A DNA stretch of 64,000 nt from Mumia quercus (GTDB lineage: Bacteria; Actinomycetota; Actinomycetes; Propionibacteriales; Nocardioidaceae), in NCBI RefSeq assembly GCF_025506335.1, contig NZ_JANZYO010000001.1, positions 124,001-188,000 on the forward strand, written 5' to 3'. Of the stretch, positions 1-64,000 are shown piece by piece. The number at the start of each line of letters is the position of its first letter. Position 1 is the first letter of the stretch. The notes beneath the pieces are model-generated. The model was not told the DNA's origin and did not search any database. It was given only the letters and a program-made list of their open reading frames with translations. A program made the position numbers and the translations under genes.

Positions 1-510
1 CGGGCGTACGAGGACTTCGCCGCGGTGGCGCGCGACCTCGTCGATCGCAAGATCACCTCGCCGGAGCACCTCGGGGCGATGGGCGGCTCCAACGGCGGGC
101 TGCTCACGGGCAACATGCTCACGCAGTACCCCGAGCTCTTCGGCGCGATCGTCATCCAGGTTCCGCTGCTCGACATGCAGCGCTACCACCTGCTGCTCGC
201 CGGAGCTTCGTGGATCGCCGAGTACGGGGACCCGGACTCCGGCGACTGGGAGTTCCTGGCGACGTTCTCGCCGTACCACCTGTTCGACGCCGACCGTGCG
301 TACCCGCCGGTGCTCTTCACGACCTCGACGCGCGACGACCGGGTGCATCCCGGCCACGCCCGCAAGATGGCCGCGAAGATGCTCGACGCGGGCAAGGACG
401 TCACGTACTACGAGAACATCGAGGGTGGCCACGGCGGCGCCGCCAACAACGCCCAGGCGGCCCACATGTCGGCGCTCGCGTACCGGTTCCTCTGGAGCCG
501 CCTCGCCTAG
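1..510 (+). CDS. Prolyl oligopeptidase family serine peptidase, C-terminal part
   Basis: The frame is open from the first base, so the N-terminal beta-propeller part lies outside the window; about 169 codons remain. What is present is the catalytic alpha/beta-hydrolase domain of an S9 peptidase, which cleaves short peptides after proline. The nucleophile serine sits in GGSNGG, the acid in TRDDRVHP and the histidine in EGGHGG, in the right order and spacing. The gene converges on the aldo/keto reductase with a 12-base gap. No terminator hairpin is obvious. Family assignment is firm; cellular role and substrate are unknown. Confidence 0.9.
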   Translation, partial: RAYEDFAAVARDLVDRKITSPEHLGAMGGSNGGLLTGNMLTQYPELFGAIVIQVPLLDMQRYHLLLAGASWIAEYGDPDSGDWEFLATFSPYHLFDADRAYPPVLFTTSTRDDRVHPGHARKMAAKMLDAGKDVTYYENIEGGHGGAANNAQAAHMSALAYRFLWSRLA

Positions 511-522
511 CCGCCCGCTGCG

Positions 523-1470
523 TCAGAGCGGCGCGTCGAGACGTGCGAGGTGGTCGGGGCTGAGCCTCAGCCGTACGCCGTCCAACGCGGAGTCGAGCTG
601 GTCCCGCTTGCTGCCACCGAGCATCGGACGGATGCCGTGGGCCACCAGCCAGGCCAGCACGACCTGCCCCTTCTGCACACCGAGCTCGCCGGCGACCTTC
701 GTGAGGACGTCGAGGCGCGCCGAGCTGCCGGGGTGCTCGAAGATCTCGGGGATGGTCTTGTCCGGGTTGTCGTACGCCCCCTCGAGCAGCGGCGTGTAGG
801 CCCACACCTCCAGGCCGTGGGTGGTGGCGTAGTCGGACAGCTCGTCGTCGAGGACGCCGAACGCGTGCATCCCGTTGGGGCGCGTCCCTGGGCGGGGACG
901 GAGGAAGGTGGCGCTCTGCTGGAGTGCGTCGAGGGGCAGGGCGCCGGTGCTCCGCGCGTGCGCTCGTGCACGCTCGACGCGCCACGCGGGGTGGTTGGAC
1001 GCTCCGACCCGTGCGACCGAGCCGTCGGCGGTGAGCTCGGCGAGGGCGTCGACCGTCTCCTCGATGGGGACCGTGCGGTCCTCCTTGTGCAGCCAGAGCA
1101 TGTCGACACGGTCGACGCCGAGGCGTCGCAGGCTCCCTTCGAACGCCTCGCGGACCGCCCGCCGCGACAGTCCTTCGTGCTGCGACGGGGGCGCGTCGGG
1201 CCAGCGTGGCTCCGCGCCGACCTTGGTCGCGATCTTGACCCGGTCCCGGACACCGGGTCTGGCGGCGAGCCATCTCCCGAGGACCGACTCGCTGTCGCCG
1301 CCGTGCCCTGAGCGGCTCGCCCAGTACGCGTAGCAGTCGGCGGTGTCGAGCCAGACGCCGCCGCGCTCGACGAATCGGTCGAGCAGGGCGTACGAGGTGT
1401 CCTCGTCGATCCGGGTCCCGAACATCATCGTGCCGAGAACGAGGGGTGAGGTGGTGGTGTCGTGGGTCAT
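523..1470 (-). CDS. Aldo/keto reductase
   Basis: NAD(P)H-dependent aldo/keto reductase of 315 residues, reducing aldehydes or ketones in the cytoplasm. The catalytic tetrad is visible: Asp and Tyr in DTADCYAYW, Lys in IATKVG and His in WLHKED. A C-terminal LGGSKRDQL-type cofactor motif follows. The ATG at 1470 is preferred over a TTG five codons earlier because a MerR-type promoter (TTGACC, 19-bp spacer, CACGGT) ends about seven bases before it. The gene is divergent from a MerR regulator across a perfect palindrome, which suggests induction by a reactive carbonyl. The exact substrate cannot be read from sequence. Confidence 0.88.
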   Translation of the reverse strand: MTHDTTTSPLVLGTMMFGTRIDEDTSYALLDRFVERGGVWLDTADCYAYWASRSGHGGDSESVLGRWLAARPGVRDRVKIATKVGAEPRWPDAPPSQHEGLSRRAVREAFEGSLRRLGVDRVDMLWLHKEDRTVPIEETVDALAELTADGSVARVGASNHPAWRVERARAHARSTGALPLDALQQSATFLRPRPGTRPNGMHAFGVLDDELSDYATTHGLEVWAYTPLLEGAYDNPDKTIPEIFEHPGSSARLDVLTKVAGELGVQKGQVVLAWLVAHGIRPMLGGSKRDQLDSALDGVRLRLSPDHLARLDAPL

Positions 1471-1484
1471 GCGACCACCGTGCA

Positions 1485-1504
1485 ACCTGGAGTTCGCTCC
1501 AGGT
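1485..1504. promoter_or_regulatory. MerR-family operator between reductase and regulator
   Basis: ACCTGGAGTTCGCTCCAGGT is a perfect 8-bp inverted repeat around TTCG. On the minus strand it lies between TTGACC (1507-1502) and CACGGT (1482-1477), a 19-bp spacer. This is the stretched spacing typical of MerR-activated promoters, and it points toward the aldo/keto reductase. The palindrome resembles AdhR/NmlR-type sites. Confidence 0.75.
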
Positions 1505-1511
1505 CAAGCCC

Positions 1512-1517
1512 TAGGGT
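1512..1517 (+). promoter_or_regulatory. -10 element of leaderless merR-type gene
   Basis: TAGGGT lies six bases before the ATG at 1524 and there is no Shine-Dalgarno sequence between them. Transcription would start at or next to the start codon. Confidence 0.55.
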
Positions 1518-1523
1518 GCGGTC

Positions 1524-1913
1524 ATGTCCACGACCTACACCCCGGCGGAGGCGGCGGAACGTTCCGGCTTCTCGCTCGACACCCTGCGCTACTACGAGCG
1601 TGAGGGCATCCTCCCGCCTGTCGCGCGCTCGGCGGGCGGGCAGCGGACCTACACCGACGTGGATCTCGCGCGGTTGGGGTTCTTGCGCTGCCTGCGCGAC
1701 ACCGGCATGCCGATCGCGCTCTTGAGACGGTACGGGGAGCTGTCGGTCGACGACTCCACCCTTGCCGAGCGCGTGGCCCTGCTCGAAGACCACGCGACGG
1801 CGGTCAGGCAGGAGATCGACGAGCTGCGCCAGAGGGAACGCCAGCTTGCGGAGAAGATCGCCTGGTACCGCGCCGAGCTCGTACGCTCCGCCGCGCGCCA
1901 GCCGCCCTCCTGA
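1524..1913 (+). CDS. MerR family regulator, AdhR/NmlR-like
   Basis: DNA-binding regulator of 129 residues: an N-terminal MerR winged helix (TPAEAAERSGFSLDTLRYYE) and a C-terminal dimerisation coiled coil. It carries a single cysteine, Cys56, in the context RCLRDTGMPI. In the AdhR/NmlR branch a cysteine at this place senses aldehydes or thiol-reactive electrophiles; there is no metal-binding C-terminal loop as in CueR or MerR. With the palindrome at 1485-1504 it probably activates the divergent aldo/keto reductase and itself. The branch assignment is inferred from the cysteine, the operator and the neighbour. Confidence 0.85.
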   Translation: MSTTYTPAEAAERSGFSLDTLRYYEREGILPPVARSAGGQRTYTDVDLARLGFLRCLRDTGMPIALLRRYGELSVDDSTLAERVALLEDHATAVRQEIDELRQRERQLAEKIAWYRAELVRSAARQPPS

Positions 1914-1948
1914 CTGACAATCGCCGGGAGGGCGGACCGGGGGGTGCG

Positions 1949-3958
1949 ATGGCGCAGCAGCAGCCGGACACGGCGGCAGAGAGCGACAACCTCTCGTCGG
2001 CCAAGGTCTGGACGATCTTCGGCGGGCTGATGCTCGCCATGCTGCTGGCGGCGCTGGACCAGACCATCGTCTCGACCGCGCTGCCGACGATCGTGCAGGA
2101 CCTCGGGGGCGGTGAGCACCTGTCCTGGGTCGTCACCGCGTACATGCTCGCGTCGACCGTCACCACGATGCTGTGGGGCAAGCTCGGCGACCTGTTCGGC
2201 CGTAAGACCCTGTTCCTCATCTGCATCGTGGTGTTCCTGGCCGGCTCGGCGCTCGCCGGGACGTCGGAGACGATGGGCCAGCTCGTCGCCTGGCGGGCCG
2301 TGCAAGGCGCCGGCGGCGGTGGACTGATGGTGCTGTCGCAGGCGATCATCGGCGACGTCGTGTCCCCGCGCGACCGCGGCCGCTACCAGGGAGCCTTCGG
2401 CGCCGTGTTCGGCGTCGCCAGCGTGGCCGGCCCGCTGCTCGGCGGGTTCTTCGTCGACAACCTCTCCTGGCGGTGGGTCTTCTACATCAACCTGCCGCTC
2501 GGCGCCGTCGCGCTCGTCGTCGTGATCGCCGTCCTGCCGCGCATCAAGCCTGACCGCGACCCGCACGTCGACTACGCGGGCATCCTCCTGATCGGGACGG
2601 TCGCGACCACGATCGTGCTCATCACCAGCCTTGGCGGCACGACCTGGGGATGGAACTCGGTCCAGGTGTGGAGCTGCGCGGTGATCGGCGTAGTCGCCCT
2701 CATCGCCTTCGTGCAGGTGGAGCGGCGTGCGCCGGAGCCGGTCCTCCCGCTGAGGCTCTTCGCCAACCGTGTCTTCACCACGACGGCGGCCGTGGGGTTC
2801 GTCATCGGCTTCGCGATGTTCGGTGCGATCACGTACCTGCCGCTCTACCTCCAGCAGATCAAGGGGTCGACCCCGACCCAGTCGGGCCTGGAGATGCTCC
2901 CCATGATGGTGGGCCTCCTCATCACCTCGGTGGGCAGCGGGCAGATCATCTCCCGCACCGGTCGGTACAAGGTCTTCCCCATCGCCGGCACCGCGGTGAC
3001 CGCGCTCGGGCTCTTCCTGCTGTCGCTGATGGGCCGGGACACCTCGACGCTGCAGTCCTCGGTCAGCATGTTCGTGCTCGGACTCGGCCTCGGCATGGTC
3101 ATGCAGGTCCTCGTGCTCGCGGTGCAGAACGCCGTCGCCTACCGCGACCTCGGCACCGCCACCTCGGGGGCGACCTTCTTCCGTACGATCGGCAGCTCGG
3201 TCGGCGTCGCGGCGTTCGGCGCGGTCCTCAACCACTCGCTGCGCGAGACACTGTCGCGCGACGTTCCCGCCGGCGCGACCGGGGAGTGCAGCGCCGGGGC
3301 GCTCGAGGGATCCGCGCTCGGCATCGAACGCTGCGAGCCGGCTGTGCGCGCGTGGTTCCTCGATGGGTACGCCGACGCGATCCACACCGTGTTCCTCACC
3401 GCCGTCCCCGTGGCACTCGTCGCGTTCGTGATCACCTGGCTCATCCCGGAGGTGAAGCTGCGCAAGGTCACGGGTCGTACGGACAACGGAGACGCGGCGG
3501 GACACTCGTTCGCCCTGCAGTCGAGTCGTACGTCGCTGGAGGAGCTGCGTCTCCAGCTGTGGCGCCGCGTCGGCCGGCAGGACCCGCTGCGCATGTACGA
3601 GGCGCTGGCGCGCGCGGTCGACCTGGGGTTGTCGCCCGAGGAGTGCTGGATGGTGACGCGTGCGTCGCTGAAGGGGCCGCGCTCGATCGCGCCCATGGCC
3701 GAGCGCGCGAAGAGCACGCCCGAGCGGGTACGGGCCGTCGCCGAGTCCCTGGCGTCTCGGGGGTTCGTCTCCGTCGACGGCGACACCGTCACGGCGACCT
3801 CGCGAGGCGACGAGGCCGCCGAGCAGATCCGAGTGAAGGAGCGGGCGCGGTTGAAGCGCTACCTCGACGACTGGGACCACGAGCCGGAGATGGACGAGCT
3901 GGTCGACCAGCTCACCGAGCAGCTGCTCTCCGAGGACCGCCCGGTTCCGTCCTCCTGA
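1949..3958 (+). CDS. DHA2-type MFS multidrug exporter with C-terminal winged-helix domain
   Basis: Proton-driven drug exporter of 669 residues. Residues about 25-500 contain some 14 membrane segments with the family motifs LDQTIVSTALP (helix 1) and GKLGDLFGRK (loop 2-3). DHA2 exporters usually end near residue 500. Here about 150 further residues follow (from about 515), soluble and charged, with a stretch like a MarR-type winged helix: helix, MAERAKSTPERVRAVAESL, then GFVSVDGDTVTATSRG as the wing. The role of this tail is unknown; it may be cytosolic regulation. The gene follows the MerR regulator by 35 bases and may be co-transcribed. Confidence 0.88.
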   Translation: MAQQQPDTAAESDNLSSAKVWTIFGGLMLAMLLAALDQTIVSTALPTIVQDLGGGEHLSWVVTAYMLASTVTTMLWGKLGDLFGRKTLFLICIVVFLAGSALAGTSETMGQLVAWRAVQGAGGGGLMVLSQAIIGDVVSPRDRGRYQGAFGAVFGVASVAGPLLGGFFVDNLSWRWVFYINLPLGAVALVVVIAVLPRIKPDRDPHVDYAGILLIGTVATTIVLITSLGGTTWGWNSVQVWSCAVIGVVALIAFVQVERRAPEPVLPLRLFANRVFTTTAAVGFVIGFAMFGAITYLPLYLQQIKGSTPTQSGLEMLPMMVGLLITSVGSGQIISRTGRYKVFPIAGTAVTALGLFLLSLMGRDTSTLQSSVSMFVLGLGLGMVMQVLVLAVQNAVAYRDLGTATSGATFFRTIGSSVGVAAFGAVLNHSLRETLSRDVPAGATGECSAGALEGSALGIERCEPAVRAWFLDGYADAIHTVFLTAVPVALVAFVITWLIPEVKLRKVTGRTDNGDAAGHSFALQSSRTSLEELRLQLWRRVGRQDPLRMYEALARAVDLGLSPEECWMVTRASLKGPRSIAPMAERAKSTPERVRAVAESLASRGFVSVDGDTVTATSRGDEAAEQIRVKERARLKRYLDDWDHEPEMDELVDQLTEQLLSEDRPVPSS

Positions 3959-4043
3959 CCCTCCGCTCGCGAGAGACCCCCGGCCGTACGGCGAGAGACT
4001 CGCGGGTGCACGAGGGGTGACTCGCGGGCGGAGGGTCAGGAGG
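3951..4043. terminator. Bidirectional hairpin spanning both stop codons
   Basis: A perfect 16-bp inverted repeat (3951-3966 with 4028-4043) joins the ends of the MFS gene and the convergent ABC permease. Both TGA stop codons lie inside the arms. There is no T tract. The loop carries copies of a 13-bp repeat found at other gene ends. Confidence 0.6.
4016..4028 (+). repeat. Dispersed 13-bp repeat GGTGACTCGCGGG, copy 1
   Basis: This exact 13-mer recurs in reverse complement at 24769 and 24791, and with one change at 25674. All copies are at 3' ends of genes. A related copy (GAGACTCGCGGG) lies just upstream at 3995. Confidence 0.6.
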
Positions 4044-4812
4044 TGCGGCGGCGGAAGAGTCGCGCCGAGGCCACGGCAGAGACCGCGAGGATCGCCCCGC
4101 ACCATCCGAGCGCCCACCATGCCTGGTCGCCGATCGGGGTGCCCATCCACAGCCCGCGGAGCGTCTCGATGATCGGCGTCATCGGCTGATGCTCCGCGAA
4201 GCCGCGCAGCGCCGACGGCAGCGTGTCGGCAGGGACGAAGGCCGTGCTGACGTACGGGAGGAACGCGAGGACCATCGTGACCATGTTGGCCGACTCCGGC
4301 GTACGGGCGACGAGACCGACGGCGGCGGCAGCCCACGACAGCGCCAGGATGAAGAGCGTCAGCATGCCGATCGCGGCGACCCACTCGCCCGGACCGGCGG
4401 TGGGCTGCCATCCGATGAGCAGCGCGACGGCGATGACGAGGGTGGTGGCCAGAGCGTTCCGCACCACGCTCGCGACGACGTGCCCGACGATGACCGACCC
4501 GGCGGCGATCGGCATCGAGCGGAAGCGGTCGACGACGCCGTGCGTCATGTCGTGCGAGACCGAAGCAGCGGTGGTGCCCGCGCCGAAGCCTGCGCACAGC
4601 AAGATGATCCCCGGGACGACGTAGTCGACGTACGCCCCACCGGTCGACATCGCGCCTCCGAACACGTAGACGAAGAGGAGCATGAGCGCGACCGGGAGCG
4701 CCAAGGCGATGAAGAACGCCTCGGGGTTGCGCATCGAGGTCTGGAGCCCGCGGCGGACCATGACGCGCGAGTCGTGGACGAGTGCGGAGAGGGGTGCGGT
4801 GATCGTGCTCAT
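4036..4812 (-). CDS. ABC-2 type drug exporter permease
   Basis: Membrane subunit (258 residues) of a DrrB-like exporter with about six membrane segments; it opens MSTITAPLSALVHDSRVMVR. The ATG at 4812 overlaps the ATPase stop codon by four bases (ATGA), indicating coupled translation. It partners the ATPase just upstream. Substrate is unknown; such pairs export hydrophobic drugs or lipids. The end lies in a symmetrical hairpin shared with the MFS gene. Confidence 0.88.
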   Translation of the reverse strand: MSTITAPLSALVHDSRVMVRRGLQTSMRNPEAFFIALALPVALMLLFVYVFGGAMSTGGAYVDYVVPGIILLCAGFGAGTTAASVSHDMTHGVVDRFRSMPIAAGSVIVGHVVASVVRNALATTLVIAVALLIGWQPTAGPGEWVAAIGMLTLFILALSWAAAAVGLVARTPESANMVTMVLAFLPYVSTAFVPADTLPSALRGFAEHQPMTPIIETLRGLWMGTPIGDQAWWALGWCGAILAVSAVASARLFRRRTS

Positions 4813-5756
4813 CGGAAGGACTCCTGGCTCGGTGCGGTGAGGCTGAGGAAGACGTCGTCGAGGCTCGGTGAGTGCATGCCGACCCGTCGCGGCAGCGCGT
4901 CCACCGCCCCGAGGACGTCGAGGAGGTGGCGCAGCGACTCGGGGCTGCCGTCGCTCGGGACGTCGAGGGTGAGGAGGACGGGGTCGCCAGTGGCCTCGGG
5001 GACGCCGGCGCCGACCGCGACCAGCGCGGCCTCGTATGCGGTGGCGTCGCCGTAGGTCAGCCGCACGACGTCGCCGGCGACCTGCGTCTTGAGCTCCTCG
5101 GGCGTGCCTTCGGCGACGACTCGCCCGCCGTCGAGCACGGAGACCCGGTCGGCGAGCTGGTCGGCCTCCTCGAGGTACTGCGTCGTCAGCAGGACGGTCA
5201 CGCCGGTGTCGGCGAGCTCGCGCACGGTCGCCCACACCTGGTCGCGGCTGCGCGGGTCGAGCCCGGTGGTCGGCTCGTCGAGGAAGAGCAGCGTCGGCGG
5301 GACCACCATGCTCATCGCGAGGTCGAGCCGACGGCGCTGGCCGCCGGAGTACGTCGAGGCGCGGCGGTCGGCGATCGCGGCGAGCCCGAAGCGGTCGACG
5401 AGCTCGCGCGTGCGCGCGGCGGCGTGCGTACGGCCGAGGCGGCGCAGCCGCGCGACCATGAGGAGGTTCTCCCTGGCGGTGAGGACCTCGTCGACGGCGG
5501 CGTACTGGCCCGTGAGGCTGATCGCGCGCCGGACGAGGGCGGGCTCGGCAGCGACGTCGTGCCCGTCGACGCGTGCCGTGCCACCGTCGTGGCCCAGCAG
5601 CGTCGCCAGGATGCGCACCAGGGTCGTCTTGCCCGCGCCGTTGGCCCCGAGCAGGCCGTGCACCGTGCCGCTCTGGATCACGAGGTCGACTCCGCGGAGC
5701 ACCTCGGTGGACCCGTAGCTCTTGGTGAGGCCTTCGACCTCGACTGTGTATGCCAT
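4809..5756 (-). CDS. DrrA-like ABC transporter ATPase
   Basis: ATP-binding subunit of 315 residues. Walker A is GANGAGKTT, the signature is YSGGQRRRLD, Walker B is LLFLDEPTTGLD, followed by an H-loop-equivalent LLTTQYLEE. The C-terminal domain is the daunorubicin-resistance type. I start it at ATG 5756 (MAYTVEVEG), not at an ATG 12 codons upstream, because a TACGGT -10 hexamer ends six bases before 5756 and a perfect 15-base palindrome covers this start codon. It forms an operon with the permease and is divergent from a TetR regulator, its likely repressor. Confidence 0.9.
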   Translation of the reverse strand: MAYTVEVEGLTKSYGSTEVLRGVDLVIQSGTVHGLLGANGAGKTTLVRILATLLGHDGGTARVDGHDVAAEPALVRRAISLTGQYAAVDEVLTARENLLMVARLRRLGRTHAAARTRELVDRFGLAAIADRRASTYSGGQRRRLDLAMSMVVPPTLLFLDEPTTGLDPRSRDQVWATVRELADTGVTVLLTTQYLEEADQLADRVSVLDGGRVVAEGTPEELKTQVAGDVVRLTYGDATAYEAALVAVGAGVPEATGDPVLLTLDVPSDGSPESLRHLLDVLGAVDALPRRVGMHSPSLDDVFLSLTAPSQESFR

Positions 5757-5760
5757 ACAC
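5746..5760. promoter_or_regulatory. TetR-type operator over the ATPase start codon
   Basis: GTGTATGCCATACAC is a perfect palindrome with one central base and contains the ATPase start codon. A second, imperfect site CGTATATGGCGTACG lies at 5765-5779. Both sit between the exporter and the divergent TetR gene. Confidence 0.65.
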
Positions 5761-5762
5761 AG

Positions 5763-5768
5763 ACCGTA
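5763..5768 (-). promoter_or_regulatory. -10 element of leaderless exporter operon
   Basis: On the minus strand TACGGT is followed by six bases and then the ATG at 5756. It lies between the two operator-like palindromes, so repressor binding would block it. Confidence 0.5.
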
Positions 5769-5836
5769 TATGGCGTACGCAGAAAGGCGCAAGGCCCTAT
5801 CGTGGCTGCACGGGCAGAGGCGGACGAGGAGGTGCG

Positions 5837-6664
5837 ATGGCCGAGGTCGAGGGGGAGCTCCCCGACGAGCTCGCGCTGCTCTGGGGGCGACGCTCCGGAG
5901 GGCGTCGAGGGCCGCGTCCCGAGCTGGACGTCAACGCGATCGTGGCGGCGGCCATCGCGATCGCCGACGCCGACGGCCTCGACGCGGTCTCGATGGCGCG
6001 CGTCGCGAAGGCGCTCGGGTTCTCGACGATGGCGCTCTACCGCCACGTGGACAGCAAGGAGCAGCTGCTCGCGCTGATGTGGAACGAGAGCGCGTCGACC
6101 GCCCACCAGATCGAGATCACCGGGAGCACGTGGCGCGAGCGCCTGCGCTCGTGGGCGGCGCTGCAGCAGGGCATGCTCGCCGCGCACCCCTGGCTGGCCC
6201 AGATGCCGGTGACCAACCCGCCCATGGGGCCGAGCGCCTTCGCCTGGATCGAGCGCGGCCTCGCCGCTCTCGCCGACACGCCGCTGCGCGACGACGAGAA
6301 GCTGGAGGTCCTCGGCGCGATCAGTGCGTACGCCCTGGCCGAGGCGCGGATGGCCTTCGACGAGGCCGCTGCCGCCGCCCGCCGGCGCAAGGAAGGCAAG
6401 CCGGTGGTGGCGTTCGAGAACGTGCTCCGCCTCCTCGCCGACCCGGCGGACTACCCCAACCTCGCGCGACTCGCCGCGTCCTCGCCGCCCGCGCCCGTGG
6501 TCGGGGAGCCCGGCTACGCCGAGACGCTGGACGCCAGCCAGAGCTTCGGGCTGGAGCTCCTGCTCGACGGTGTCGCCGCCGCCATCGCCCGCGCGGAGGC
6601 GCGAGTCCAGCCGGTTGTGCCCGATTCCCGAGACGTGCAAGGGCGCCGTGGAGCGCCTCGTTAG
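5837..6664 (+). CDS. TetR family repressor with TetR_C domain
   Basis: Regulator of 275 residues. The N-terminal helix-turn-helix spans about residues 35-80 (VSMARVAKALGFSTMALYRH), and an all-helical ligand domain of the tetracycline-repressor C-terminal type follows. The ATG at 5837 has a strong GAGGAGG ribosome-binding site; a longer frame opens upstream but lacks one. A TATCGT -10 (5798-5803) precedes it. The gene is divergent from the DrrAB-like exporter with a palindrome between them, so it most likely represses the exporter and itself until a drug-like ligand binds. Confidence 0.88.
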   Translation: MAEVEGELPDELALLWGRRSGGRRGPRPELDVNAIVAAAIAIADADGLDAVSMARVAKALGFSTMALYRHVDSKEQLLALMWNESASTAHQIEITGSTWRERLRSWAALQQGMLAAHPWLAQMPVTNPPMGPSAFAWIERGLAALADTPLRDDEKLEVLGAISAYALAEARMAFDEAAAAARRRKEGKPVVAFENVLRLLADPADYPNLARLAASSPPAPVVGEPGYAETLDASQSFGLELLLDGVAAAIARAEARVQPVVPDSRDVQGRRGAPR

Positions 6665-6725
6665 ACTGATCTGGGCGCAGCGTGGCGTCCTGCCACTCGC
6701 AACCGAACCATGACGAGGAACTTCC

Positions 6726-9101
<2,376 letters not shown>

Positions 9102-9102
9102 C

Positions 9103-9642
9103 GTGGGCGTGATCGTCCGCGAGCGGCGGCCGAGCGACGTCACGTCGCTCGTCGACGTGCTCCGTGAGGTGCACGTGCGCGACCGCTACCCGATCGTCGG
9201 GACCCACGTGGAGCCAGGCTGGCTGACCGAGCCGGACGGGCCCGCGTGGGTCGCCGAGGTCGACGGCGAGGTCGTGGGCCAGGCGGCGCTCGCGACCGGT
9301 GCGGACGCCGTCTCGCTGGCGGCGCTGGGCGGCGCGTCGGTCGAGGCTGCCACGCTGTCGCGGTTCTTCGTCGCACCACGCGCGCGGGGCACGGGATCGG
9401 GTGCGGCACTGCTCGACGCTGTCGAGGGGTACGCCGCCGCGCGCGGTCTCGGGCTGGCGCTCGAGGTCGTCGCGCACAACGCGGCGGCCCGTCGGCTGTA
9501 CGAACGCCGCGGCTGGACGCCGCTCGGCTCGTACGAGGCGCGCTGGTTCGGAGCGGACGGCCCGGCGTACGAGGCGTACCGGTTCGTCCGCCCGCCCGTG
9601 ACGTCCGCACCGGACCAGGGGTGTGGAACGATCGGAGGGTGA
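9103..9642 (+). CDS. GNAT family acetyltransferase
   Basis: N-acetyltransferase of 179 residues. The acetyl-CoA loop is seen as RFFVAPRARGTGSGAALLDA, and the C-terminal core as HNAAARRLYERRGW. The GTG start at 9103 follows the asd stop by one base, so it is translated with the operon. It overlaps the next gene by four bases (GTGA). The acceptor is unknown; nothing here ties it to lysine synthesis beyond position. Confidence 0.85.
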   Translation: MGVIVRERRPSDVTSLVDVLREVHVRDRYPIVGTHVEPGWLTEPDGPAWVAEVDGEVVGQAALATGADAVSLAALGGASVEAATLSRFFVAPRARGTGSGAALLDAVEGYAAARGLGLALEVVAHNAAARRLYERRGWTPLGSYEARWFGADGPAYEAYRFVRPPVTSAPDQGCGTIGG

Positions 9643-10208
9643 GCGCGCTCGATCCGTCTCAGGTATGGACCCGGTTCTCCCGCGACCCTCGTGACCCGGT
9701 CGCGGCCGCCCTGCGCGCCGGAGACGCCGACCGTGCGGTGCTCGCCGACGTGCTCGGCGAGGCGTTCTCGGACGGCCGGCTCGACCGCGCGGAGTACGAC
9801 GAGCGCAGCGACGTTGCCGTACGGGCCCGGACGTACGGGGAGTTCGTCCCGCTGCTCCAGGACCTCGTGCCGACCAGCGGGCCGGCTGCGGCCCCCGTAC
9901 GCAGCGCGCCGTCGGCGGACCTCGAGCAGCGTGCGGTCGCCGCGTACGAGCGCAAGCGCCGTGACGCGTGGGTCGAGGCCACGACGATCACGCTCATCTG
10001 CGTCGGCATCTGGACGGCGATCAGCCTTGCCGGCGGATGGAACCCGCACTTCCCCTGGCCTCTCATCGTCGCCGTGGTGACGTTCGCGGACGCGATCGAC
10101 AAGACGTTCAGCCGCGAGAAGTACCTCGGCAAGGAGCGTGCGAAGCTCGAGCGCAAGGCGCGTCGAGAGCTGCGCGACCAGGACCGCAAGGAGCTCCCCG
10201 GCTCCTGA
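9639..10208 (+). CDS. DUF1707 and 2TM domain membrane protein
   Basis: Protein of 189 residues, starting at GTG 9639 inside the stop region of the acetyltransferase. Residues about 12-70 form a DUF1707 domain (AGDADRAVLADVLGEAFSDG then RLDRAEYDER), a small domain common in actinobacterial membrane and regulatory proteins. Residues about 110-150 form two membrane segments of the 2TM type, followed by a highly charged Lys/Arg/Glu tail. Function is not known; the fold suggests a membrane-anchored adaptor. Confidence 0.8.
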   Translation: MSALDPSQVWTRFSRDPRDPVAAALRAGDADRAVLADVLGEAFSDGRLDRAEYDERSDVAVRARTYGEFVPLLQDLVPTSGPAAAPVRSAPSADLEQRAVAAYERKRRDAWVEATTITLICVGIWTAISLAGGWNPHFPWPLIVAVVTFADAIDKTFSREKYLGKERAKLERKARRELRDQDRKELPGS

Positions 10209-10281
10209 CGGCGCCTCCTGAGCTTCCCGAGAGGTCGGGACTCCCGCCTCTGGGGCCCGGGACACCGGGACCGCGACAGTG

Positions 10282-10303
10282 CTCTGGTCATCAACGACCA
10301 GAG
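10282..10303. promoter_or_regulatory. Perfect inverted repeat upstream of membrane protein gene
   Basis: CTCTGGTC and GACCAGAG are separated by six bases, and the right arm ends 10 bases before the ATG at 10314. It may be an operator for the downstream NarL-type response regulator, or an RNA hairpin next to the ribosome-binding site. Confidence 0.45.
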
Positions 10304-10313
10304 AGGTTCTGAC

Positions 10314-11036
10314 ATGAAAGACCCGACATCCATGGGCGAGGTCTTCCTCGCCGACCCGCCGGCCGGCGCCGCAGCCGCTGCGGGACCGACCCGCCGTACG
10401 CGCGCCTGGGCGGTGAGCGGGATCGTCGCCGCCGCGCTCGGCCTGGTGACGATCATCGTCTCCCTGGGATTCTGGGACCCCGACCTCGACTACTCCGACC
10501 CGATGGCGATCGCGCACCGCCTGGGCGACCTCCAGTCCCGGCTGATCGTCATGCACGTGGCGATGGTGAGCGGGATCGTGGCCCTGGTCGTCTTCGCGTG
10601 CGGCCTGGCGCGACGGCTCAACGACGCGCTCCCGGCCGGGAGCCTCCACGGCGCCGTCGCTGCCGGCGGGCTCGGTCTGGTCGCCGTCGCGAGCCTGCTC
10701 GGCTCCGGTCTCGACACCCAGTTCCTGTTCGCCGTCGACGCGGCCGAGGACGGCGTGCCCGAGACCGTCGCGTTCTACGACCACTGGATCGCCACGATCC
10801 CGTGGCTGTGGGTCGGTGCCGGCCTCGCCGGTGTCGTCCTCGCGGTTGCTGCGCTGAAGCACAAGGCCGTCCCGCGCTGGATCGGTCTCGTCGGACTCGT
10901 GCTCGGTGGACTCACGCTGCTCTTCGGGATCTCTCCGCTGCAGTACATGGCGGGCTTCCTGGGCCCGGTCTGGCTGCTCGTCACCGCACTCGGGTTCACC
11001 CTCGGCGACAAGGCGTACCGGAACGCCGCGGCATGA
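10314..11036 (+). CDS. Polytopic membrane protein of unknown function
   Basis: Protein of 240 residues with about six hydrophobic segments (first WAVSGIVAAALGLVTIIVSL, last FLGPVWLLVTALGFTLG). There is no catalytic motif that I recognise. The start at ATG 10314 has GAGAGG seven bases upstream. It precedes a sensor kinase and response regulator by 83 bases on the same strand and may be a target or partner of that system. Family not identified. Confidence 0.7.
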   Translation: MKDPTSMGEVFLADPPAGAAAAAGPTRRTRAWAVSGIVAAALGLVTIIVSLGFWDPDLDYSDPMAIAHRLGDLQSRLIVMHVAMVSGIVALVVFACGLARRLNDALPAGSLHGAVAAGGLGLVAVASLLGSGLDTQFLFAVDAAEDGVPETVAFYDHWIATIPWLWVGAGLAGVVLAVAALKHKAVPRWIGLVGLVLGGLTLLFGISPLQYMAGFLGPVWLLVTALGFTLGDKAYRNAAA

Positions 11037-11119
11037 CCTGGGGCACGGCGCGGCAGGCGGGGACGAGCTCGCGTAAAGAACCAACGGGGGTGGGCTCGCT
11101 CCCCTATCGTCGGGAGATC

Positions 11120-13111
11120 ATGAGCGATCTCGCGGCGCCTGCCGCTGCCCTGCCGGACTCCGGTCCGACACCCCGCGAAGGCGCGGCGTGGGCAGCGCGT
11201 GCGGTGGTGGCGGTGGCGTGGACGCTAGGCGTGAGCGCTGTCGTCCTCTACCTCCTCACGACGTCGCGGGTCGGGCAGGACGCGCTGTTCGTCTTCGTCG
11301 ACGCGAGCGTCGCGCTGGTCTACGGCGCGGTGGCAGGGGTGCTGCTCGCGCGCCGGTGGCACGCGGTGTCGTGGCTGCTGGCGCTCGCGTCGATCGGGGG
11401 AGGCATGGCGGCCTTCGGGGGCGCCTACCGCGGGACGACCGTCACCTGGGGCTGGCCGTCTCTGCCGCACGTCGAGATGTGGTTCGGGTGGACGTGGGTG
11501 CCCGGCACAGTCTCGCTGATCATCGTCGTGCCGTGGCTGATGCGCGACCGCGCTCTCGGGCCGTGGTCTCGTGTCGGGCTGGCACTGGGGATCGTCACCA
11601 CCGGCGCACTCACCGTGCAGCGGGCGGTCTTCCCCATGTCCGACCCGCGCCCGCTGCTGGGCGCCGTCGTCGTGCTCGGGCTGGTGACGGCCGCGGCTGT
11701 CGCCTGGCGCGCGAGGCACGAGCCGGCTGAGCGTGACCACGTCGCGCTCGGCTGGCTCACGGTCGGCGTCACGGCGATGGCGCTGTCGTTCCTCCCGCTC
11801 CTCTGGTACGCCATCCCGCCGTGGACGATGGCTGTCCTCCACCTCGTGTGCCAGCTGCTGTTCTCGGGTGCGATCCTCGTCGTCGTGCTCCGCCAGCAGC
11901 TGTGGGGCATCGACCTCGCGGTGAGCCGCGCCCTGGTCGCCGGCATCCTCACGGTGCTGCTCGTCGGCGCGTACGTCATCGCGGTGCTGGGGGTGCAGGG
12001 CGCCGTCGGGGACACCCGGACGAGCCAGGTCGCCGCTGCCGTCGTGGTGGTGCTCGCCGCACCTTTCCTCCGGCAGTGGGCGGGTCGCCGCGTCGGGGCG
12101 CTGGTGTACGGCGAGGCGCTCGAGCCGCACCGCGCGGTGCGGGCGATGGGTGCGGGCTTCGCCAGCGACGACGAGCGGGCGCTGCTGGACGTCCTGGTGG
12201 CGCAGCTCGCCGCGTCGATGCGGCTGCAGTCCGTGGCGGTGACCAGCGGTGGCGCGACCGTCGCCTCGTACGGGGTGCCGTCGGACAACGTCCTCGAGCT
12301 GCCGGTCGTCCACCGTGGCCAGGAGATCGGTGTCCTAGTCGTCACCGCACCACCGGGCGAGTGGCTCGGCGCCCGTACCGTCAAGGCCGTGCAGGACCTC
12401 AGCGACCTCGTCGCCGCCGGTCTCGCCCTGACGCTCGCGCTGCACGAGGCCGACGCGGCGCGCGAGCGACTCACCTCCGCGCGCCTCCAGGAGCGCAAGG
12501 TCATCCGTCGCGAGCTCCACGACGGGCTCGGCCCCTGGCTAGCGGGGCTCCGTCTGGGCATGCAGGGCGTCCGCAACGCCGTACGGCCCAACCCTGACCT
12601 TGCGGAGTCGCTGCTCGACAGCCTCAGCGCCGAGCTCGACCAGCGCATCGCCGACGTGCGGTCGCTCTCGCACAACCTCCTCCCGCCGGCCATCGAGCAG
12701 CTCGGTCTCGCGGCGGCGCTGCAGGAGCTGGCGGCGCGGTGGGAGCAGACCGGCATGCACGTACGGCTGCGGTGCGCGCCGCTGCCCGCGCTCGCGGCGC
12801 CGGTGGCGGCGGCCGCGTACGCGATCGCGAGCGAGTCGGTCACCAACGCGGCCAAGCACAGCGGGGCAGACACCTGCACCGTGACGGTCGACGTCGACGA
12901 GCGCACGCTGCGCGTCGTCTGCACCGACGACGGGGCGGGTCTCGACCCGGACGTGCGTGAGGGTGTCGGCCTGCGCGCGATGTCCGAGCGCGCGAGCGAG
13001 CTCGGTGGCGAGGTCGTCGTCGGCCCGAACGGACGACGCGGCACGCGGGTGACGGCACGGGTCCCGCTCGAGCCGTCGGTGGAGACCGTCATCGCAGGAG
13101 GCAAGGCGTGA
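11120..13111 (+). CDS. NarL-type sensor histidine kinase, multi-membrane-span
   Basis: Sensor kinase of 663 residues. The N-terminal half holds about eight membrane helices (residues 25-330). A GAF-like segment follows, then the HisKA_3 dimerisation helix with phospho-acceptor histidine in RRELHDGLGPWLAGLRLG, and an ATPase domain with the N box SESVTNAAKHSG and G box DDGAGLD. The start is ATG 11120 just after a TATCGT -10 and GGGAG. A longer open frame upstream runs through the preceding gene and is not used. It overlaps the response regulator by four bases. The signal is unknown. Confidence 0.9.
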   Translation: MSDLAAPAAALPDSGPTPREGAAWAARAVVAVAWTLGVSAVVLYLLTTSRVGQDALFVFVDASVALVYGAVAGVLLARRWHAVSWLLALASIGGGMAAFGGAYRGTTVTWGWPSLPHVEMWFGWTWVPGTVSLIIVVPWLMRDRALGPWSRVGLALGIVTTGALTVQRAVFPMSDPRPLLGAVVVLGLVTAAAVAWRARHEPAERDHVALGWLTVGVTAMALSFLPLLWYAIPPWTMAVLHLVCQLLFSGAILVVVLRQQLWGIDLAVSRALVAGILTVLLVGAYVIAVLGVQGAVGDTRTSQVAAAVVVVLAAPFLRQWAGRRVGALVYGEALEPHRAVRAMGAGFASDDERALLDVLVAQLAASMRLQSVAVTSGGATVASYGVPSDNVLELPVVHRGQEIGVLVVTAPPGEWLGARTVKAVQDLSDLVAAGLALTLALHEADAARERLTSARLQERKVIRRELHDGLGPWLAGLRLGMQGVRNAVRPNPDLAESLLDSLSAELDQRIADVRSLSHNLLPPAIEQLGLAAALQELAARWEQTGMHVRLRCAPLPALAAPVAAAAYAIASESVTNAAKHSGADTCTVTVDVDERTLRVVCTDDGAGLDPDVREGVGLRAMSERASELGGEVVVGPNGRRGTRVTARVPLEPSVETVIAGGKA

Positions 13112-13767
13112 GCGACACGATCCGCGTCGTGGTCGTCGACGACCACCCGGTGTTCCGGATGGGGATCGCAGGCCTCTTCCACTCGCTGGACGGGCTCGAC
13201 CTCGTCGGACAGGCCGACGGCCCCGCGCAGGCACGCGAGGTGGTCGACGCCGACGTCGACGTGGTCCTGATGGATCTCGACCTCGCCGGCGAGTCCGGCG
13301 TCCTCCTGACCCGCGAGCTCGTGGCGGCGTACCCGGACCTCAAGATCCTCGTCGTCACCATGCACGAGGACGACGTCTCGGTGCTGGCGGCGATGCGCGC
13401 AGGCGCGCGTGGCTACCTGCTGAAGTCGGCCGCGCCCGAGCAGCTCGAACGCGCCGTACGCTCGGTCGCGCTCGGCGACCTCATCATGGGGCAGGGCGTC
13501 GCCGAGCGGGCGCTGTCGTACGTGGCGTCCGCGCCGACCGGGTCGGGGCGCGGTCCGCGGCCGTTCCCCGAGCTCACCGACCGCGAGCTCGAGGTGCTCG
13601 ACCTCGTCGCCCGCGGGATGGGCAACGCGGCGATCGCCCGCGCGTTGACGCTCAGCGAGAAGACGGTGCGCAACCACGTCTCGAACCTGCTGACCAAGCT
13701 GGAGGTGCGAGACCGGGCAGGCGCCGTGGCGGCGGCACGCGACGCGGGGCTCGGCACGGGCTCCTGA
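13108..13767 (+). CDS. NarL/LuxR response regulator
   Basis: Response regulator of 219 residues, GTG start overlapping the kinase stop. The receiver domain carries the acidic pair in VVVDDHP, phospho-acceptor Asp in VVLMDLDLAGESG and Lys in YLLKSAAPEQ. The C-terminal LuxR helix-turn-helix reads LTDRELEVLDLVARGMGNAA, with recognition helix SEKTVRNHVSNLL. It works with the kinase at 11120. A candidate target site is the inverted repeat at 10282. Confidence 0.92.
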   Translation: MSDTIRVVVVDDHPVFRMGIAGLFHSLDGLDLVGQADGPAQAREVVDADVDVVLMDLDLAGESGVLLTRELVAAYPDLKILVVTMHEDDVSVLAAMRAGARGYLLKSAAPEQLERAVRSVALGDLIMGQGVAERALSYVASAPTGSGRGPRPFPELTDRELEVLDLVARGMGNAAIARALTLSEKTVRNHVSNLLTKLEVRDRAGAVAAARDAGLGTGS

Positions 13768-13772
13768 CGCCC

Positions 13773-13794
13773 GCCCGCTGCACCGTCAGCGGGC
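13773..13794. terminator. Bidirectional hairpin, response regulator / GDPD
   Basis: GCCCGCTG and CAGCGGGC form a perfect 8-bp stem with a six-base loop, between convergent genes. The stop codon of the phosphodiesterase gene lies in it. No T tract follows. Confidence 0.55.
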
Positions 13795-14571
13795 AGCGCC
13801 GACGTTCTCGTCACGTCGCAGGACCGACAGCGCCCTGCCGGGCCGGTCGGTGATGATCCCCTCGACGCCCGCGTCGGCCGCGCGACGGATCGCTGCACGC
13901 GAGTTCGCCGTCCACACGTACGTCTCGAGCCCGGCGAGCTGGGCGCGGCGGACGTACGCGGAGCTGACCGCGCCGTGCCACGGGTTCACCGCCGAGACCC
14001 ACGCCTCGAGCGCCGGGTTGCGGGGCGCGCTGCGGACGAGCAGCCCGCGGGGCACGTCCGGCATGAGGCGCCCGAACGCGCGCAGCGCGTGCGCGTCGAA
14101 GCTCTGCACGGCCACCGCGACGCCAGGCGAGAAGGCGCGCAGCACCTCCGCGACCCGGGGGACGAGGTGACGCTGCGACGACGGGTTCTTGATCTCGAGC
14201 AGGAGTCCGACCCCGGTCGGCCGGAGCGCGTCGAGCACCTGCTCCAGCGTCGGAACCGGCTCGCCGGCGTGGTCCGGGCCGAACCACGACCCCGCATCGA
14301 GGCGGCGGACCTCCTCGTAGCGCAGCAAGGAGACGGGGGCGGTGGCGCGGTACGGGTGGTGGAGGGTGACGTCGGTGGTCCGGGCGAGGGAGTCGTCGTG
14401 CAGGAGGACGGGCACGCCGTCGCTGGTGACCTGCACGTCGACCTCGACGGCGTCCGCACCCTTCCTGACAGCTGCGGCGATGGCGGCGAGCGTGTTCTCA
14501 GGCGCGACGGCGCTGGCGCCCCGGTGTGCGATCACGCGCGGGCGGCGCATCGTGGTGATCTGCTCGTTCAT
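13786..14571 (-). CDS. Glycerophosphodiester phosphodiesterase
   Basis: Hydrolyses glycerophosphodiesters to glycerol-3-phosphate and an alcohol. It has 261 residues with the family motifs VIAHRGASAVAPENTLAA (first catalytic His and metal ligand), ADAVEVDVQVTSDGVPVLLH (Glu-Asp metal pair and second His) and LLEIKNP. There is no signal peptide, so it is cytoplasmic. It is divergent from dinB; no clear ribosome-binding site precedes ATG 14571. Confidence 0.9.
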   Translation of the reverse strand: MNEQITTMRRPRVIAHRGASAVAPENTLAAIAAAVRKGADAVEVDVQVTSDGVPVLLHDDSLARTTDVTLHHPYRATAPVSLLRYEEVRRLDAGSWFGPDHAGEPVPTLEQVLDALRPTGVGLLLEIKNPSSQRHLVPRVAEVLRAFSPGVAVAVQSFDAHALRAFGRLMPDVPRGLLVRSAPRNPALEAWVSAVNPWHGAVSSAYVRRAQLAGLETYVWTANSRAAIRRAADAGVEGIITDRPGRALSVLRRDENVGAAR

Positions 14572-14673
14572 ATGGCGAGCCTCGCCACGGGCGGTGGAGC
14601 GCGGGCGAGAGGCGGGTGTACGGCGGATGAATGCTCGCTGAGACTCTCACGCCGCCTCGGAGAGCGACATATG

Positions 14674-14687
14674 CGAACATATGTTCG
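14674..14687. promoter_or_regulatory. LexA (SOS) box immediately before dinB
   Basis: CGAACATATGTTCG is a perfect palindrome matching the actinobacterial and Gram-positive LexA consensus CGAAC-N4-GTTCG. It ends at the base before the ATG of dinB, leaving no room for a Shine-Dalgarno sequence. Confidence 0.85.
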
Positions 14688-15878
14688 ATGAACGGTGCAG
14701 CGACGATCCTTCACGCTGACCTCGACTCGTTCTTCGCGTCGGTCGAGCAGCGTGACGACCCGTCCCTGCGTGGCCGGCCCGTTTTGGTCGGGGGCGGGGT
14801 GGTGGTCGCGGCGAGCTACGAGGCGAAGGCGTACGGGGTCCGGACCCCGATGGGGATCGTCGAGGCGAAGTCGCTGTGCCCGGGAGCGGTAGTGGCGTCG
14901 CCGCGCTTCGAAGCGTACTCCGCGGCGAGCAAGGCCGTCTTCGAGATCTTCCGCAACACGACGCCGCTGGTCGACCCGGTCTCGATCGACGAGGCGTTCC
15001 TGGAGGTCGGCGGGCTCGCGCGCCTCGTCGGGTCCCCGGAGGCGATCGCCGCGCGCCTGCGGGAGCGGGTGCGCGACGAGGTCGGGCTGCCGATCACTGT
15101 GGGGGTCGCGCGGACGAAGTTACTCGCGAAGGTCGCCAGCGCCTACGCCAAGCCGGACGGGCTGCTCGTTGTTCCGGTCGACGGCGAGCGCGCCTTCTTG
15201 CACCCGCTGCCGGTCGAGCGGATGTGGGGAGTCGGAGCGAAGACGGGCGCGAAGCTGCGGGCGAGGGGCATCGAGAGGATCGGCGACCTCGCCGCGGTGC
15301 CCCCGCACGCCCTCGCCGCGTACGTCGGGCGCGCCGCGGCGTACCACCTCCACGGGCTCGCCAACGGGCAGGACCCGCGTCGTGTCGAGACCGGTCGGCG
15401 GCGCCGCTCGGTGGGCGCGCAACGGGCACTCGGCAGGCGGCCGAAGGAGATGGCCGACATCGACGCCGCGCTCGCCGGGCTCGTCGACCGCGTCGCCCGC
15501 CGGATGCGCAAGGCCGAGCGCGAGGGCCGTACCGTCACGCTGCGGCTGCGCTTCGACGACTTCACGCGCGCCACCCGTTCGCACACCCTGCCGCGGCCCA
15601 CCGCCCGTACCGACCGGCTCCTCGTCGTCGCACGCTCGCTGCTCGACGTCGCCGCGCCGATGATCGCCGAGCGCGGGTGCACGCTGGTGGGTGTGGCCGT
15701 GAGCGGGTTCGACGCCGACACCGGCGTCCAGCTGGAGCTGCCGTTCGGGGAGCCCGACACGACGTCGCTCGACCTCGCTCTCGACGACGTGCGGGAGCGC
15801 TACGGCTCGTCGGCCGTGCTGCGTGCGTCGCTGGTCAAGCGCGGCGAAGGGTTCGCGATGCCCACGCTCCCCGACTGA
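14688..15878 (+). CDS. dinB: DNA polymerase IV (Y family)
   Basis: Error-prone translesion polymerase of 396 residues. The catalytic metal ligands are in LHADLDSFFASVEQ and SIDEAFLEV; the finger motif is YEAKAYGVRTPMG. The little-finger domain follows residue 240. I start at ATG 14688 because the family N terminus begins here and a LexA box fills the preceding 14 bases. An in-frame TTG further upstream would put the LexA box within the gene. The gene is therefore SOS-regulated and possibly leaderless. A hairpin terminator follows. Confidence 0.94.
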   Translation: MNGAATILHADLDSFFASVEQRDDPSLRGRPVLVGGGVVVAASYEAKAYGVRTPMGIVEAKSLCPGAVVASPRFEAYSAASKAVFEIFRNTTPLVDPVSIDEAFLEVGGLARLVGSPEAIAARLRERVRDEVGLPITVGVARTKLLAKVASAYAKPDGLLVVPVDGERAFLHPLPVERMWGVGAKTGAKLRARGIERIGDLAAVPPHALAAYVGRAAAYHLHGLANGQDPRRVETGRRRRSVGAQRALGRRPKEMADIDAALAGLVDRVARRMRKAEREGRTVTLRLRFDDFTRATRSHTLPRPTARTDRLLVVARSLLDVAAPMIAERGCTLVGVAVSGFDADTGVQLELPFGEPDTTSLDLALDDVRERYGSSAVLRASLVKRGEGFAMPTLPD

Positions 15879-15893
15879 CCCGAGACGGCGAAA

Positions 15894-15920
15894 GCCCCAG
15901 GACCGAGATGGTCCTGGGGC
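15894..15920. terminator. Bidirectional terminator, dinB / tRNA-Pro
   Basis: GCCCCAGGACC and GGTCCTGGGGC form a perfect 11-bp stem with a five-base loop. On the minus strand it is followed by TTTC, serving the tRNA; on the plus strand by CTTCG, serving dinB. Confidence 0.8.
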
Positions 15921-15932
15921 CTTCGCACACTG

Positions 15933-16006
15933 TCGGGGTGACAGGATTTGAACCTGCGGCCTCGTCGTCCCGAACGACGCGCGCTACCAAGCTGCGCCAC
16001 ACCCCG
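15933..16006 (-). tRNA. tRNA-Pro (anticodon CGG)
   Basis: A 74-base cloverleaf without encoded CCA. The acceptor arms are CGGGGTG and CACCCCG with discriminator A. The anticodon stem CGTCG/CGACG encloses the loop TTCGGGA, anticodon CGG, reading CCG codons. The T arm contains GGTTCAAATCC. It lies between dinB and the metallophosphoesterase gene. Confidence 0.95.
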
Positions 16007-16055
16007 TGGCCCTCGTACGACGTACGAGCAGAACCTCTCCGCGAGAGTCCCGCGC

Positions 16056-16988
16056 TCAGTTCCTCGGAGAGTCTACCGGACGCAGTTTGAGCACCGTCGC
16101 CTCGGGTCGGCATGCGAAGCGGACCGGGGCGTACGGAGACGTCCCGCACCCCGCCGAGACGTGCAGCCAGGAGGCTTCGTGCCCGGCCGTACGGTGCTGG
16201 TGGAGGCCTCGAGCCCGGCGTCTGTCGAGGTCGCAGTTGGTGACCAGCGCGCCGATGCCGGGGACGCGCAGCTGTCCGCCGTGGGTGTGGCCGGCGAGGA
16301 TCACCGGGTAGCCCGCGACGTTGAAGGCGTCGATCGCGCGAAGGTACGGGGCGTGGACGACCGCGACGGCCAGGTCGGCGGACTGGTCGGCCTTCGACGG
16401 CAGCGCCTCCAGGTCGTCCCGGTTGACGTGCGGGTCGTCGAGCCCGGCGAAGGCCAGCGACACGCCGCGGACGTCGAGTCGAGCAGTCGCGTTGTTGAGG
16501 TCGCTCCAGCCCGCCTCGGCGAACGCCGCACGCATCCTCTCGTACGGCAGGTCCGGCGAGCGGCGACGCTGACCCGAGGGGCCGAGCAGGTAGCGCGCCG
16601 GGTTCTTCATCGTGGGCGAGTAGTAGTCGTTCGACCCGAAGACGAAGACCCCCGGCACGTCGAGGAGGTCGTGGTAGGCGTCGAGGAGGGCCGGGAGCGT
16701 GTCGAGGTGTGCAAGGTTGTCGCCGGTGTTCACCACCAGGTCGGGCTCGTACTCCGCGAGGCTGCGCAGCCACCGTTGCTTGCGCGTCTGGCCCGGCGTC
16801 ATGTGGACGTCGGAGATCTGGAGGACCGTGAGCGAGGGCGCGCCCGCCGGCAGCACCGGCAGGTCGTGCTCGCGGACGACGAACGCGTTCCGCTCGTACA
16901 GCGACGCGTACGCCACGGTGCCCGCACCGACCGCCGTGGTCGCGAGGAAGGCCTTCGTCAGGGTGTGCACGGGGAAAGGGTGCCACAC
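16056..16988 (-). CDS. Metallophosphoesterase
   Basis: Calcineurin-like phosphoesterase of 310 residues. The dinuclear metal motifs are LQISDVHM (D-x-H), VNTGDN (GD), FGSNDYY (replacing the usual GNH) and LAGHTHGGQLR (GHxH). An N-terminal hydrophobic stretch (AFLATTAVGAGTVAYASL) suggests membrane attachment. It matches in type and place the gene next to ponA2 in mycobacteria (Rv3683). The start is uncertain: GTG 16988, or GTG six codons later; neither has a good ribosome-binding site. The natural substrate is unknown. Confidence 0.88.
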   Translation of the reverse strand: MWHPFPVHTLTKAFLATTAVGAGTVAYASLYERNAFVVREHDLPVLPAGAPSLTVLQISDVHMTPGQTRKQRWLRSLAEYEPDLVVNTGDNLAHLDTLPALLDAYHDLLDVPGVFVFGSNDYYSPTMKNPARYLLGPSGQRRRSPDLPYERMRAAFAEAGWSDLNNATARLDVRGVSLAFAGLDDPHVNRDDLEALPSKADQSADLAVAVVHAPYLRAIDAFNVAGYPVILAGHTHGGQLRVPGIGALVTNCDLDRRRARGLHQHRTAGHEASWLHVSAGCGTSPYAPVRFACRPEATVLKLRPVDSPRN

Positions 16989-17042
16989 GGCTGGTCGGGA
17001 ATCGGTGTGCTGACGCGTGCCCGGCCGGGGGATGATGGGGAG

Positions 17043-17501
17043 ATGAGCGAGCTCAAGGATCGTCTGCGTCAGGATCTCACCACGTCCATCAAGGGGCGCG
17101 ACAGCCTGCGGGCGTCGACGCTGCGCATGGTGCTCACCGCGGTGAGCCGGGCCGAGACCGCCGGCACCGAGGCCAAGGAGCTCTCCGACGAGGAGGTGCA
17201 GCGGGTGATCACCTCGGAGTCGAAGAAGCGCCGCGAGGCCGCCGAGGCGTACGAGTCGGGCAACCGTCCGGAGCTGGCGCAGAAGGAGCGCGAGGAGGCC
17301 GAGATCCTCGCCGAGTACCTCCCTGAGCAGCTCAGCGCCGAGGAGGTGTCCGCGCTGGTCTCCGAGGCGATCGCCGAGGCCGGCGTCGCGGGCGAGGGCA
17401 TGCGCGGCATGGGCAAGGTGATGGGCCTGCTCAAGCCCCGTACGGAGGGCCGCGTCGACGGGGCCGCGCTCGCCGCCGAGGTCCGTACGCAGCTCGGCTG
17501 A
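17043..17501 (+). CDS. YqeY/GatB-related protein
   Basis: Helical protein of 152 residues of the GatB_Yqey family, starting MSELKDRLRQDLTTSIKGRD with GGGGAG just before the ATG. These proteins resemble the tail domain of the amidotransferase subunit GatB and may bind tRNA; no precise role is established. A longer frame continues upstream antisense to the metallophosphoesterase but is not coding. It converges on the PBP gene across a strong hairpin. Confidence 0.85.
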   Translation: MSELKDRLRQDLTTSIKGRDSLRASTLRMVLTAVSRAETAGTEAKELSDEEVQRVITSESKKRREAAEAYESGNRPELAQKEREEAEILAEYLPEQLSAEEVSALVSEAIAEAGVAGEGMRGMGKVMGLLKPRTEGRVDGAALAAEVRTQLG

Positions 17502-17519
17502 CGGTCCTCCCGAGACACA

Positions 17520-17554
17520 CGAGGGGTTGCGCCCAGCCTGGGCGCAACCCCTCG
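17520..17554. terminator. Strong bidirectional terminator hairpin
   Basis: Two 17-base arms (CGAGGGGTTGCGCCCAG and its exact complement) meet around a single central base between yqeY and the PBP gene. It should terminate from both sides. Confidence 0.85.
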
Positions 17555-17575
17555 TCGTCGTGTCAGCGGACGGGA

Positions 17576-19789
17576 CTAGCCGTCGTCGCCGTTGTCGCCG
17601 CGGCCACCGCCACCGCCGCCGCCACCACCGCCGCCGCGGCCGGGACGGTCGTTGTCGTTGTCGCCGCGGCCACCGCCGCCGTCACCCTTCTTGTCGTCCT
17701 TCGGCTTCTTGACCGGGGCACGAGGCGTGTCCGACGGCGCGGCACCGAGGCTGCCGGGGGTGTTGAAGGTGGCGTACGGCAGGTCGTCCTGGATCGCACG
17801 CATCGTGTCGGCCCACATCGGGCCCGCCAGGGCGGCGCCACCGACGGAGTTGAACGACATCGTCGTGCCGTTGAGCTCGGTGCCGATGAGCGACTTCCAG
17901 TGCCCCTCGCGGTTGGCGCCGGCGATCATCGACGACGTCACGAGCTTCGGGGTGTAGCCCATGTACCAGACGGCGCGGCTCTTCTGGGTGGTGCCGGTCT
18001 TGGCTGCCGACGGCTTGTTGAGCTGCAGCGCGGCACCGAACCCGCCTGACGACTGGACCCCGCGCAGGATCTGGTTCACCGAGTCGGCGGCCGCCTGCGA
18101 GAGGACCTTGTCGCACGCGGGCTTGTAGTCCTTGACGACCTTGCCGTCGGGGCCGGTGATCGAGGTGATCGGCATCGGCTTGCAGTACTCGCCACGCGCC
18201 GGGAACGTCGCGTACGCGGCCGCCATGTCGAGCGGGCTCACGTCGAGCGTGCCCAGCGTGAACGACGGGTAGGTGTCGTCGATGTCGGGAACGGGCATGC
18301 CCATCTTGGCCGCCATCTTGGTGGTCGCGCACAGCCCGACGAGACGCTCGAGCTGGGCGAAGTAGGTGTTGACCGACTGGCGCAGGCCACGGGTCATGTC
18401 GAAGCCGCCGGAGCCGGTCGAGTTGCTGACCTGCCACGAGCCCGCACCGTCGTCGTCGCACTGCGAGAACCCGCTGATGTTCATCGACTGCGGTGAGTTG
18501 AAGTACGTCGAGGTCGGGTAGCCCTTCTCGAGCGCCGCCGCGGCCGTGAAGACCTTGAACGTCGAGCCGGCCTGGAAGCCGTTGGCGCCGCCGAGCGACT
18601 TGGGCACGGTGTAGTTGATGTAGGTCTGTCCGGCCTTCTTGTTGTTGCCCATCGGACGCGACTGCGCCAGCGCACGGACAGCGCCGGTGCCGGGGACGAC
18701 GAGTGCCTGCGCGCCGATCGCGTTGTCGGTCGGCGCCACGCGGCCGGTGACGGCCTTGTCGGCGGCGCGCTGGAACTTCGGCTCCAGCGTCGTCTTGATC
18801 GTCAGGCCGCCGGTCTCGATCCGGTGGAGGCGCTCGTCCTCGTTCTTGCCCAGCGACTTGTCCTGCAGCAGGTAGCGGCGGACGTAGTCGCAGAAGAACG
18901 GCGCCTTGGTGCTGACGCAGCCGTTGGAGAAGGTCGTGATCTTGAGGCCGAGCGGCTGACCCATCGCCGTTTTGGCGACCTCGGGGGTGATGAGACCCTG
19001 GGCCTGCATCGCCGACAGCACGATGTTGCGACGACGCAGCGCGTTCTCCGGGTACGTCACCGGGTCGTACTCGACCGGGTTCTTGACCAGGCCCGCGAGC
19101 GTCGCCGCCTGCGTCAGGTTGAGGTCGGCCGCGCTCACGGAGAAGTAGTGACGGGCGGCGGCGCCGATGCCGTACGCGCCATCACCGAAGTACGAGATGT
19201 TGAGGTAGTTCTCGAGGATCTGGTGCTTGCTGTGCTTCTCCTCGTAGCTCATCGCGTACTTGAGCTCGCGGATCTTGCGGGCCGGGGTCACCTCGGTCGC
19301 GGCCTTGCGCTCCTCGGGAGTCGAGGCCTGCTGGATCAGGATGTTCTTGACGAGCTGCTGGGTCAGCGACGAGCCGCCCTGGGTGCGGCCGTCGGTCGCG
19401 TTGTTGACGAGGGCGCGGACCGTGCCCTTGATGTCGAGGGCGCCGTGCTCGAAGAATCGCGCGTCCTCGATCGAGACCACCGCCTGCTGCATCACCGGCG
19501 AGATCTTCTCGAGCGGGACGTCCTGGCGGTTCTGGGAGTAGAAGTAGGTGATCAGCGAGCCGTCGGCCGCCAGCACCTTCGACCGCTGAGGGATCGGGGT
19601 CTCGCGCAGCTCCAGGGGGAGCTCGTCGAAGCCTCGGGCGACGCTGTTGGACGTCACGCCGACGAACGCGGCCACCGGGATCGCGAGTCCGGCGACGAGA
19701 ACGCCGGCAAAGAGGCTGAGCAGCGCCATGGAGCCGATCGCCCGCGCCGTACCCATGCCTTCGTCGTCCCGACCGGTCCCCAGTTTCAT
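17576..19789 (-). CDS. ponA: Class A penicillin-binding protein (PonA2-type)
   Basis: Bifunctional peptidoglycan synthase of 737 residues from ATG 19789 (MKLGTGRDDEG). One N-terminal membrane helix is followed by a GT51 transglycosylase (IEDARFFEHGALDIKG, GGSSLTQQLVKN) and a transpeptidase with Ser in GSTFKV, SVN and KTGTT. It ends in a run of Gly, Asp, Asn and Arg (about 35 residues) instead of the PASTA domain of mycobacterial PonA2. The divergent whiB4, as in Mycobacterium, supports PonA2 type. A start 12 codons upstream is possible. Confidence 0.93.
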   Translation of the reverse strand: MKLGTGRDDEGMGTARAIGSMALLSLFAGVLVAGLAIPVAAFVGVTSNSVARGFDELPLELRETPIPQRSKVLAADGSLITYFYSQNRQDVPLEKISPVMQQAVVSIEDARFFEHGALDIKGTVRALVNNATDGRTQGGSSLTQQLVKNILIQQASTPEERKAATEVTPARKIRELKYAMSYEEKHSKHQILENYLNISYFGDGAYGIGAAARHYFSVSAADLNLTQAATLAGLVKNPVEYDPVTYPENALRRRNIVLSAMQAQGLITPEVAKTAMGQPLGLKITTFSNGCVSTKAPFFCDYVRRYLLQDKSLGKNEDERLHRIETGGLTIKTTLEPKFQRAADKAVTGRVAPTDNAIGAQALVVPGTGAVRALAQSRPMGNNKKAGQTYINYTVPKSLGGANGFQAGSTFKVFTAAAALEKGYPTSTYFNSPQSMNISGFSQCDDDGAGSWQVSNSTGSGGFDMTRGLRQSVNTYFAQLERLVGLCATTKMAAKMGMPVPDIDDTYPSFTLGTLDVSPLDMAAAYATFPARGEYCKPMPITSITGPDGKVVKDYKPACDKVLSQAAADSVNQILRGVQSSGGFGAALQLNKPSAAKTGTTQKSRAVWYMGYTPKLVTSSMIAGANREGHWKSLIGTELNGTTMSFNSVGGAALAGPMWADTMRAIQDDLPYATFNTPGSLGAAPSDTPRAPVKKPKDDKKGDGGGGRGDNDNDRPGRGGGGGGGGGGGRGDNGDDG
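17585..17695. repeat. Low-complexity CCG/CCA repeat encoding the Gly-rich PBP tail
   Basis: Near-perfect runs of gccgcc/ccaccg triplets encode 11 consecutive glycines and flanking RGDN motifs on the minus strand. It is coding low complexity, prone to length change. Confidence 0.7.
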
Positions 19790-19829
19790 GGGCCCCAGGT
19801 TACGGGAGCAGCGGAAACGCACCAAGCCG

Positions 19830-19845
19830 TAGTCCGAAAGGACTA
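19830..19845. promoter_or_regulatory. Inverted repeat in the ponA/whiB4 divergent promoter region
   Basis: TAGTCC-GAAA-GGACTA is a perfect 6-bp stem, followed by the palindrome GACTAGTC (19841-19848). It lies between two divergent genes and may be a regulator site. The regulator is not identifiable. Confidence 0.4.
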
Positions 19846-19945
19846 GTCGGAACCATCCGGGGTGCTCTGTTACGTGTTCTTCGACACCGTCAGGCTAGGG
19901 ACACACGAGCAGAGTCGATGCCATCTCGGGGAAGGTGTCCGGATC

Positions 19946-20239
19946 ATGACCTGGAACGAAGCTTGGGCCACCGTGGCCGTCTGCAAGGAGTCGCAGGACG
20001 CACTCTTCGTCAAGGGCGCAGAGCAGAACCGCGCCAAGCAGCTGTGCCGGGCGTGCCCGGTCAAGCTGGAGTGCCTCGCGGAGGCGCTCGACAACGACAT
20101 CGAGTGGGGCATCTGGGGCGGCATGACCGAGCGCGAGCGCCGCGCCCTGCTGCGCCGTCGCCCGAACGTCACCTCTTGGCGGACCCTCCTCGAGGCCGCC
20201 CGTACGAGCCAGCCCGCGAAGGCGCCCGCCCTCGTCTGA
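19946..20239 (+). CDS. whiB4: WhiB4-type iron-sulfur transcription factor
   Basis: WhiB-family redox regulator of 97 residues. Four cysteines bind a 4Fe-4S cluster: Cys13, Cys34, Cys37 and Cys43. The turn WGIWGG and the basic tail RERRALLRRRP follow. I start at ATG 19946 (MTWNEAW); the frame is open further upstream but carries no conserved sequence. Its position between the PonA2-type gene and the ArsA-like pair matches Rv3681c (WhiB4), which senses oxygen/NO and controls antioxidant genes. Confidence 0.92.
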   Translation: MTWNEAWATVAVCKESQDALFVKGAEQNRAKQLCRACPVKLECLAEALDNDIEWGIWGGMTERERRALLRRRPNVTSWRTLLEAARTSQPAKAPALV

Positions 20240-20254
20240 GACGACAGCGGCTTC

Positions 20255-21508
20255 CTAGCCGCCCGTTGACGGGCTGCCCAGCAGGTCGCCGATCGCCGTG
20301 AGGCCGTCGAGGTCGTGCACGTCGGTCGCGAGCCCGGGCACCTCGACCCGCCGTACGCGCGGGTGCGCGGCCGTGAAGCCCATGACGACGCGACGCTCGC
20401 GCTCGGCGACCCGTTCCCCGCGAGCGTGCACCTCGAGCAGCGCGGCCACGGCCTCGTCGTCGGCCGTCGTCCGGGCCTTGCTGCGCAGCCGGCGAGCAGC
20501 CGCGTGTGCCTCGTCGCCGTCGAGGAGCAGAGCAGGCTCCGTCATGCGGTTGACGACCAGTCCCGCGAGCGGCATCGCCTCCTGGCCGAGGCGCTCGACG
20601 AAGTACGACGCCTCCCGCATCGCGTCCGGCTCCGGGGACGCGACGACGAGGAAGGCCGTACCGGAGTTCTGCAGGAGCGCGTACGTGGCCTCGGCGCGCT
20701 GACGGAAACCCCCGAAGAGCGTGTCGAAGGCCGCCACGAACGTCTGCACGTCGCTGAGGACCTGCGCGCCGAGCACCTTGTTGAGCGCGGACGTGACCAT
20801 GCCGAAGCCGGCGGAGAACAACCTCGCCGGACCCTTCGCCGGCGCGAGCAGGAGGCGGATCAGCCGGCCGTCGAGCAGCGACGACAACCGCTCGGGGGCG
20901 TCGAGGAAGTCGAGCGCAGACCGCGACGGCGGGGTGTCGACGACGATGAGGTCCCACCGGCGCGTCTGTCCCGGGCCGCCCGCGACCGCCTCCGCGTGGA
21001 GCTGGCCGAGCTTCTCCATCGCCATGTACTCCTGCGTCCCGGCGAACGAGCTCGACAGCGCCTCGTAGAACGGGTTGGAGAGGATCTGCGCGGCCTTCTC
21101 CGGCGAGGCGTGGGCCTCCACGACCTCGTCGAAGGTCCGCTTCATGTCGAGCATCATCGCGTCGAGCGAGCCACCGCCTGCGCCGGCGTCCTTCACGGGC
21201 CGCGGCACGTTGTCGAGCTCGGTGAGGCCCAGCGACTGCGCGAGCCGGCGTGCGGGGTCGATCGTGAGGACGCACACCCGACGTCCGCGCTCGGCGGCGC
21301 GCAGGGCGAGGGCCGCCGAGGTGGTGGTCTTGCCGACGCCGCCGGAACCGCAGCAGACGATGATCTCGGTGGTCGGGTCGTCGATGAGCGCGTCGACGTC
21401 GAGCGCGGGCGCCGGCTCGTCCGCAGGGGACTCGAGGGTGCGCCTGCGCGACGGCGTACGAGGCTTCGGCGCGGTGCGCGACGCACGGCCCGACGCCGCG
21501 GGGCTCAC
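20255..21508 (-). CDS. ArsA/Get3-like ATPase, second of a pair (Rv3680-like)
   Basis: P-loop ATPase of 417 residues starting at GTG 21508, overlapping its partner by four bases. After a basic, Pro/Ser/Arg-rich N-terminal 45 residues comes the ArsA fold: CCGSGGVGKTTTSAALAL (deviant Walker A), TIDPARRLAQSLG (switch) and LIVVDTPPSRSALDFLDA (Walker B). No arsenite-binding cysteines are seen. The mycobacterial pair forms a Get3-like complex linked to metabolism rather than arsenite export; whether this one does is inference from position and fold. Confidence 0.88.
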   Translation of the reverse strand: MSPAASGRASRTAPKPRTPSRRRTLESPADEPAPALDVDALIDDPTTEIIVCCGSGGVGKTTTSAALALRAAERGRRVCVLTIDPARRLAQSLGLTELDNVPRPVKDAGAGGGSLDAMMLDMKRTFDEVVEAHASPEKAAQILSNPFYEALSSSFAGTQEYMAMEKLGQLHAEAVAGGPGQTRRWDLIVVDTPPSRSALDFLDAPERLSSLLDGRLIRLLLAPAKGPARLFSAGFGMVTSALNKVLGAQVLSDVQTFVAAFDTLFGGFRQRAEATYALLQNSGTAFLVVASPEPDAMREASYFVERLGQEAMPLAGLVVNRMTEPALLLDGDEAHAAARRLRSKARTTADDEAVAALLEVHARGERVAERERRVVMGFTAAHPRVRRVEVPGLATDVHDLDGLTAIGDLLGSPSTGG

Positions 21509-22497
21509 CGTACGCCTCCGTCGACGAGGCGGGCCCCCAGCGCGAAGAGCCCCGCGAGGTCGACCCCGTCCTCGAGGTGCGGCAGCTCCACCACCGGCGC
21601 GCCGGCCTCGGTGAGCACCGCCCGCTGGTGGGTCTGGAGCCGCTGTCGCCCGACGTGCTGCCGTCCCTCCTCGAGGAGCGCCGCCCCGGCACCGGCGTCG
21701 ACCTCCAGGTCCGCGCGCCGCAGGCTGCGGGTGACGGCGGCCGCGGTCAGGTCGCCGTTCGCGACCCGCTCGGCGGCCTCCTCGCTCAAGGGCGAGGGGA
21801 GGACCTGGTTGACGACCACGTGCCCGATCCCGAGGCCGACGTCGGTCAGCTCGTTGATCGCGTCCATCGTCTCCTGCACCGGCATCTCCTCGAGCAGCGT
21901 CACGAGGTGGACCGCCGTCCGCCGCGAGCGCATCATCGTCATGATCGAGTCGGCCTGGCGCTTCACCGGGCCGACCTTCGCAAGACCGGCGACCTCGCTG
22001 TTCACGTTGAGGAACCGCGTGATCCGCCCGGTCGGCGGCGCGTCGAGGACGACGGCGTCGTACGTGTAGGAGCCGTCGCTCTCGCGGCGCCGCACCGCCT
22101 CGTACACCTTGCCGGTGAGGAGGACGTCGCGGACGCCTGGCGCGATCGTCGTCGCGAAGTCGATCACGCCGAACCGGTCGAGCGCCCTGCCGGCGCGCCC
22201 GAGGCGGTAGAACATCGCGAGGTACTCGAGCAGCGCCTCCTCGGCGTCGATCGCCAGCGCGTAGACCGCGCCCTCGTCGGAGGCCGCGACCTGGCGCTCC
22301 TCGTACGGGAGCGGGGGCACGTCGAACAGCTGGGCGATACCCTGGCGTCCCTCCACCTCGCACAGCAGCACCCGCCTGCCCTCGCGGGCCAGGCCCAGCG
22401 CGAGAGCGGCGGCCACGGTGCTCTTGCCCGTCCCGCCCTTGCCCGTCACGACGTGCAGTCGCTTCTCCCCAGCCACGTCGTCGAGCGTAACCGCCAT
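21505..22497 (-). CDS. ArsA/Get3-like ATPase, first of a pair (Rv3679-like)
   Basis: P-loop ATPase of 330 residues, co-translated with the next ATPase. Walker A is VVTGKGGTGKSTVAAALAL with the signature lysine of the ArsA/MinD group; VEGRQGIAQLFD and VVLDAPPTGRITRFL correspond to switch and Walker B. I use ATG 22497 (MAVTLDDVAG); a longer frame exists upstream. It is divergent from a DUF4177-RidA operon, the same arrangement as Rv3679/Rv3678A in M. tuberculosis. Confidence 0.88.
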   Translation of the reverse strand: MAVTLDDVAGEKRLHVVTGKGGTGKSTVAAALALGLAREGRRVLLCEVEGRQGIAQLFDVPPLPYEERQVAASDEGAVYALAIDAEEALLEYLAMFYRLGRAGRALDRFGVIDFATTIAPGVRDVLLTGKVYEAVRRRESDGSYTYDAVVLDAPPTGRITRFLNVNSEVAGLAKVGPVKRQADSIMTMMRSRRTAVHLVTLLEEMPVQETMDAINELTDVGLGIGHVVVNQVLPSPLSEEAAERVANGDLTAAAVTRSLRRADLEVDAGAGAALLEEGRQHVGRQRLQTHQRAVLTEAGAPVVELPHLEDGVDLAGLFALGARLVDGGVR

Positions 22498-22524
22498 CCC
22501 CGAGGCCCGAAGGAGCACGAGGGA

Positions 22525-22530
22525 TACAGT
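22525..22530 (+). promoter_or_regulatory. -10 element of leaderless DUF4177-RidA operon
   Basis: TACAGT is followed by six bases and then the ATG at 22537, with no ribosome-binding site between. Confidence 0.5.
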
Positions 22531-22536
22531 CGGACC

Positions 22537-22698
22537 ATGACGCAGTGGGAGTACCTGACAGCGCCCGTCCTCGTGCACTCGACGAAGGCCATCCTCGACA
22601 ACTTCGGCCGCGACGGCTGGGAGCTCGTGCAGATCGTCCCGGGGATGAACCCGGAGAACCTCGTGGCGTACTTCAAGCGCCCGGTGCAGGGGGCATGA
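22537..22698 (+). CDS. Small DUF4177-like protein
   Basis: A 53-residue protein starting MTQWEYLTAPVLVH with the typical DUF4177 pattern NFGRDGWELVQIVPG. Function is unknown. A -10 hexamer six bases upstream supports a leaderless start here. It overlaps ridA by four bases (ATGA) and heads an operon of four genes. A similarly small gene sits at this place in mycobacteria (Rv3678A). Confidence 0.85.
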   Translation: MTQWEYLTAPVLVHSTKAILDNFGRDGWELVQIVPGMNPENLVAYFKRPVQGA

Positions 22699-23165
22699 TG
22701 CCGACGCCGGAGGAGAACCTCGCCGAGCTCGGCCTCGCCCTGCCCGAGGTCGTCGCGCCGGTCGCCGCGTACGTGCCCGCCGTGCGGACCGGGTCGTACG
22801 TCTACACGTCGGGTCAGCTCCCGATGCGTGACGGCGCCCTCATCAAGACCGGCAAGGTCGGCGCCGACGTCACCGGCGAGGAGGCGTACGAGTGCGCGCG
22901 CCTGTGCGCCCTCAATGCGCTCGCGGCCGTCGCGTCGCAGGCCGGCGGTGACCTGTCGCGTGTCGCTCGTGTGGTGAAGGCCGTCGTCTTCGTCGCGAGC
23001 ACGCCCGACTTCACGGGGCAGCCCCTGGTCGCCAACGGCGCGAGCGAGCTGCTCGCGGGCGTCTTCGGCGACGCCGGCGCGCACGCCCGCAGCGCGGTCG
23101 GCGTGAGCGTCCTGCCGCTCGACGCGCCCGTGGAGGTCGAGCTCGTCGTCGAGCTGACCGCATGA
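22695..23165 (+). CDS. RidA/YjgF family deaminase-like protein
   Basis: Protein of 156 residues of the RidA superfamily, which hydrolyses reactive enamine/imine intermediates. Visible are VYTSGQLPM, the long helix with ARLCALNALAAVASQAGG, and ARSAVGVSVLPLDAPVEVE with the conserved arginine. The start is ATG 22695 overlapping the previous stop. Its C terminus overlaps the Nudix gene by four bases. It corresponds to Rv3678c by position. Activity on imines is inferred. Confidence 0.87.
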   Translation: MMPTPEENLAELGLALPEVVAPVAAYVPAVRTGSYVYTSGQLPMRDGALIKTGKVGADVTGEEAYECARLCALNALAAVASQAGGDLSRVARVVKAVVFVASTPDFTGQPLVANGASELLAGVFGDAGAHARSAVGVSVLPLDAPVEVELVVELTA

Positions 23166-23980
23166 TCCGGCGGGTCCCCGTCCCGCCTTCGCTCGCCGAG
23201 CACGCCGCCACCGCCCGTACGGCCCCCGCCGCGCCCAAGGATGCGGCGACGGTGGTGCTGCTGCGTGACGGCGCGGACGGCGTCGAGGCGTACCTGATGC
23301 GCCGCCACCGCTCCATGGCGTTCGCGGCCGGCATGTACGTCTTCCCCGGCGGTGGCGTGGACCCGCGAGACTCCGACGGCGACGTCCCGTGGGCGGGGCC
23401 GAGCCCGGAGCAGTGGGCCGAGCGGCTCGGCTGCGAGACAGCGACGGCCCGGGCTCTGGTGTGCGCCGCGGTCCGCGAGACGTTCGAGGAAGCGGGTGTG
23501 CTGCTCGCCGGCCCGGACGCCGGCTCGCTCGTCTCGGACACCAGCGGCACCGACTGGGAGTCCGACCGGCTCGCGCTGGAGTCGCACACGCTCGCGTTCT
23601 CGGACTTCCTCGCGCGGCGGGGGCTGGTCCTGCGTACCGACCTCCTCGCGGCGTGGACGCACTGGATCACCCCTGCCTTCGAGCCGAAGCGGTACGACAC
23701 GCGCTTCTTCGTCGCGGTGATGCCGCACGGTCAGCGGGTCGGCACCCTGACCGGCGAGGCCGACCACGCCTCGTGGATGCCGCTGCGCGCGGCGCTCGCC
23801 TCGGTCGAGTCGGGCGAGATGGCGATGCTGCCGCCGACCGCCGTGACCTGCAAGGAGATCGCCGCGATGGAGTCCGCTGACGCCGCGCTCGCGTCGGCTC
23901 CCGCGCGGACGATCGTGCCGATCGAGCCGCGGCTGGTCGAGATCGACGGAACCTTCTACCTGGAGTCGGAGCAGCCATGA
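23162..23980 (+). CDS. Nudix hydrolase
   Basis: Protein of 272 residues. The Nudix-type core is visible: MYVFPGGGVDPRD and VRETFEEAGVLL give the G, REx2EE and G parts of the Nudix box, though with a long insertion between them, as in the NUDT19/RppH-like group. The substrate is likely a nucleoside or CoA diphosphate, not determinable here. It is co-translated with RidA and the metallo-hydrolase. Confidence 0.85.
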   Translation: MIRRVPVPPSLAEHAATARTAPAAPKDAATVVLLRDGADGVEAYLMRRHRSMAFAAGMYVFPGGGVDPRDSDGDVPWAGPSPEQWAERLGCETATARALVCAAVRETFEEAGVLLAGPDAGSLVSDTSGTDWESDRLALESHTLAFSDFLARRGLVLRTDLLAAWTHWITPAFEPKRYDTRFFVAVMPHGQRVGTLTGEADHASWMPLRAALASVESGEMAMLPPTAVTCKEIAAMESADAALASAPARTIVPIEPRLVEIDGTFYLESEQP

Positions 23981-24768
23981 CCGAGCGGTTCGACGGAGGC
24001 GTCGTCAGCGCCTGGGCGACGTGCGTGCGTGAGGACAACCCCGGCCACATGACCCTGGACGGCACCAACACCTGGGTCCTGCGGTCACCCGACGCCGGGC
24101 CGGGCGCGCGCTCGGTCGTCATCGACCCCGGCGAGCTCGACGAGCCGCACCTGCGTCGCGTCCTCGAGGCCGCCGCGCCCGTCGGAGTCGTCCTGCTGAC
24201 GCACCGCCACCACGACCACGCCGACGGTGCTCCGCGGTTCGCCGAGCTGGCGGCGGCCCCCGTACGTGCCGTCGACCCGGCGCTGTGCCTCGAGGCCGAC
24301 CCGCTGCGCGACGGCGAGGTCGTCGAGGTCGACGGCGTACGGCTCGACGTGCTCGCGACGCCGGGCCACACCACGGACTCGGCATCCTTCCTGCTGCGCG
24401 AGGACTCCGCGCTGCTGTCGGGCGACACGGTCCTCGGCCGCGGCACAACGGTCGTCGCCTATCCGGACGGCGCCCTCGGGCCGTACCTCGACTCGCTCGC
24501 CGCCCTGCGTGCTGCGGTGGACTCGGTGGGCGGGCCCGTCCGTCTGTACCCGGGGCACGGTCCCGTCCTCCCCGACGCCGGCGCCGTCCTCGCCGCGTAC
24601 GCCGCGCACCGCGAGGAGCGTCTGGCGCAGGTGCGCGCCGCGGTCGACGGGGGCGCGGTGACGGCCGACGAGGTCGTACGGACGGTGTACGCCGACGTCG
24701 ACAAGGCGCTGTGGCCCGCCGCCACGCTGTCGGTCGAGGCCCAGCTCGCCTACCTCCGCGACCACTAG
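23977..24768 (+). CDS. Metallo-beta-lactamase fold hydrolase
   Basis: Hydrolase of 263 residues with the zinc motif LLTHRHHDHADG, a following ATPGHTTDSASFLL, SGDTVLG and YPGHGPV. It resembles LACTB2-type hydrolases and matches Rv3677c by position. It is last in the DUF4177-RidA-Nudix operon. Substrate unknown; a thioester or RNA substrate would fit the family. Confidence 0.88.
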   Translation: MTERFDGGVVSAWATCVREDNPGHMTLDGTNTWVLRSPDAGPGARSVVIDPGELDEPHLRRVLEAAAPVGVVLLTHRHHDHADGAPRFAELAAAPVRAVDPALCLEADPLRDGEVVEVDGVRLDVLATPGHTTDSASFLLREDSALLSGDTVLGRGTTVVAYPDGALGPYLDSLAALRAAVDSVGGPVRLYPGHGPVLPDAGAVLAAYAAHREERLAQVRAAVDGGAVTADEVVRTVYADVDKALWPAATLSVEAQLAYLRDH

Positions 24769-24803
24769 CCCGCGAGTCACCGCGCGCACGCCCGCGAGTC
24801 ACC
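24769..24803 (-). repeat. Two copies of the dispersed 13-bp repeat
   Basis: CCCGCGAGTCACC occurs at 24769-24781 and again at 24791-24803, 22 bases apart, between two convergent genes. The second overlaps the stop codon of the pseudogene. They are the exact reverse complement of the copy at 4016. Confidence 0.6.
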
Positions 24804-25634
24804 AAGAGCGGGGACGCGGGATCAGCCCGAGCAGCGCTCCCAACTCCTGCTCGAACGAGTCGTCATCGCCGATGATCCGTTCGCGTGTCCCGATCACGAA
24901 CCGCCATCCGTACCTCCGCTCGACATAGCCTTGGCGCGTCGCGTTGTGGGCAACGTCGTCGTCGGTCGTGTGGAACTCGCGCCCGTCGTACTCGCTGGCC
25001 ACCAGCAGGTGCCGGTATCCGAGGTCGAACCATCTGTCGCGACCCCACTCGTCCACGACGTGCAGCTGTGTCGCCGGGCGGGGCAGACCGGCGTCGATGA
25101 TCCGTAGCCGCTGCCACGACTCGCCAGGTGACTCAGCGCCTGGATCGACGAGGCCGACGAGCTCGCGTGCCTGAGGTGCCCCTCGAAACCCCTTCAACCG
25201 ACGGACGTAGTCCTCGAGGTCGTGGAGAGCGAACAGCTCCGCGCGGAGCAGGCCGCGGCCGCGAGAGCGTACGGTCGCCACATCTTCCGAAGCAGGTCCG
25301 ACGCCGTACGGATCGGTGTCGTGACGCGGATGCCGTCGATCTCGGCGACGTCGGCATCCGGCAGCAACGCTTGCCGGCAGGAGACCCCCGGTGCCCGTAC
25401 GCGGCTGGCGCCGTGCGGCACGACGAGGCTCGGCGTCAGCAGATGGCGGTCGCTGGGGCGGAAGGTGTCGACGCCCCACAGCCACGAGGCGAAGCAGTCG
25501 CTGACGATGGCGTGCGCGGGCGTGACCAGGCGTACGGCGCGAACGCGGAGGTTCCTCGTGTCGGGAACCCCCGCGTCGACGTAGACGGATTTGAAGACCG
25601 GCCGCACGCGCTTCTCGGCGACTGCTCGCCGCAA
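24799..25634 (-). pseudogene. Frameshifted DUF559/AbiEi-like protein
   Basis: Two overlapping minus-strand frames together make one protein. The first (from about 25634, starting near a TTG) carries the middle domain RTASDLLRKMWRPYALAAA. The second (from about 25260 down) continues as LLRAELFALHDLEDYVRRL and ends in a DUF559/restriction-endonuclease-like domain (VASEYDGREFHT). A single missing base in the GC-only run at 25251-25265 would explain the break. The N-terminal helix-turn-helix also looks short, because a stop codon lies just upstream at the end of crp. It is a pseudogene or a sequencing error. Such proteins are common, variable and unassigned in actinobacteria. Confidence 0.7.
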
Positions 25635-25673
25635 GGCGTGCGCGCCGGTGACGCCGACCGCGAGGGTGCGCGC

Positions 25674-25686
25674 GGTGACTCGCGAG
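25674..25686 (+). repeat. Dispersed 13-bp repeat, one mismatch
   Basis: GGTGACTCGCGAG differs at one base from the copy at 4016. It lies just beyond the crp stop codon, between crp and the frameshifted gene. Confidence 0.5.
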
Positions 25687-25688
25687 GG

Positions 25689-26366
25689 TCAGCGGGCGCG
25701 CTTGGCGAGCCGGTCGGGCTCGATGATGACGACCGAGCGCGGCTCGAGCCGCAGCCAGCCGCGCATCGCGAAGTCGGCGAGCGCCTTGTTGACGGTCTCG
25801 CGCGAGGCGCCGACCAGCTGGGCGAGCTCCTCCTGCGTGAGGTCGTGGTGCACGTGGATGCCGTCGTCGGCCTTGCGGCCGAAGCGCTGCGAGAGGTCGA
25901 TGAGCGCCTTGGCGACACGGCCCGGCACGTCGGAGAAGACGAGGTCGGCGACGACGTCGTTCGTACGGCGCAGCCGCGACGCGAGCTGGTTGAGGAGCGC
26001 GCGGGACACGTTCGGGTGGTCGTTGAGCCACTTCGTGAGCTCGTCGTGGCCCAGGCTGTTGAGCTCGGAGTCGGTCACGGCGGTCGCGGTCGCCGAGCGC
26101 GGGCCCGGGTCGAAGAGGCTCAGCTCGCCGAACATCTGGCCGGGGCCGAGGATCGCGAGGAGGTTCTCGCGGCCGTCGGCCGAGCTGCGGCCGAGCTTGA
26201 TCTTGCCGTCGGTGACGATGTACAGCCGGTCGCCTTCGTCGCCCTCGTGAAAGAGCACTTCTCCGCGGCGCAGACGCGTCGCCGACATCTGCGAACCGAG
26301 CGACTCAGCGGCCTCGTCGTCCAGACCGGAGAAGAGCGGTGCCTGTCGAAGTACGTCGTTGTCCAC
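25689..26366 (-). CDS. crp: Crp/Fnr family cAMP-type transcription factor
   Basis: Global regulator of 225 residues. The cyclic-nucleotide domain has GDRLYIVTDGKIKLGR and the phosphate cassette MFGELSLFDPGPRSATATA, and the C-terminal helix-turn-helix is DLTQEELAQLVGASRETVNK. Residues 120 onward are strikingly like M. tuberculosis CRP (Rv3676). The start is GTG 26366, with AAGGAGAA three bases upstream; the frame is open further up but not conserved. It is divergent from nth as in Mycobacterium. Candidate target sites occur at 33983, 34059 and 50709. Confidence 0.94.
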   Translation of the reverse strand: MDNDVLRQAPLFSGLDDEAAESLGSQMSATRLRRGEVLFHEGDEGDRLYIVTDGKIKLGRSSADGRENLLAILGPGQMFGELSLFDPGPRSATATAVTDSELNSLGHDELTKWLNDHPNVSRALLNQLASRLRRTNDVVADLVFSDVPGRVAKALIDLSQRFGRKADDGIHVHHDLTQEELAQLVGASRETVNKALADFAMRGWLRLEPRSVVIIEPDRLAKRAR

Positions 26367-26484
26367 GGGTTCTCCTTGACCGAAATGTTGTGTCACGCAC
26401 TTGTCAGTGTCTCTCATCCTGGCAACTCGGCGCCACCGGCGGCCCCCGCGCGTCGTGGCAGGGATGCCTGTCGCCTCGGCCCCG

Positions 26485-26490
26485 TACCCT
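26485..26490 (+). promoter_or_regulatory. -10 element of leaderless nth
   Basis: TACCCT is followed by six bases and GTG 26497. No ribosome-binding site lies between. Confidence 0.5.
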
Positions 26491-26496
26491 GGGCTC

Positions 26497-27255
26497 GTGC
26501 CCAAGACCACACCTGCCCGGCGCGCCCCGAAGCCGAAGCTTCCCGAGGTGCCCACGCCTCCGACAGCGCTGGTGCGTCGTGCCCGCAAGATCGACCGTGT
26601 GCTGGCTCAAACTTACCCCGATGCCGACATCGAGCTCGACTTCGACGACCCGTTCCAGCTCCTGGTCGTCACCGTCCTGTCGGCACAGACCACCGACCGC
26701 CGCGTCAACGCGGTGCGTCCGCTGCTCTTCAGCCGCTATCCCGACGCCCGTGCCATGGCCGAGGCCGACCGGGCCGAGGTGGAGGAGATCCTCAAGCCCA
26801 CCGGCTTCTTCCGGGCCAAGACCGAGCGCATCATCGCGTTGGCGACGGCGCTGGTCGACCGGTACGACGGCGAGGTCCCGCCGCGCATGGAGGACCTGAC
26901 GACGTTGCCCGGCGTCGGCCGCAAGACCGCCAACGTGGTCCTCGGCAACGGCTTCGGCATCCCCGGGTTCCCCGTCGACACCCACGTGCAGCGCCTGAGC
27001 CGCCGCCTGGAGTACGTCGACGCCCAGACGGTCAAGGACCCGGTCCGTACGGAGATGGTCCTGGACAAGCTCCTCCCCAAGCGCGACTGGACGATGGCGA
27101 GCCAGCGGCTGATCTGGCACGGGCGCCGCTGCTGCCACGCCACCAAGCCTGCGTGCGGGGCCTGCTCGATCGCACAGTGGTGCCCGTCGTTCGGTGAGGG
27201 CCCGACCGATCCGGAGGTTGCCGCCAAGCTGCTGCGTACGGAGGGGCGGGCATGA
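26497..27255 (+). CDS. nth: Endonuclease III
   Basis: Base-excision glycosylase/AP lyase of 252 residues. It has the helix-hairpin-helix LPGVGRKTANVVL with catalytic Lys, Asp in FPVDTHVQRL and the 4Fe-4S cysteines in CCHATKPACGACSIAQWC. I choose GTG 26497 because of the -10 hexamer six bases before it; ATG 26464 would add 11 residues. It overlaps the TlpA gene by four bases, starting an operon of repair, redox and protease genes. Confidence 0.94.
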   Translation: MPKTTPARRAPKPKLPEVPTPPTALVRRARKIDRVLAQTYPDADIELDFDDPFQLLVVTVLSAQTTDRRVNAVRPLLFSRYPDARAMAEADRAEVEEILKPTGFFRAKTERIIALATALVDRYDGEVPPRMEDLTTLPGVGRKTANVVLGNGFGIPGFPVDTHVQRLSRRLEYVDAQTVKDPVRTEMVLDKLLPKRDWTMASQRLIWHGRRCCHATKPACGACSIAQWCPSFGEGPTDPEVAAKLLRTEGRA

Positions 27256-27911
27256 CGCGCCCGCGACCGGGCGCAGGCGGAGGCCGTTTCGTGCGCGTCG
27301 CAGCCGGGCTCCTCGGCGCGGTCCTCCTGCTCTCCGGGTGCGGCGACGACGACCTTCGGCCGAGCGGCAGCGCGGCGTCGCCGCCGGCCGCGGGCAGCAC
27401 CGACGTCGCGACGGCCGAGCTCCAGGACCTGAAGGCCGCAGCCGGCATCGAGGACTGTCCGCGCACCAGCCGGCGGGGAGCCGTCGAGGGGGGCCTGCCC
27501 GGTCTCTACCTGGACTGCCTCGGTGGCGGCGCCCCGGTGAGCCTCCCCGGCCTGCCGGCCAAGCCGACGGTGGTCAACATGTGGGCGAGCTGGTGCGGCC
27601 CGTGCCGCGAGGAGCTGCCGCACCTCGCCCGTTTGCACGACGAGGCCGGTGACGAGGTCGCCGTGCTCGGGATCGACTACAAGGATCCCGATCCTGCGGC
27701 GGCGCTGCGCCTCGCGAAGGACGCCGGCGTCACGTTCCCGCTCCTCGCCGACCCGGACCAGACCGTCGGCAAGGCACTCGGCGTCGTCGGCCTTCCGCAG
27801 ACGGTGTTCGTCGCCGCGGACGGCACCGTGGTGGCGACCCACCGCGCGCCGGTCACCTCGTACGACCAGCTCCGCTCGCTCGTCGAGGAGCACCTCGGGG
27901 TGACGCTGTGA
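27252..27911 (+). CDS. TlpA-like thioredoxin-fold lipoprotein
   Basis: Exported redox protein of 219 residues. The lipobox LLSGC places the lipid-anchored cysteine at residue 30. The thioredoxin active site is WASWCGPCREELP with the following cis-proline loop GLPQTVFVAADG. It probably reduces or forms disulfides outside the membrane. It corresponds to Rv3673c. ATGA overlap with nth and GTGA overlap with the Nudix gene show tight co-translation. Confidence 0.92.
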   Translation: MTRPRPGAGGGRFVRVAAGLLGAVLLLSGCGDDDLRPSGSAASPPAAGSTDVATAELQDLKAAAGIEDCPRTSRRGAVEGGLPGLYLDCLGGGAPVSLPGLPAKPTVVNMWASWCGPCREELPHLARLHDEAGDEVAVLGIDYKDPDPAAALRLAKDAGVTFPLLADPDQTVGKALGVVGLPQTVFVAADGTVVATHRAPVTSYDQLRSLVEEHLGVTL

Positions 27912-28645
27912 GTGCGGCACGGTCCGACCTGGTGGGCGACGAGGCGCTGCCCGAGTGGCTGCAGCCGCTCGCCGAGGCGGGTCGCCGCATCGACAGCCCG
28001 CGGTTCCTGTCCCCTTCGATGGCCGAGGCGCCGGACGACGCGCGACCTGCGGCCGTCCTCGTCCTCTTCGGTGAGAGCGACGCCGGGCCCGACCTGCTCC
28101 TGACCGAGCGGGCGCACTCGTTGCGCTCCCACGCAGGCCAGATCGCCTTCCCCGGCGGCGCCACCGACCCCGGCGACGACGGCCCGGTCGCGACCGCGCT
28201 GCGCGAGGCCGAGGAGGAGGTCGGGGTCGTCCCCGAGGGCGTCGACGTCTTCGCGACGCTGCCCCGGCTGTGGCTGCCGCCGAGCAACTTCGCGGTGACG
28301 CCTGTGCTCGGGTGGTGGCGTGAGCCCAGCCCGGTGCGCGTGGTCGACCCCGTCGAGGTCGCGAGCGTCTTCCGCAGCCCGGTCTCCGAGCTGACCGACC
28401 CCGCCAACCGGTTCATGGTGTCGCACCCGTCCGGCTGGCGCGGCCCGGGCTTCACGGTCCACGAGGGGCTCACGCTGTGGGGCTTCACGGCGGGCATCGT
28501 GGCACGGCTCTTCAGCGCGGTGGGCTGGGAGCGACCGTGGGACCGCACGCGCGTCGTCCCGTACCCGGGCGCCGCTCGCGACCCGCTGGTCGAGGAGATC
28601 GAGACGGACGCGTCGCGGTCCTCCGGACACGAGCACCGCGGATGA
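27908..28645 (+). CDS. Nudix hydrolase, CoA pyrophosphatase-like
   Basis: Protein of 245 residues. The Nudix box reads GGATDPGDDG then ALREAEEEVGV, and the preceding LRSHAGQIAFPGG with the upstream UPF0035 pattern LLTERAHSLRSHAGQ marks the CoA/acyl-CoA pyrophosphatase subfamily. It is co-translated with TlpA and the protease, corresponding to Rv3672c. Confidence 0.88.
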   Translation: MSAARSDLVGDEALPEWLQPLAEAGRRIDSPRFLSPSMAEAPDDARPAAVLVLFGESDAGPDLLLTERAHSLRSHAGQIAFPGGATDPGDDGPVATALREAEEEVGVVPEGVDVFATLPRLWLPPSNFAVTPVLGWWREPSPVRVVDPVEVASVFRSPVSELTDPANRFMVSHPSGWRGPGFTVHEGLTLWGFTAGIVARLFSAVGWERPWDRTRVVPYPGAARDPLVEEIETDASRSSGHEHRG

Positions 28646-29814
28646 ACCCCATCGACCTCGTCATCGTCGTCATCGTCGTCGCGTACGCCGTGCTCGGCTA
28701 TCTCCGTGGCTTCGTCGCGGGCGCCTTCGCGATGGCAGGCCTCCTGATCGGTGGTGTCGTCGGGATGGTGGTGGCGCCGCTGCTGCTCAGCAACCTCGCC
28801 CACGGCACCAGCCGTTCCCTCTTGGCGGTCGTCATCGTGCTGGTGCTCGCCTCGGCGGGCCAGGCGACCGGTTCGTACGTCGGTGGCCGGCTGCGCGAGC
28901 GCGTGACCCGTGCGCCCGCGCGCTCGGTCGACGCGGTCGGTGGTGTGGCGCTCAGCGCGCTGGCGTCGCTGGTCGTGTGCTGGGCGCTCGGCTACGCGGT
29001 GTCGGGCTCGCAGATCCCGGGCGCGTCGACGGCCGTACGGGGCTCGAAGGTCCTCGCGACGGTCGACGCGGCAGTGCCGCAAGGGGTCCGCAGCGCGCTG
29101 CACTCGTTCGACACGGTCGTCGACGCCACGTTGTTCCCGCGCTACCTCGAGCCGTTCGCTCCCGAGACGATCGAGCCGGCGGCAGCGCCGGACCCTGCGG
29201 TCCTCCAGCGTCCGGAGGTCCAGTCGGCCCGGCGCAGCGTCGCCCGCATCACGGGTCAGGCCGTCTGCAACCGGGGCCTCGAAGGCTCGGGGTTCGTGTA
29301 CGCGGCAGAGCGCGTGATGACCAACGCCCACGTGGTCGCCGGTGTCGCGCAGCCGTCGGTGACGATCCGTGGCGAGACGTACGACGCGACCGTCGTCTAC
29401 TACGACCCATCGATGGACGTCGCGGTGCTGCGCGTGCCGGGGCTGACGGCGCGCGCACTGGCGTTCGAGCCCGACGCCGCCCAAGGGCAGTCGGCCGCCG
29501 TCCTCGGCTTCCCGGAGAACGGTCCGTTCGACGCGCGGGCGGCGCGCATCCGTTCCGAGCAGCGCCTGCGCAGCCCCGACATCTACGGGACCACGCAGGT
29601 CGTCCGTGAGGTGTACGCGCTGCGGGCGCTCGTGCGTTCGGGCAACTCCGGCGGTCCGGTGATCTCGGAGCAGGGCAGAGTGATCGGTGTCGTCTTCGCG
29701 GCCTCGCTGTCGGACTCGTCGACCGGGTACGCGCTGACGGCAGGGCAGGTCGGCGACGCCGCGCGTGCCGGCGTGCGGGCGCTGCGCCCGGTCGACACCG
29801 GCGGTTGTGCCTGA
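28642..29814 (+). CDS. marP: MarP-like membrane serine protease
   Basis: Periplasmic acid-resistance protease of 390 residues. Four membrane helices of the CvpA type (residues 1-130) precede a trypsin-like domain with His in VMTNAHVVAG, Asp in PSMDVAVLRV and Ser in RSGNSGGPVI. Cysteines in AVCNRGLEG and the C-terminal TGGCA could form a disulfide as in Rv3671c, where it controls activity. ATG 28642 overlaps the previous stop. It is last in the nth-led operon. Confidence 0.92.
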   Translation: MNPIDLVIVVIVVAYAVLGYLRGFVAGAFAMAGLLIGGVVGMVVAPLLLSNLAHGTSRSLLAVVIVLVLASAGQATGSYVGGRLRERVTRAPARSVDAVGGVALSALASLVVCWALGYAVSGSQIPGASTAVRGSKVLATVDAAVPQGVRSALHSFDTVVDATLFPRYLEPFAPETIEPAAAPDPAVLQRPEVQSARRSVARITGQAVCNRGLEGSGFVYAAERVMTNAHVVAGVAQPSVTIRGETYDATVVYYDPSMDVAVLRVPGLTARALAFEPDAAQGQSAAVLGFPENGPFDARAARIRSEQRLRSPDIYGTTQVVREVYALRALVRSGNSGGPVISEQGRVIGVVFAASLSDSSTGYALTAGQVGDAARAGVRALRPVDTGGCA

Positions 29815-29908
29815 CTTTTACGGCCGACACGACGTGGCGCGCGCCGCATTTCGCAATAGACCCCGCAGGGGGAAGAATGACCGGCGTCGACCGACCCGAA
29901 GGAGTCTT

Positions 29909-30361
29909 GTGAGAAGCCGTCTGCTGGCTGCAGCCGCCATCCTGACCATCCTGGTGCTCCCCGCCTGCGGGGCAGACGACTCGCCGGACGGCGCTGGAGG
30001 GGCGGGATCGAAGCCGGCTGCTGCGGCCGAGACGGGGACGCTGGGCTCCGAGGAGGCGGACACGCTCGCGAAGGAGACCGCCGAGCGTGTCGTCCTGCTC
30101 TGGGCACGCCCCGACCTGCCGCTCAACCAGTGGGTCGCGGAGCTGCGTCCCCAGCTCTCGCCGGTCGCGCTCTCGGTCCTGTCCTTCGTCGACCCCTCCT
30201 CGTTGAAGCCCGCTGAGGTCGAGGGCGAGTCACGCGTGATGGCCGGGTCCCCCGCCCGCGTGGTGGTCGCCGTGCCGACGACCGCAGGCGAGTACCGCGT
30301 GACCATGAGCCGTGAGACCGAAGGCACGGCGTGGGTCGTCGACCGGGTCAGCAGTCCGTAG
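29909..30361 (+). CDS. Putative lipoprotein
   Basis: Protein of 150 residues with a signal peptide and lipobox LPAC (Cys20), then a Gly/Ala linker and a compact domain that looks like an NTF2/Mce-associated type fold (helices, then VVAVPTTAGEYRVTMSRETE strands). GTG 29909 has GAAGGAG four bases upstream. Function unknown; it lies next to envelope genes. Confidence 0.75.
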   Translation: MRSRLLAAAAILTILVLPACGADDSPDGAGGAGSKPAAAAETGTLGSEEADTLAKETAERVVLLWARPDLPLNQWVAELRPQLSPVALSVLSFVDPSSLKPAEVEGESRVMAGSPARVVVAVPTTAGEYRVTMSRETEGTAWVVDRVSSP

Positions 30362-30395
30362 TCCCACGGCTACCCCCGGGGCCACCATGACCCCC

Positions 30396-30401
30396 TAGGC
30401 T
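30396..30401 (+). promoter_or_regulatory. -10 element of leaderless membrane protein gene
   Basis: TAGGCT is followed by seven bases and the ATG at 30409. Confidence 0.5.
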
Positions 30402-30408
30402 GCGCTTC

Positions 30409-31230
30409 ATGCGCGCGTTCGTGTCGTTCCTGCTCGGGTTGCTCGCCCTCGTCGCCACGGCGGTCGCCGTCCCCGGCCTCTGGGTCGATCGCAACGTCAT
30501 CGACGAGTCCGGCTACGTCGCCCTCGCGGAGGACCTGGCAGACGCCCCGGACTTTCGCCGTGAGCTGGCGTCGACCGTCTCCGAAGGGGTGCTGCGCGGT
30601 GCCGGCGTCGAAGGAGTCGGGCGGCAGCTGGCCGAGCCTGTGGTCCGTCGCGTGGCCGAGGGGATGACGGAGCTCCCTGGCTTCGACACCGCGTGGAGCG
30701 AGGTCAACCGCGAGTCGCACAAGATCAACATCACCGACATCCCGCCTGCCGAGCTCGACGGGCGCCTCGGTGTCGACCTGACTCCGCTCGTCACGCTGGT
30801 GGCCGACGCGGCCAACCAGCGCCTCGGGACGGACCTGCGGGCGCCCGGTGATCTCGTGGTCGCCGTCGGCACGCCTCAGCAGCGTACGGAGCTCGAGCGG
30901 GTCCGCGACGCCGCGCAGTGGTCGTGGGTCGCGCTGGGGGGCGCCGTCGTGCTCGCGATCGGTGCGGTCGCGACGGCTCGCCGACGTGGGGTCGCACTCA
31001 TGGCGCTGGGCGCGGGCCTCGTCATCCTTGCGGTGCTGCTGCAGGTGGCGGTTTCCACGGGTGGTGGGCTCGTCGTCGACCACGTCGCGCAGAACGCCGG
31101 CTTCGGACGCGCGCTCCTGGAGCAGCTGCAGGACGCCGTCGTCGCCTCGTTCGGGCGTTGGATGCTCGTCCTCGGCGGTCTGGGCGTGGTGTCCGTCGCC
31201 GTCGGCGCGGTGGTCCGCGTCAGGACCTGA
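30409..31230 (+). CDS. Membrane protein with large extracytoplasmic domain
   Basis: Protein of 273 residues. An N-terminal helix (VSFLLGLLALVATAVAVPGL) is followed by about 150 outside residues and then three membrane helices. The pattern WVDRNVIDESGYVALAEDLA is shared by actinobacterial integral-membrane proteins of unknown role. Its last 11 bases overlap the convergent holin-like gene. Confidence 0.75.
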   Translation: MRAFVSFLLGLLALVATAVAVPGLWVDRNVIDESGYVALAEDLADAPDFRRELASTVSEGVLRGAGVEGVGRQLAEPVVRRVAEGMTELPGFDTAWSEVNRESHKINITDIPPAELDGRLGVDLTPLVTLVADAANQRLGTDLRAPGDLVVAVGTPQQRTELERVRDAAQWSWVALGGAVVLAIGAVATARRRGVALMALGAGLVILAVLLQVAVSTGGGLVVDHVAQNAGFGRALLEQLQDAVVASFGRWMLVLGGLGVVSVAVGAVVRVRT

Positions 31231-31723
31231 GGTGCTTGCCCGCCTGCGGTGCTGCCGGCGTCGCCGCCGCCTCCGGCAGGTCGATCGTCACCCGCGGGTC
31301 GGTCTTGCCCTTGAGGGCGCTCGGGATCTCCTGGACGGTCGCGATCGTCTTCTCGGGCGCCTTCACCTTCTTGAGGAAGCGCACGCCCACGAGCGCGAAG
31401 AGCACGATGATCAGCAGCCAGACACCGGCCATCACGAGGAAGCCCCAGGTGAGGGCGATCGGCACCTCGCGGTCGAACACCCACGCGAAGAAGAACGCGC
31501 CCGCCATCGACAGCATGGTGACCACGAAGAGCAGGAGCACCGCGACCGCGACGAGCAGGCCCGACCCGACCGCGCCGGACTTCACGCTGACCCGCAGCTC
31601 GGACTTCGCGAGAGCGATCTCGCCGCGCACGAGCGTCGAGAGGTCACGACTGATGTCGGAGACGAGTCTCCCGATGGTCGGCTCGCTGTCGCTTTCAGGT
31701 CCGGGTGCAGCGGGGTGGGACAT
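31220..31723 (-). CDS. Phage-holin-superfamily III membrane protein
   Basis: Protein of 167 residues: an amphipathic N-terminal helix (LVSDISRDLSTLVRGEIALA), two membrane helices and a Pro/Ala/Lys tail. The family is called phage holin but is encoded in core actinobacterial chromosomes; this matches Rv3669 by place. I use ATG 31723, five bases after GAGGAG, rather than the preceding GTG. No lysis genes are near. Confidence 0.8.
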   Translation of the reverse strand: MSHPAAPGPESDSEPTIGRLVSDISRDLSTLVRGEIALAKSELRVSVKSGAVGSGLLVAVAVLLLFVVTMLSMAGAFFFAWVFDREVPIALTWGFLVMAGVWLLIIVLFALVGVRFLKKVKAPEKTIATVQEIPSALKGKTDPRVTIDLPEAAATPAAPQAGKHLRS

Positions 31724-31813
31724 CACGACTCCTCGGCGCCAGGGTGCAGTCGCAACGAGCCTAGGGGATGTGGACCGCGTCGCGTGAGTGCCCCGCGGGA
31801 CCGGCCCGGAGTC

Positions 31814-31853
31814 GTCGTACGGATCGAGGGTGCGCGGCCTCGACCCGTACGAC
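31814..31853. terminator. acs terminator hairpin
   Basis: Two 16-base arms (31814-31829 and 31838-31853) pair with one mismatch just beyond the acs stop codon. Confidence 0.7.
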
Positions 31854-31865
31854 GCGGGCCCGGGT

Positions 31866-33836
31866 TCAGTCCTCGCTGGAGGACGCCATCCCGGACTTGA
31901 TCTGGTCCATCACGCCGGAGTCGGCCAGCGTGGTGACGTCACCGACCTGACGGTTCTCGGCGACGTCGCGCAGCAGGCGGCGCATGATCTTGCCGGAGCG
32001 GGTCTTGGGGAGCTCGGCGACGACCATGATCGACTTGGGCTTGGCGATCGCGCCGATCTCCTTCGCGACGTGCGCACGCAGGTCGGCGACGATCTCCTCG
32101 CCGCCGTCGCCCGCGGACTCGCGCAGGATCACGAACGCGACGACCGACTGGCCCGTCGTGGCGTCCGTGGCGCCGACGACCGCGGCCTCGGCGACCTTCT
32201 CGTGCGACACGAGAGCCGACTCGATCTCGGTGGTCGACAGGCGGTGGCCCGACACGTTCATCACGTCGTCGACGCGCCCGAGCAGCCAGATGTCGCCGTC
32301 GTCGTCCTTCTTGGCGCCGTCACCGGCGAAGTACACGCCCTCGAAGCGCGACCAGTACGTGTCGATGAAGCGCTGGTCGTCGCCCCACAGGGTCCGCAGC
32401 ATCGAAGGCCACGGCTCGGTGAGGACGAGGTAGCCGCCCGACCCGTTCGGCACCGACTCGGCGTCATCGTTGACGACGTCGGCGCTGATGCCGGGCAGCG
32501 GTGTCATCGCCGACCCCGGCTTCGCCGCCGTCACGCCCGGGAGCGGCGAGATCATGATCGCCCCGGTCTCGGTCTGCCACCACGTGTCCACGACGGGAGC
32601 GGTGCTCGCGCCGATGGTCTCGCGGTACCAGACGTACGCCTCGGGGTTGATGGGCTCGCCCACCGAGCCGAGCACGCGGATCGAGGAGAGATCGAACGTC
32701 GCGGGGATCTCGGCTCCCCACTTCATGAACGTACGGATCGCGGTCGGTGCGGTGTAGAAGATCGTGACGCCGTACTCCTGGATGATCTCCCACCACCGGC
32801 CCTTGTGCGGGCTGTCGGGGGTGCCTTCGTACAGGACCTGCGTCGCGCCGTTGGCCAGCGGCCCGTACACGATGTAGGAGTGCCCGGTGACCCAGCCGAT
32901 GTCGGCGGTGCACCAGTAGACGTCCGTCTCGGGCTTGAGGTCGAAGACGGCCCAGTGCGTCCACGCGGCCTGCGTGAGGTAGCCGCCGGTGGTGTGGAGG
33001 ATGCCCTTGGGCTTGCCGGTGGTGCCCGAGGTGTACATGACGTACAGCGGGTGCTCGGCCGGGAACGCCTGGGCCGTGTGATCCTCCGAGGCCTCGTCCA
33101 CGACCTCGTGCCACCAGACGTCGACGTCGGAGTTCCAGGCGACGTCCTGGCCCGTACGACGGACGACAAGGACGTTCTCGACGAGTCCGGACTGCTCAGC
33201 CTCCACCTTGGCGACGGCCTCGTCGACGGCGGGCTTGAGGGCCGACGGCGCACCGCGGCGGTAGCCGCCGTCCGCGGTCACGATCAGCTTCGCGCCGCAG
33301 TCGACGACGCGACTCGCCAGGGCGTCGGCCGAGAAGCCGCCGAACACGACGGTGTGGATGGCGCCGATCCGCGCGCAGGCCAGCATCGCGACGACGGCCT
33401 CGGGGATCATCGGCATGTAGATGGCGACGCGGTCGCCGGCCTCCACGCCCAGCTCTTCGAACGCGTTGGCGGCCCTGCAGACCTCGTCCTTCAGCTGTGC
33501 GTACGTGAGGGTGCGGGTGTCGTCGGCAGGCTCGCCCACCCAGTGGAACGCGACCTTGTCGCCGCGCCCCGCCTCGACGTGGCGGTCGACGCAGTTGTAC
33601 GAGGCGTTGAGCGTGCCGTCGGCGAACCACTTGGCGAACGGCGGGTTCGACCAGTCGAGCACCTCGGTGAACGGCTCGGCCCAGTCGAGCCGTCGCGCGG
33701 CGTCGGCCCAGAAGGCGAGGCGGTCCGCGTCGGCCTCGGCGTACGTCGCTGCCGTCGCGTTCGCGTGCTCGGCCAACGACGCCGGCGGCTCGAAACGACG
33801 GTTCTCCTGCAGCAGGTTGGACAGTGACTCTCCCAC
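31866..33836 (-). CDS. acs: Acetyl-CoA synthetase (AMP-forming)
   Basis: Converts acetate, ATP and CoA to acetyl-CoA through acetyl-AMP. It has 656 residues, the usual length. Core motifs are YTSGTTGKPKG (A3), WWQTETG (A5), the hinge around GRVDDVMNVSGHR, and the acetylatable lysine in RSGKIMRRLLR. GTG 33836 has AGAGGAA five bases upstream; the frame runs further up but is not conserved. A Crp-like site (33983) lies 147 bases upstream. It corresponds to Rv3667. Confidence 0.96.
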   Translation of the reverse strand: MGESLSNLLQENRRFEPPASLAEHANATAATYAEADADRLAFWADAARRLDWAEPFTEVLDWSNPPFAKWFADGTLNASYNCVDRHVEAGRGDKVAFHWVGEPADDTRTLTYAQLKDEVCRAANAFEELGVEAGDRVAIYMPMIPEAVVAMLACARIGAIHTVVFGGFSADALASRVVDCGAKLIVTADGGYRRGAPSALKPAVDEAVAKVEAEQSGLVENVLVVRRTGQDVAWNSDVDVWWHEVVDEASEDHTAQAFPAEHPLYVMYTSGTTGKPKGILHTTGGYLTQAAWTHWAVFDLKPETDVYWCTADIGWVTGHSYIVYGPLANGATQVLYEGTPDSPHKGRWWEIIQEYGVTIFYTAPTAIRTFMKWGAEIPATFDLSSIRVLGSVGEPINPEAYVWYRETIGASTAPVVDTWWQTETGAIMISPLPGVTAAKPGSAMTPLPGISADVVNDDAESVPNGSGGYLVLTEPWPSMLRTLWGDDQRFIDTYWSRFEGVYFAGDGAKKDDDGDIWLLGRVDDVMNVSGHRLSTTEIESALVSHEKVAEAAVVGATDATTGQSVVAFVILRESAGDGGEEIVADLRAHVAKEIGAIAKPKSIMVVAELPKTRSGKIMRRLLRDVAENRQVGDVTTLADSGVMDQIKSGMASSSED

Positions 33837-33982
33837 GGCGGTTCCTCTGGTCTCTCGTCGGCACGTTCCGCCGCCCATTGTGCCCCGCGTCACAGCGGTC
33901 GCGGGGCCCGGGCAGCCTCGGATCGGCCGGCGGTGGCCCCCGCGCGCCGGGCGGCGGGGCCGGTGCGACGTACGGGCGGGAC

Positions 33983-33998
33983 TGTGAGGCGGTTCACG
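33983..33998. promoter_or_regulatory. Crp-like site upstream of acs
   Basis: TGTGA-GGCGGT-TCACG differs by one base from the TGTGA-N6-TCACA consensus for Crp/GlxR. It lies in the 347-base gap between acs and the plus-strand gene at 34184. Confidence 0.65.
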
Positions 33999-34058
33999 GG
34001 AACGGCCTGATCGGCACGAGACAGCAGGCCTGAAATGACGGCAAATCGGGCATTCTTC

Positions 34059-34074
34059 TGTGTGAGACGTCACG
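34059..34074. promoter_or_regulatory. Second Crp-like site in the acs divergent region
   Basis: TGTGT-GAGACG-TCACG has the same spacing and the same right half as the site at 33983. It lies 38 bases before the TAGGAT hexamer at 34112-34117, probably the -10 of the 34184 gene. The rest of this gap shows only GC-rich DNA. Confidence 0.45.
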
Positions 34075-34183
34075 GGGAGGGATGTGGGTGTGGTGGCGGC
34101 GCGGAAGGGGCTAGGATGACGCGCACGGGGGCGGCACAGGACTGCATCGTTCGACGACCGCAAGCAAGACAGAAGAGAGCATC

Positions 34184-34537
34184 GTGACCGCGTATCCCGG
34201 TTGGCAGATCATTCATGAGGCCACGACCAAGGGCCCTTCGTCGATGCGTCGCGTCGTCATCTTCAGCCATCGCAGCGGGTCGCGTCTGCGACTCACGAGC
34301 GACTACCGCGGTGACGTGGCGACGACGGTGGCAGAGGCGTGGTCGACGATCGGCTGGGTCGAGGCCCACCGCAGCGTCGACACACAGCTCTTCCGGAGCT
34401 CGACTCCGAACGAGGCGGCGCTCGTCGACACGCTCGACCGATTGCTGATCGAGGTCTTCCGCCTCGCGAGCCAGATCGTGGTCGGCCCGCAGTCGACGCC
34501 GGCGCAGACGTCGGCGTTCAGCGACATGATGCGCTGA
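34184..34537 (+). CDS. Conserved-looking hypothetical protein
   Basis: Soluble protein of 117 residues, start GTG 34184 behind AGAAGAGAG. It opens MTAYPGWQIIHEATTKGP and has a strand-rich first half and an amphipathic helical second half (DTLDRLLIEVFRLASQIV). I do not recognise the family. A Crp-like site and a -10 hexamer lie upstream. It converges on bioQ with four bases between. Confidence 0.6.
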   Translation: MTAYPGWQIIHEATTKGPSSMRRVVIFSHRSGSRLRLTSDYRGDVATTVAEAWSTIGWVEAHRSVDTQLFRSSTPNEAALVDTLDRLLIEVFRLASQIVVGPQSTPAQTSAFSDMMR

Positions 34538-34541
34538 GTCG

Positions 34542-35102
34542 TCACACCCGTACGGGGAGCGCCGCGCGCAACCCCGAGAGCACGAGGCCGAGCCCGAGGT
34601 CGAACGACTCCGGCGACCCGATCGAGGGGTCGTAGGCGATCGCCCCGGTCGCGCTCGCCTGCTCGTGCATCTGCCGCGCCGAGGCGTGGCCGAACACGAA
34701 GAGCATGATCGTCCGCGCGCCTGACACCGCGACGTCGTCCGCGAAGACGTCGAGCATCCGTACGAGGCGCTGCTCGGGCTCCCGCGCGCCGAGTCCGAAC
34801 GCGGAGGCCGTCGCGACGACCTCCGCCCCGTCACGTACCGCCAGCATCGCGTCGCGCGTCTCGTGGCAGAGCGCGCTCACCTGCGCGTCCCACGGTCCCG
34901 TCGCGTCCGGGCGGCGGCCGCGCGCGAGGATCTCGTCGGCCATCAGGGCCAGCAGCGTCTGCTTGTTGGGGACGTGGTGGTAGAGGGCGCTCGGCTGCAC
35001 GTCGAGCTCGGCGGCGACCCGTCTCATCGACAGGAACTCCAGGCCGTGGGTGTCAAGCACCCGGAGTGCGCCGTGCACGACGTCCTGGAGGGTGTTCGCC
35101 AT
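34542..35102 (-). CDS. bioQ: BioQ-type TetR repressor of biotin genes
   Basis: TetR-family repressor of 186 residues. The helix-turn-helix is SMRRVAAELDVQPSALYHHV near the N terminus. It is divergent from bioYMN across two exact TGAAC-N3-GTTCA boxes, the known operator of BioQ in Corynebacterium and Mycobacterium. The identity therefore rests on target sequence and genes as well as family. A TAGAGT -10 sits six bases before ATG 35102, so the mRNA is probably leaderless and autoregulated. Confidence 0.85.
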   Translation of the reverse strand: MANTLQDVVHGALRVLDTHGLEFLSMRRVAAELDVQPSALYHHVPNKQTLLALMADEILARGRRPDATGPWDAQVSALCHETRDAMLAVRDGAEVVATASAFGLGAREPEQRLVRMLDVFADDVAVSGARTIMLFVFGHASARQMHEQASATGAIAYDPSIGSPESFDLGLGLVLSGLRAALPVRV

Positions 35103-35108
35103 GGCGGC

Positions 35109-35114
35109 ACTCTA
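35109..35114 (-). promoter_or_regulatory. -10 element of leaderless bioQ
   Basis: On the minus strand TAGAGT, six bases, then ATG 35102. It adjoins the BioQ boxes. Confidence 0.5.
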
Positions 35115-35124
35115 TCGGTTAGCC

Positions 35125-35152
35125 TGAACGCCGTTCAGGTGAACACCGTTCA
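35125..35152. promoter_or_regulatory. Two tandem BioQ operator boxes
   Basis: TGAACGCCGTTCA (35125-35137) and TGAACACCGTTCA (35140-35152) are 15 bases apart. A TAGCCT -10 hexamer (35120-35125) for bioY touches the first box, so bound repressor would cover both divergent promoters. Confidence 0.85.
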
Positions 35153-35162
35153 GGAGACGCTC

Positions 35163-35777
35163 ATGACCCTCGACACCCCGGCCGAGCCGGCCACGACGGC
35201 GCCCGCCGCGACCAGGCGTGCGTTCTCGACCACCGATCTCGCGCTCATCGCGGCGTTCGCGGCGCTGATCTCCGCGTGCGCCTACCTGCCTGCGATCCCG
35301 GTCGGTGCCGCCGGGGTCCCGATCACCCTGCAGACGTTCGCGGTCATGCTCACCGGCTGTCTCCTCGGGCCCTGGCGGGGGTTCACCGCCGTCACGCTCT
35401 ACCTCGTCCTCGGCGCGATCGGCCTGCCCGTCTTCGCCGAGCACTCGTCTGGCATCGGGACGTTCGCGAGCATCAGCGCGGGCTACCTGATCAGCTTCCC
35501 GTTCGCGGCGCTGCTCGGCGGGTTCCTCGTGAAGTACGTGGCGGGGCCGCAGCGCAAGACGCGTGCCGCGTGGGTCTTCCTGTGCTCGATCTCCGCGAGC
35601 ATCCTCGTGATCCACCCGTTCGGCATCGTCGGGATGATGCTGCATCAGGACGTCTCGCTGTGGACGGCGATGACCTGGGACGCGCCCTTCTGGATCGGTG
35701 ACCTGCTCAAGACGACCCTCGTCGCGATCATCGCGGCCGAGGTGCACCGCGCCTTCCCGCGGCTGCTGCACCCCTGA
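35163..35777 (+). CDS. bioY: Biotin ECF transporter substrate-binding subunit
   Basis: Membrane protein of 204 residues with about six helices. BioY features include PITLQTFAVMLTGCLLGPWRG and GLPVFAEHSSGIGTFASISAGY. It binds biotin and imports it with BioM and BioN. ATG 35163 follows a GGAGACGC element. First gene of bioYMN, under BioQ. Confidence 0.94.
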   Translation: MTLDTPAEPATTAPAATRRAFSTTDLALIAAFAALISACAYLPAIPVGAAGVPITLQTFAVMLTGCLLGPWRGFTAVTLYLVLGAIGLPVFAEHSSGIGTFASISAGYLISFPFAALLGGFLVKYVAGPQRKTRAAWVFLCSISASILVIHPFGIVGMMLHQDVSLWTAMTWDAPFWIGDLLKTTLVAIIAAEVHRAFPRLLHP

Positions 35778-35778
35778 C

Positions 35779-36492
35779 GTGCCGACGCTGACGTTCGACG
35801 GCGCAGGAGTCACCGTCCCCACCCCTGCGGGGGACAAGGTGATCCTCGAGCCGACGACTCTCGAGCTGACCGAGCGCCGCATCGGCGTGATCGGTGCCAA
35901 CGGATCGGGCAAGTCCACGCTCGCGCGGATGGTGAACGGGCTGGTGACGGCCACGACGGGCCGCGTCCTGGTCGACGGTGTGGACGTGGCCGCGCACGCC
36001 GCCCGCGTACGACGCCGGGTCGGCTTCGTGTTCACCGACCCCGCCGCGCAGGTGGTGATGCCGACCTGCGTCGAGGACGTGGAGCTCTCCCTGCGGCGTC
36101 ATGTGGAGCGGGCGGTCGAACGCCGTGCGCAGGCGCTCGAGGTGCTCGACCGGTACGGCCTGCGCGACCTGGCGGACACGAGCGTCCACTCCCTGTCGGG
36201 AGGGCAGCGTCAGCTGCTCGCGCTCGCCGGCGTCCTGGCGACGGAGCCCGCGGTCGTGGTCGCCGACGAGCCGACGACGCTCCTCGACCTCGCCAACACG
36301 CGTCGCATCGGCGAGGTGCTCCACGGACTGGACCAGCAGCTCGTGCTGGTGACCCACGACCTCGACCTCGTACGTGGGTGCGACCGCGTCCTGGTGGTCG
36401 AGGACGGGCGGATCCGCTTCGACGGAGCGGCGCACGAGGCGGTGGCGGACTACGTCGCCTCGGTCGAGCACACGCCGGTGGTCGCCCCGTGA
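35779..36492 (+). CDS. bioM: Biotin ECF transporter ATPase
   Basis: ABC ATPase of 237 residues. Walker A is GANGSGKSTLAR, the signature LSGGQRQLLALAG, Walker B VVVADEPTTLLDL, and the H-loop VTHDL. GTG 35779 follows the bioY stop by one base. It energises BioY together with BioN and overlaps bioN by four bases. Confidence 0.93.
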   Translation: MPTLTFDGAGVTVPTPAGDKVILEPTTLELTERRIGVIGANGSGKSTLARMVNGLVTATTGRVLVDGVDVAAHAARVRRRVGFVFTDPAAQVVMPTCVEDVELSLRRHVERAVERRAQALEVLDRYGLRDLADTSVHSLSGGQRQLLALAGVLATEPAVVVADEPTTLLDLANTRRIGEVLHGLDQQLVLVTHDLDLVRGCDRVLVVEDGRIRFDGAAHEAVADYVASVEHTPVVAP

Positions 36493-37103
36493 GCTCGCCG
36501 TACCTCATCGGCACCTACCAGCCGGGCGACTCGCCCCTCCACCGCCTGCCGGTGGGGGTGAAGGTCGCCGGGCTGGCCGTCCTCAGCGTCGCCGTCGTCG
36601 CGGTGCGCAGCATGCCCGCCGCCTGGGCGTACCTCGCGGTCGCGCTCGTCGTGGCGGCGGTCGCGCGCGTGCCGTTGCGGCTGCTGGCGCGCGCCGCACG
36701 GGCGGTGCTGGTGGTGGCCGTCGTGATCGCCGCGTTCCAGTGGTGGTTCCACGGTCGTGACCGAGCGATCGAGACCCTGCTCGACCTCGTGACCCTCTCG
36801 TTGATGGCGGTCGTCCTGACGGCGACGACGCCGGTCAACGCGATGCTCGACGCGTTCGTCCGCTGGATCACGCCGTTGCGCCGCCTCGGCGTAGACCCCG
36901 ACCGCGTCGCGCTCACGATCTCGCTCGCGATGCAGGCGATCCCGGGCACGTTCGCGATCGCGGCCGAGACCCGTGACGCGGCACGGGCCCGCGGGCTCGA
37001 GCGGCGCCCGCGGGCGTACCTGTCGCCGTTCGTCATCCGCGTGGTCGCGCGCGCCCAGGAGACCGGGGACGCGCTCGCGGCCCGCGGGGTCGGCGACGAC
37101 TGA
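36489..37103 (+). CDS. bioN: Biotin ECF transporter transmembrane (T) subunit
   Basis: T component of 204 residues with about five helices. It ends with the coupling motifs for the ATPase, here ARGLERRPRAY (A-R-G) near residue 165 and AARG near the end, typical of EcfT/BioN. GTG 36489 overlaps the bioM stop. Completes the biotin importer. Confidence 0.92.
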   Translation: MSSPYLIGTYQPGDSPLHRLPVGVKVAGLAVLSVAVVAVRSMPAAWAYLAVALVVAAVARVPLRLLARAARAVLVVAVVIAAFQWWFHGRDRAIETLLDLVTLSLMAVVLTATTPVNAMLDAFVRWITPLRRLGVDPDRVALTISLAMQAIPGTFAIAAETRDAARARGLERRPRAYLSPFVIRVVARAQETGDALAARGVGDD

Positions 37104-37124
37104 CGCAGGCGCGCGAGCCGGGCG

Positions 37125-39189
<2,065 letters not shown>

Positions 39190-39203
39190 GCCGGGTGCGG
39201 CGC

Positions 39204-39539
39204 TCAGGCCGCCATCGCGACGGAGCAGGGAGGCGTGCCGGCCTCGCGGACGGGAGCGAGGCCTTCGTGGACCGCGTACCCACGGGCGACCGACGCGACC
39301 AGATCCAGCATCGTGATGCCGAGTGCGGAGCAGACCGACGCGATGATCTCCGACGAGGCTTCCTTCTGGCCGCGCTCGATCTCGGAGAGGTAGGCCAGCG
39401 AGACCTGGGACGCCTTCGCGACGTCACGCAGCGTTCTGCCGCGTGCACGGCGCTCGCTGCGGAGCGCTTCGCCCAATGCCTCCCGCAGCAGCGGCGCGGG
39501 CTCCGGTGCGGGTGGGACGGGTGCGAGCATCGTGGTCAC
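39204..39539 (-). CDS. ClgR-like XRE regulator
   Basis: Helix-turn-helix regulator of 111 residues. RSERRARGRTLRDVAKASQV with SLAYLSEIERGQKEASSEII is very close to ClgR, activator of the Clp protease genes in actinobacteria. It ends in -AMAA; ClgR also ends with two alanines, which make it a Clp substrate. The start is GTG 39539, six bases after TAGCGT; an ATG three codons later is possible. ClgR identity is likely but not proven, and no clp genes are in the window. Confidence 0.75.
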   Translation of the reverse strand: MTTMLAPVPPAPEPAPLLREALGEALRSERRARGRTLRDVAKASQVSLAYLSEIERGQKEASSEIIASVCSALGITMLDLVASVARGYAVHEGLAPVREAGTPPCSVAMAA

Positions 39540-39545
39540 CCTTTC

Positions 39546-39551
39546 ACGCTA
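39546..39551 (-). promoter_or_regulatory. -10 element of leaderless ClgR-like gene
   Basis: On the minus strand TAGCGT, six bases, then GTG 39539. Confidence 0.5.
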
Positions 39552-39609
39552 GGCGGGGTACCCAACTTCGCGCCATCGCATTCGGGCCGCGTTCGCTCTC
39601 AGCAGACGC

Positions 39610-40395
39610 TCAGCGCAGTCCGATGCGCAGCTCGTCACCGGGGACCGAGGAGGGGTTGAGGGCGTCCTTGTGCACGACAGCGCGGTAGCAGCGGGTGGCA
39701 TAACGCATCCGCAGACCGTTGTGCCCGCTTGCGTGGCTCTCGTACAGGGCCCGGACCTGGTCGAGGATCTGCTCGCGCTCGCGGAAGGCGCGGGTGGCGA
39801 TCGAGGAGCGCGACGAGACCAGCGCGAGCAGCGCGTCGAGGTCGAGCTGCTGCCAGAACCCGAAGTCGGCGGACTCGGGCAGGTCGAACAGCCCGGACAT
39901 CGGGAGGGTGTCGGTGAGCGCGGCGAGGTCGTCCGGCTCGGCGTCGATGATCGCGGTGAGCCGGCGGACCCAGGGGACGGACTCGTCGCGGGTGTTCCAG
40001 ACGAGACCGAAGCGGCCACCCGTCCGCAGCACGCGCGCGATCTCGGGGAGGGTGCGCTCGGAGTCGAACCAGTGGTACGACTGCGCGGCGACGACGACGT
40101 CGAAGGAGCCCGCCGGGAAGGGCAGCCGCTCCGCCAGCGCGCGTACGACGGGCACCTCGAGGCGGGTGGCGAGCCGGCTGAGCATCGGGGCGGAGCTGTC
40201 GAGGGCCACGACATCGTGCCCGAGCGAGGTCAGCACGGCCGTCATCTGGCCGGGACCAGCGCCGAGCTCGAGGACGCGGACGGGGGTCTCGCCGACCAGC
40301 CAGCGCACTGCGCGGTCGGGGTACGACGGCCGCGACGCCGCGTACTCGTCGGCGCACGCGTCGAAGGTCCGTGCGCGCTCCGGGGACCTGTCCAC
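39610..40395 (-). CDS. SAM-dependent methyltransferase
   Basis: Class I methyltransferase of 261 residues. Motif I is VLELGAGPGQMTAVL, motif II VVALDSSAPML, then FDVVVAAQSYHWFD and the loop of the UbiE/BioC-like group. Substrate unknown. GTG 40395 is seven bases after TAGCCT (40403-40408), a leaderless arrangement; the gene is divergent from the Fic-like gene within a 49-base shared promoter. Confidence 0.87.
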   Translation of the reverse strand: MDRSPERARTFDACADEYAASRPSYPDRAVRWLVGETPVRVLELGAGPGQMTAVLTSLGHDVVALDSSAPMLSRLATRLEVPVVRALAERLPFPAGSFDVVVAAQSYHWFDSERTLPEIARVLRTGGRFGLVWNTRDESVPWVRRLTAIIDAEPDDLAALTDTLPMSGLFDLPESADFGFWQQLDLDALLALVSSRSSIATRAFREREQILDQVRALYESHASGHNGLRMRYATRCYRAVVHKDALNPSSVPGDELRIGLR

Positions 40396-40402
40396 AGGCC
40401 CG

Positions 40403-40437
40403 AGGCTATCAACGGGCTACGCCCCGCCCCGTATCCT
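40403..40437. promoter_or_regulatory. Compact divergent leaderless promoter pair
   Basis: TAGCCT on the minus strand (40403-40408) is seven bases from GTG 40395. TATCCT on the plus strand (40432-40437) is seven bases from GTG 40445. The whole divergent region is 49 bases. Confidence 0.5.
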
Positions 40438-40444
40438 GCAGGGC

Positions 40445-41185
40445 GTGCCTGACCCGTTTTCCGCCTTGATGACCCTCGACGGCGTCCCGTCGGCGTTCGC
40501 CGCGACGCGCGACGGTCTCGACTCGCTCCTGCGCGACCGAGGGCTGCGCCGCAGCACCCCCGAGATGACGGTCGACTCGCTGCTGCTCGGTGCGGCCGCG
40601 AGCGCGGCGATCGAGGGGGTGCCGTACGACCCGGAGGGCCTCCGCCGTGGCGAGGCCGACCCCCTGGCCCTCGCGGTCGCGCGGATGAGCACCGAGCTCC
40701 TCTCGCTGGTCCCCACCTGGCACAAGGCGCCGCTCCAGGCGATCGCACGCATCCACGCCCTGGTAGCGCGCGGGCGGGTCGACGACGACGTGCTCGGCCG
40801 TCCGGTCTCGACCGAGGGCGCCGAGCGGCTCGGGACCCTCGCGCGGGCGGTGGTCGCCCCGACCGAGGCGCCGGGGCTGCTGGTCGCCGCGGTCGTGCAC
40901 GCCGAGATCGCGACGGCGCAGGCGTTCGCGTCCGACAACGGGATCGTGGCCCGGGCGACCGAGCGGCTGGTCATCGTCGCGAAGGGGGTCGATCCCGCGA
41001 GCCTCACGGTCCCGGAGGCCGGCCACCGGGCTGCGGGCGCGGCGTACCCGACGCTGCTGAGCGAGTACGAGTCGGCGGGGACGTCCGGGGTCCACAAGTG
41101 GCTCCTGTACGCCGCGCAGGCCTACGCCGACGGCGCCGAGGCGGCTCCGGTCGAGCCTCCGAAGGGTCCGCGGCGCCGGTCCTGA
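40445..41185 (+). CDS. Degenerate Fic-fold protein (Rv3662c-like position)
   Basis: Protein of 246 residues. Residues 53-58 read SAAIEG, fitting the (S/T)xxxE(G/N) inhibitory-helix motif of Fic enzymes. Around 152-170, HAEIATAQAFASDNGIVAR aligns with the Fic core HPFxDGNGRxxR, but the catalytic His, Pro, a Gly and an Arg are replaced (Gln159, Ala160, Asp164, Ile167). Asn165, Gly166 and Arg170 remain. AMPylation is therefore unlikely. It is the counterpart by position of Rv3662c, next to the Ms1-type RNA locus. The Fic relationship is my inference from motifs. Confidence 0.7.
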   Translation: MPDPFSALMTLDGVPSAFAATRDGLDSLLRDRGLRRSTPEMTVDSLLLGAAASAAIEGVPYDPEGLRRGEADPLALAVARMSTELLSLVPTWHKAPLQAIARIHALVARGRVDDDVLGRPVSTEGAERLGTLARAVVAPTEAPGLLVAAVVHAEIATAQAFASDNGIVARATERLVIVAKGVDPASLTVPEAGHRAAGAAYPTLLSEYESAGTSGVHKWLLYAAQAYADGAEAAPVEPPKGPRRRS

Positions 41186-41189
41186 GACC

Positions 41190-41440
41190 CGCGCCGCAGG
41201 GGCAGGCGCGCCACCTGCTCGAGATGGCGCGCCCTTGGCTGACCGTCTTCTCGGCTACCAGGCGTCCTGTACTCCGTAGCACCAACCCGGGGCCTCGATG
41301 GGTTCTCCCGTGGGTGGTATCCCTGTAGGACGGGAAGGGTCGTCGCGTGGGTACCGGGCCTTCGATCTGCCGTCTTACTTGTCTCCTTTGTACCCGCTCA
41401 GGGCGGTTACGGCTACCCCTTGGCGGGAGATCGCCAACCC
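41190..41440 (-). ncRNA. Probable Ms1/MTS2823-type small RNA
   Basis: A 337-base gap between convergent genes with no coding frame that fits. In M. tuberculosis the abundant RNA MTS2823 (Ms1), which binds core RNA polymerase in M. smegmatis, lies between Rv3661 and Rv3662c. Here the gap lies between the same two orthologue types in mirrored order, so the RNA should be on the minus strand. Seen in sequence: hairpin TTGGCG/CGCCAA (41421-41438), a rod with TCCCGT/ACGGGA inside CGA/TCG and CCCGG/CCGGG, and a terminal 9-bp GC stem at 41205-41233. CGGCTACC and CCCTTGG occur twice, near each end. The exact ends and strand are inferred. Confidence 0.6.
41205..41233 (-). terminator. GC hairpin at the 3' end of the Ms1-like RNA
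   Basis: GGCGCGCCA and TGGCGCGCC form a perfect 9-bp stem with an 11-base loop. There is no T tract. It could also terminate the Fic-like gene from the other side. Confidence 0.6.
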
Positions 41441-41450
41441 CGCACGCACG

Positions 41451-41507
41451 CGTTGGTGCGTGAGTCGTCACGCGAGTCGCGCCGGTGACCTCTGAGGCAC
41501 CAACGCT
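41451..41507 (-). terminator. Long hairpin between HAD gene and Ms1-like RNA
   Basis: GCGTTGGTGC (41451-41460) and GCACCAACGC (41498-41507) form a perfect 10-bp stem around 37 bases, which hold a further GTCAC/GTGAC pair. It begins 16 bases after the HAD stop codon and would separate that transcript from the RNA. Confidence 0.6.
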
Positions 41508-41522
41508 GCGGACGATCGGCGA

Positions 41523-42356
41523 CTACTCCGAGCGACGCCGCTTGATCTGGTGCAGCGCGACGCCGGCGGCTGCGGAGACCGCCGCGGCGGCGATCCCGGC
41601 GACGGCGACCTTGCTGCCGGTCGACTCGAACGACACGCGGCTCTTGAGCGCCATCGGCTCGGCGAACTCGAGGATCGGCCAGCCCTCCTCGGCCGCGAGA
41701 CGGCGCAACGCCTTGTCGGGGTTGACCACGTACGGGTGGCCGACCTCGGCGAGCATCGGCACGTCGGTCTCGGAGTCGGAGTACGCGTACGAATCCGTGA
41801 GGTCGTACCCCTGCTCCTCGGCGAGCTCGCGGATCGCGGTCGCCTTGTTCTCGCCGTAGGCGTAGAGGGCGATCTCGCCGGTGTAGCGGCCGTCCTCCTC
41901 GACGAGCTGCGTCGCGATCACGTGGTCGGCTCCGAGCATCGCGCCGATCGGGTCGACGACCTCCGAGCCTGACGCGGAGACGATGACGACGTCGCGGCCC
42001 GCGTCGTGGTGGGCGGCGATCAGCTCGACGGCCTCGACGTAGACGAGCGGGTCGACGACGGTGTGCAACGTCTCGGCGACGACCTGTCGGACGGTCTCGA
42101 CGTTCCAGCCCTCCACGAGCTGGGTGAGGTACGCGCGCATCTTCTCCATCTGCGCCTCGTCGGCACCCTGCAGGGCGAACACGAACTGCGCGTACGCGCT
42201 GCGCAGCACCGAACGGCGCGTGATGAGCCCCGAGTCGTAGAACTGCCGCGAGAACGCCAGCGTGCTGGAGCGGGCGATGATCGTCTTGTCGAGGTCGAAG
42301 AATGCCGCGGAGCGCGTGCTCGCGGGCGGGACGGGCGTCGCGTCGGACGTGGTCAC
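41523..42356 (-). CDS. HAD-IB family phosphatase (Rv3661-like)
   Basis: Phosphoserine-phosphatase-like hydrolase of 277 residues. The nucleophile motif is FFDLDKTIIARSS (DxD), motif II VIVSASGSEVV, Lys in GENKATAI and motif IV YSDSETDVPML. A C-terminal membrane helix (VAVAGIAAAAVSAAAGVAL) with a basic tail is present. GTG 42356 is chosen because TATGCT lies seven bases upstream; longer starts exist. Divergent from ssd, as in mycobacteria. Confidence 0.88.
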   Translation of the reverse strand: MTTSDATPVPPASTRSAAFFDLDKTIIARSSTLAFSRQFYDSGLITRRSVLRSAYAQFVFALQGADEAQMEKMRAYLTQLVEGWNVETVRQVVAETLHTVVDPLVYVEAVELIAAHHDAGRDVVIVSASGSEVVDPIGAMLGADHVIATQLVEEDGRYTGEIALYAYGENKATAIRELAEEQGYDLTDSYAYSDSETDVPMLAEVGHPYVVNPDKALRRLAAEEGWPILEFAEPMALKSRVSFESTGSKVAVAGIAAAAVSAAAGVALHQIKRRRSE

Positions 42357-42363
42357 GCGTTCA

Positions 42364-42369
42364 AGCATA
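42364..42369 (-). promoter_or_regulatory. -10 element of leaderless HAD phosphatase gene
   Basis: On the minus strand TATGCT, seven bases, then GTG 42356. Confidence 0.5.
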
Positions 42370-42487
42370 GACAGCCGAGACCGTCGAAGGCGTCGCATAT
42401 TGCTCGTGGTCGGTCCACAGGAGTGTGCTGTCCCCAGGCGGGCGAAAGGTCGGCGTGCTCGTGGCGCGCCGGACACACGCTCTCCGC

Positions 42488-43585
42488 ATGGTTGCCTTCG
42501 CAGGAAGCCCACGCTCACCACGACCCCTGCTCGTCACCGCCTCCGAAGAACGCCTCGAGTCCGTGCTCCGGCTCTGCGCGGCAGCAGGTGTCGAGCCGCA
42601 CGTGTGCACCGACGTGGGTGCGGCGCGTCAGCTCTGGCCGCGCGCCGGGCTCGTCGTGCTCGGTGACGAGCTGCTCGACGCGGTGGCGGCCGCGGCGCTC
42701 GAGCGGCGGTCCGACGTCGTGGTGGTCGCCGACGAGTCACCCGATCCGAAGGTGTGGGGAGCAGCGCTGGCGGTCGGCGCCGACCGCGTGCTGGCCCTTC
42801 CACGCGACGACGACACGCTCTGCGACGCGCTCGCGGACGGGGCCGAGGGCGAGGGACCGGACGCGCCGGTCCTGGCGGTCGTGGGTGGCTGCGGGGGCGC
42901 CGGGGCGTCCTCGCTCGCCGCCGCGCTCGCGCTGACGGCCGGCCGTCGACGCGCGGCCGTCGGTGGGGGCGATCCGCGCGTGCTGCTCATCGACGCCGAT
43001 CCCTGGGGCGGCGGGCTCGACGTCCTGCTCGGCGTGGAGTCGGTGCCCGGGCTTCGCTGGAGCGACCTCGCGTCCACGCACGGGAGGGTGAGCGGCGCCG
43101 CGCTGAGCCGCTCGCTGCCGCGCGTCGAGGGGCTGGCGGTCCTCGCGTGGGACCGCGGTGCGGCGGTGCCGGCTCCCGCCGAGACCGTTCGCGCGGTGCT
43201 GTCAGCGGGGCGGCGCGGCCACGACCTCGTCGTCGCCGATCTCCCGCGCCATCTCGACGCCGCGGCCGAGGAGATCCTCGCGCGAGCCGCCTCCGTCCTG
43301 CTGGTCGTGCCCGACGACGTCCACGCGGTAGGCGCGGCGTGCGGCGTCGCCGAGGGCCTCGCCGGGTGGGCCGGCGGCGCCGGGCTCGTCGTACGCCGGC
43401 GACGGCGAGGGCTTCCGCCCGACCTGATCGCCGAGACCTTGGCGCTGCCGCTCGTCGCGACCGTGGACGACGACGTGAGGTTCAGGCGCTCGGTCGAGGA
43501 GGGCCTCGGCCCGCTGGCGCGGCGCACCGCCGTGGGGCGGACGGCTCGTGAGGTGCTCGACGCCCTCGGGCTGGAGCTCCGATGA
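42488..43585 (+). CDS. ssd: Ssd/TadZ-like septum-site and pilus-localisation ATPase
   Basis: MinD-superfamily protein of 365 residues. An N-terminal receiver-like domain without phospho-acceptor pattern (RPLLVTASEERLESVLRLCA) precedes a ParA/MinD fold. The P-loop is VVGGCGGAGASSLAAALAL: the lysines are lost, as in Ssd and some TadZ proteins. LLIDADPWGGGLDVLLG follows. It heads the Tad pilus operon and overlaps tadA by four bases. Ssd affects septum placement in mycobacteria; TadZ places pilus machinery at the pole. Either or both may apply. Confidence 0.85.
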   Translation: MVAFAGSPRSPRPLLVTASEERLESVLRLCAAAGVEPHVCTDVGAARQLWPRAGLVVLGDELLDAVAAAALERRSDVVVVADESPDPKVWGAALAVGADRVLALPRDDDTLCDALADGAEGEGPDAPVLAVVGGCGGAGASSLAAALALTAGRRRAAVGGGDPRVLLIDADPWGGGLDVLLGVESVPGLRWSDLASTHGRVSGAALSRSLPRVEGLAVLAWDRGAAVPAPAETVRAVLSAGRRGHDLVVADLPRHLDAAAEEILARAASVLLVVPDDVHAVGAACGVAEGLAGWAGGAGLVVRRRRRGLPPDLIAETLALPLVATVDDDVRFRRSVEEGLGPLARRTAVGRTAREVLDALGLELR

Positions 43586-44775
43586 GGCAGCGCGTCCCCG
43601 AGGCGCTGCCCGACCTTCGACTTGTCGAGGAGATCCGCGGGCGGCTCGCGACCGCGGGCGAGCGTCCCACCGCCGACCGGGTCGCGGCTGCTCTGCGCGC
43701 CGGCGGTCACGTCCACGGCGACCGCACGGTGCTCGCCGTCGTCGACGCCCTGCACCGGGAGACGGTGGGCGCGGGACCGCTGGAGCGTCTGCTGCGCACC
43801 GAGGGCGTGACCGACGTCCTGGTCAACGGGCCCGCCGAGGTGTACGTGGACCGCGGGGCGGGGCTCGAACGCACCGACGTGGTGTTCGCCGACGACGACG
43901 CGGTCCGCAGGCTCGCCCAGCGGCTCGCCGCGGCCGCCGGCCGGCGGCTCGACGACGCATCGCCTTTCGTCGACGTGCGACTCCCCGACGGCACCAGGCT
44001 GCACGCCGTGCTCTCGCCGCTCGCCCGACCCGGCACCGCGTTGTCGCTGCGAGTCCCCGCGCGCCGCGCGTACTCGCTCGACGAGCTCGCCGAGCGTGGC
44101 GCGTTCGGCGCGGAGGTGCGCGGCGTGCTCACCGCCGTCGTACGGTCGCGGGTCGCGTTCCTCGTCACCGGAGGCACCGGCACGGGCAAGACGACGCTTC
44201 TCGCGGCGATGCTCGGCGAGGTCCCCGGCGACGAGCGGGTCGTGGTCGTGGAGGACGCGAGCGAGCTGCGTCCCGCCCATCCGCACCTGGTGGCGCTCGA
44301 GGCGCGGCCGGCCAACGTGGAGGGAGCCGGCGCCGTGGTCCTGCGCGACCTGGTCCGGCAGGCGCTTCGTATGCGCCCTGACCGTCTCGTGGTCGGTGAG
44401 GTGCGCGGGCCCGAGGTCGTCGACCTCCTCGGTGCGCTCAACACCGGGCACGAGGGCGGATGCGGCACGCTCCACGCCAACAGCCCGCGTGACGTGCCCG
44501 CCAGGATCGAGGCGCTCGCGATGGCGGCGGGCATGCCTCGGGCCGCCGTGCACAGCCAGCTCGGCGCCGCACTCGACGTCGTGGTCCACGTGGCGCGCGA
44601 CCCGTCGGGGCGTCGGCGCGTCGCGGAGGTCGCGATGGTCGGTGATGGCGGGGACGGGATCGTGGGGTGCGAGACCGCTCTGGCGGTGAGCTCGCAGGGG
44701 CGGGTCGTACGCGGGCCGGGCGCGGATCGGCTCGACACGGTGCTGCAGCGCGCTGCTGGCGGGGACCCGACATGA
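43582..44775 (+). CDS. tadA: TadA/CpaF pilus assembly ATPase
   Basis: Secretion ATPase of 397 residues. Walker A is TGGTGTGKTTLL, the Asp box VVVVEDASELRP, Walker B DRLVVGEVRG and the His box GHEGGCGTLHANSP. It powers Flp pilus extension (and perhaps retraction) in the cytoplasm. Co-translated with ssd and tadB. Confidence 0.94.
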   Translation: MRQRVPEALPDLRLVEEIRGRLATAGERPTADRVAAALRAGGHVHGDRTVLAVVDALHRETVGAGPLERLLRTEGVTDVLVNGPAEVYVDRGAGLERTDVVFADDDAVRRLAQRLAAAAGRRLDDASPFVDVRLPDGTRLHAVLSPLARPGTALSLRVPARRAYSLDELAERGAFGAEVRGVLTAVVRSRVAFLVTGGTGTGKTTLLAAMLGEVPGDERVVVVEDASELRPAHPHLVALEARPANVEGAGAVVLRDLVRQALRMRPDRLVVGEVRGPEVVDLLGALNTGHEGGCGTLHANSPRDVPARIEALAMAAGMPRAAVHSQLGAALDVVVHVARDPSGRRRVAEVAMVGDGGDGIVGCETALAVSSQGRVVRGPGADRLDTVLQRAAGGDPT

Positions 44776-45584
44776 GGGCCGAGGGACTCGAGGGGGTGGC
44801 CCTGGCGCTGGCCGCGCTCTCGGCGTGGCTGGCGGTCGGTCCACCGCAGGCGGCGCGCGTGGTGGCGCCAGTGACCGGTCCGGCGGGGACGCCCGGGGGC
44901 AGGGCCCAGACCCGCACGGCCTTGACGGGCTCGCTCGCCGCGATGGTGATCGTCACCCTGGCGTGGTCGGGGGTCTCGCTCGTCGCGATGCTCGTCGCGG
45001 CCGGTGTGGTCGGCGTCGTGGTGCGCCTGCGCGGCCGGGCACGACGCCGCGCACAGGCCCGACGACGGCACAGCGAGGTCGCGGGTGCCTGCGAGGCGCT
45101 CGCGTCGGAGCTGACCACGGGCACGGCGGCGTCGCTCGCGATCGAGAGGGTCGCCGTCGAGTACGCGGTCCTGGCTCCCGTCGCCTCGCACGCACGGCTC
45201 GGTGGCGACGTCGTCACCGCCCTGAACGCCGCCGCGACGCACCCCGGTGCCGAGGGGCTCCGCGACCTTGCTGCGGCCTGGAGCGTGAGCACGCGCAGCG
45301 GCGCGAGCCAGGTGGTGGTCCTCGACCGCGTCGCCGAGTCCTTGCGCGCCCGAGACGACCTGCTCCGAGAGGTGGACGCGGCACTCGGATCGCCCCGCGC
45401 CACGGCGCGGCTCCTCGCGGTGCTTCCCCTTCTCGGACTGGGACTCGGGGTCGCGCTCGGAGGCGACCCGCTCGGCTTCCTGCTCGGCGGAGGGCTGGGA
45501 TCGTGGTGCCTGGCGGTGGGAGCGGGGCTCGCTGTCGCGGGCGTGCTGTGGGTGGAGCGCCTTACGGAGTCGGCGGCGCGGTGA
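44772..45584 (+). CDS. tadB: TadB inner-membrane platform protein
   Basis: Membrane protein of 270 residues of the type II secretion F family. Two membrane helices at 50-80 and two near the C terminus surround a helical cytoplasmic domain (ACEALASELTTGTAASLAIE, WSVSTRSGASQVVVLDRVAE). ATG 44772 overlaps tadA. It forms the platform with TadC. Confidence 0.88.
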   Translation: MRAEGLEGVALALAALSAWLAVGPPQAARVVAPVTGPAGTPGGRAQTRTALTGSLAAMVIVTLAWSGVSLVAMLVAAGVVGVVVRLRGRARRRAQARRRHSEVAGACEALASELTTGTAASLAIERVAVEYAVLAPVASHARLGGDVVTALNAAATHPGAEGLRDLAAAWSVSTRSGASQVVVLDRVAESLRARDDLLREVDAALGSPRATARLLAVLPLLGLGLGVALGGDPLGFLLGGGLGSWCLAVGAGLAVAGVLWVERLTESAAR

Positions 45585-46306
45585 GTCTGCTTGCCGCACT
45601 TTTGGCGCTCCTGGCCGTCGCGCTCGTCACGGACGTGCCTGGTCGAGCGCGCCTCCGGGAGGTCGCGGGAGCGCCGGGCGCACGACCGCAGAGACCTCCT
45701 CGTCCGGAGTGGGTGACCTCTCCGTGGTTCGCCGGGTTGCTCGCGACCGTCACCGTCTGGCAGGTGGTGGGTGGCCTGACCGGTCTGCTGCTGGGGATCC
45801 CCGTCGGAGGGGGCGTCCTGTGGTGGGTAGGACGCCTCGAGCCAGGCGCGCACCGGCGCCGGCGTGAGGAGGAGATCCGTGACCTTCCCCTCGTGCTCGA
45901 CCTCGTGGTGGCGGGCATGGCCGCCGGACGCCCGACCACGCAGGTCCTCGAGGTGGTCGCGGACGCCGTCGGTGGGCCGCTCGGTGCTCGCCTGCACGCG
46001 GTGGTCGCGCGCCTGAGCCTCGGCGCCGACCCGACCGAGGTCTGGCACGAGCTTCACGACGACACCGTCCTCGCGCCCCTCGCGCGGGCTTTCGCCCGCG
46101 CGTCACGCAGCGGGACCGCCGTCCGACGGGTGCTCGAACGGGCTGCGGAGGACGTCCGCGCTGCCCAGCGTTCTGCGGCGCTGGAGCGCGCACGGGCGGT
46201 CGGTGTCCGGACGGCAGCGCCGCTGGGTGCGTGCTTTCTGCCCGCGTTCCTGCTGATCGGTGTCGTCCCCACCGTGGTCGCGACGTTCGTCTCCCTCGAG
46301 CTCTGA
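45581..46306 (+). CDS. tadC: TadC inner-membrane platform protein
   Basis: F-domain protein of 241 residues: N-terminal membrane helices, then the cytoplasmic domain LPLVLDLVVAGMAAGRPTTQ and a C-terminal membrane helix (FLLIGVVPTVVATFVSL). GTG 45581 overlaps the tadB stop. Pairs with TadB. After it 149 bases without a gene precede the pilin; I see no clear promoter there beyond GC-rich DNA. Confidence 0.87.
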   Translation: MSLLAALLALLAVALVTDVPGRARLREVAGAPGARPQRPPRPEWVTSPWFAGLLATVTVWQVVGGLTGLLLGIPVGGGVLWWVGRLEPGAHRRRREEEIRDLPLVLDLVVAGMAAGRPTTQVLEVVADAVGGPLGARLHAVVARLSLGADPTEVWHELHDDTVLAPLARAFARASRSGTAVRRVLERAAEDVRAAQRSAALERARAVGVRTAAPLGACFLPAFLLIGVVPTVVATFVSLEL

Positions 46307-46455
46307 TCGTGCGACTCGTGACGCCGACCAGCCCTTCCACAGGCGGGCCGTGTCCCCAGCCGAGCGTCAGGGCGTCACCGACCTCCGCAGACGGACCCAC
46401 CTTGAGAGTGCGTCCGATCCGCGGGCGCGATGACACCGATCGAGGAGAGAGCGAC

Positions 46456-46644
46456 ATGCGACACCTGAAGCAGCTGCGGGCACGAGCCCACGAGCAGGGG
46501 ATGACGACGTCCGAGTACGCCGTCGGGACGGTCGGCGCCTGCACCGTCGGCGGGGCGATCTACACGATCGCGACGTCGGACTGGTTCAACAACTTCATCA
46601 AGGGCGTCTTCGAGAAGGGGATCGAGCTGCTCCCGTTCATGTGA
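46456..46644 (+). CDS. Flp-type pilin, DUF4244
   Basis: Protein of 62 residues. A short basic leader ends at Gly15, followed by MTTSEYAVGTVGACTVGGAI: a class III signal with cleavage before Met16 and the conserved Glu at +5. The mature chain is mostly hydrophobic helix, with a short tail containing SDWFNNFIKGVFEKG. ATG 46456 has GAGGAGAGAG upstream. It is the probable major subunit of the Tad pilus. Confidence 0.88.
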   Translation: MRHLKQLRARAHEQGMTTSEYAVGTVGACTVGGAIYTIATSDWFNNFIKGVFEKGIELLPFM

Positions 46645-46716
46645 GCGGGCTGCCGGGCCCGGCGGTCGGGGGGACCGCCGGGCCGGGTCGTACGGGAGAG
46701 GCACGGGAGAGGAGGC

Positions 46717-47094
46717 GTGGTGGGTGCAGGTCCGGTACGAGAGCGAGGGATGGTGACGGCAGAGACGGCGATGGTGCTGCCCCTGCTCGTCGCCGTGGCG
46801 CTCGCGCTCGTGTGGGTGGTGAGCGTCGGCGTGGCGCACGTGCGACTGGTGGACGCGGCACGTGAGGGCGCCCGGATGAGCGCGCGCGGCGACGCGCCGT
46901 CCGAGGTCGTCGAGGCTGTCGAGACGATGGTCCCGGACGAGGCGACGGTGGAGGTGGCCGACGGCCAGGACGACGGGACGACCCGCGTCACGGTGCGCCT
47001 CCGGGCCCGCGTCGACCTGCCGTTGGTCAGGCGGCTCGCCGTCGATCTGGACGCCACGGCGGTCAGCGCGAACGAGGCGGTGGCGTCATCGTGA
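46717..47094 (+). CDS. TadE-like minor pseudopilin
   Basis: Protein of 125 residues. Leader ends at Gly11 and continues MVTAETAMVLPLLVAVALAL, with Glu at +5, the TadE cleavage pattern. The remainder is a small extracytoplasmic domain. GTG 46717 or GTG 46720 may be used; GGAGAGGAGG (46706-46715) fits the second better. It is co-translated with the next gene. Confidence 0.85.
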   Translation: MVGAGPVRERGMVTAETAMVLPLLVAVALALVWVVSVGVAHVRLVDAAREGARMSARGDAPSEVVEAVETMVPDEATVEVADGQDDGTTRVTVRLRARVDLPLVRRLAVDLDATAVSANEAVASS

Positions 47095-47477
47095 GCGCGC
47101 GGCGACCCTTCGCGAGGTCCGAGCGGGGAGCCGGTGCGGTCTACGGCGTCGTGGCGGTGGTGGTCCTGTCGACCGCCTTCGTCGTCGCGCTCCAGGTCGC
47201 CGCGTTGGCACGGGTCCAGCACCAGGTGACCGCTGCCGCAGACCTGGTCGCGCTCGCGGCGAGCGCGTCGGTGGAGGCCGGTGGCGACGGGTGTGCGCAG
47301 GCAGAGCGACTCGCGCGAGCGAACGAGGCCGAGCTGCGCTCCTGCGAGCTCGTCGCCTCCGTCGCGACCGTCGTCGTCGAACGGAGCGTGCGCGTGTGGG
47401 GCACCAAGATCACCGTCCACCGCACGGCGAGGGCGGCGCCGCGAGACTACGTCCCCGCCGGCGGTGGTGGACGGTGA
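47091..47477 (+). CDS. TadE/Rv3654c-like pilus-associated protein
   Basis: Protein of 128 residues. A basic leader (RSERG) is followed by AGAVYGVVAVVVLSTAFVVALQ, a pilin-like helix without Glu at +5, and then QHQVTAAADLVALAAS as in TadE/Rv3654c proteins. Three cysteines lie in the outer domain (GDGCAQAERL, RSCELV). GTG 47091 overlaps the previous stop. Its last 31 bases overlap the convergent LapA-like gene. Confidence 0.8.
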   Translation: MSARRPFARSERGAGAVYGVVAVVVLSTAFVVALQVAALARVQHQVTAAADLVALAASASVEAGGDGCAQAERLARANEAELRSCELVASVATVVVERSVRVWGTKITVHRTARAAPRDYVPAGGGGR

Positions 47478-47797
47478 GGGTCTTCGTTCGCGGGCGGCTC
47501 GGCAGGCGCGGCCGGTGGCACGTCCTGAGCGCGCTGCTTCTCCATCCGGCGGTGCTCCTTGCGCAGCTGCCGGTTCTCCTTGCGCACCTGGTAGCCCCGG
47601 CGCGTCCCCCGGGCGATGAGAGCGAGAGCGACGACGGCGACGAGCATGCTCCCCGCGCCGATCCAGAACGCGCCCACCCCGTCCGTCACGAGGTTCCAGC
47701 CGAGGAAGTCGATCGACACCGACTCGGTCGCCTCGAGCGACACGACGACACCCACGAGCACGGCGAGGGCCAGCAGCAGCACACCCAGAGCGATCAT
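47447..47797 (-). CDS. LapA-like small membrane protein
   Basis: Protein of 116 residues with two membrane helices (LGVLLLALAVLVGVVVSL; FWIGAGSMLVAVVALALIA) around the SVSIDFLGWNL segment typical of DUF1049/LapA proteins, then a charged coiled coil (RKENRQLRKEHRRMEKQRAQ) and a Pro-rich tail. Function in actinobacteria is unknown. It lies downstream of the helicase gene on the opposite side of a short gap. Confidence 0.75.
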   Translation of the reverse strand: MIALGVLLLALAVLVGVVVSLEATESVSIDFLGWNLVTDGVGAFWIGAGSMLVAVVALALIARGTRRGYQVRKENRQLRKEHRRMEKQRAQDVPPAAPAEPPANEDPHRPPPPAGT

Positions 47798-47827
47798 CCA
47801 CGTCCCCCTCGTGATGGTGGGATCACC

Positions 47828-50185
47828 CTAACGAGATCCGGCCTCTTCCACCGGGTGCGCGGCGGGCTCCGGGGCGTCCGCCAGGAGTGCGTCGAGCAGG
47901 ACCACGGCGCCACGCTTCGACAGGGGGTTGTTGCCGTTGCCGCACTTCGGCGACTGCACGCAGGAGGGGCACCCCGCCTCGCACCCGCAGGCGACGATCG
48001 CGTCGCGGGTCATCGACAGCCAGCGGCGAGCGACGTCGTAGCCGCGCCGCGCGAATCCCGCCCCGCCGGGCAGGCCGTCGTGCACGAAGACGGTCAGCAT
48101 CCCGGTATCGGGATGTTGCGCGGTCGACACCCCGCCGATGTCCCAGCGGTCGCAGGTCGCGAGGAGGGGGAGGAGCCCGATCGAGGCGTGCTCGGCGGCG
48201 TGAGCGGCTCCGGGCACCTCTGCGGGGTCGAGGTCCAGCGACTCCACGATCCGGCCAGGCAATGTCCACCACACCGCGGTCGTACGGAGGGTGTGCTCGG
48301 GGAGGTCGAGCGGGACCTCCCCGAGGACCTGGGCGCTGCCCGAGCGGCGCTTCACGTACGAGACGACACGGCTCGTGACGTCGACCTCGCCGAAGGCGAC
48401 GGTGGCACGCCCCCACGGCACGGCCTCCCGCTGCTCGACGATGGCGATGTCGGTCACCGAGCGGGCGGTGGTCGTGTAGTCAGGGCGGTCGGGACGTACG
48501 AGCGCCACGCCGTCGACCGTGTCGTAGTGCTCGACCACGTACGTGTCGCCACGGTGCACGTAGACGGCACCGGTGTGCACGGTCGCGTCGGCGCGCCCGC
48601 CGTCGACGGTCCCCAGCAGACGCCCGGTGTCGTCGTCGACGATCTGCACGGCTGGTCCCCCCACCGACCGGATGTCGACGAGGTCGGCGGCGCGCTCACG
48701 CTTCGTCCAGAACCATCCCTGGGGTCGTCGGCGCAACCAGCCTGCTGCCGTCAGTGCCGCGACTCCCTCGGAGGCGCCGTCACCGAACAGCACGAAGTCG
48801 TCTTCGGTGAGCGGGAGCTCTTGGGCAGCCGCTGCGAGGTGGGGTCCGATCACGTGGGGGTTCGAGGGGTCGAAGACCGTGCCTTCGACCGGCGCGCCGA
48901 GAAGGGCCTCCGGATGGTGGACGAGGTAGGTGTCGAGAGGGTCGTCACGGGCGACGAAGATCCCGACGGCACGAGACCCGTCACGCCCGGCCCGTCCGAA
49001 CTGCTGGCGGAGTGCGGCCCGCGTCCCGGGGAAGCCGGTGGAGACGACCGCGTCCAACCCTGCGACGTCGATGCCGAGCTCGAGCGCGTTCGTGCTCGCC
49101 AGGCCGAGCAGCGCCCCGGTCCTCAGGTCGCGCTCGATGGCGCGGCGCTCCTCCGGCAGGTAGCCGCCGCGATACGTCGTCACCCGGTCGGGCAGGGACG
49201 TGTCGAGCTCGGCCAGCATCCGGCGCGCCGACATCGCGACCGTCTCGGCCCCACGACGGGACCGGACGAACGTCAACGTCCGAACGCCCGAGGAGACGAG
49301 ATCCGTGAGCAGCCCGGCGGCTTCGACCGACGCCGGCCGGCGGACGGGGGCACCGTTCTCCCCCGCGCCGGCGTCGACCAGCGGCGGCTCCCAGAGGGCG
49401 AGCGCGACCTCGCCCTTCGGGGCCGCGTCGTCGGTGACCGCGCGGACGTCGAGCCCAGTCAGGCGTGCCGCGGAGACGGCCGGGTCGGCGACCGTCGCCG
49501 AGGCGAGCACGAACGTCGGGTCCGCCCCGTAGTGCGCAGCGACCCGGCGAAGGCGGCGCAGGACGTGCGAGACGTGCGACCCGAAGACGCCACGGTAGTG
49601 GTGGCACTCGTCCACGACGACGTAGCGCAGTCCCGACAGGAACCGTGCCCAGCGACTGTGAGAGGGGAGCACGGTCCTGTGGAGGAGGTCGGGGTTCGTC
49701 ACGATGTAGTTGGCGTGCTCGCGCGCCCACTGGCGCTCCTCGCGGGTGTTGTCGCCGTCGACCGCGGCCGCACGGACCGGCTCCCAGCCGGCGGTCAGCG
49801 CGTCCAGGCCCTGCAGTTGGTCGTGTGCGAGTGCTTTGGTGGGTGCGAGGTAGAGCACCGTCGGCCCGCGGCCGCGCCGGGTGTCGGCCGCGCGTCCCGC
49901 GGCGAGAGCGGTGAGCGCAGGCAGCTGGTAGGCCGCCGACTTGCCCGAGGCCGTCCCCGTCGCCACCACCACGTGACGACCGGCGTACGCGAGGTCGGCC
50001 GCCTCGACCTGGTGGGCCCACAAGGTGTCGATGCCTGCCGCGCGCATCCGCGCCCGCAGGTCGTCGTCGACCCAGCCGGGCCACGGGGCGTGCACGGCGG
50101 TCCGGGCCTCCTCGCGAGCGAGGTGCACGAGCCGGCCGTCGGAGGCCCCCGGCAGCCGCAGCAACGTCTCGATCGGATCGGCCAC
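47828..50185 (-). CDS. DEAD/DEAH helicase of the MrfA/YprA type
   Basis: Superfamily 2 helicase of 785 residues. Walker A is ATGTASGKSAAYQLPAL, motif II VVVDECHHYRG, motif III LASATV, and motif VI QFGRAGRDG. The C-terminal DUF1998 domain ends with four cysteines in CGCEAGCPSCVQSPKCG, as in B. subtilis MrfA, which acts in mitomycin repair. It matches Rv3649 and the helicase next to bldG in Streptomyces. DNA-repair role is by family. Confidence 0.9.
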   Translation of the reverse strand: MADPIETLLRLPGASDGRLVHLAREEARTAVHAPWPGWVDDDLRARMRAAGIDTLWAHQVEAADLAYAGRHVVVATGTASGKSAAYQLPALTALAAGRAADTRRGRGPTVLYLAPTKALAHDQLQGLDALTAGWEPVRAAAVDGDNTREERQWAREHANYIVTNPDLLHRTVLPSHSRWARFLSGLRYVVVDECHHYRGVFGSHVSHVLRRLRRVAAHYGADPTFVLASATVADPAVSAARLTGLDVRAVTDDAAPKGEVALALWEPPLVDAGAGENGAPVRRPASVEAAGLLTDLVSSGVRTLTFVRSRRGAETVAMSARRMLAELDTSLPDRVTTYRGGYLPEERRAIERDLRTGALLGLASTNALELGIDVAGLDAVVSTGFPGTRAALRQQFGRAGRDGSRAVGIFVARDDPLDTYLVHHPEALLGAPVEGTVFDPSNPHVIGPHLAAAAQELPLTEDDFVLFGDGASEGVAALTAAGWLRRRPQGWFWTKRERAADLVDIRSVGGPAVQIVDDDTGRLLGTVDGGRADATVHTGAVYVHRGDTYVVEHYDTVDGVALVRPDRPDYTTTARSVTDIAIVEQREAVPWGRATVAFGEVDVTSRVVSYVKRRSGSAQVLGEVPLDLPEHTLRTTAVWWTLPGRIVESLDLDPAEVPGAAHAAEHASIGLLPLLATCDRWDIGGVSTAQHPDTGMLTVFVHDGLPGGAGFARRGYDVARRWLSMTRDAIVACGCEAGCPSCVQSPKCGNGNNPLSKRGAVVLLDALLADAPEPAAHPVEEAGSR

Positions 50186-50307
50186 CTTACGAGTCTCCCA
50201 ACCCCGACAAACCGCACCACGGGCAGCCTGGCACGATCCACCGACGAGCCTCGTCCGCGTGATTCAATGGGGCCCTGTACCGCTGTCGTAGAGCAGGAGC
50301 CGCCGCG

Positions 50308-50652
50308 GTGGACCTCACACTCGAGACGCGTGTGCTCGACGGCTTCCGCGTCGTCGAGGTCGCCGGCGAGATCGACGTGTACACCGCGCCACGCCTCCGC
50401 GAGGCACTCGCCGACCTCATCGAGAGCGGGCACCACCACGTCATCGTCGACGTGGAGAAGGTCGACTTCCTGGACTCCACCGGGCTCGGAGTCCTGGTCG
50501 GCGGTCTCAAGCGGGTGCGGGCCTACGACGGCAGTCTCGACGTCGTGTGCACCCGCGCGCGCCTCCTCAAGATCTTCGAGATCACCGGACTCACCAAGGT
50601 GTTCGGCATCTTCGGGACGGTCGACGACGCCGTCGCCGCCCACGTGGCCTGA
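50308..50652 (+). CDS. bldG: Anti-anti-sigma factor, BldG-like
   Basis: STAS-domain protein of 114 residues. [14 protein letters not shown] and [20 protein letters not shown] are nearly as in Streptomyces BldG, with the phosphorylatable Ser57 in DSTGLG. It should bind and sequester an RsbW-type anti-sigma kinase when unphosphorylated. GTG 50308 has AGGAGCC eight bases upstream. The usual anti-sigma partner gene is absent: the proton pyrophosphatase gene follows. Confidence 0.9.
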
Positions 50653-50708
50653 AGCGCCCGCGCTGAACACCCCCTGACACAAATCCGCGTGTCTGTCGCG
50701 GAAACGGT

Positions 50709-50724
50709 TGTGTCGTACGTCACG
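50709..50724. promoter_or_regulatory. Crp-like site upstream of hppA
   Basis: TGTGT-CGTACG-TCACG has the same form as the two sites near acs and lies 72 bases before the hppA start. Confidence 0.4.
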
Positions 50725-50795
50725 TTGCTGGTTGTCTGTTCGAGCACGCACGCCTGAGTCAGCGCCTCGCTGCGCCATGCCGAGGAAGGATCCGC

Positions 50796-53306
50796 ATGTC
50801 CTACGTTCCCCTGGCAGCATCCGAAGACCTCTCGCTCACGGGTACGAACCTGGGCCTGGTCATAGGAGTCGCCGTCATCGGCGTCATCTCACTGGTGATG
50901 GCCGCGGTGTTCCGCAAACAAGTCCTCGAAGCCGCCGAGGGCACCGAACGGATGCAGGAGATCGGCCGAGCGGTGCAGGAGGGCGCCGCCGCCTACCTCA
51001 CCCGACAGTTCAAGACGCTCGGCGTGTTCGTCGTCCTTGCCTTCCTCCTCCTCTTCATCCTTCCGGGCGACGCGAACATCCGGATCGGACGCTCGATCTT
51101 CTTCCTCGTCGGGGCCCTGTTCTCCGCATCGATCGGTTACCTCGGCATGTGGCTCGCCGTCCGCGCGAACGTCCGTGTCGCCGCCGCCGCCCAGAACGAA
51201 GGGCGCGACCCGGCGATGAGGATCGCCTTCAGGACCGGCGGGGTCGTCGGCATGTCAACGGTCGGTCTGGGCCTCCTCGGGGCCGCGATCGTCGTCCTGA
51301 TCTACAAGGGCGAGGCACCGTCGGTGCTCGAGGGCTTCGGCTTCGGTGCAGCCCTGCTCGCGATGTTCATGCGAGTCGGCGGAGGCATCTTCACCAAGGC
51401 CGCTGACGTCGGTGCCGACCTCGTCGGCAAGGTCGAGCAGGGCATCCCCGAGGACGACCCGCGCAACGCGGCGACCATCGCCGACAACGTGGGCGACAAC
51501 GTCGGCGACTGCGCCGGCATGGCGGCCGACCTCTTCGAGTCGTACGCGGTGACGCTCGTGGCCGCCCTCATTCTGGGTTCGGTGACCTTCGGCGAGCACG
51601 GGCTCGTGTTCCCGCTGATCGTCCCGGCGATCGGCGCCCTCACCGCCATCCTCGGTGTCTACCTGACACGCCCGCGCGCCGGCGAGGGCGGTCTGACGAC
51701 GATCAACCGGGCCTTCTACCTGTCGGCCGTCATCTCAGCGATCGGGTGCACCATTGCCGCGTTCGTCTACCTGCCGTCGAGCTCCGACGACCTCGTGGAC
51801 GCCGGAGGCGTGACCGCGATCGAAGGGCTCTTCGGACAGCTCGGGCTCGGCTCGCAGGCCGGTGACTTCAACCCGCAGGTCGTCGCCATCGTCGCAGTGC
51901 TCATCGGCATCGTCCTCGCCTCGGTGATCCTGGCGCTGACCGGCTACTTCACGGGCACCGAGCACGACCCGGTCAAGGACGTCGCCAAGACGGCGCTCAC
52001 CGGTCCGGCCACCGTGATCCTCTCCGGCTTCTCCCTGGGCCTGGAGTCCGCGGTCTACACGGCCCTCGTGATCGGCGCCGCCGTGTACGGGGCGTTCCTC
52101 CTCGGCGGAGGCGCGCTGCTGGTGTCGCTGTTCGCCGTCGCGCTCGCAGGCTGCGGCCTGCTCACCACCGTCGGCGTCATCGTCGCGATGGACACGTTCG
52201 GCCCCGTCAGCGACAACGCCCAGGGCATCGCCGAGATGTCAGGGGATGTCGACGAGAAGGGCGCCGCCATCCTCACCGAGCTCGACGCTGTCGGCAACAC
52301 CACCAAGGCGATCACCAAGGGCATCGCCATCGCGACCGCGGTGCTCGCGGCGACCGCGTTGTTCGGTGCCTTCACGGACACGATCACACGCGAGGCCGAG
52401 AACATCAGCGACGCCAGCGACATCCCGGTCGGAGAGCTGCTCGGTCTGCTGGGCGTGCTCAACATCGCCGAGCCCAACAACCTCGTTGGTCTGATCATCG
52501 GCGCGTCGGTGGTGTTCCTCTTCTCGGGTCTGGCGATCGCCGCCGTCGGTCGTGCCGCCGGTGCGGTCGTGTTCGAGGTCCGCCGTCAGTTCCGTGAGAT
52601 CCCCGGGATCATGGAGGGCACCGGTCGTCCCGAGTACGGTCGCGTGGTCGACATCTGCACCCGCGACTCCCTGCGGGAGCTCGCCACTCCCGGCGTGCTC
52701 GCGATCTTCGCCCCGATCGCGGTCGGCTTCGGCCTCGGCGTCACCGCACTCGGCTCCTACCTTGCCGGAGCGATCGGCGCCGGCGCCCTGATGGCCGTCA
52801 TGCTCGCCAACTCCGGCGGCTCCTGGGACAACGCCAAGAAGCTGGTCGAGGACGGGCACCACGGCGGCAAGGGATCGGAGGCCCACGAGGCGACGATCAT
52901 CGGAGACACCGTCGGCGACCCGTTCAAGGACACCGCCGGCCCGTCCCTCAACCCGCTCCTCAAGGTGATGAACCTCGTGGCGCTCCTCATCGCACCCGCG
53001 GTGGTGACGCTCTCGTACGGTGAGGACGACAACGACGTGCTGCGCTACCTGATCGCCGCCATCGCGGTCGTGATCATCGTGGCCGCGATCGTCGTCTCCA
53101 AGATGCGTTCGTCGGCCATCACCGACGACCCGGGCAGCACCGGTGGCGGCGAGGGCGGCGGCCACGGGAGCGACCCGGACTCGCTGGAGAGGCCAGGTGT
53201 CGACTACGAGCCGACGAGCGACGAGGACCGCGAGCCGCTCCGTGGTCCCGTGCCGGGCGCGCCGGAGTACGACGAGTCGGGCTGGCAGGACCCGCGCCCG
53301 ATCTGA
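50796..53306 (+). CDS. hppA: Membrane-bound proton-translocating pyrophosphatase
   Basis: Couples pyrophosphate hydrolysis to proton export. It has 836 residues and about 16 membrane helices. The substrate loop is DVGADLVGKVEQGIPEDDPR with the following DNVGDNVGDCAG; the second acidic cluster is GDTVGDPFKDTAGPSLN. The signature GNTTKAITKG carries Lys where K+-dependent enzymes have Ala, marking the K+-independent proton-pumping class. A 60-residue Gly/Asp/Pro-rich tail follows the last helix. ATG 50796 has GAGGAAGGA upstream. Confidence 0.95.
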   Translation: MSYVPLAASEDLSLTGTNLGLVIGVAVIGVISLVMAAVFRKQVLEAAEGTERMQEIGRAVQEGAAAYLTRQFKTLGVFVVLAFLLLFILPGDANIRIGRSIFFLVGALFSASIGYLGMWLAVRANVRVAAAAQNEGRDPAMRIAFRTGGVVGMSTVGLGLLGAAIVVLIYKGEAPSVLEGFGFGAALLAMFMRVGGGIFTKAADVGADLVGKVEQGIPEDDPRNAATIADNVGDNVGDCAGMAADLFESYAVTLVAALILGSVTFGEHGLVFPLIVPAIGALTAILGVYLTRPRAGEGGLTTINRAFYLSAVISAIGCTIAAFVYLPSSSDDLVDAGGVTAIEGLFGQLGLGSQAGDFNPQVVAIVAVLIGIVLASVILALTGYFTGTEHDPVKDVAKTALTGPATVILSGFSLGLESAVYTALVIGAAVYGAFLLGGGALLVSLFAVALAGCGLLTTVGVIVAMDTFGPVSDNAQGIAEMSGDVDEKGAAILTELDAVGNTTKAITKGIAIATAVLAATALFGAFTDTITREAENISDASDIPVGELLGLLGVLNIAEPNNLVGLIIGASVVFLFSGLAIAAVGRAAGAVVFEVRRQFREIPGIMEGTGRPEYGRVVDICTRDSLRELATPGVLAIFAPIAVGFGLGVTALGSYLAGAIGAGALMAVMLANSGGSWDNAKKLVEDGHHGGKGSEAHEATIIGDTVGDPFKDTAGPSLNPLLKVMNLVALLIAPAVVTLSYGEDDNDVLRYLIAAIAVVIIVAAIVVSKMRSSAITDDPGSTGGGEGGGHGSDPDSLERPGVDYEPTSDEDREPLRGPVPGAPEYDESGWQDPRPI

Positions 53307-53313
53307 CCCGCTC

Positions 53314-53381
53314 ACCTCCCCGAGGTGAAGGGCCGAGCGGTGCCTCGTCGTACCGCCCGCAGCCCATCGCCTCGGGGAGGT
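53314..53381. terminator. Hairpin after hppA
   Basis: ACCTCCCCGAGG (53314-53325) and CCTCGGGGAGGT (53370-53381) pair perfectly over 12 bp. The 44-base loop contains an inner GCGGT/ACCGC pair. It precedes the promoter of the methyltransferase gene. Confidence 0.6.
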
Positions 53382-53393
53382 CGCGGTCCCACC

Positions 53394-53399
53394 TACGCT
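53394..53399 (+). promoter_or_regulatory. -10 element of leaderless methyltransferase gene
   Basis: TACGCT, seven bases, then ATG 53407. Confidence 0.5.
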
Positions 53400-53406
53400 G
53401 GACCGC

Positions 53407-54891
53407 ATGCTCCGGGACTCCGACACCGCCGCCTTGCGTGATGCCCTCCGTACCGCGGACTACACGGTCGAGGCGGTGGCCGAGCTCCTCGGCGCCGACG
53501 CGCACCGTGCGCTCATGCGCAACGAGACGACCCCGGGCAGGCGGGCGACGCGCGACGGGTCGCCGCTCTCGACCTTGACGCGACTGTTCGCCCTCCAGGT
53601 GCCGGTCGCGGTCGAGGACGCTGAGCGTGCGCTCCCCGGGCTCGTCGACGCGCTGTCGGTCGCCGGGATCCTCGAGCGCTCCGTCTCCGAAGTCGCCGCG
53701 CGCGTGGACCTGCGGGCGTACGGAGACGACACCCACGACTGGTGGGTCGTCTGCGACCTGACGCCCGGGCTCGACGGATCCCCGCGAACGGTCGGGCCCG
53801 AGCACGTCCTCGGCATCAGCGAGGCGTCGTCGTCCCTGGCCCAGCTCACCGTCCGGGAGCAGGTGGGCAGCGCACTGGACCTCGGTACGGGCTGCGGCGT
53901 CCAGTCGCTCCACCTGGCCACCCACGCCGGCCGGGTCGTCGGCACGGACGTGAACCCGCGCGCGCTGGCGATGGCGCGGCTGACGGCGGCGCTGAACGCC
54001 GACGACCCCGCGTCGCCGCTGTTCGAGGTCCGCGACGGCAGCCTGCTCGCGCCCGTCCGGGGCGAGACGTACGACCTCATCGCGACCAACCCGCCGTTCG
54101 TGGTCTCTCCAGCGACCGGCGAACGCCTGGTCTACCGCGACTCCGGGCTGCCCGGCGACGAGGTGGTCCGCCGGATCGTGACCGAGGCGCCGTCCCACCT
54201 CAACCCCGGCGGCTGGTGCCAGATCCTGGCCAACTGGGTCCACGTCGACGGCCAGCCCTGGACCGAGCGGCTCACCGAGTGGCTGAGCGGCACCGGCTGT
54301 GACGCGTGGGTGCTGCAGCGGGAGGTCGCCGACCTGCCGACGTACGTCGAGATGTGGCTCGCCGACGCCGGCCTGCAGGGGGCTCCCGACTACGTGCAGC
54401 GGTACGACACCTGGCTCGGGTGGTTCGAGGAGCAGGGCATCGAGGCGATCGGGTTCGGCTGGCTCAGCCTGCGCAACGCCGGGCGCGACGCCCCGGTGCT
54501 GCGGCTCGAGGAGTGGCCGTACGAGATCGAGCAGCCGATCGGCCCGCACATCGCCGCCTGGGGCGCGCGTACGGACGCGTACGCCCGCGCCACCGACGCC
54601 GACCTGCTCGCCGCTCACCTGGTGCAGGCCGACGACCTGGTCCAGGAGACGCTGGGTCCGGCGGGCGCTGCCGACCCTGAGGTGATCATGGTCCGGCTCC
54701 AGCGTGGCGTCCGTCGGGCCAAGCAGCTCGACACCGTCCAGGCGGGTCTCGTGGGGGCCTGTGACGGGGATCTCTCGGTGGGCCAGATCCTCGATGCCCT
54801 CGCCCAGATCCTGGGCCAGGACGCGGCTGCCCTGCGAAGCGCCACGCTGCCTGTGGTCCGGGAGCTGGTGGCCGACGGGTACCTGCGCTGA
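53407..54891 (+). CDS. HemK-like class I methyltransferase with flanking domains
   Basis: Protein of 494 residues. The central domain has motif I LDLGTGCGVQSLHLA, VVGTDVNPRAL and the N-methyltransferase signature ATNPPFVVSP (NPPF), as in HemK/RlmG enzymes that methylate glutamine or bases. An N-terminal domain of about 130 residues and a C-terminal winged-helix-like domain flank it, the layout of the actinobacterial DUF7059/DUF7782 group. The target is unknown. It precedes topA on the same strand. Confidence 0.85.
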   Translation: MLRDSDTAALRDALRTADYTVEAVAELLGADAHRALMRNETTPGRRATRDGSPLSTLTRLFALQVPVAVEDAERALPGLVDALSVAGILERSVSEVAARVDLRAYGDDTHDWWVVCDLTPGLDGSPRTVGPEHVLGISEASSSLAQLTVREQVGSALDLGTGCGVQSLHLATHAGRVVGTDVNPRALAMARLTAALNADDPASPLFEVRDGSLLAPVRGETYDLIATNPPFVVSPATGERLVYRDSGLPGDEVVRRIVTEAPSHLNPGGWCQILANWVHVDGQPWTERLTEWLSGTGCDAWVLQREVADLPTYVEMWLADAGLQGAPDYVQRYDTWLGWFEEQGIEAIGFGWLSLRNAGRDAPVLRLEEWPYEIEQPIGPHIAAWGARTDAYARATDADLLAAHLVQADDLVQETLGPAGAADPEVIMVRLQRGVRRAKQLDTVQAGLVGACDGDLSVGQILDALAQILGQDAAALRSATLPVVRELVADGYLR

Positions 54892-55052
54892 CCCTCGGGT
54901 CCGGCGCGTGACCCGCGACACGAGGATGTGACACCCGCACACGAACTCTTGCGATCACGCGCTACCTTGGCGGCGTCGCGCCTTTGCGACGCACTGCGAC
55001 CCCGCATGCCGGGCGACGCAGTGACTGCACAGGACCAGGAGCACCCACCACC

Positions 55053-57740
55053 GTGACCTCTCTCGTCATCGTCGAGTCGCCGAAGAAGATCGCGCAGATC
55101 GCCGGCTACCTCGGTAAGGGCTATGTCGTCGAGGCCTCCTTCGGCCACGTCCGCGACCTGCCCAACGGTGCTGCTGAGGTGCCCGCCAAGTACAAGGGAC
55201 AGCCCTGGGCGCGGTTGGGCGTGGACGTCGACGGCGAGTTCGACCCGGTGTACGTGGTCCCGGCGGACAAGAAGGCGCAGATCACCAAGCTCAAGAAGCT
55301 CCTCAAGGATGCCGACGAGCTCATCCTGGCGACCGATGAGGACCGCGAGGGCGAGGCGATCGCCTGGCACCTGGTCGAGGAGCTCAAGCCGAAGGTCCCG
55401 GTCAAGCGGATGACCTTCAACGAGATCACCCCGCAAGCCATCCAGGCGGCGATCGAGAACACGCGCGACATCAACGAGGACCTCGTCGACGCGCAGGAGA
55501 CCCGCCGCATCCTCGACCGCCTCTACGGCTACGAGGTCAGCCCTGTGCTGTGGAAGAAGGTCATGTCCGGCCTGTCCGCGGGGCGGGTGCAGTCGGTCGC
55601 GACCCGGATGGTCGTGGAGCGTGAGAGGGAGCGCCGCGCGTTCCGCTCCGCCTCGTACTGGGACCTCGACGCCCGGCTGGACGCCGGCGAGGGCAGGGAC
55701 CCGCGGGTCTTCCCCGCCCGTCTGCTGTCGGTCGGCGGCGCGCGGGTCGCGCAGGGCCGTGACTTCGACTCCGAAGGACAGCTCACCAGCAGCGAGGTCG
55801 TCCACCTCGACGAGGCGCGCGCCGCCGCGCTCGCCGACGGGCTGCGCGAGCAGACCTTCACCGTGCTCTCGGTCGAGTCGAAACCGTACACCCGGCGCCC
55901 GTACGCCCCGTTCCGTACGGTCACGCTGCAGCAGGAGGCCGGCCGCAAGCTCGGCTGGGGCGCGCAGCGCGCGATGCAGGTGGCGCAACGGCTGTACGAG
56001 GGCGGCTACATCACCTACATGCGTACGGACTCCACGACGCTGTCGCAGACCGCGCTCAACGCGGCGCGTGCCCAGGTGCGTGACCTGTACGGCCCGGACT
56101 ACCTCCCTGAGGCGCCCCGTACCTACACCTCGAAGGTCAAGAACGCCCAGGAGGCCCACGAGGCCATCCGCCCGGCCGGCGAGACCTTCCGGACCCCTGC
56201 CGAGACGGGGCTGAGCGGCGACGAGTTCCGCCTGTACGAGCTGATCTGGATGCGGACGATGGCGTCGCAGATGAAGGACGCCAAGGGCAACACCGTGACC
56301 GTACGGATCGGGGCGACCGCGGCCTCTGGCGAGGAGTGCGTCTTCACCTCGTCCGGACGCACGATCACGTTCTACGGCTTCCTCAAGGCGTACGTGGAGG
56401 GCGCGGACGACCCCGAGGCGGAGTCCGACGACAAGCAGACCCGCCTCCCCGACGTCGCGGAGGGCGACACCGTCACCGTCGACAGCCTCGAGGCTGCCGG
56501 GCACGCCACGAAGCCGCCCGCCCGCTACACCGAGCAGACGCTGATCGGCGAGCTGGAGAAGCGCGAGATCGGGCGCCCGTCGACGTACGCGTCGATCATC
56601 CAGACGATCCTCAACCGCGGCTACGTCTACAAGAAGGGCACCGCGCTGGTGCCGTCGTGGGTCGCGTTCTCGGCCACGCGCCTCATGGAGCGCCACTTCG
56701 GCCGGCTCGTGGACTACGCGTTCACCGCGACGATGGAGGACGTGCTCGACGAGGTCGCCGCCGGTCGCGAGCGCCGCCCCGCTGTGCTGCACGGCTTCTA
56801 CTACGGCGACACCGAGGGCGACACCGGCCTCAAGCGTCTCGTCGACGGTCTGGGCGAGATCGACGCGCGGGAGCTGTCGACGTTCGAGATCGGCGACGGC
56901 ATCGCCCTGCGCGTCGGCCGCTACGGCCCGTACCTCGAGGGGCCCGACGCCGACGGCGTGCTCCAGCGCGCGAACGTCCCCGACGACCTTCCGCCCGACG
57001 AGCTGACCCTCGACAAGGCCAAGGAGCTTCTCGCGAACCCTGCCGGCCAGGACCGCGAGCTCGGCACACACCCGGAGACGGGTCGCGTGATCGTCGCCAA
57101 GAACGGTCGGTTCGGGCCGTACGTCACCGAGGTGCTCCCGGAGGATGCGCCGAAGAAGGAGAAGCCGCGGACGGGCTCGCTCTTCAAGTCGATGGACCTC
57201 GACACGGTGACCCTCGAGGACGCCGTCAAGCTGCTGTCCCTGCCGCGGGTGGTCGGCGCCGACCCTGAGAGCGGTGACGAGATCACCGCGCAGAACGGCC
57301 GCTACGGGCCGTACCTCAAGAAGGGCACCGACTCGCGCTCGTTGGAGACCGAGGACCAGATCTTCTCGATCACGCTGCCGGAGGCGTTGGCGATCTACGC
57401 GCAGCCGAAGCAGCGCGGACGTCGTGCGGCCGCGGCCCCGCTCAAGGAGCTCGGCGAGGACCCGGAGTCGAAGAAGCCCGTGGTGGTGAAGGACGGCCGG
57501 TTCGGGCCGTACGTCACCGACGGCGAGGTCAACGCGACCCTGCGCAAGGGCGACGAGGTCGACACCCTCACGCTGGCGCGTGCCGCCGAGCTGTTGGCGG
57601 AGAAGCGCGCGAAGGGGCCGGCGAAGAAGACCACGCGCAAGAAGGCACCGGCGAAGAAGGCACCGGCGAAGAAGGCGGCTGCCAAGAAGGCACCGGCCAA
57701 GAAGGCGGCCGCCAAGAAGAGCACCACCAAGAAGGCCTGA
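55053..57740 (+). CDS. topA: DNA topoisomerase I
   Basis: Type IA topoisomerase of 895 residues that relaxes negative supercoils. The Toprim domain opens VIVESPKKIAQIAGYL with DEDREGEAIAWH; the catalytic tyrosine is in YMRTDSTTLS; RPSTYASIIQTI and GRYGPYL repeats follow. There are no zinc fingers; instead, as is usual in actinobacteria, it ends in a Lys/Ala-rich tail that gives processivity. GTG 55053 is the conserved start; the 161-base gap upstream shows no other gene. Confidence 0.96.
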   Translation: MTSLVIVESPKKIAQIAGYLGKGYVVEASFGHVRDLPNGAAEVPAKYKGQPWARLGVDVDGEFDPVYVVPADKKAQITKLKKLLKDADELILATDEDREGEAIAWHLVEELKPKVPVKRMTFNEITPQAIQAAIENTRDINEDLVDAQETRRILDRLYGYEVSPVLWKKVMSGLSAGRVQSVATRMVVERERERRAFRSASYWDLDARLDAGEGRDPRVFPARLLSVGGARVAQGRDFDSEGQLTSSEVVHLDEARAAALADGLREQTFTVLSVESKPYTRRPYAPFRTVTLQQEAGRKLGWGAQRAMQVAQRLYEGGYITYMRTDSTTLSQTALNAARAQVRDLYGPDYLPEAPRTYTSKVKNAQEAHEAIRPAGETFRTPAETGLSGDEFRLYELIWMRTMASQMKDAKGNTVTVRIGATAASGEECVFTSSGRTITFYGFLKAYVEGADDPEAESDDKQTRLPDVAEGDTVTVDSLEAAGHATKPPARYTEQTLIGELEKREIGRPSTYASIIQTILNRGYVYKKGTALVPSWVAFSATRLMERHFGRLVDYAFTATMEDVLDEVAAGRERRPAVLHGFYYGDTEGDTGLKRLVDGLGEIDARELSTFEIGDGIALRVGRYGPYLEGPDADGVLQRANVPDDLPPDELTLDKAKELLANPAGQDRELGTHPETGRVIVAKNGRFGPYVTEVLPEDAPKKEKPRTGSLFKSMDLDTVTLEDAVKLLSLPRVVGADPESGDEITAQNGRYGPYLKKGTDSRSLETEDQIFSITLPEALAIYAQPKQRGRRAAAAPLKELGEDPESKKPVVVKDGRFGPYVTDGEVNATLRKGDEVDTLTLARAAELLAEKRAKGPAKKTTRKKAPAKKAPAKKAAAKKAPAKKAAAKKSTTKKA
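57639..57728 (+). repeat. Six tandem 15-bp units in topA 3' end
   Basis: Units of the form aagaaggcaccggcg encode KKAPA, KKAPA, KKAAA, KKAPA, KKAAA and KKSTT. This is the histone-tail-like end of TopA. Copy number could vary by slippage. Confidence 0.85.
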
Positions 57741-57742
57741 CG

Positions 57743-58426
57743 GTGCGCAGGACGGCTGTGGCGCTGGTGGCGCTCGGGGTGCTCGCCGCGGGCTGCGGCT
57801 CCGACGATGGGCCCGCGAAGGAGGCCTCGGCGCAGGAGACGACGCCCACGTCGGCTCCGACGCCGCCGCTGTCCGGAGGGCAGATCGACCCCGCGGGCTA
57901 CGAGTCGCCGGAGTCGGTCGCCGCCGAGTCGCCGGTCGTCGTGATCGGTGCGGTCGAGGCGTGGGAGAAGGGGCCGCAGGTCGTCCTCGACGACGGCTCG
58001 ACGCGCGGGGGGCCAGAGCGGCTCGGCTTCTCGGTGCTCGTGATCGCGGCCGACCAGGTCATCAAGGATGACAAGGGCCTGGTCACCGGGTCGCGGATCT
58101 ACGTCCCGGTCGCCGACGAGGTCGCGAACCTGAGCGCGCTGGCACCGGTCGGGTCGAACGTCGCCTTCATCGGGGGCGCCGACACCGGCCTCGCGATGTT
58201 CGACGCCGACCAGTACGAGGTGTCCGACCCCGAGGCGGGGGTGGAGGATGGGGCGACGCTGCTCTGGGCCACACCGCAGGGGGTGACCGTGGAGACCGAG
58301 AGCGGCGCGCTCGTGCACGCCGACCCGTCCGCCCGGGACGCGGTGTGGAAGGACGTGGCGAGCCTTCCCGACGAAGAACAGTTCGGGATGGTGGCGCAGC
58401 GCTTGATGGCGCTCTCGCGAGGCTGA
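57743..58426 (+). CDS. Putative lipoprotein
   Basis: Exported protein of 227 residues with lipobox LAAGC (Cys18), a Ser/Thr/Pro linker, and a strand-rich domain (ESPVVVIGAVEAW, FSVLVIAADQVIKDD, VGSNVAFIGG) that looks like an OB/beta-barrel fold. GTG 57743 follows the topA stop by two bases. I do not recognise the family. Confidence 0.72.
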   Translation: MRRTAVALVALGVLAAGCGSDDGPAKEASAQETTPTSAPTPPLSGGQIDPAGYESPESVAAESPVVVIGAVEAWEKGPQVVLDDGSTRGGPERLGFSVLVIAADQVIKDDKGLVTGSRIYVPVADEVANLSALAPVGSNVAFIGGADTGLAMFDADQYEVSDPEAGVEDGATLLWATPQGVTVETESGALVHADPSARDAVWKDVASLPDEEQFGMVAQRLMALSRG

Positions 58427-58433
58427 GCGCGCT

Positions 58434-58439
58434 TAGGAT
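58434..58439 (+). promoter_or_regulatory. -10 element of leaderless amine oxidase gene
   Basis: TAGGAT, six bases, then GTG 58446. Confidence 0.5.
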
Positions 58440-58445
58440 CGACGC

Positions 58446-59801
58446 GTGGCGAACGTCGATGTGATCGTGGTCGGAGCGGGTGTCGCTGGTCTCGTGACTG
58501 CGGACCGCGTACGCGCGGCGGGGCGCAGCGTCGTCGTGCTGGAGGCACGTGACCGGGTGGGCGGGCGTACGCTCACCGAGCCCGTGCCCGGGGTGGACGG
58601 CCTCGTGGTCGACTCCGGTGCGGCGTGGGTGGCTCCCGACCACCACCTCCTGTGCGCCGAGCTCGAGCGGTTCGGCCTGGAGACGACACCGCAGGCGGGC
58701 CCCGGCGACGCGCTCGCGTCGCTGCGGGGCAAGACCCGCCGCTTCGCCGAAGCCGGCCGCCCGCTCGACCCGGTCACGACCGCCGACGTGGCGCAGGCGA
58801 TGGTGCGCTTCGGCGCTGCGGCGGAGCACGTCGATCTCGCCGCCCCGTGGCGCGGCCACCACGCGGCGCGGTACGACGCCCAGACCTTCGAGAGCTGGAT
58901 CCGGCGCACGTGCGTCACGCCGAAGGGCCGCGACTACTTCCGGCTCGTCTGCGAGGCGGTCCTCGCCACCGAGCCCCAGAACGTCTCGCTGCTCCACATG
59001 CTGTTCTACGCCCGCTCCGGAGGGGGTCTGCTGCACCTCGTCACGACCGGTGGGGGCGCGCAGGACGCACGCGTCGTCGGCGGCATGCAGCAGGTCTCGG
59101 AGCGGCTGGCCGACGGGCTCGGCATGTGGGTGCGGCTGCAGGAGCCGGTGACGACGATCGTCCACGACGCCGACGGGGTCTCGGTGCACAGCGAGTCCGG
59201 GGCCACGACTGCCCACCGTGTCGTCGTCACGGTGCCGCCGGCCCTCGCCTCGTCGATCGAGTATCTGCCCGGACTCCCGCACGAGCGGACCCAGCTCGTC
59301 CAGCGGATGCCGCACGGAAGCGTCGTAAAGTGCCACGCGGTCTACTCGCGCCCGTTCTGGCACGACCTCGCACTCTCGGGTGAGATCGTCTCCGACGAAG
59401 GGCCGTCCAAGGTCGTCTTCGACACCACGCCGCCCGGCTCCAAGTACGGAGTCCTGACCGTCCTCGTCGAGGGCGAGGACGCGTTGCGCCTCGGCGTACG
59501 CGGCCCGGCGCGTGCCCGTACCGAGGTGCTCCGAGGGCTCGCCGAGCACCTCGGTCCGCGTGCGATGGACCCCGTGGCGTTTGTCTCGCGCGACTGGACG
59601 GCGGAGGAGTGGACGCGCGGCTGCTACGGCGCTCACCTTCCGCCCGGCGCGTGGACGCAGGTCGGCTCGGCCCTGCGCGCGCCGGTGGGGCGCATCCACT
59701 GGGCCGGTACGGAGACCGCCGAGCGCTGGTGCGGCTACGTCGACGGGGCGATCGCGTCGGGTGAGCGCGCCGCCGCCGAGGTGCTCGCCGTGCTGCCCTG
59801 A
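58446..59801 (+). CDS. Flavin monoamine oxidase family protein
   Basis: FAD enzyme of 451 residues. The dinucleotide motif VVGAGVAGLVTADRV is followed by VLEARDRVGGRT, and the C-terminal flavin motif is IHWAGTETAERWCGYVDGAI, as in monoamine oxidases. It likely oxidises a primary or polyamine to an aldehyde with H2O2. It converges on the response regulator gene. Confidence 0.9.
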   Translation: MANVDVIVVGAGVAGLVTADRVRAAGRSVVVLEARDRVGGRTLTEPVPGVDGLVVDSGAAWVAPDHHLLCAELERFGLETTPQAGPGDALASLRGKTRRFAEAGRPLDPVTTADVAQAMVRFGAAAEHVDLAAPWRGHHAARYDAQTFESWIRRTCVTPKGRDYFRLVCEAVLATEPQNVSLLHMLFYARSGGGLLHLVTTGGGAQDARVVGGMQQVSERLADGLGMWVRLQEPVTTIVHDADGVSVHSESGATTAHRVVVTVPPALASSIEYLPGLPHERTQLVQRMPHGSVVKCHAVYSRPFWHDLALSGEIVSDEGPSKVVFDTTPPGSKYGVLTVLVEGEDALRLGVRGPARARTEVLRGLAEHLGPRAMDPVAFVSRDWTAEEWTRGCYGAHLPPGAWTQVGSALRAPVGRIHWAGTETAERWCGYVDGAIASGERAAAEVLAVLP

Positions 59802-59821
59802 CGGGCGCCGCGGCCGCGGGG

Positions 59822-60490
59822 TCAGGCGTCGCGCTCGCGCGGGCGCACGAGCCCCGACTCGTACGCGAAGACGACGAGCTGGGCGCGGTCCCGTACGCCC
59901 GTCTTCGTCATCGCACGACTCACGTGCGTCTTCGCGGTGGTCGGGCTGACGACCAGGCGCTCGGCGATCTCGTCGTTGCTCAACCCGTACCCGACGAGCG
60001 CCACGACCTCCCGCTCGCGCGCGGTCAGCGCCTCAAGGCTCGAGACAGAGACGACCTCCGCGGGCCGGGCGACGAACTCGCTGATCAGCCGCCGGGTGAT
60101 CCCCGGGGACAGGAGCGCGTCACCGTCGGCGACGACCCGCAGCGCCTGCACGATCTCGTCGGGCGCGGTGTCCTTCACGAGGAAGCCGCTCGCGCCCGCC
60201 CGCAGGGCGTCGAAGACGTACTCGTCCAGGCCGTAGTTGGTGAGCACGACGACCCGGACCGCCGCGAGCCTCTCGTCGTCGACGATGCGCCGGGTCGCCG
60301 CGATCCCGTCGAGGACCGGCATCTGTACGTCCATGAGCACGAGGTCCGGGCGGTGCTCCAGGGCGAGCTCGTACGCGCCCGCGCCGTCCTCGGCCTCGGC
60401 CACGACCTCGAGGTCGTCCTCGGAGTCGAGCAGCGCCCGCAGGCCCGTACGGATCAGCGGCTGGTCGTCGACGAGCAGGACGCGGATCAC
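59822..60490 (-). CDS. NarL/LuxR response regulator
   Basis: Regulator of 222 residues: receiver with VLLVDDQPLIR, phospho-Asp in LVLMDVQMPVLDG and Lys in FLVKDTAPDE, then LuxR helix-turn-helix LTAREREVVALVGYGLSNDE with TTAKTHVSRAMTK. It overlaps the kinase gene by four bases (GTGA). The pair is divergent from an ABC exporter, its likely target. Confidence 0.92.
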   Translation of the reverse strand: MIRVLLVDDQPLIRTGLRALLDSEDDLEVVAEAEDGAGAYELALEHRPDLVLMDVQMPVLDGIAATRRIVDDERLAAVRVVVLTNYGLDEYVFDALRAGASGFLVKDTAPDEIVQALRVVADGDALLSPGITRRLISEFVARPAEVVSVSSLEALTAREREVVALVGYGLSNDEIAERLVVSPTTAKTHVSRAMTKTGVRDRAQLVVFAYESGLVRPRERDA

Positions 60491-61275
60491 GCCGAGACCT
60501 CGGCGGGACCACCGAGCGGCAGCCGGGCGACGACCGAGAACCCGCCATCAGGGCGGTGGCCCGCGCTCAGCTCCCCGCCGAGGGCCGTCGTCCGCTCGCG
60601 CATCCCGACGAGCCCGAGCCCGGGGCGCGACCGCCCGTCAGCCGACGGGAGGACGCGACCGTCGTCGTCGACCCGCACGGTCACCGCGTCGACGGCGTAC
60701 TCGACGACGACCCGCGCCTCGGCGCCGCCCGCGTGCCGCGCGACGTTCGTGAGGGCCTCCTGCACGATGCGGTACGCAGCGGAGTCGACCTCCGGAGGCA
60801 CGGGTCGCCGCTCGCCCGAGACGCGGAGCCGCGGCTCGATCCCGGCGTGGCTGCTGCGGGCGAGCAGGCGCGGCAGGTCGTCGAGCCCGTAGCCGTTCGC
60901 CTGGTCGTCGCGGCGCAGCACACTGAGCGTCTCGCGCAGCTCGCGCGCCGCGTCACCAGCCGCCTCCTGGATCGCCGAGAGCGCGACCGGCACCTCCTCG
61001 CCGCGCTTGCGGGCGAGGTGGGCGGCCACGCCGGCCTGCATGGTGACCACCGAGATGCTGTGGGTGAGCGAGTCGTGGAGCTCGCGGGCGATGCGCAGCT
61101 GCTCTTCGGCGACCCGGCGCCGCAGGACCTCTTCGCGGACGCGTTCGGCCTCGGCGAGCCGGTCCTCGAGCGCTGCCATCCGGGCCCGCCACTGGTGCGC
61201 GGCGGCCACCGCGACGAGTCCGGAGACGAACCAGCCCGCCGCATAGAACCGCTTCCAACCCCGGTCAGTGCGCAC
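60487..61275 (-). CDS. Sensor histidine kinase, NarL type
   Basis: Kinase of 262 residues. One short N-terminal hydrophobic stretch (FYAAGWFVSGLVAVAAA) is followed by a coiled coil and the HisKA_3 helix with His in ARELHDSLTHSISVVTMQ. The ATPase domain has VQEALTNVARHAGG and a short G box RPGLGLVGMRERT; the acidic N-terminal G box DDDGRV lacks the usual DxGxG. GTG 61275 is six bases after TACAGT. It has almost no sensor domain, so it may sense membrane state or an exporter. Confidence 0.88.
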   Translation of the reverse strand: MRTDRGWKRFYAAGWFVSGLVAVAAAHQWRARMAALEDRLAEAERVREEVLRRRVAEEQLRIARELHDSLTHSISVVTMQAGVAAHLARKRGEEVPVALSAIQEAAGDAARELRETLSVLRRDDQANGYGLDDLPRLLARSSHAGIEPRLRVSGERRPVPPEVDSAAYRIVQEALTNVARHAGGAEARVVVEYAVDAVTVRVDDDGRVLPSADGRSRPGLGLVGMRERTTALGGELSAGHRPDGGFSVVARLPLGGPAEVSA

Positions 61276-61281
61276 CTGTGC

Positions 61282-61287
61282 ACTGTA
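61282..61287 (-). promoter_or_regulatory. -10 element of leaderless kinase-regulator operon
   Basis: On the minus strand TACAGT, six bases, then GTG 61275. Confidence 0.5.
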
Positions 61288-61468
61288 GGCGAGCCGCGGG
61301 CCTCCTCACATCCGTCGCAGGGAGCATGCGCCGCGTCCTCCCCAGGGAGTACGGACGGGGTCGAGCGTGCCCGTACGAGGTCTGCGCAAGTGCCCTCTCC
61401 GGGACGACGACGCGACCCCGCACGCCGTCGGAGTCTGGTGGTCGTCCCCACGACCCAGGAGGAGACCC

Positions 61469-62434
61469 ATGGACCGACTTCCGGAGAACGCCGTCGAGGC
61501 GGCCGGGCTCGTCAAGAGGTTCGGCGCGACGCGTGCCCTCGACGGCCTCGACCTGATCGTGCCCGCCAGCGGCGTCTACGGCCTGCTCGGCCCCAACGGT
61601 GCAGGCAAGACGACGACGGTGCGGCTGCTGGCGACGCTGGTGCGCCCGGACAGCGGCACCGCCCGCGTCCTGGGTCACGACGTCGTCACCGACGCGGCCG
61701 CGGTGCGGCGGGAGATCGCGCTGACCGGCCAGTTCGCGTCGGTCGACACCGACCTCACGGGCCGCGAGAACCTCGTGCTGCAGGCCCGGCTGCTCGGGCG
61801 CTCGCGGCGCGAGGCCCACGAGCGGGCGGAGGAGCTGCTCGCCGCGTTCGACCTGGAGGACGCGGCCGACCGGCTGGCGCAGACCTACTCCGGCGGGATG
61901 CAGCGCCGCCTCGACCTCGCGGTCGGCCTCGTACGGACGCCTCGGCTGCTGTTCCTCGACGAGCCGACCACCGGGCTCGATCCGCGCAGCCGTCGTCACG
62001 TCTGGGACGTCGTCCGCGAACTGGTGGGGCGTGGGTCGACGGTCCTGCTCACCACCCAGTACCTCGACGAGGCCGACCGGCTCGCCGACCGCGTCGGGGT
62101 GGTGGCGAAGGGGCGGGTGATCGCGACCGGTACGCCCGACGAGCTGAAGCGCTCCCTCGGCGCCGACGTGGCGGAGATCCGGCTGGCAGGCGTCGCGGAC
62201 GCGGTGACGGCGGCTCGGGCGCTCGCCGGCCTTGCCGACCCGTCCGCGCCGCCGCTCTCCCCGGTCGTGCAGGACGACGGCACCGCGCTCCTCTCCGTAC
62301 CGCTCATCGCTCCGCTGCGCCGGATCCTCGACGTCGTCGATGACGCCGGCGTCATGATCGTCGGCCTGGACCTGCGTCACGCGACCCTCGACGAGGCGTT
62401 CCTCGCCCTCACCGACGAGGAGGCGCTGGTATGA
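61469..62434 (+). CDS. DrrA-like ABC transporter ATPase
   Basis: ATPase of 321 residues. Walker A is GPNGAGKTTTVRL, signature YSGGMQRRLDLAV, Walker B LLFLDEPTTGLD, and the DrrA-type C-terminal domain ends with LRHATLDEAFLALTD. ATG 61469 has AGGAGGAGA upstream. Co-translated with the permease (ATGA). Divergent from the two-component system. Confidence 0.91.
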   Translation: MDRLPENAVEAAGLVKRFGATRALDGLDLIVPASGVYGLLGPNGAGKTTTVRLLATLVRPDSGTARVLGHDVVTDAAAVRREIALTGQFASVDTDLTGRENLVLQARLLGRSRREAHERAEELLAAFDLEDAADRLAQTYSGGMQRRLDLAVGLVRTPRLLFLDEPTTGLDPRSRRHVWDVVRELVGRGSTVLLTTQYLDEADRLADRVGVVAKGRVIATGTPDELKRSLGADVAEIRLAGVADAVTAARALAGLADPSAPPLSPVVQDDGTALLSVPLIAPLRRILDVVDDAGVMIVGLDLRHATLDEAFLALTDEEALV

Positions 62435-63192
62435 CCACGGCCGTCGCGGACACGCGCGTCTTCGCGCGGCGCACGCTCCTCAAGCTGCGGCACACCCCGG
62501 AGCAGGCGGCCGACGCGATCCTCATCCCGTTCCTCTTCACGGTGCTGTTCACGTACCTGTTCGGAGGCGCCCTCGCAGGCTCCCCGCGGGCGTACGTGCA
62601 GTACCTGCTGCCGGGCACGCTGGTCATGGCGATCCTCCTCATGACCGTGTACGGCGGCCTGACGCTGAACACCGACATGTCCCGCGGCGTCGTCGACCGC
62701 TTCCGGTCGCTGCCGATCTGGCAGGCGGCCCACGTCGTCGGCACCCTCCTGGGCGACGTGGGCCGCTACCTGGTCGCGGCCTCGCTCGTCGTCCTGCTCG
62801 GCCTGGCGATCGGGTGGCGTCCCGACGGCGGTCTGCCCGGCGTCGTCGCCGGTGTCGGGCTCGCGGTCGTCTTCGCGTACGCGCTCTCGTGGGTGTGGGC
62901 GTCGCTCGGGCTGCTCGCGCGCACGCCGCAGGCGGTCTCGATGCTCAGCTTCCTCATCCAGTTCCCGTTGACGTTCGTCAGCAACGCGTTCGTCGAGCCC
63001 GAGACGATGCCCGGCTGGCTCCAGGCGTGGGTCGACGTCAATCCCGTCAGCCTCCTCGTCACCGCCGAGCGCGCCCTCTTCGCCGGAACGGCGGACGTCG
63101 TCGACGTCGCGTGGGTCCTCGTGGCCTCGGCAGGACTCCTGGCCGTCTTCGCCCCGCTCACGCTCCACCTCTACCGAAGGAGATCAGCATGA
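62431..63192 (+). CDS. ABC-2 type exporter permease
   Basis: Membrane subunit of 253 residues, about six helices, with the DrrB pattern MSRGVVDRFRSLPI and SNAFVEPETMPGWLQAWVDV. It exports the substrate of the ATPase pair; substrate unknown. The stop overlaps the ATG of the FAD oxidoreductase. Confidence 0.89.
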   Translation: MTTAVADTRVFARRTLLKLRHTPEQAADAILIPFLFTVLFTYLFGGALAGSPRAYVQYLLPGTLVMAILLMTVYGGLTLNTDMSRGVVDRFRSLPIWQAAHVVGTLLGDVGRYLVAASLVVLLGLAIGWRPDGGLPGVVAGVGLAVVFAYALSWVWASLGLLARTPQAVSMLSFLIQFPLTFVSNAFVEPETMPGWLQAWVDVNPVSLLVTAERALFAGTADVVDVAWVLVASAGLLAVFAPLTLHLYRRRSA

Positions 63193-64000
63193 CCACGTAC
63201 GGAACACCCGAGACCGTGGTGCACGCGCGCACCACCGCCGACGTCGCTGGGGCGATCCACCTCGCCCGTGACGCAGGCGTCCCGCTGACCGTCCGGAGCG
63301 GAGGGCACAGCGTCGCCGGCCACAGCACGGCCGACGGAGGCGTGCTGCTCGACCTGCGAGGACTGCACCGCATCACGCTCCTCGACCGCGCACGCGGGCG
63401 GGTCCGGATCGGCGCCGGCGCCACCTGGGGGACGGTCGGGCGACGACTGGCCCCGTACGGACTGGCGATCACCGCCGGTGACACCGCGAGCGTCGGCGTC
63501 GGCGGGCTGACGCTCGGCGGCGGGATCGGCTGGATGGTGCGTCGGTACGGGCTGGCGGTCGACTCGGTCGTCGGCGCCCACGTCGTCACAGCCGACGGAC
63601 GTCTGCGCCACGTCGACGCCGCTCACGACCCCGACCTGTTCTGGGCGATCCGCGGCGGTGGCGGCAACGTCGGCGTCGTCACCACCCTCGACATGGAGGC
63701 GGCAGCGGTCTCCGAGGTCGTCTTCGGCGTGCTGTCGTACGAGGTGCGCGACGTCGGCGCCCTCGTCCGCGGGTGGCGCGACCACCTGCGGACGAGCGAC
63801 GACCGGCTGACCTCAGTCCTCGCGCTGACGCCCGAGACGCCCATGGGTCCGGCGCAGGCGGTCGTCCAGTGGTGCTTCGCCGAGCCCGACCACGCCGGCG
63901 CGACGAGGGCGACCGCCGGGCTCCGCGCACTGGGGACGGTCCTGGCCGACGAGTACGCGGTGGTCCCGTACCCCGACGTCCTCGAGGAGCACGACATGCC
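63189..64000 (+). CDS. FAD-linked oxidase (BBE-like), truncated by window end
   Basis: Open to the end of the window, 270 codons seen. It is a PCMH-type FAD enzyme: the pyrophosphate-binding loop RSGGHSVAGHSTADGG, then GVGGLTLGGGIGWMVRRYGL and IRGGGGNVGVVT. The histidine in RSGGHS is the usual site of covalent FAD attachment. ATG 63189 overlaps the permease stop, with AAGGAG upstream, so it is part of the exporter operon. It may modify the exported compound. The C-terminal BBE domain lies beyond the window. Confidence 0.9.
   Translation, partial: MTTYGTPETVVHARTTADVAGAIHLARDAGVPLTVRSGGHSVAGHSTADGGVLLDLRGLHRITLLDRARGRVRIGAGATWGTVGRRLAPYGLAITAGDTASVGVGGLTLGGGIGWMVRRYGLAVDSVVGAHVVTADGRLRHVDAAHDPDLFWAIRGGGGNVGVVTTLDMEAAAVSEVVFGVLSYEVRDVGALVRGWRDHLRTSDDRLTSVLALTPETPMGPAQAVVQWCFAEPDHAGATRATAGLRALGTVLADEYAVVPYPDVLEEHDM

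Follow-up and report, generated by a model that had tools for sequence, protein, structure and literature searches.

Do positions 41186-41522 of the window (the whole 64,000-nucleotide stretch that was analysed), a gap flanked by convergent genes of the actinomycete Mumia quercus, hold the gene of an Ms1-type RNA, and does such an RNA set this organism apart? The literature, cited here from excerpts throughout, describes for Ms1 a hairpin with a bubble and binding to the core of RNA polymerase (RNAP) (PMC4191392), places Ms1 on the RNAP core in Streptomyces coelicolor (PMC9130861) and confirms Ms1 homologues on RNAP (PMC11077062). An earlier, sequence-only reading of the window assigned the gap to an Ms1-type RNA on the minus strand and saw in it a first extension of Ms1 beyond the mycobacteria. 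The claim to be first has to be withdrawn. Ms1 candidates from 824 species and 146 genera were published in 2022, with six genera of Nocardioidaceae, the family to which Mumia belongs (Actinopolymorpha, Aeromicrobium, Kribbella, Nocardioides, Marmoricola and Pimelobacter; PMC9130861, excerpts). Ms1 is already known as a kind, and from the same bacterial family as Mumia. Mumia itself is absent from the main text of that paper as excerpted, the species list being in the supplement, and our literature search returned no paper pairing Mumia with Ms1 RNA. The assignment itself is borne out by a purpose-built covariance model, by its overlap with the Rfam Ms1 model in other genomes and by synteny. 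The gap very probably holds the Ms1 RNA gene of this Mumia, a single-copy gene and an ordinary relative of the known members, whose RNA would, by homology, bind the RNAP core.

Gene context of the gap

The gene map of the window confirms that the gap separates two convergent genes. The neighbourhood proposed for it, of HAD phosphatase, Fic-like gene and Ssd, is upheld by profile matches and by the recurrence of the same neighbours in other genomes, with the Fic-like name taken from weak homologue matches (Table 1). The HAD-IB gene lies upstream of the RNA on the same strand, the Fic-like gene converges on it, and Ssd lies beyond, followed in the profile search by a TadA-family ATPase; this is the neighbourhood typical of Ms1. 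In Mycobacterium tuberculosis, MTS2823 presumably lies between Rv3661 and Rv3662c, with which the Mycobacterium-type loci of the present set agree. Fic, HAD and CpaE are also among the synteny words given in the excerpts of PMC9130861. PF02661 (Fic) is matched weakly by two homologues of the Fic-like protein (E 2.3e-4 and 0.029, neither reaching the cut-off); the protein itself has no Pfam match, and no solved structure matches it at E up to 1. The gap had been described as free of coding frames. A mechanical open reading frame of 155 codons (41004-41471, minus strand) crosses it; the distance between the two conserved core strands described below varies from 69 to 97 nt in related gaps, not in steps of three, which speaks against coding.

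The sole match in the window at an Rfam gathering score is a tRNA gene (15933-16006, minus strand, 64 bits). The 6C RNA (RF01066) was found about 3 kb or less from the place of Ms1 in eight of 12 scanned loci (L102-L105, L107, L113, L115 and L119); the window contains none at gathering score.

Table 1. Features of the putative Ms1 locus, in window coordinates. R1 is the covariance model, and A2 the alignment, described in the text.
Feature	Position	Strand	Remarks
Fic-like protein, convergent neighbour	40445..41185, start predicted	+	Name from weak homologue matches
Ms1 RNA gene (probable)	41203..41381, ~178 nt, both ends predicted	-	R1 match 41221-41387, 78.9 bits
Terminal hairpin	41205..41233	-	Arms of 12 nt, 92% complementary; not followed by a T-run
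Closing stem, 3' arm CGGUC-A-GCC	41237..41245	-	Duplex fold of flanks, -12.0 kcal/mol
3' core strand CGCCTGGTAGCC	41253..41264	-	Pairs with 5' core (GG/CC, CCA/UGG, GCG/CGC)
Apical hairpin B (ACCA-CC-CGGG...CCCG-GG-UGGU)	41281..41318	-	Hand-drawn; own arm ranks best
Apical hairpin A, short (UCCC...GGGA)	41320..41335	-	CCC/GGG helix, 99.2% of cells paired in 83 sequences
5' core strand GGTACCCACGCG	41344..41355	-	Near-invariant in A2
Closing stem, 5' arm GGC-A-GAUCG	41363..41371	-	Strong over all genera, not above chance in the window
-10 element TACAAA	41387..41392	-	TACAAA at the same place in 26 of 44 related gaps
-35 region TAGCCG	41410..41415	-	17 nt upstream of -10; poor match to TTGACA
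HAD-IB hydrolase	41523..42368	-	TIGR01490, 209.9 bits; upstream of RNA, same strand
Ssd, CpaE homologue	42425..43585	+	TIGR03815, 302.2 bits

A conserved element downstream of the HAD gene

A search with the HAD protein gave a match in all 58 genomes, the own genome included, and a strong one (E below 1e-90) in 51. Fifty of the 51 strong loci were extracted (G023 was left out) and 44 of these entered alignment A1; among the other six, L007, L009, L019 and L037 have no core beside HAD, L020 is inverted and L031 lies at a contig end. The 44 aligned loci share an element downstream on the HAD strand, which comprises usually a GTACAAA-like -10 element, then GGNACCCACGCG and later CGCYTGGTARCC, often with a strong hairpin after it as judged by eye. 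Related gaps with other letters at the -10 place have variants such as TAGAAA or are automated mispicks, and four of the 44 have no candidate. The -35 region is unchanged in five of the six Mumia genomes and reads TAGCCC in the sixth. A consensus scan at the locus found no standard sigma-70 site, and a terminator scan found no T-tailed site at the RNA 3' end. The RNA ends given in Table 1 are predictions, the 5' end from the -10 hexamer and the 3' end from the terminal hairpin. On its minus strand the window has the 5' core from 41355 and the 3' core from 41264, at a distance of 91 bases. The 5' core pattern has two further occurrences there, the 3' core pattern none.

A covariance model, R1, was built from the 44 related gaps, all from Propionibacteriales (153 positions, 27 pairs). 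A covariance search with this model gave one match in the window, and the own genome has no other. In the search of relatives, R1 found exactly one copy each in 51 of the 58 genomes, the own genome included, and none in G007, G017, G031, G034, G040, G050 and G053. All six Mumia genomes were matched. Seven matches lie outside the training set (G006, G010, G011, G023, G030, G037 and G045; E 5.1e-10 to 9.7e-25). Where a locus had stayed outside A1, R1 matches the RNA in four of the six genomes (G006, G010, G011 and G030), not in G007 or G017. Over 295 genomes of the class, 142 were matched, many of the weaker matches (E 1e-5 to 1e-3) being candidates by model score; six of the 295 had supplied training sequences, which leaves 136 matched among 289 genomes that the model had not seen.

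Thirty-nine of the matched loci were fetched with their flanks, picked to cover strong, weak and held-out cases, and L129 (G017) was included as a case without match. All 39 have an HAD, Ssd or Fic-like gene in the flanks. An HAD homologue is missing from the flanks of 17, and Ssd is present in 14 of these (L115, L116, L118, L119, L127, L128, L130, L131, L133, L134, L135, L136, L140 and L141). The link between Ms1 and HAD that is stressed in the literature is thus not obligatory. The same 17 loci speak against the idea that the element is the 3' untranslated or terminator region of the HAD gene and no independent RNA, which would explain why it follows that gene on the same strand and why the gap contains hairpins. 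Such a reading is extremely unlikely, as the RNA has a -10 element of its own that is common in related gaps, and as in L124 (G006; RNA at 1854-2002, plus strand) the RNA together with the Fic-like gene is inverted relative to HAD and points towards it. The L124 arrangement is a local inversion.

At L129 (G017:C3; L019) the convergent frame, read from stop to stop, starts about 26 nt past the HAD stop, and R1 finds no copy anywhere in the genome; Ms1 has apparently been lost in G017.

Structure of the RNA

The sequence-only reading had pointed to three stems and two repeats in the gap. All are present, yet as structure they do not clearly exceed chance. Folding gives a z of -1.61 for the minus strand over the full gap (7 of 100 shuffles equally good), -0.35 for a 255-nt part of it (72 of 200) and -1.53 for the plus strand (7 of 100). 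The stems alone therefore prove nothing. One of them, 41205-41233, falls within the RNA as the terminal hairpin; the short stem at 41421-41438, judged by eye, and the hairpin at about 41450-41506 lie upstream of the predicted promoter and outside the RNA. In the closest relative, L002, whose HAD protein is 91% identical, the spacer from HAD to core measures 91 vs 167 nt, that is, 76 nt less, which indicates that the two outer stems are not conserved parts. The repeat CGGCTACC is found at 41252-41259 and 41410-41417, and CCCTTGG at 41232-41238 and 41417-41423. Both also occur elsewhere in the window, with CGGCTACC counted four times on the plus and five on the minus strand, and CCCTTGG three and four times, respectively. 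Of the two copies of CGGCTACC in the gap, one forms the 3' core of the RNA (minus strand GGTAGCCG) and the other lies within the -35 region. At each of these two sites (41232-41259 and 41410-41423) both repeats are found together, which may be chance. The true signal of the gap is its conservation.

A conserved core structure was found among related genomes. RNAalifold on the MAFFT alignment A1 returned only eight core pairs with a covariation term of 0.01, probably because MAFFT misaligns the variable stems, and a search of the columns for covariation without guidance gave a noisy result. Both were replaced by a flank-swap test and by A2, an alignment of 83 sequences fitted to the model. The 27 pairs of A2 are formed in 86.0% of cases vs 73.1% after shuffling, with 277 two-sided changes vs 90.2 in shuffles and 57-95 for slid structures, counts biased towards the structure, to which A2 was fitted with sequences that R1 had selected. 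Sliding the partners by one to three columns lowers pairing to 30-45%. The window forms 20 of the 27 model pairs. The core helix, in which GGUACCCACGCG pairs with CGCCUGGUAGCC, is near-invariant, and G42, A44, C45, C46, A48, C49 and G52 of A2 are identical in all 83 R1-selected sequences. The core helix and hairpin A are thereby supported as an Ms1-like structure. The loop of hairpin A and the strand preceding the 3' core were considered, by eye only, as partners in a candidate pseudoknot.

All nine pairs of the closing stem in A2 show two-sided changes, with 79.9% paired, and in the flank-swap test over 44 genomes cognate flanks pair far better than exchanged ones (z -11.9, 0 of 20000 permutations; between -12.5 and -13.9 when the arm length is varied). 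In the window this stem is not above chance, since 16 to 23 of the 38 right flanks taken from other genera are better partners for its left flank than its own; among the six Mumia genomes the one exception is L006 (3 to 4 of 38). Hairpin B has inner helices that are 92.5 and 91.6% paired and an outer helix with only 52.0%. In an arm swap its own arm is the best in the window (rank 0 of 44), and the effect over all genomes is weaker (z -3.1, 26 of 20000 permutations equally good, median rank 24 of 44).

These results also weigh on the view that the gap contains functionless chance stems of GC-rich DNA. The global folding energies, not clearly above those of shuffles, would fit it. A near-invariant core, covariation far above shuffles and the recurrence of the same core in loci chosen by the independent model RF02566 (see below) make it the least probable of all readings considered.

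Kinship with Rfam Ms1

The Rfam Ms1 model, RF02566, does not match the window at gathering score or at E up to 5, nor does it match the own genome or the same-order genomes of the class set. The earlier reading had taken a covariance search without a match as grounds for rejection. The mycobacterial model gave none, yet R1 matches; the null result fails as a refutation because RF02566 is narrow, as R1 shows. The excerpts of PMC9130861 report likewise that Rfam yields candidates only near mycobacteria, and that a structure-based homology search was unsuccessful and gene order was relied on instead. Over the 295 class genomes RF02566 matched 33, 22 of them above the cut-off. In the 15 genomes matched by both models the matches overlap on the same strand without exception, two of these genomes being Streptomyces-type; this label, like "Mycobacterium-type", was assigned partly from Rfam matches and an oligonucleotide match. 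RF02566 reaches gathering score in four of the six Mycobacterium-type loci, at the same place and on the same strand as R1, and scores below the cut-off in the other two. Under strict filters R1 missed 18 of the 33 genomes matched by RF02566. Of the 18 loci found by RF02566 alone, 14 fit both core patterns without mismatch and the remaining four are one or two letters off per core; the 5' pattern fits without mismatch in 15, the patterns being degenerate and written after the Mycobacterium-type loci L102-L107 had been inspected.

The Mycobacterium-type loci resemble that of Mumia in both core strands, in having one match per genome, and in the order Ssd, HAD, RNA, Fic-like gene with its orientation, complete in four of six and cut by contig ends in the other two. 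Mycobacterial Ms1 is 304 nt long vs about 178 nt for the Mumia RNA with its predicted ends, and the 5' core lies 78-82 nt from the start in Rfam matches vs about 27 nt from the predicted start in Mumia. The S. coelicolor homologue, scr3559, shares the same cores, and the order HAD, RNA, Fic-like gene, Ssd is found in all five Streptomyces-type loci (L108-L112), with TACAAA upstream in four and TAGAAA in L109. It differs in a longer 5' arm and a length of 227-235 nt (PMC9130861, excerpts), to be compared with about 225 nt, counted by eye, between the predicted start and the far end of the last hairpin in L110. One spelling of an oligonucleotide for scr3559 matches three of the five Streptomyces-type loci at the TACAAA element, 3 of its 25 letters being substituted; none of the five is matched by the other spelling or by a second oligonucleotide, both taken from the excerpted PMC8539372. 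That paper, as excerpted, assigns scr3559 to one strand, and PMC9130861 and R1 support the opposite one; PMC9130861 and PMC11077062 agree in their mapping of its 5' end (excerpts). Length, weakness of the closing stem and a -35 region that does not resemble TTGACA distinguish the Mumia RNA from known members.

A further question is whether the RNA could be a 6S RNA proper, binding the sigma-containing holoenzyme. There is a similarity in overall shape and in a length close to 190 nt, the hairpin of 6S RNA (RF00013) resembling, as Ms1 does, an open promoter with a central loop (PMC4191392, excerpts), and the Streptomyces homologue has been called a 6S RNA, with reported binding to RNAP-HrdB (PMC8539372, excerpts). 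RF00013, however, has no match in the own genome and matches five of 14 control genomes, the core and synteny of the locus are those of Ms1, and later work, in the excerpted parts, has the Streptomyces homologue on the core enzyme without HrdB (PMC9130861, PMC11077062). A 6S RNA at this locus is therefore very unlikely. CoRP RNA of Corynebacterium is, like Ms1, an actinobacterial RNA associated with RNAP; unlike the Mumia RNA it measures about 500 nt, and close homologues are reported only within Corynebacterium (PMC11077062, excerpts).

Discussion

With Ms1 as the preferred reading, the locus may work as follows in Mumia. Expression would start from the promoter downstream of the HAD gene and yield an RNA of about 178 nt ending at the hairpin before the Fic-like gene. 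This RNA is predicted to fold as a long hairpin in which the closing stem and the core helix are followed by an internal loop at the centre and two small hairpins at the apex. As a homologue of Ms1 from M. smegmatis and S. coelicolor, it would bind the sigma-free RNAP core, mostly when growth stops. Its physiological role may be to keep the bound core enzyme in store for regrowth.

The strands GGNACCCACGCG/CGCNUGGUANCC are invariant from Mycobacterium-type genomes to Mumia, even at A44, C45 and C49 of A2, which are drawn unpaired. Tentatively, these paired strands might be the element by which Ms1 contacts the polymerase, with Mumia carrying a trimmed Ms1 that can do without the 5' extension and most of the closing stem; we regard this combined proposal as possible and somewhat doubtful.

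With Ms1 beyond the mycobacteria already published, the finding is of practical use in that one covariance model spans Mumia and Streptomyces- and Mycobacterium-type genomes. In the class set it reaches several times as many genomes as the Rfam Ms1 model, yet misses more than half of those that the latter matches. For the biology of this RNA, the near-invariant core provides the letters to change for learning how Ms1 grips the polymerase.
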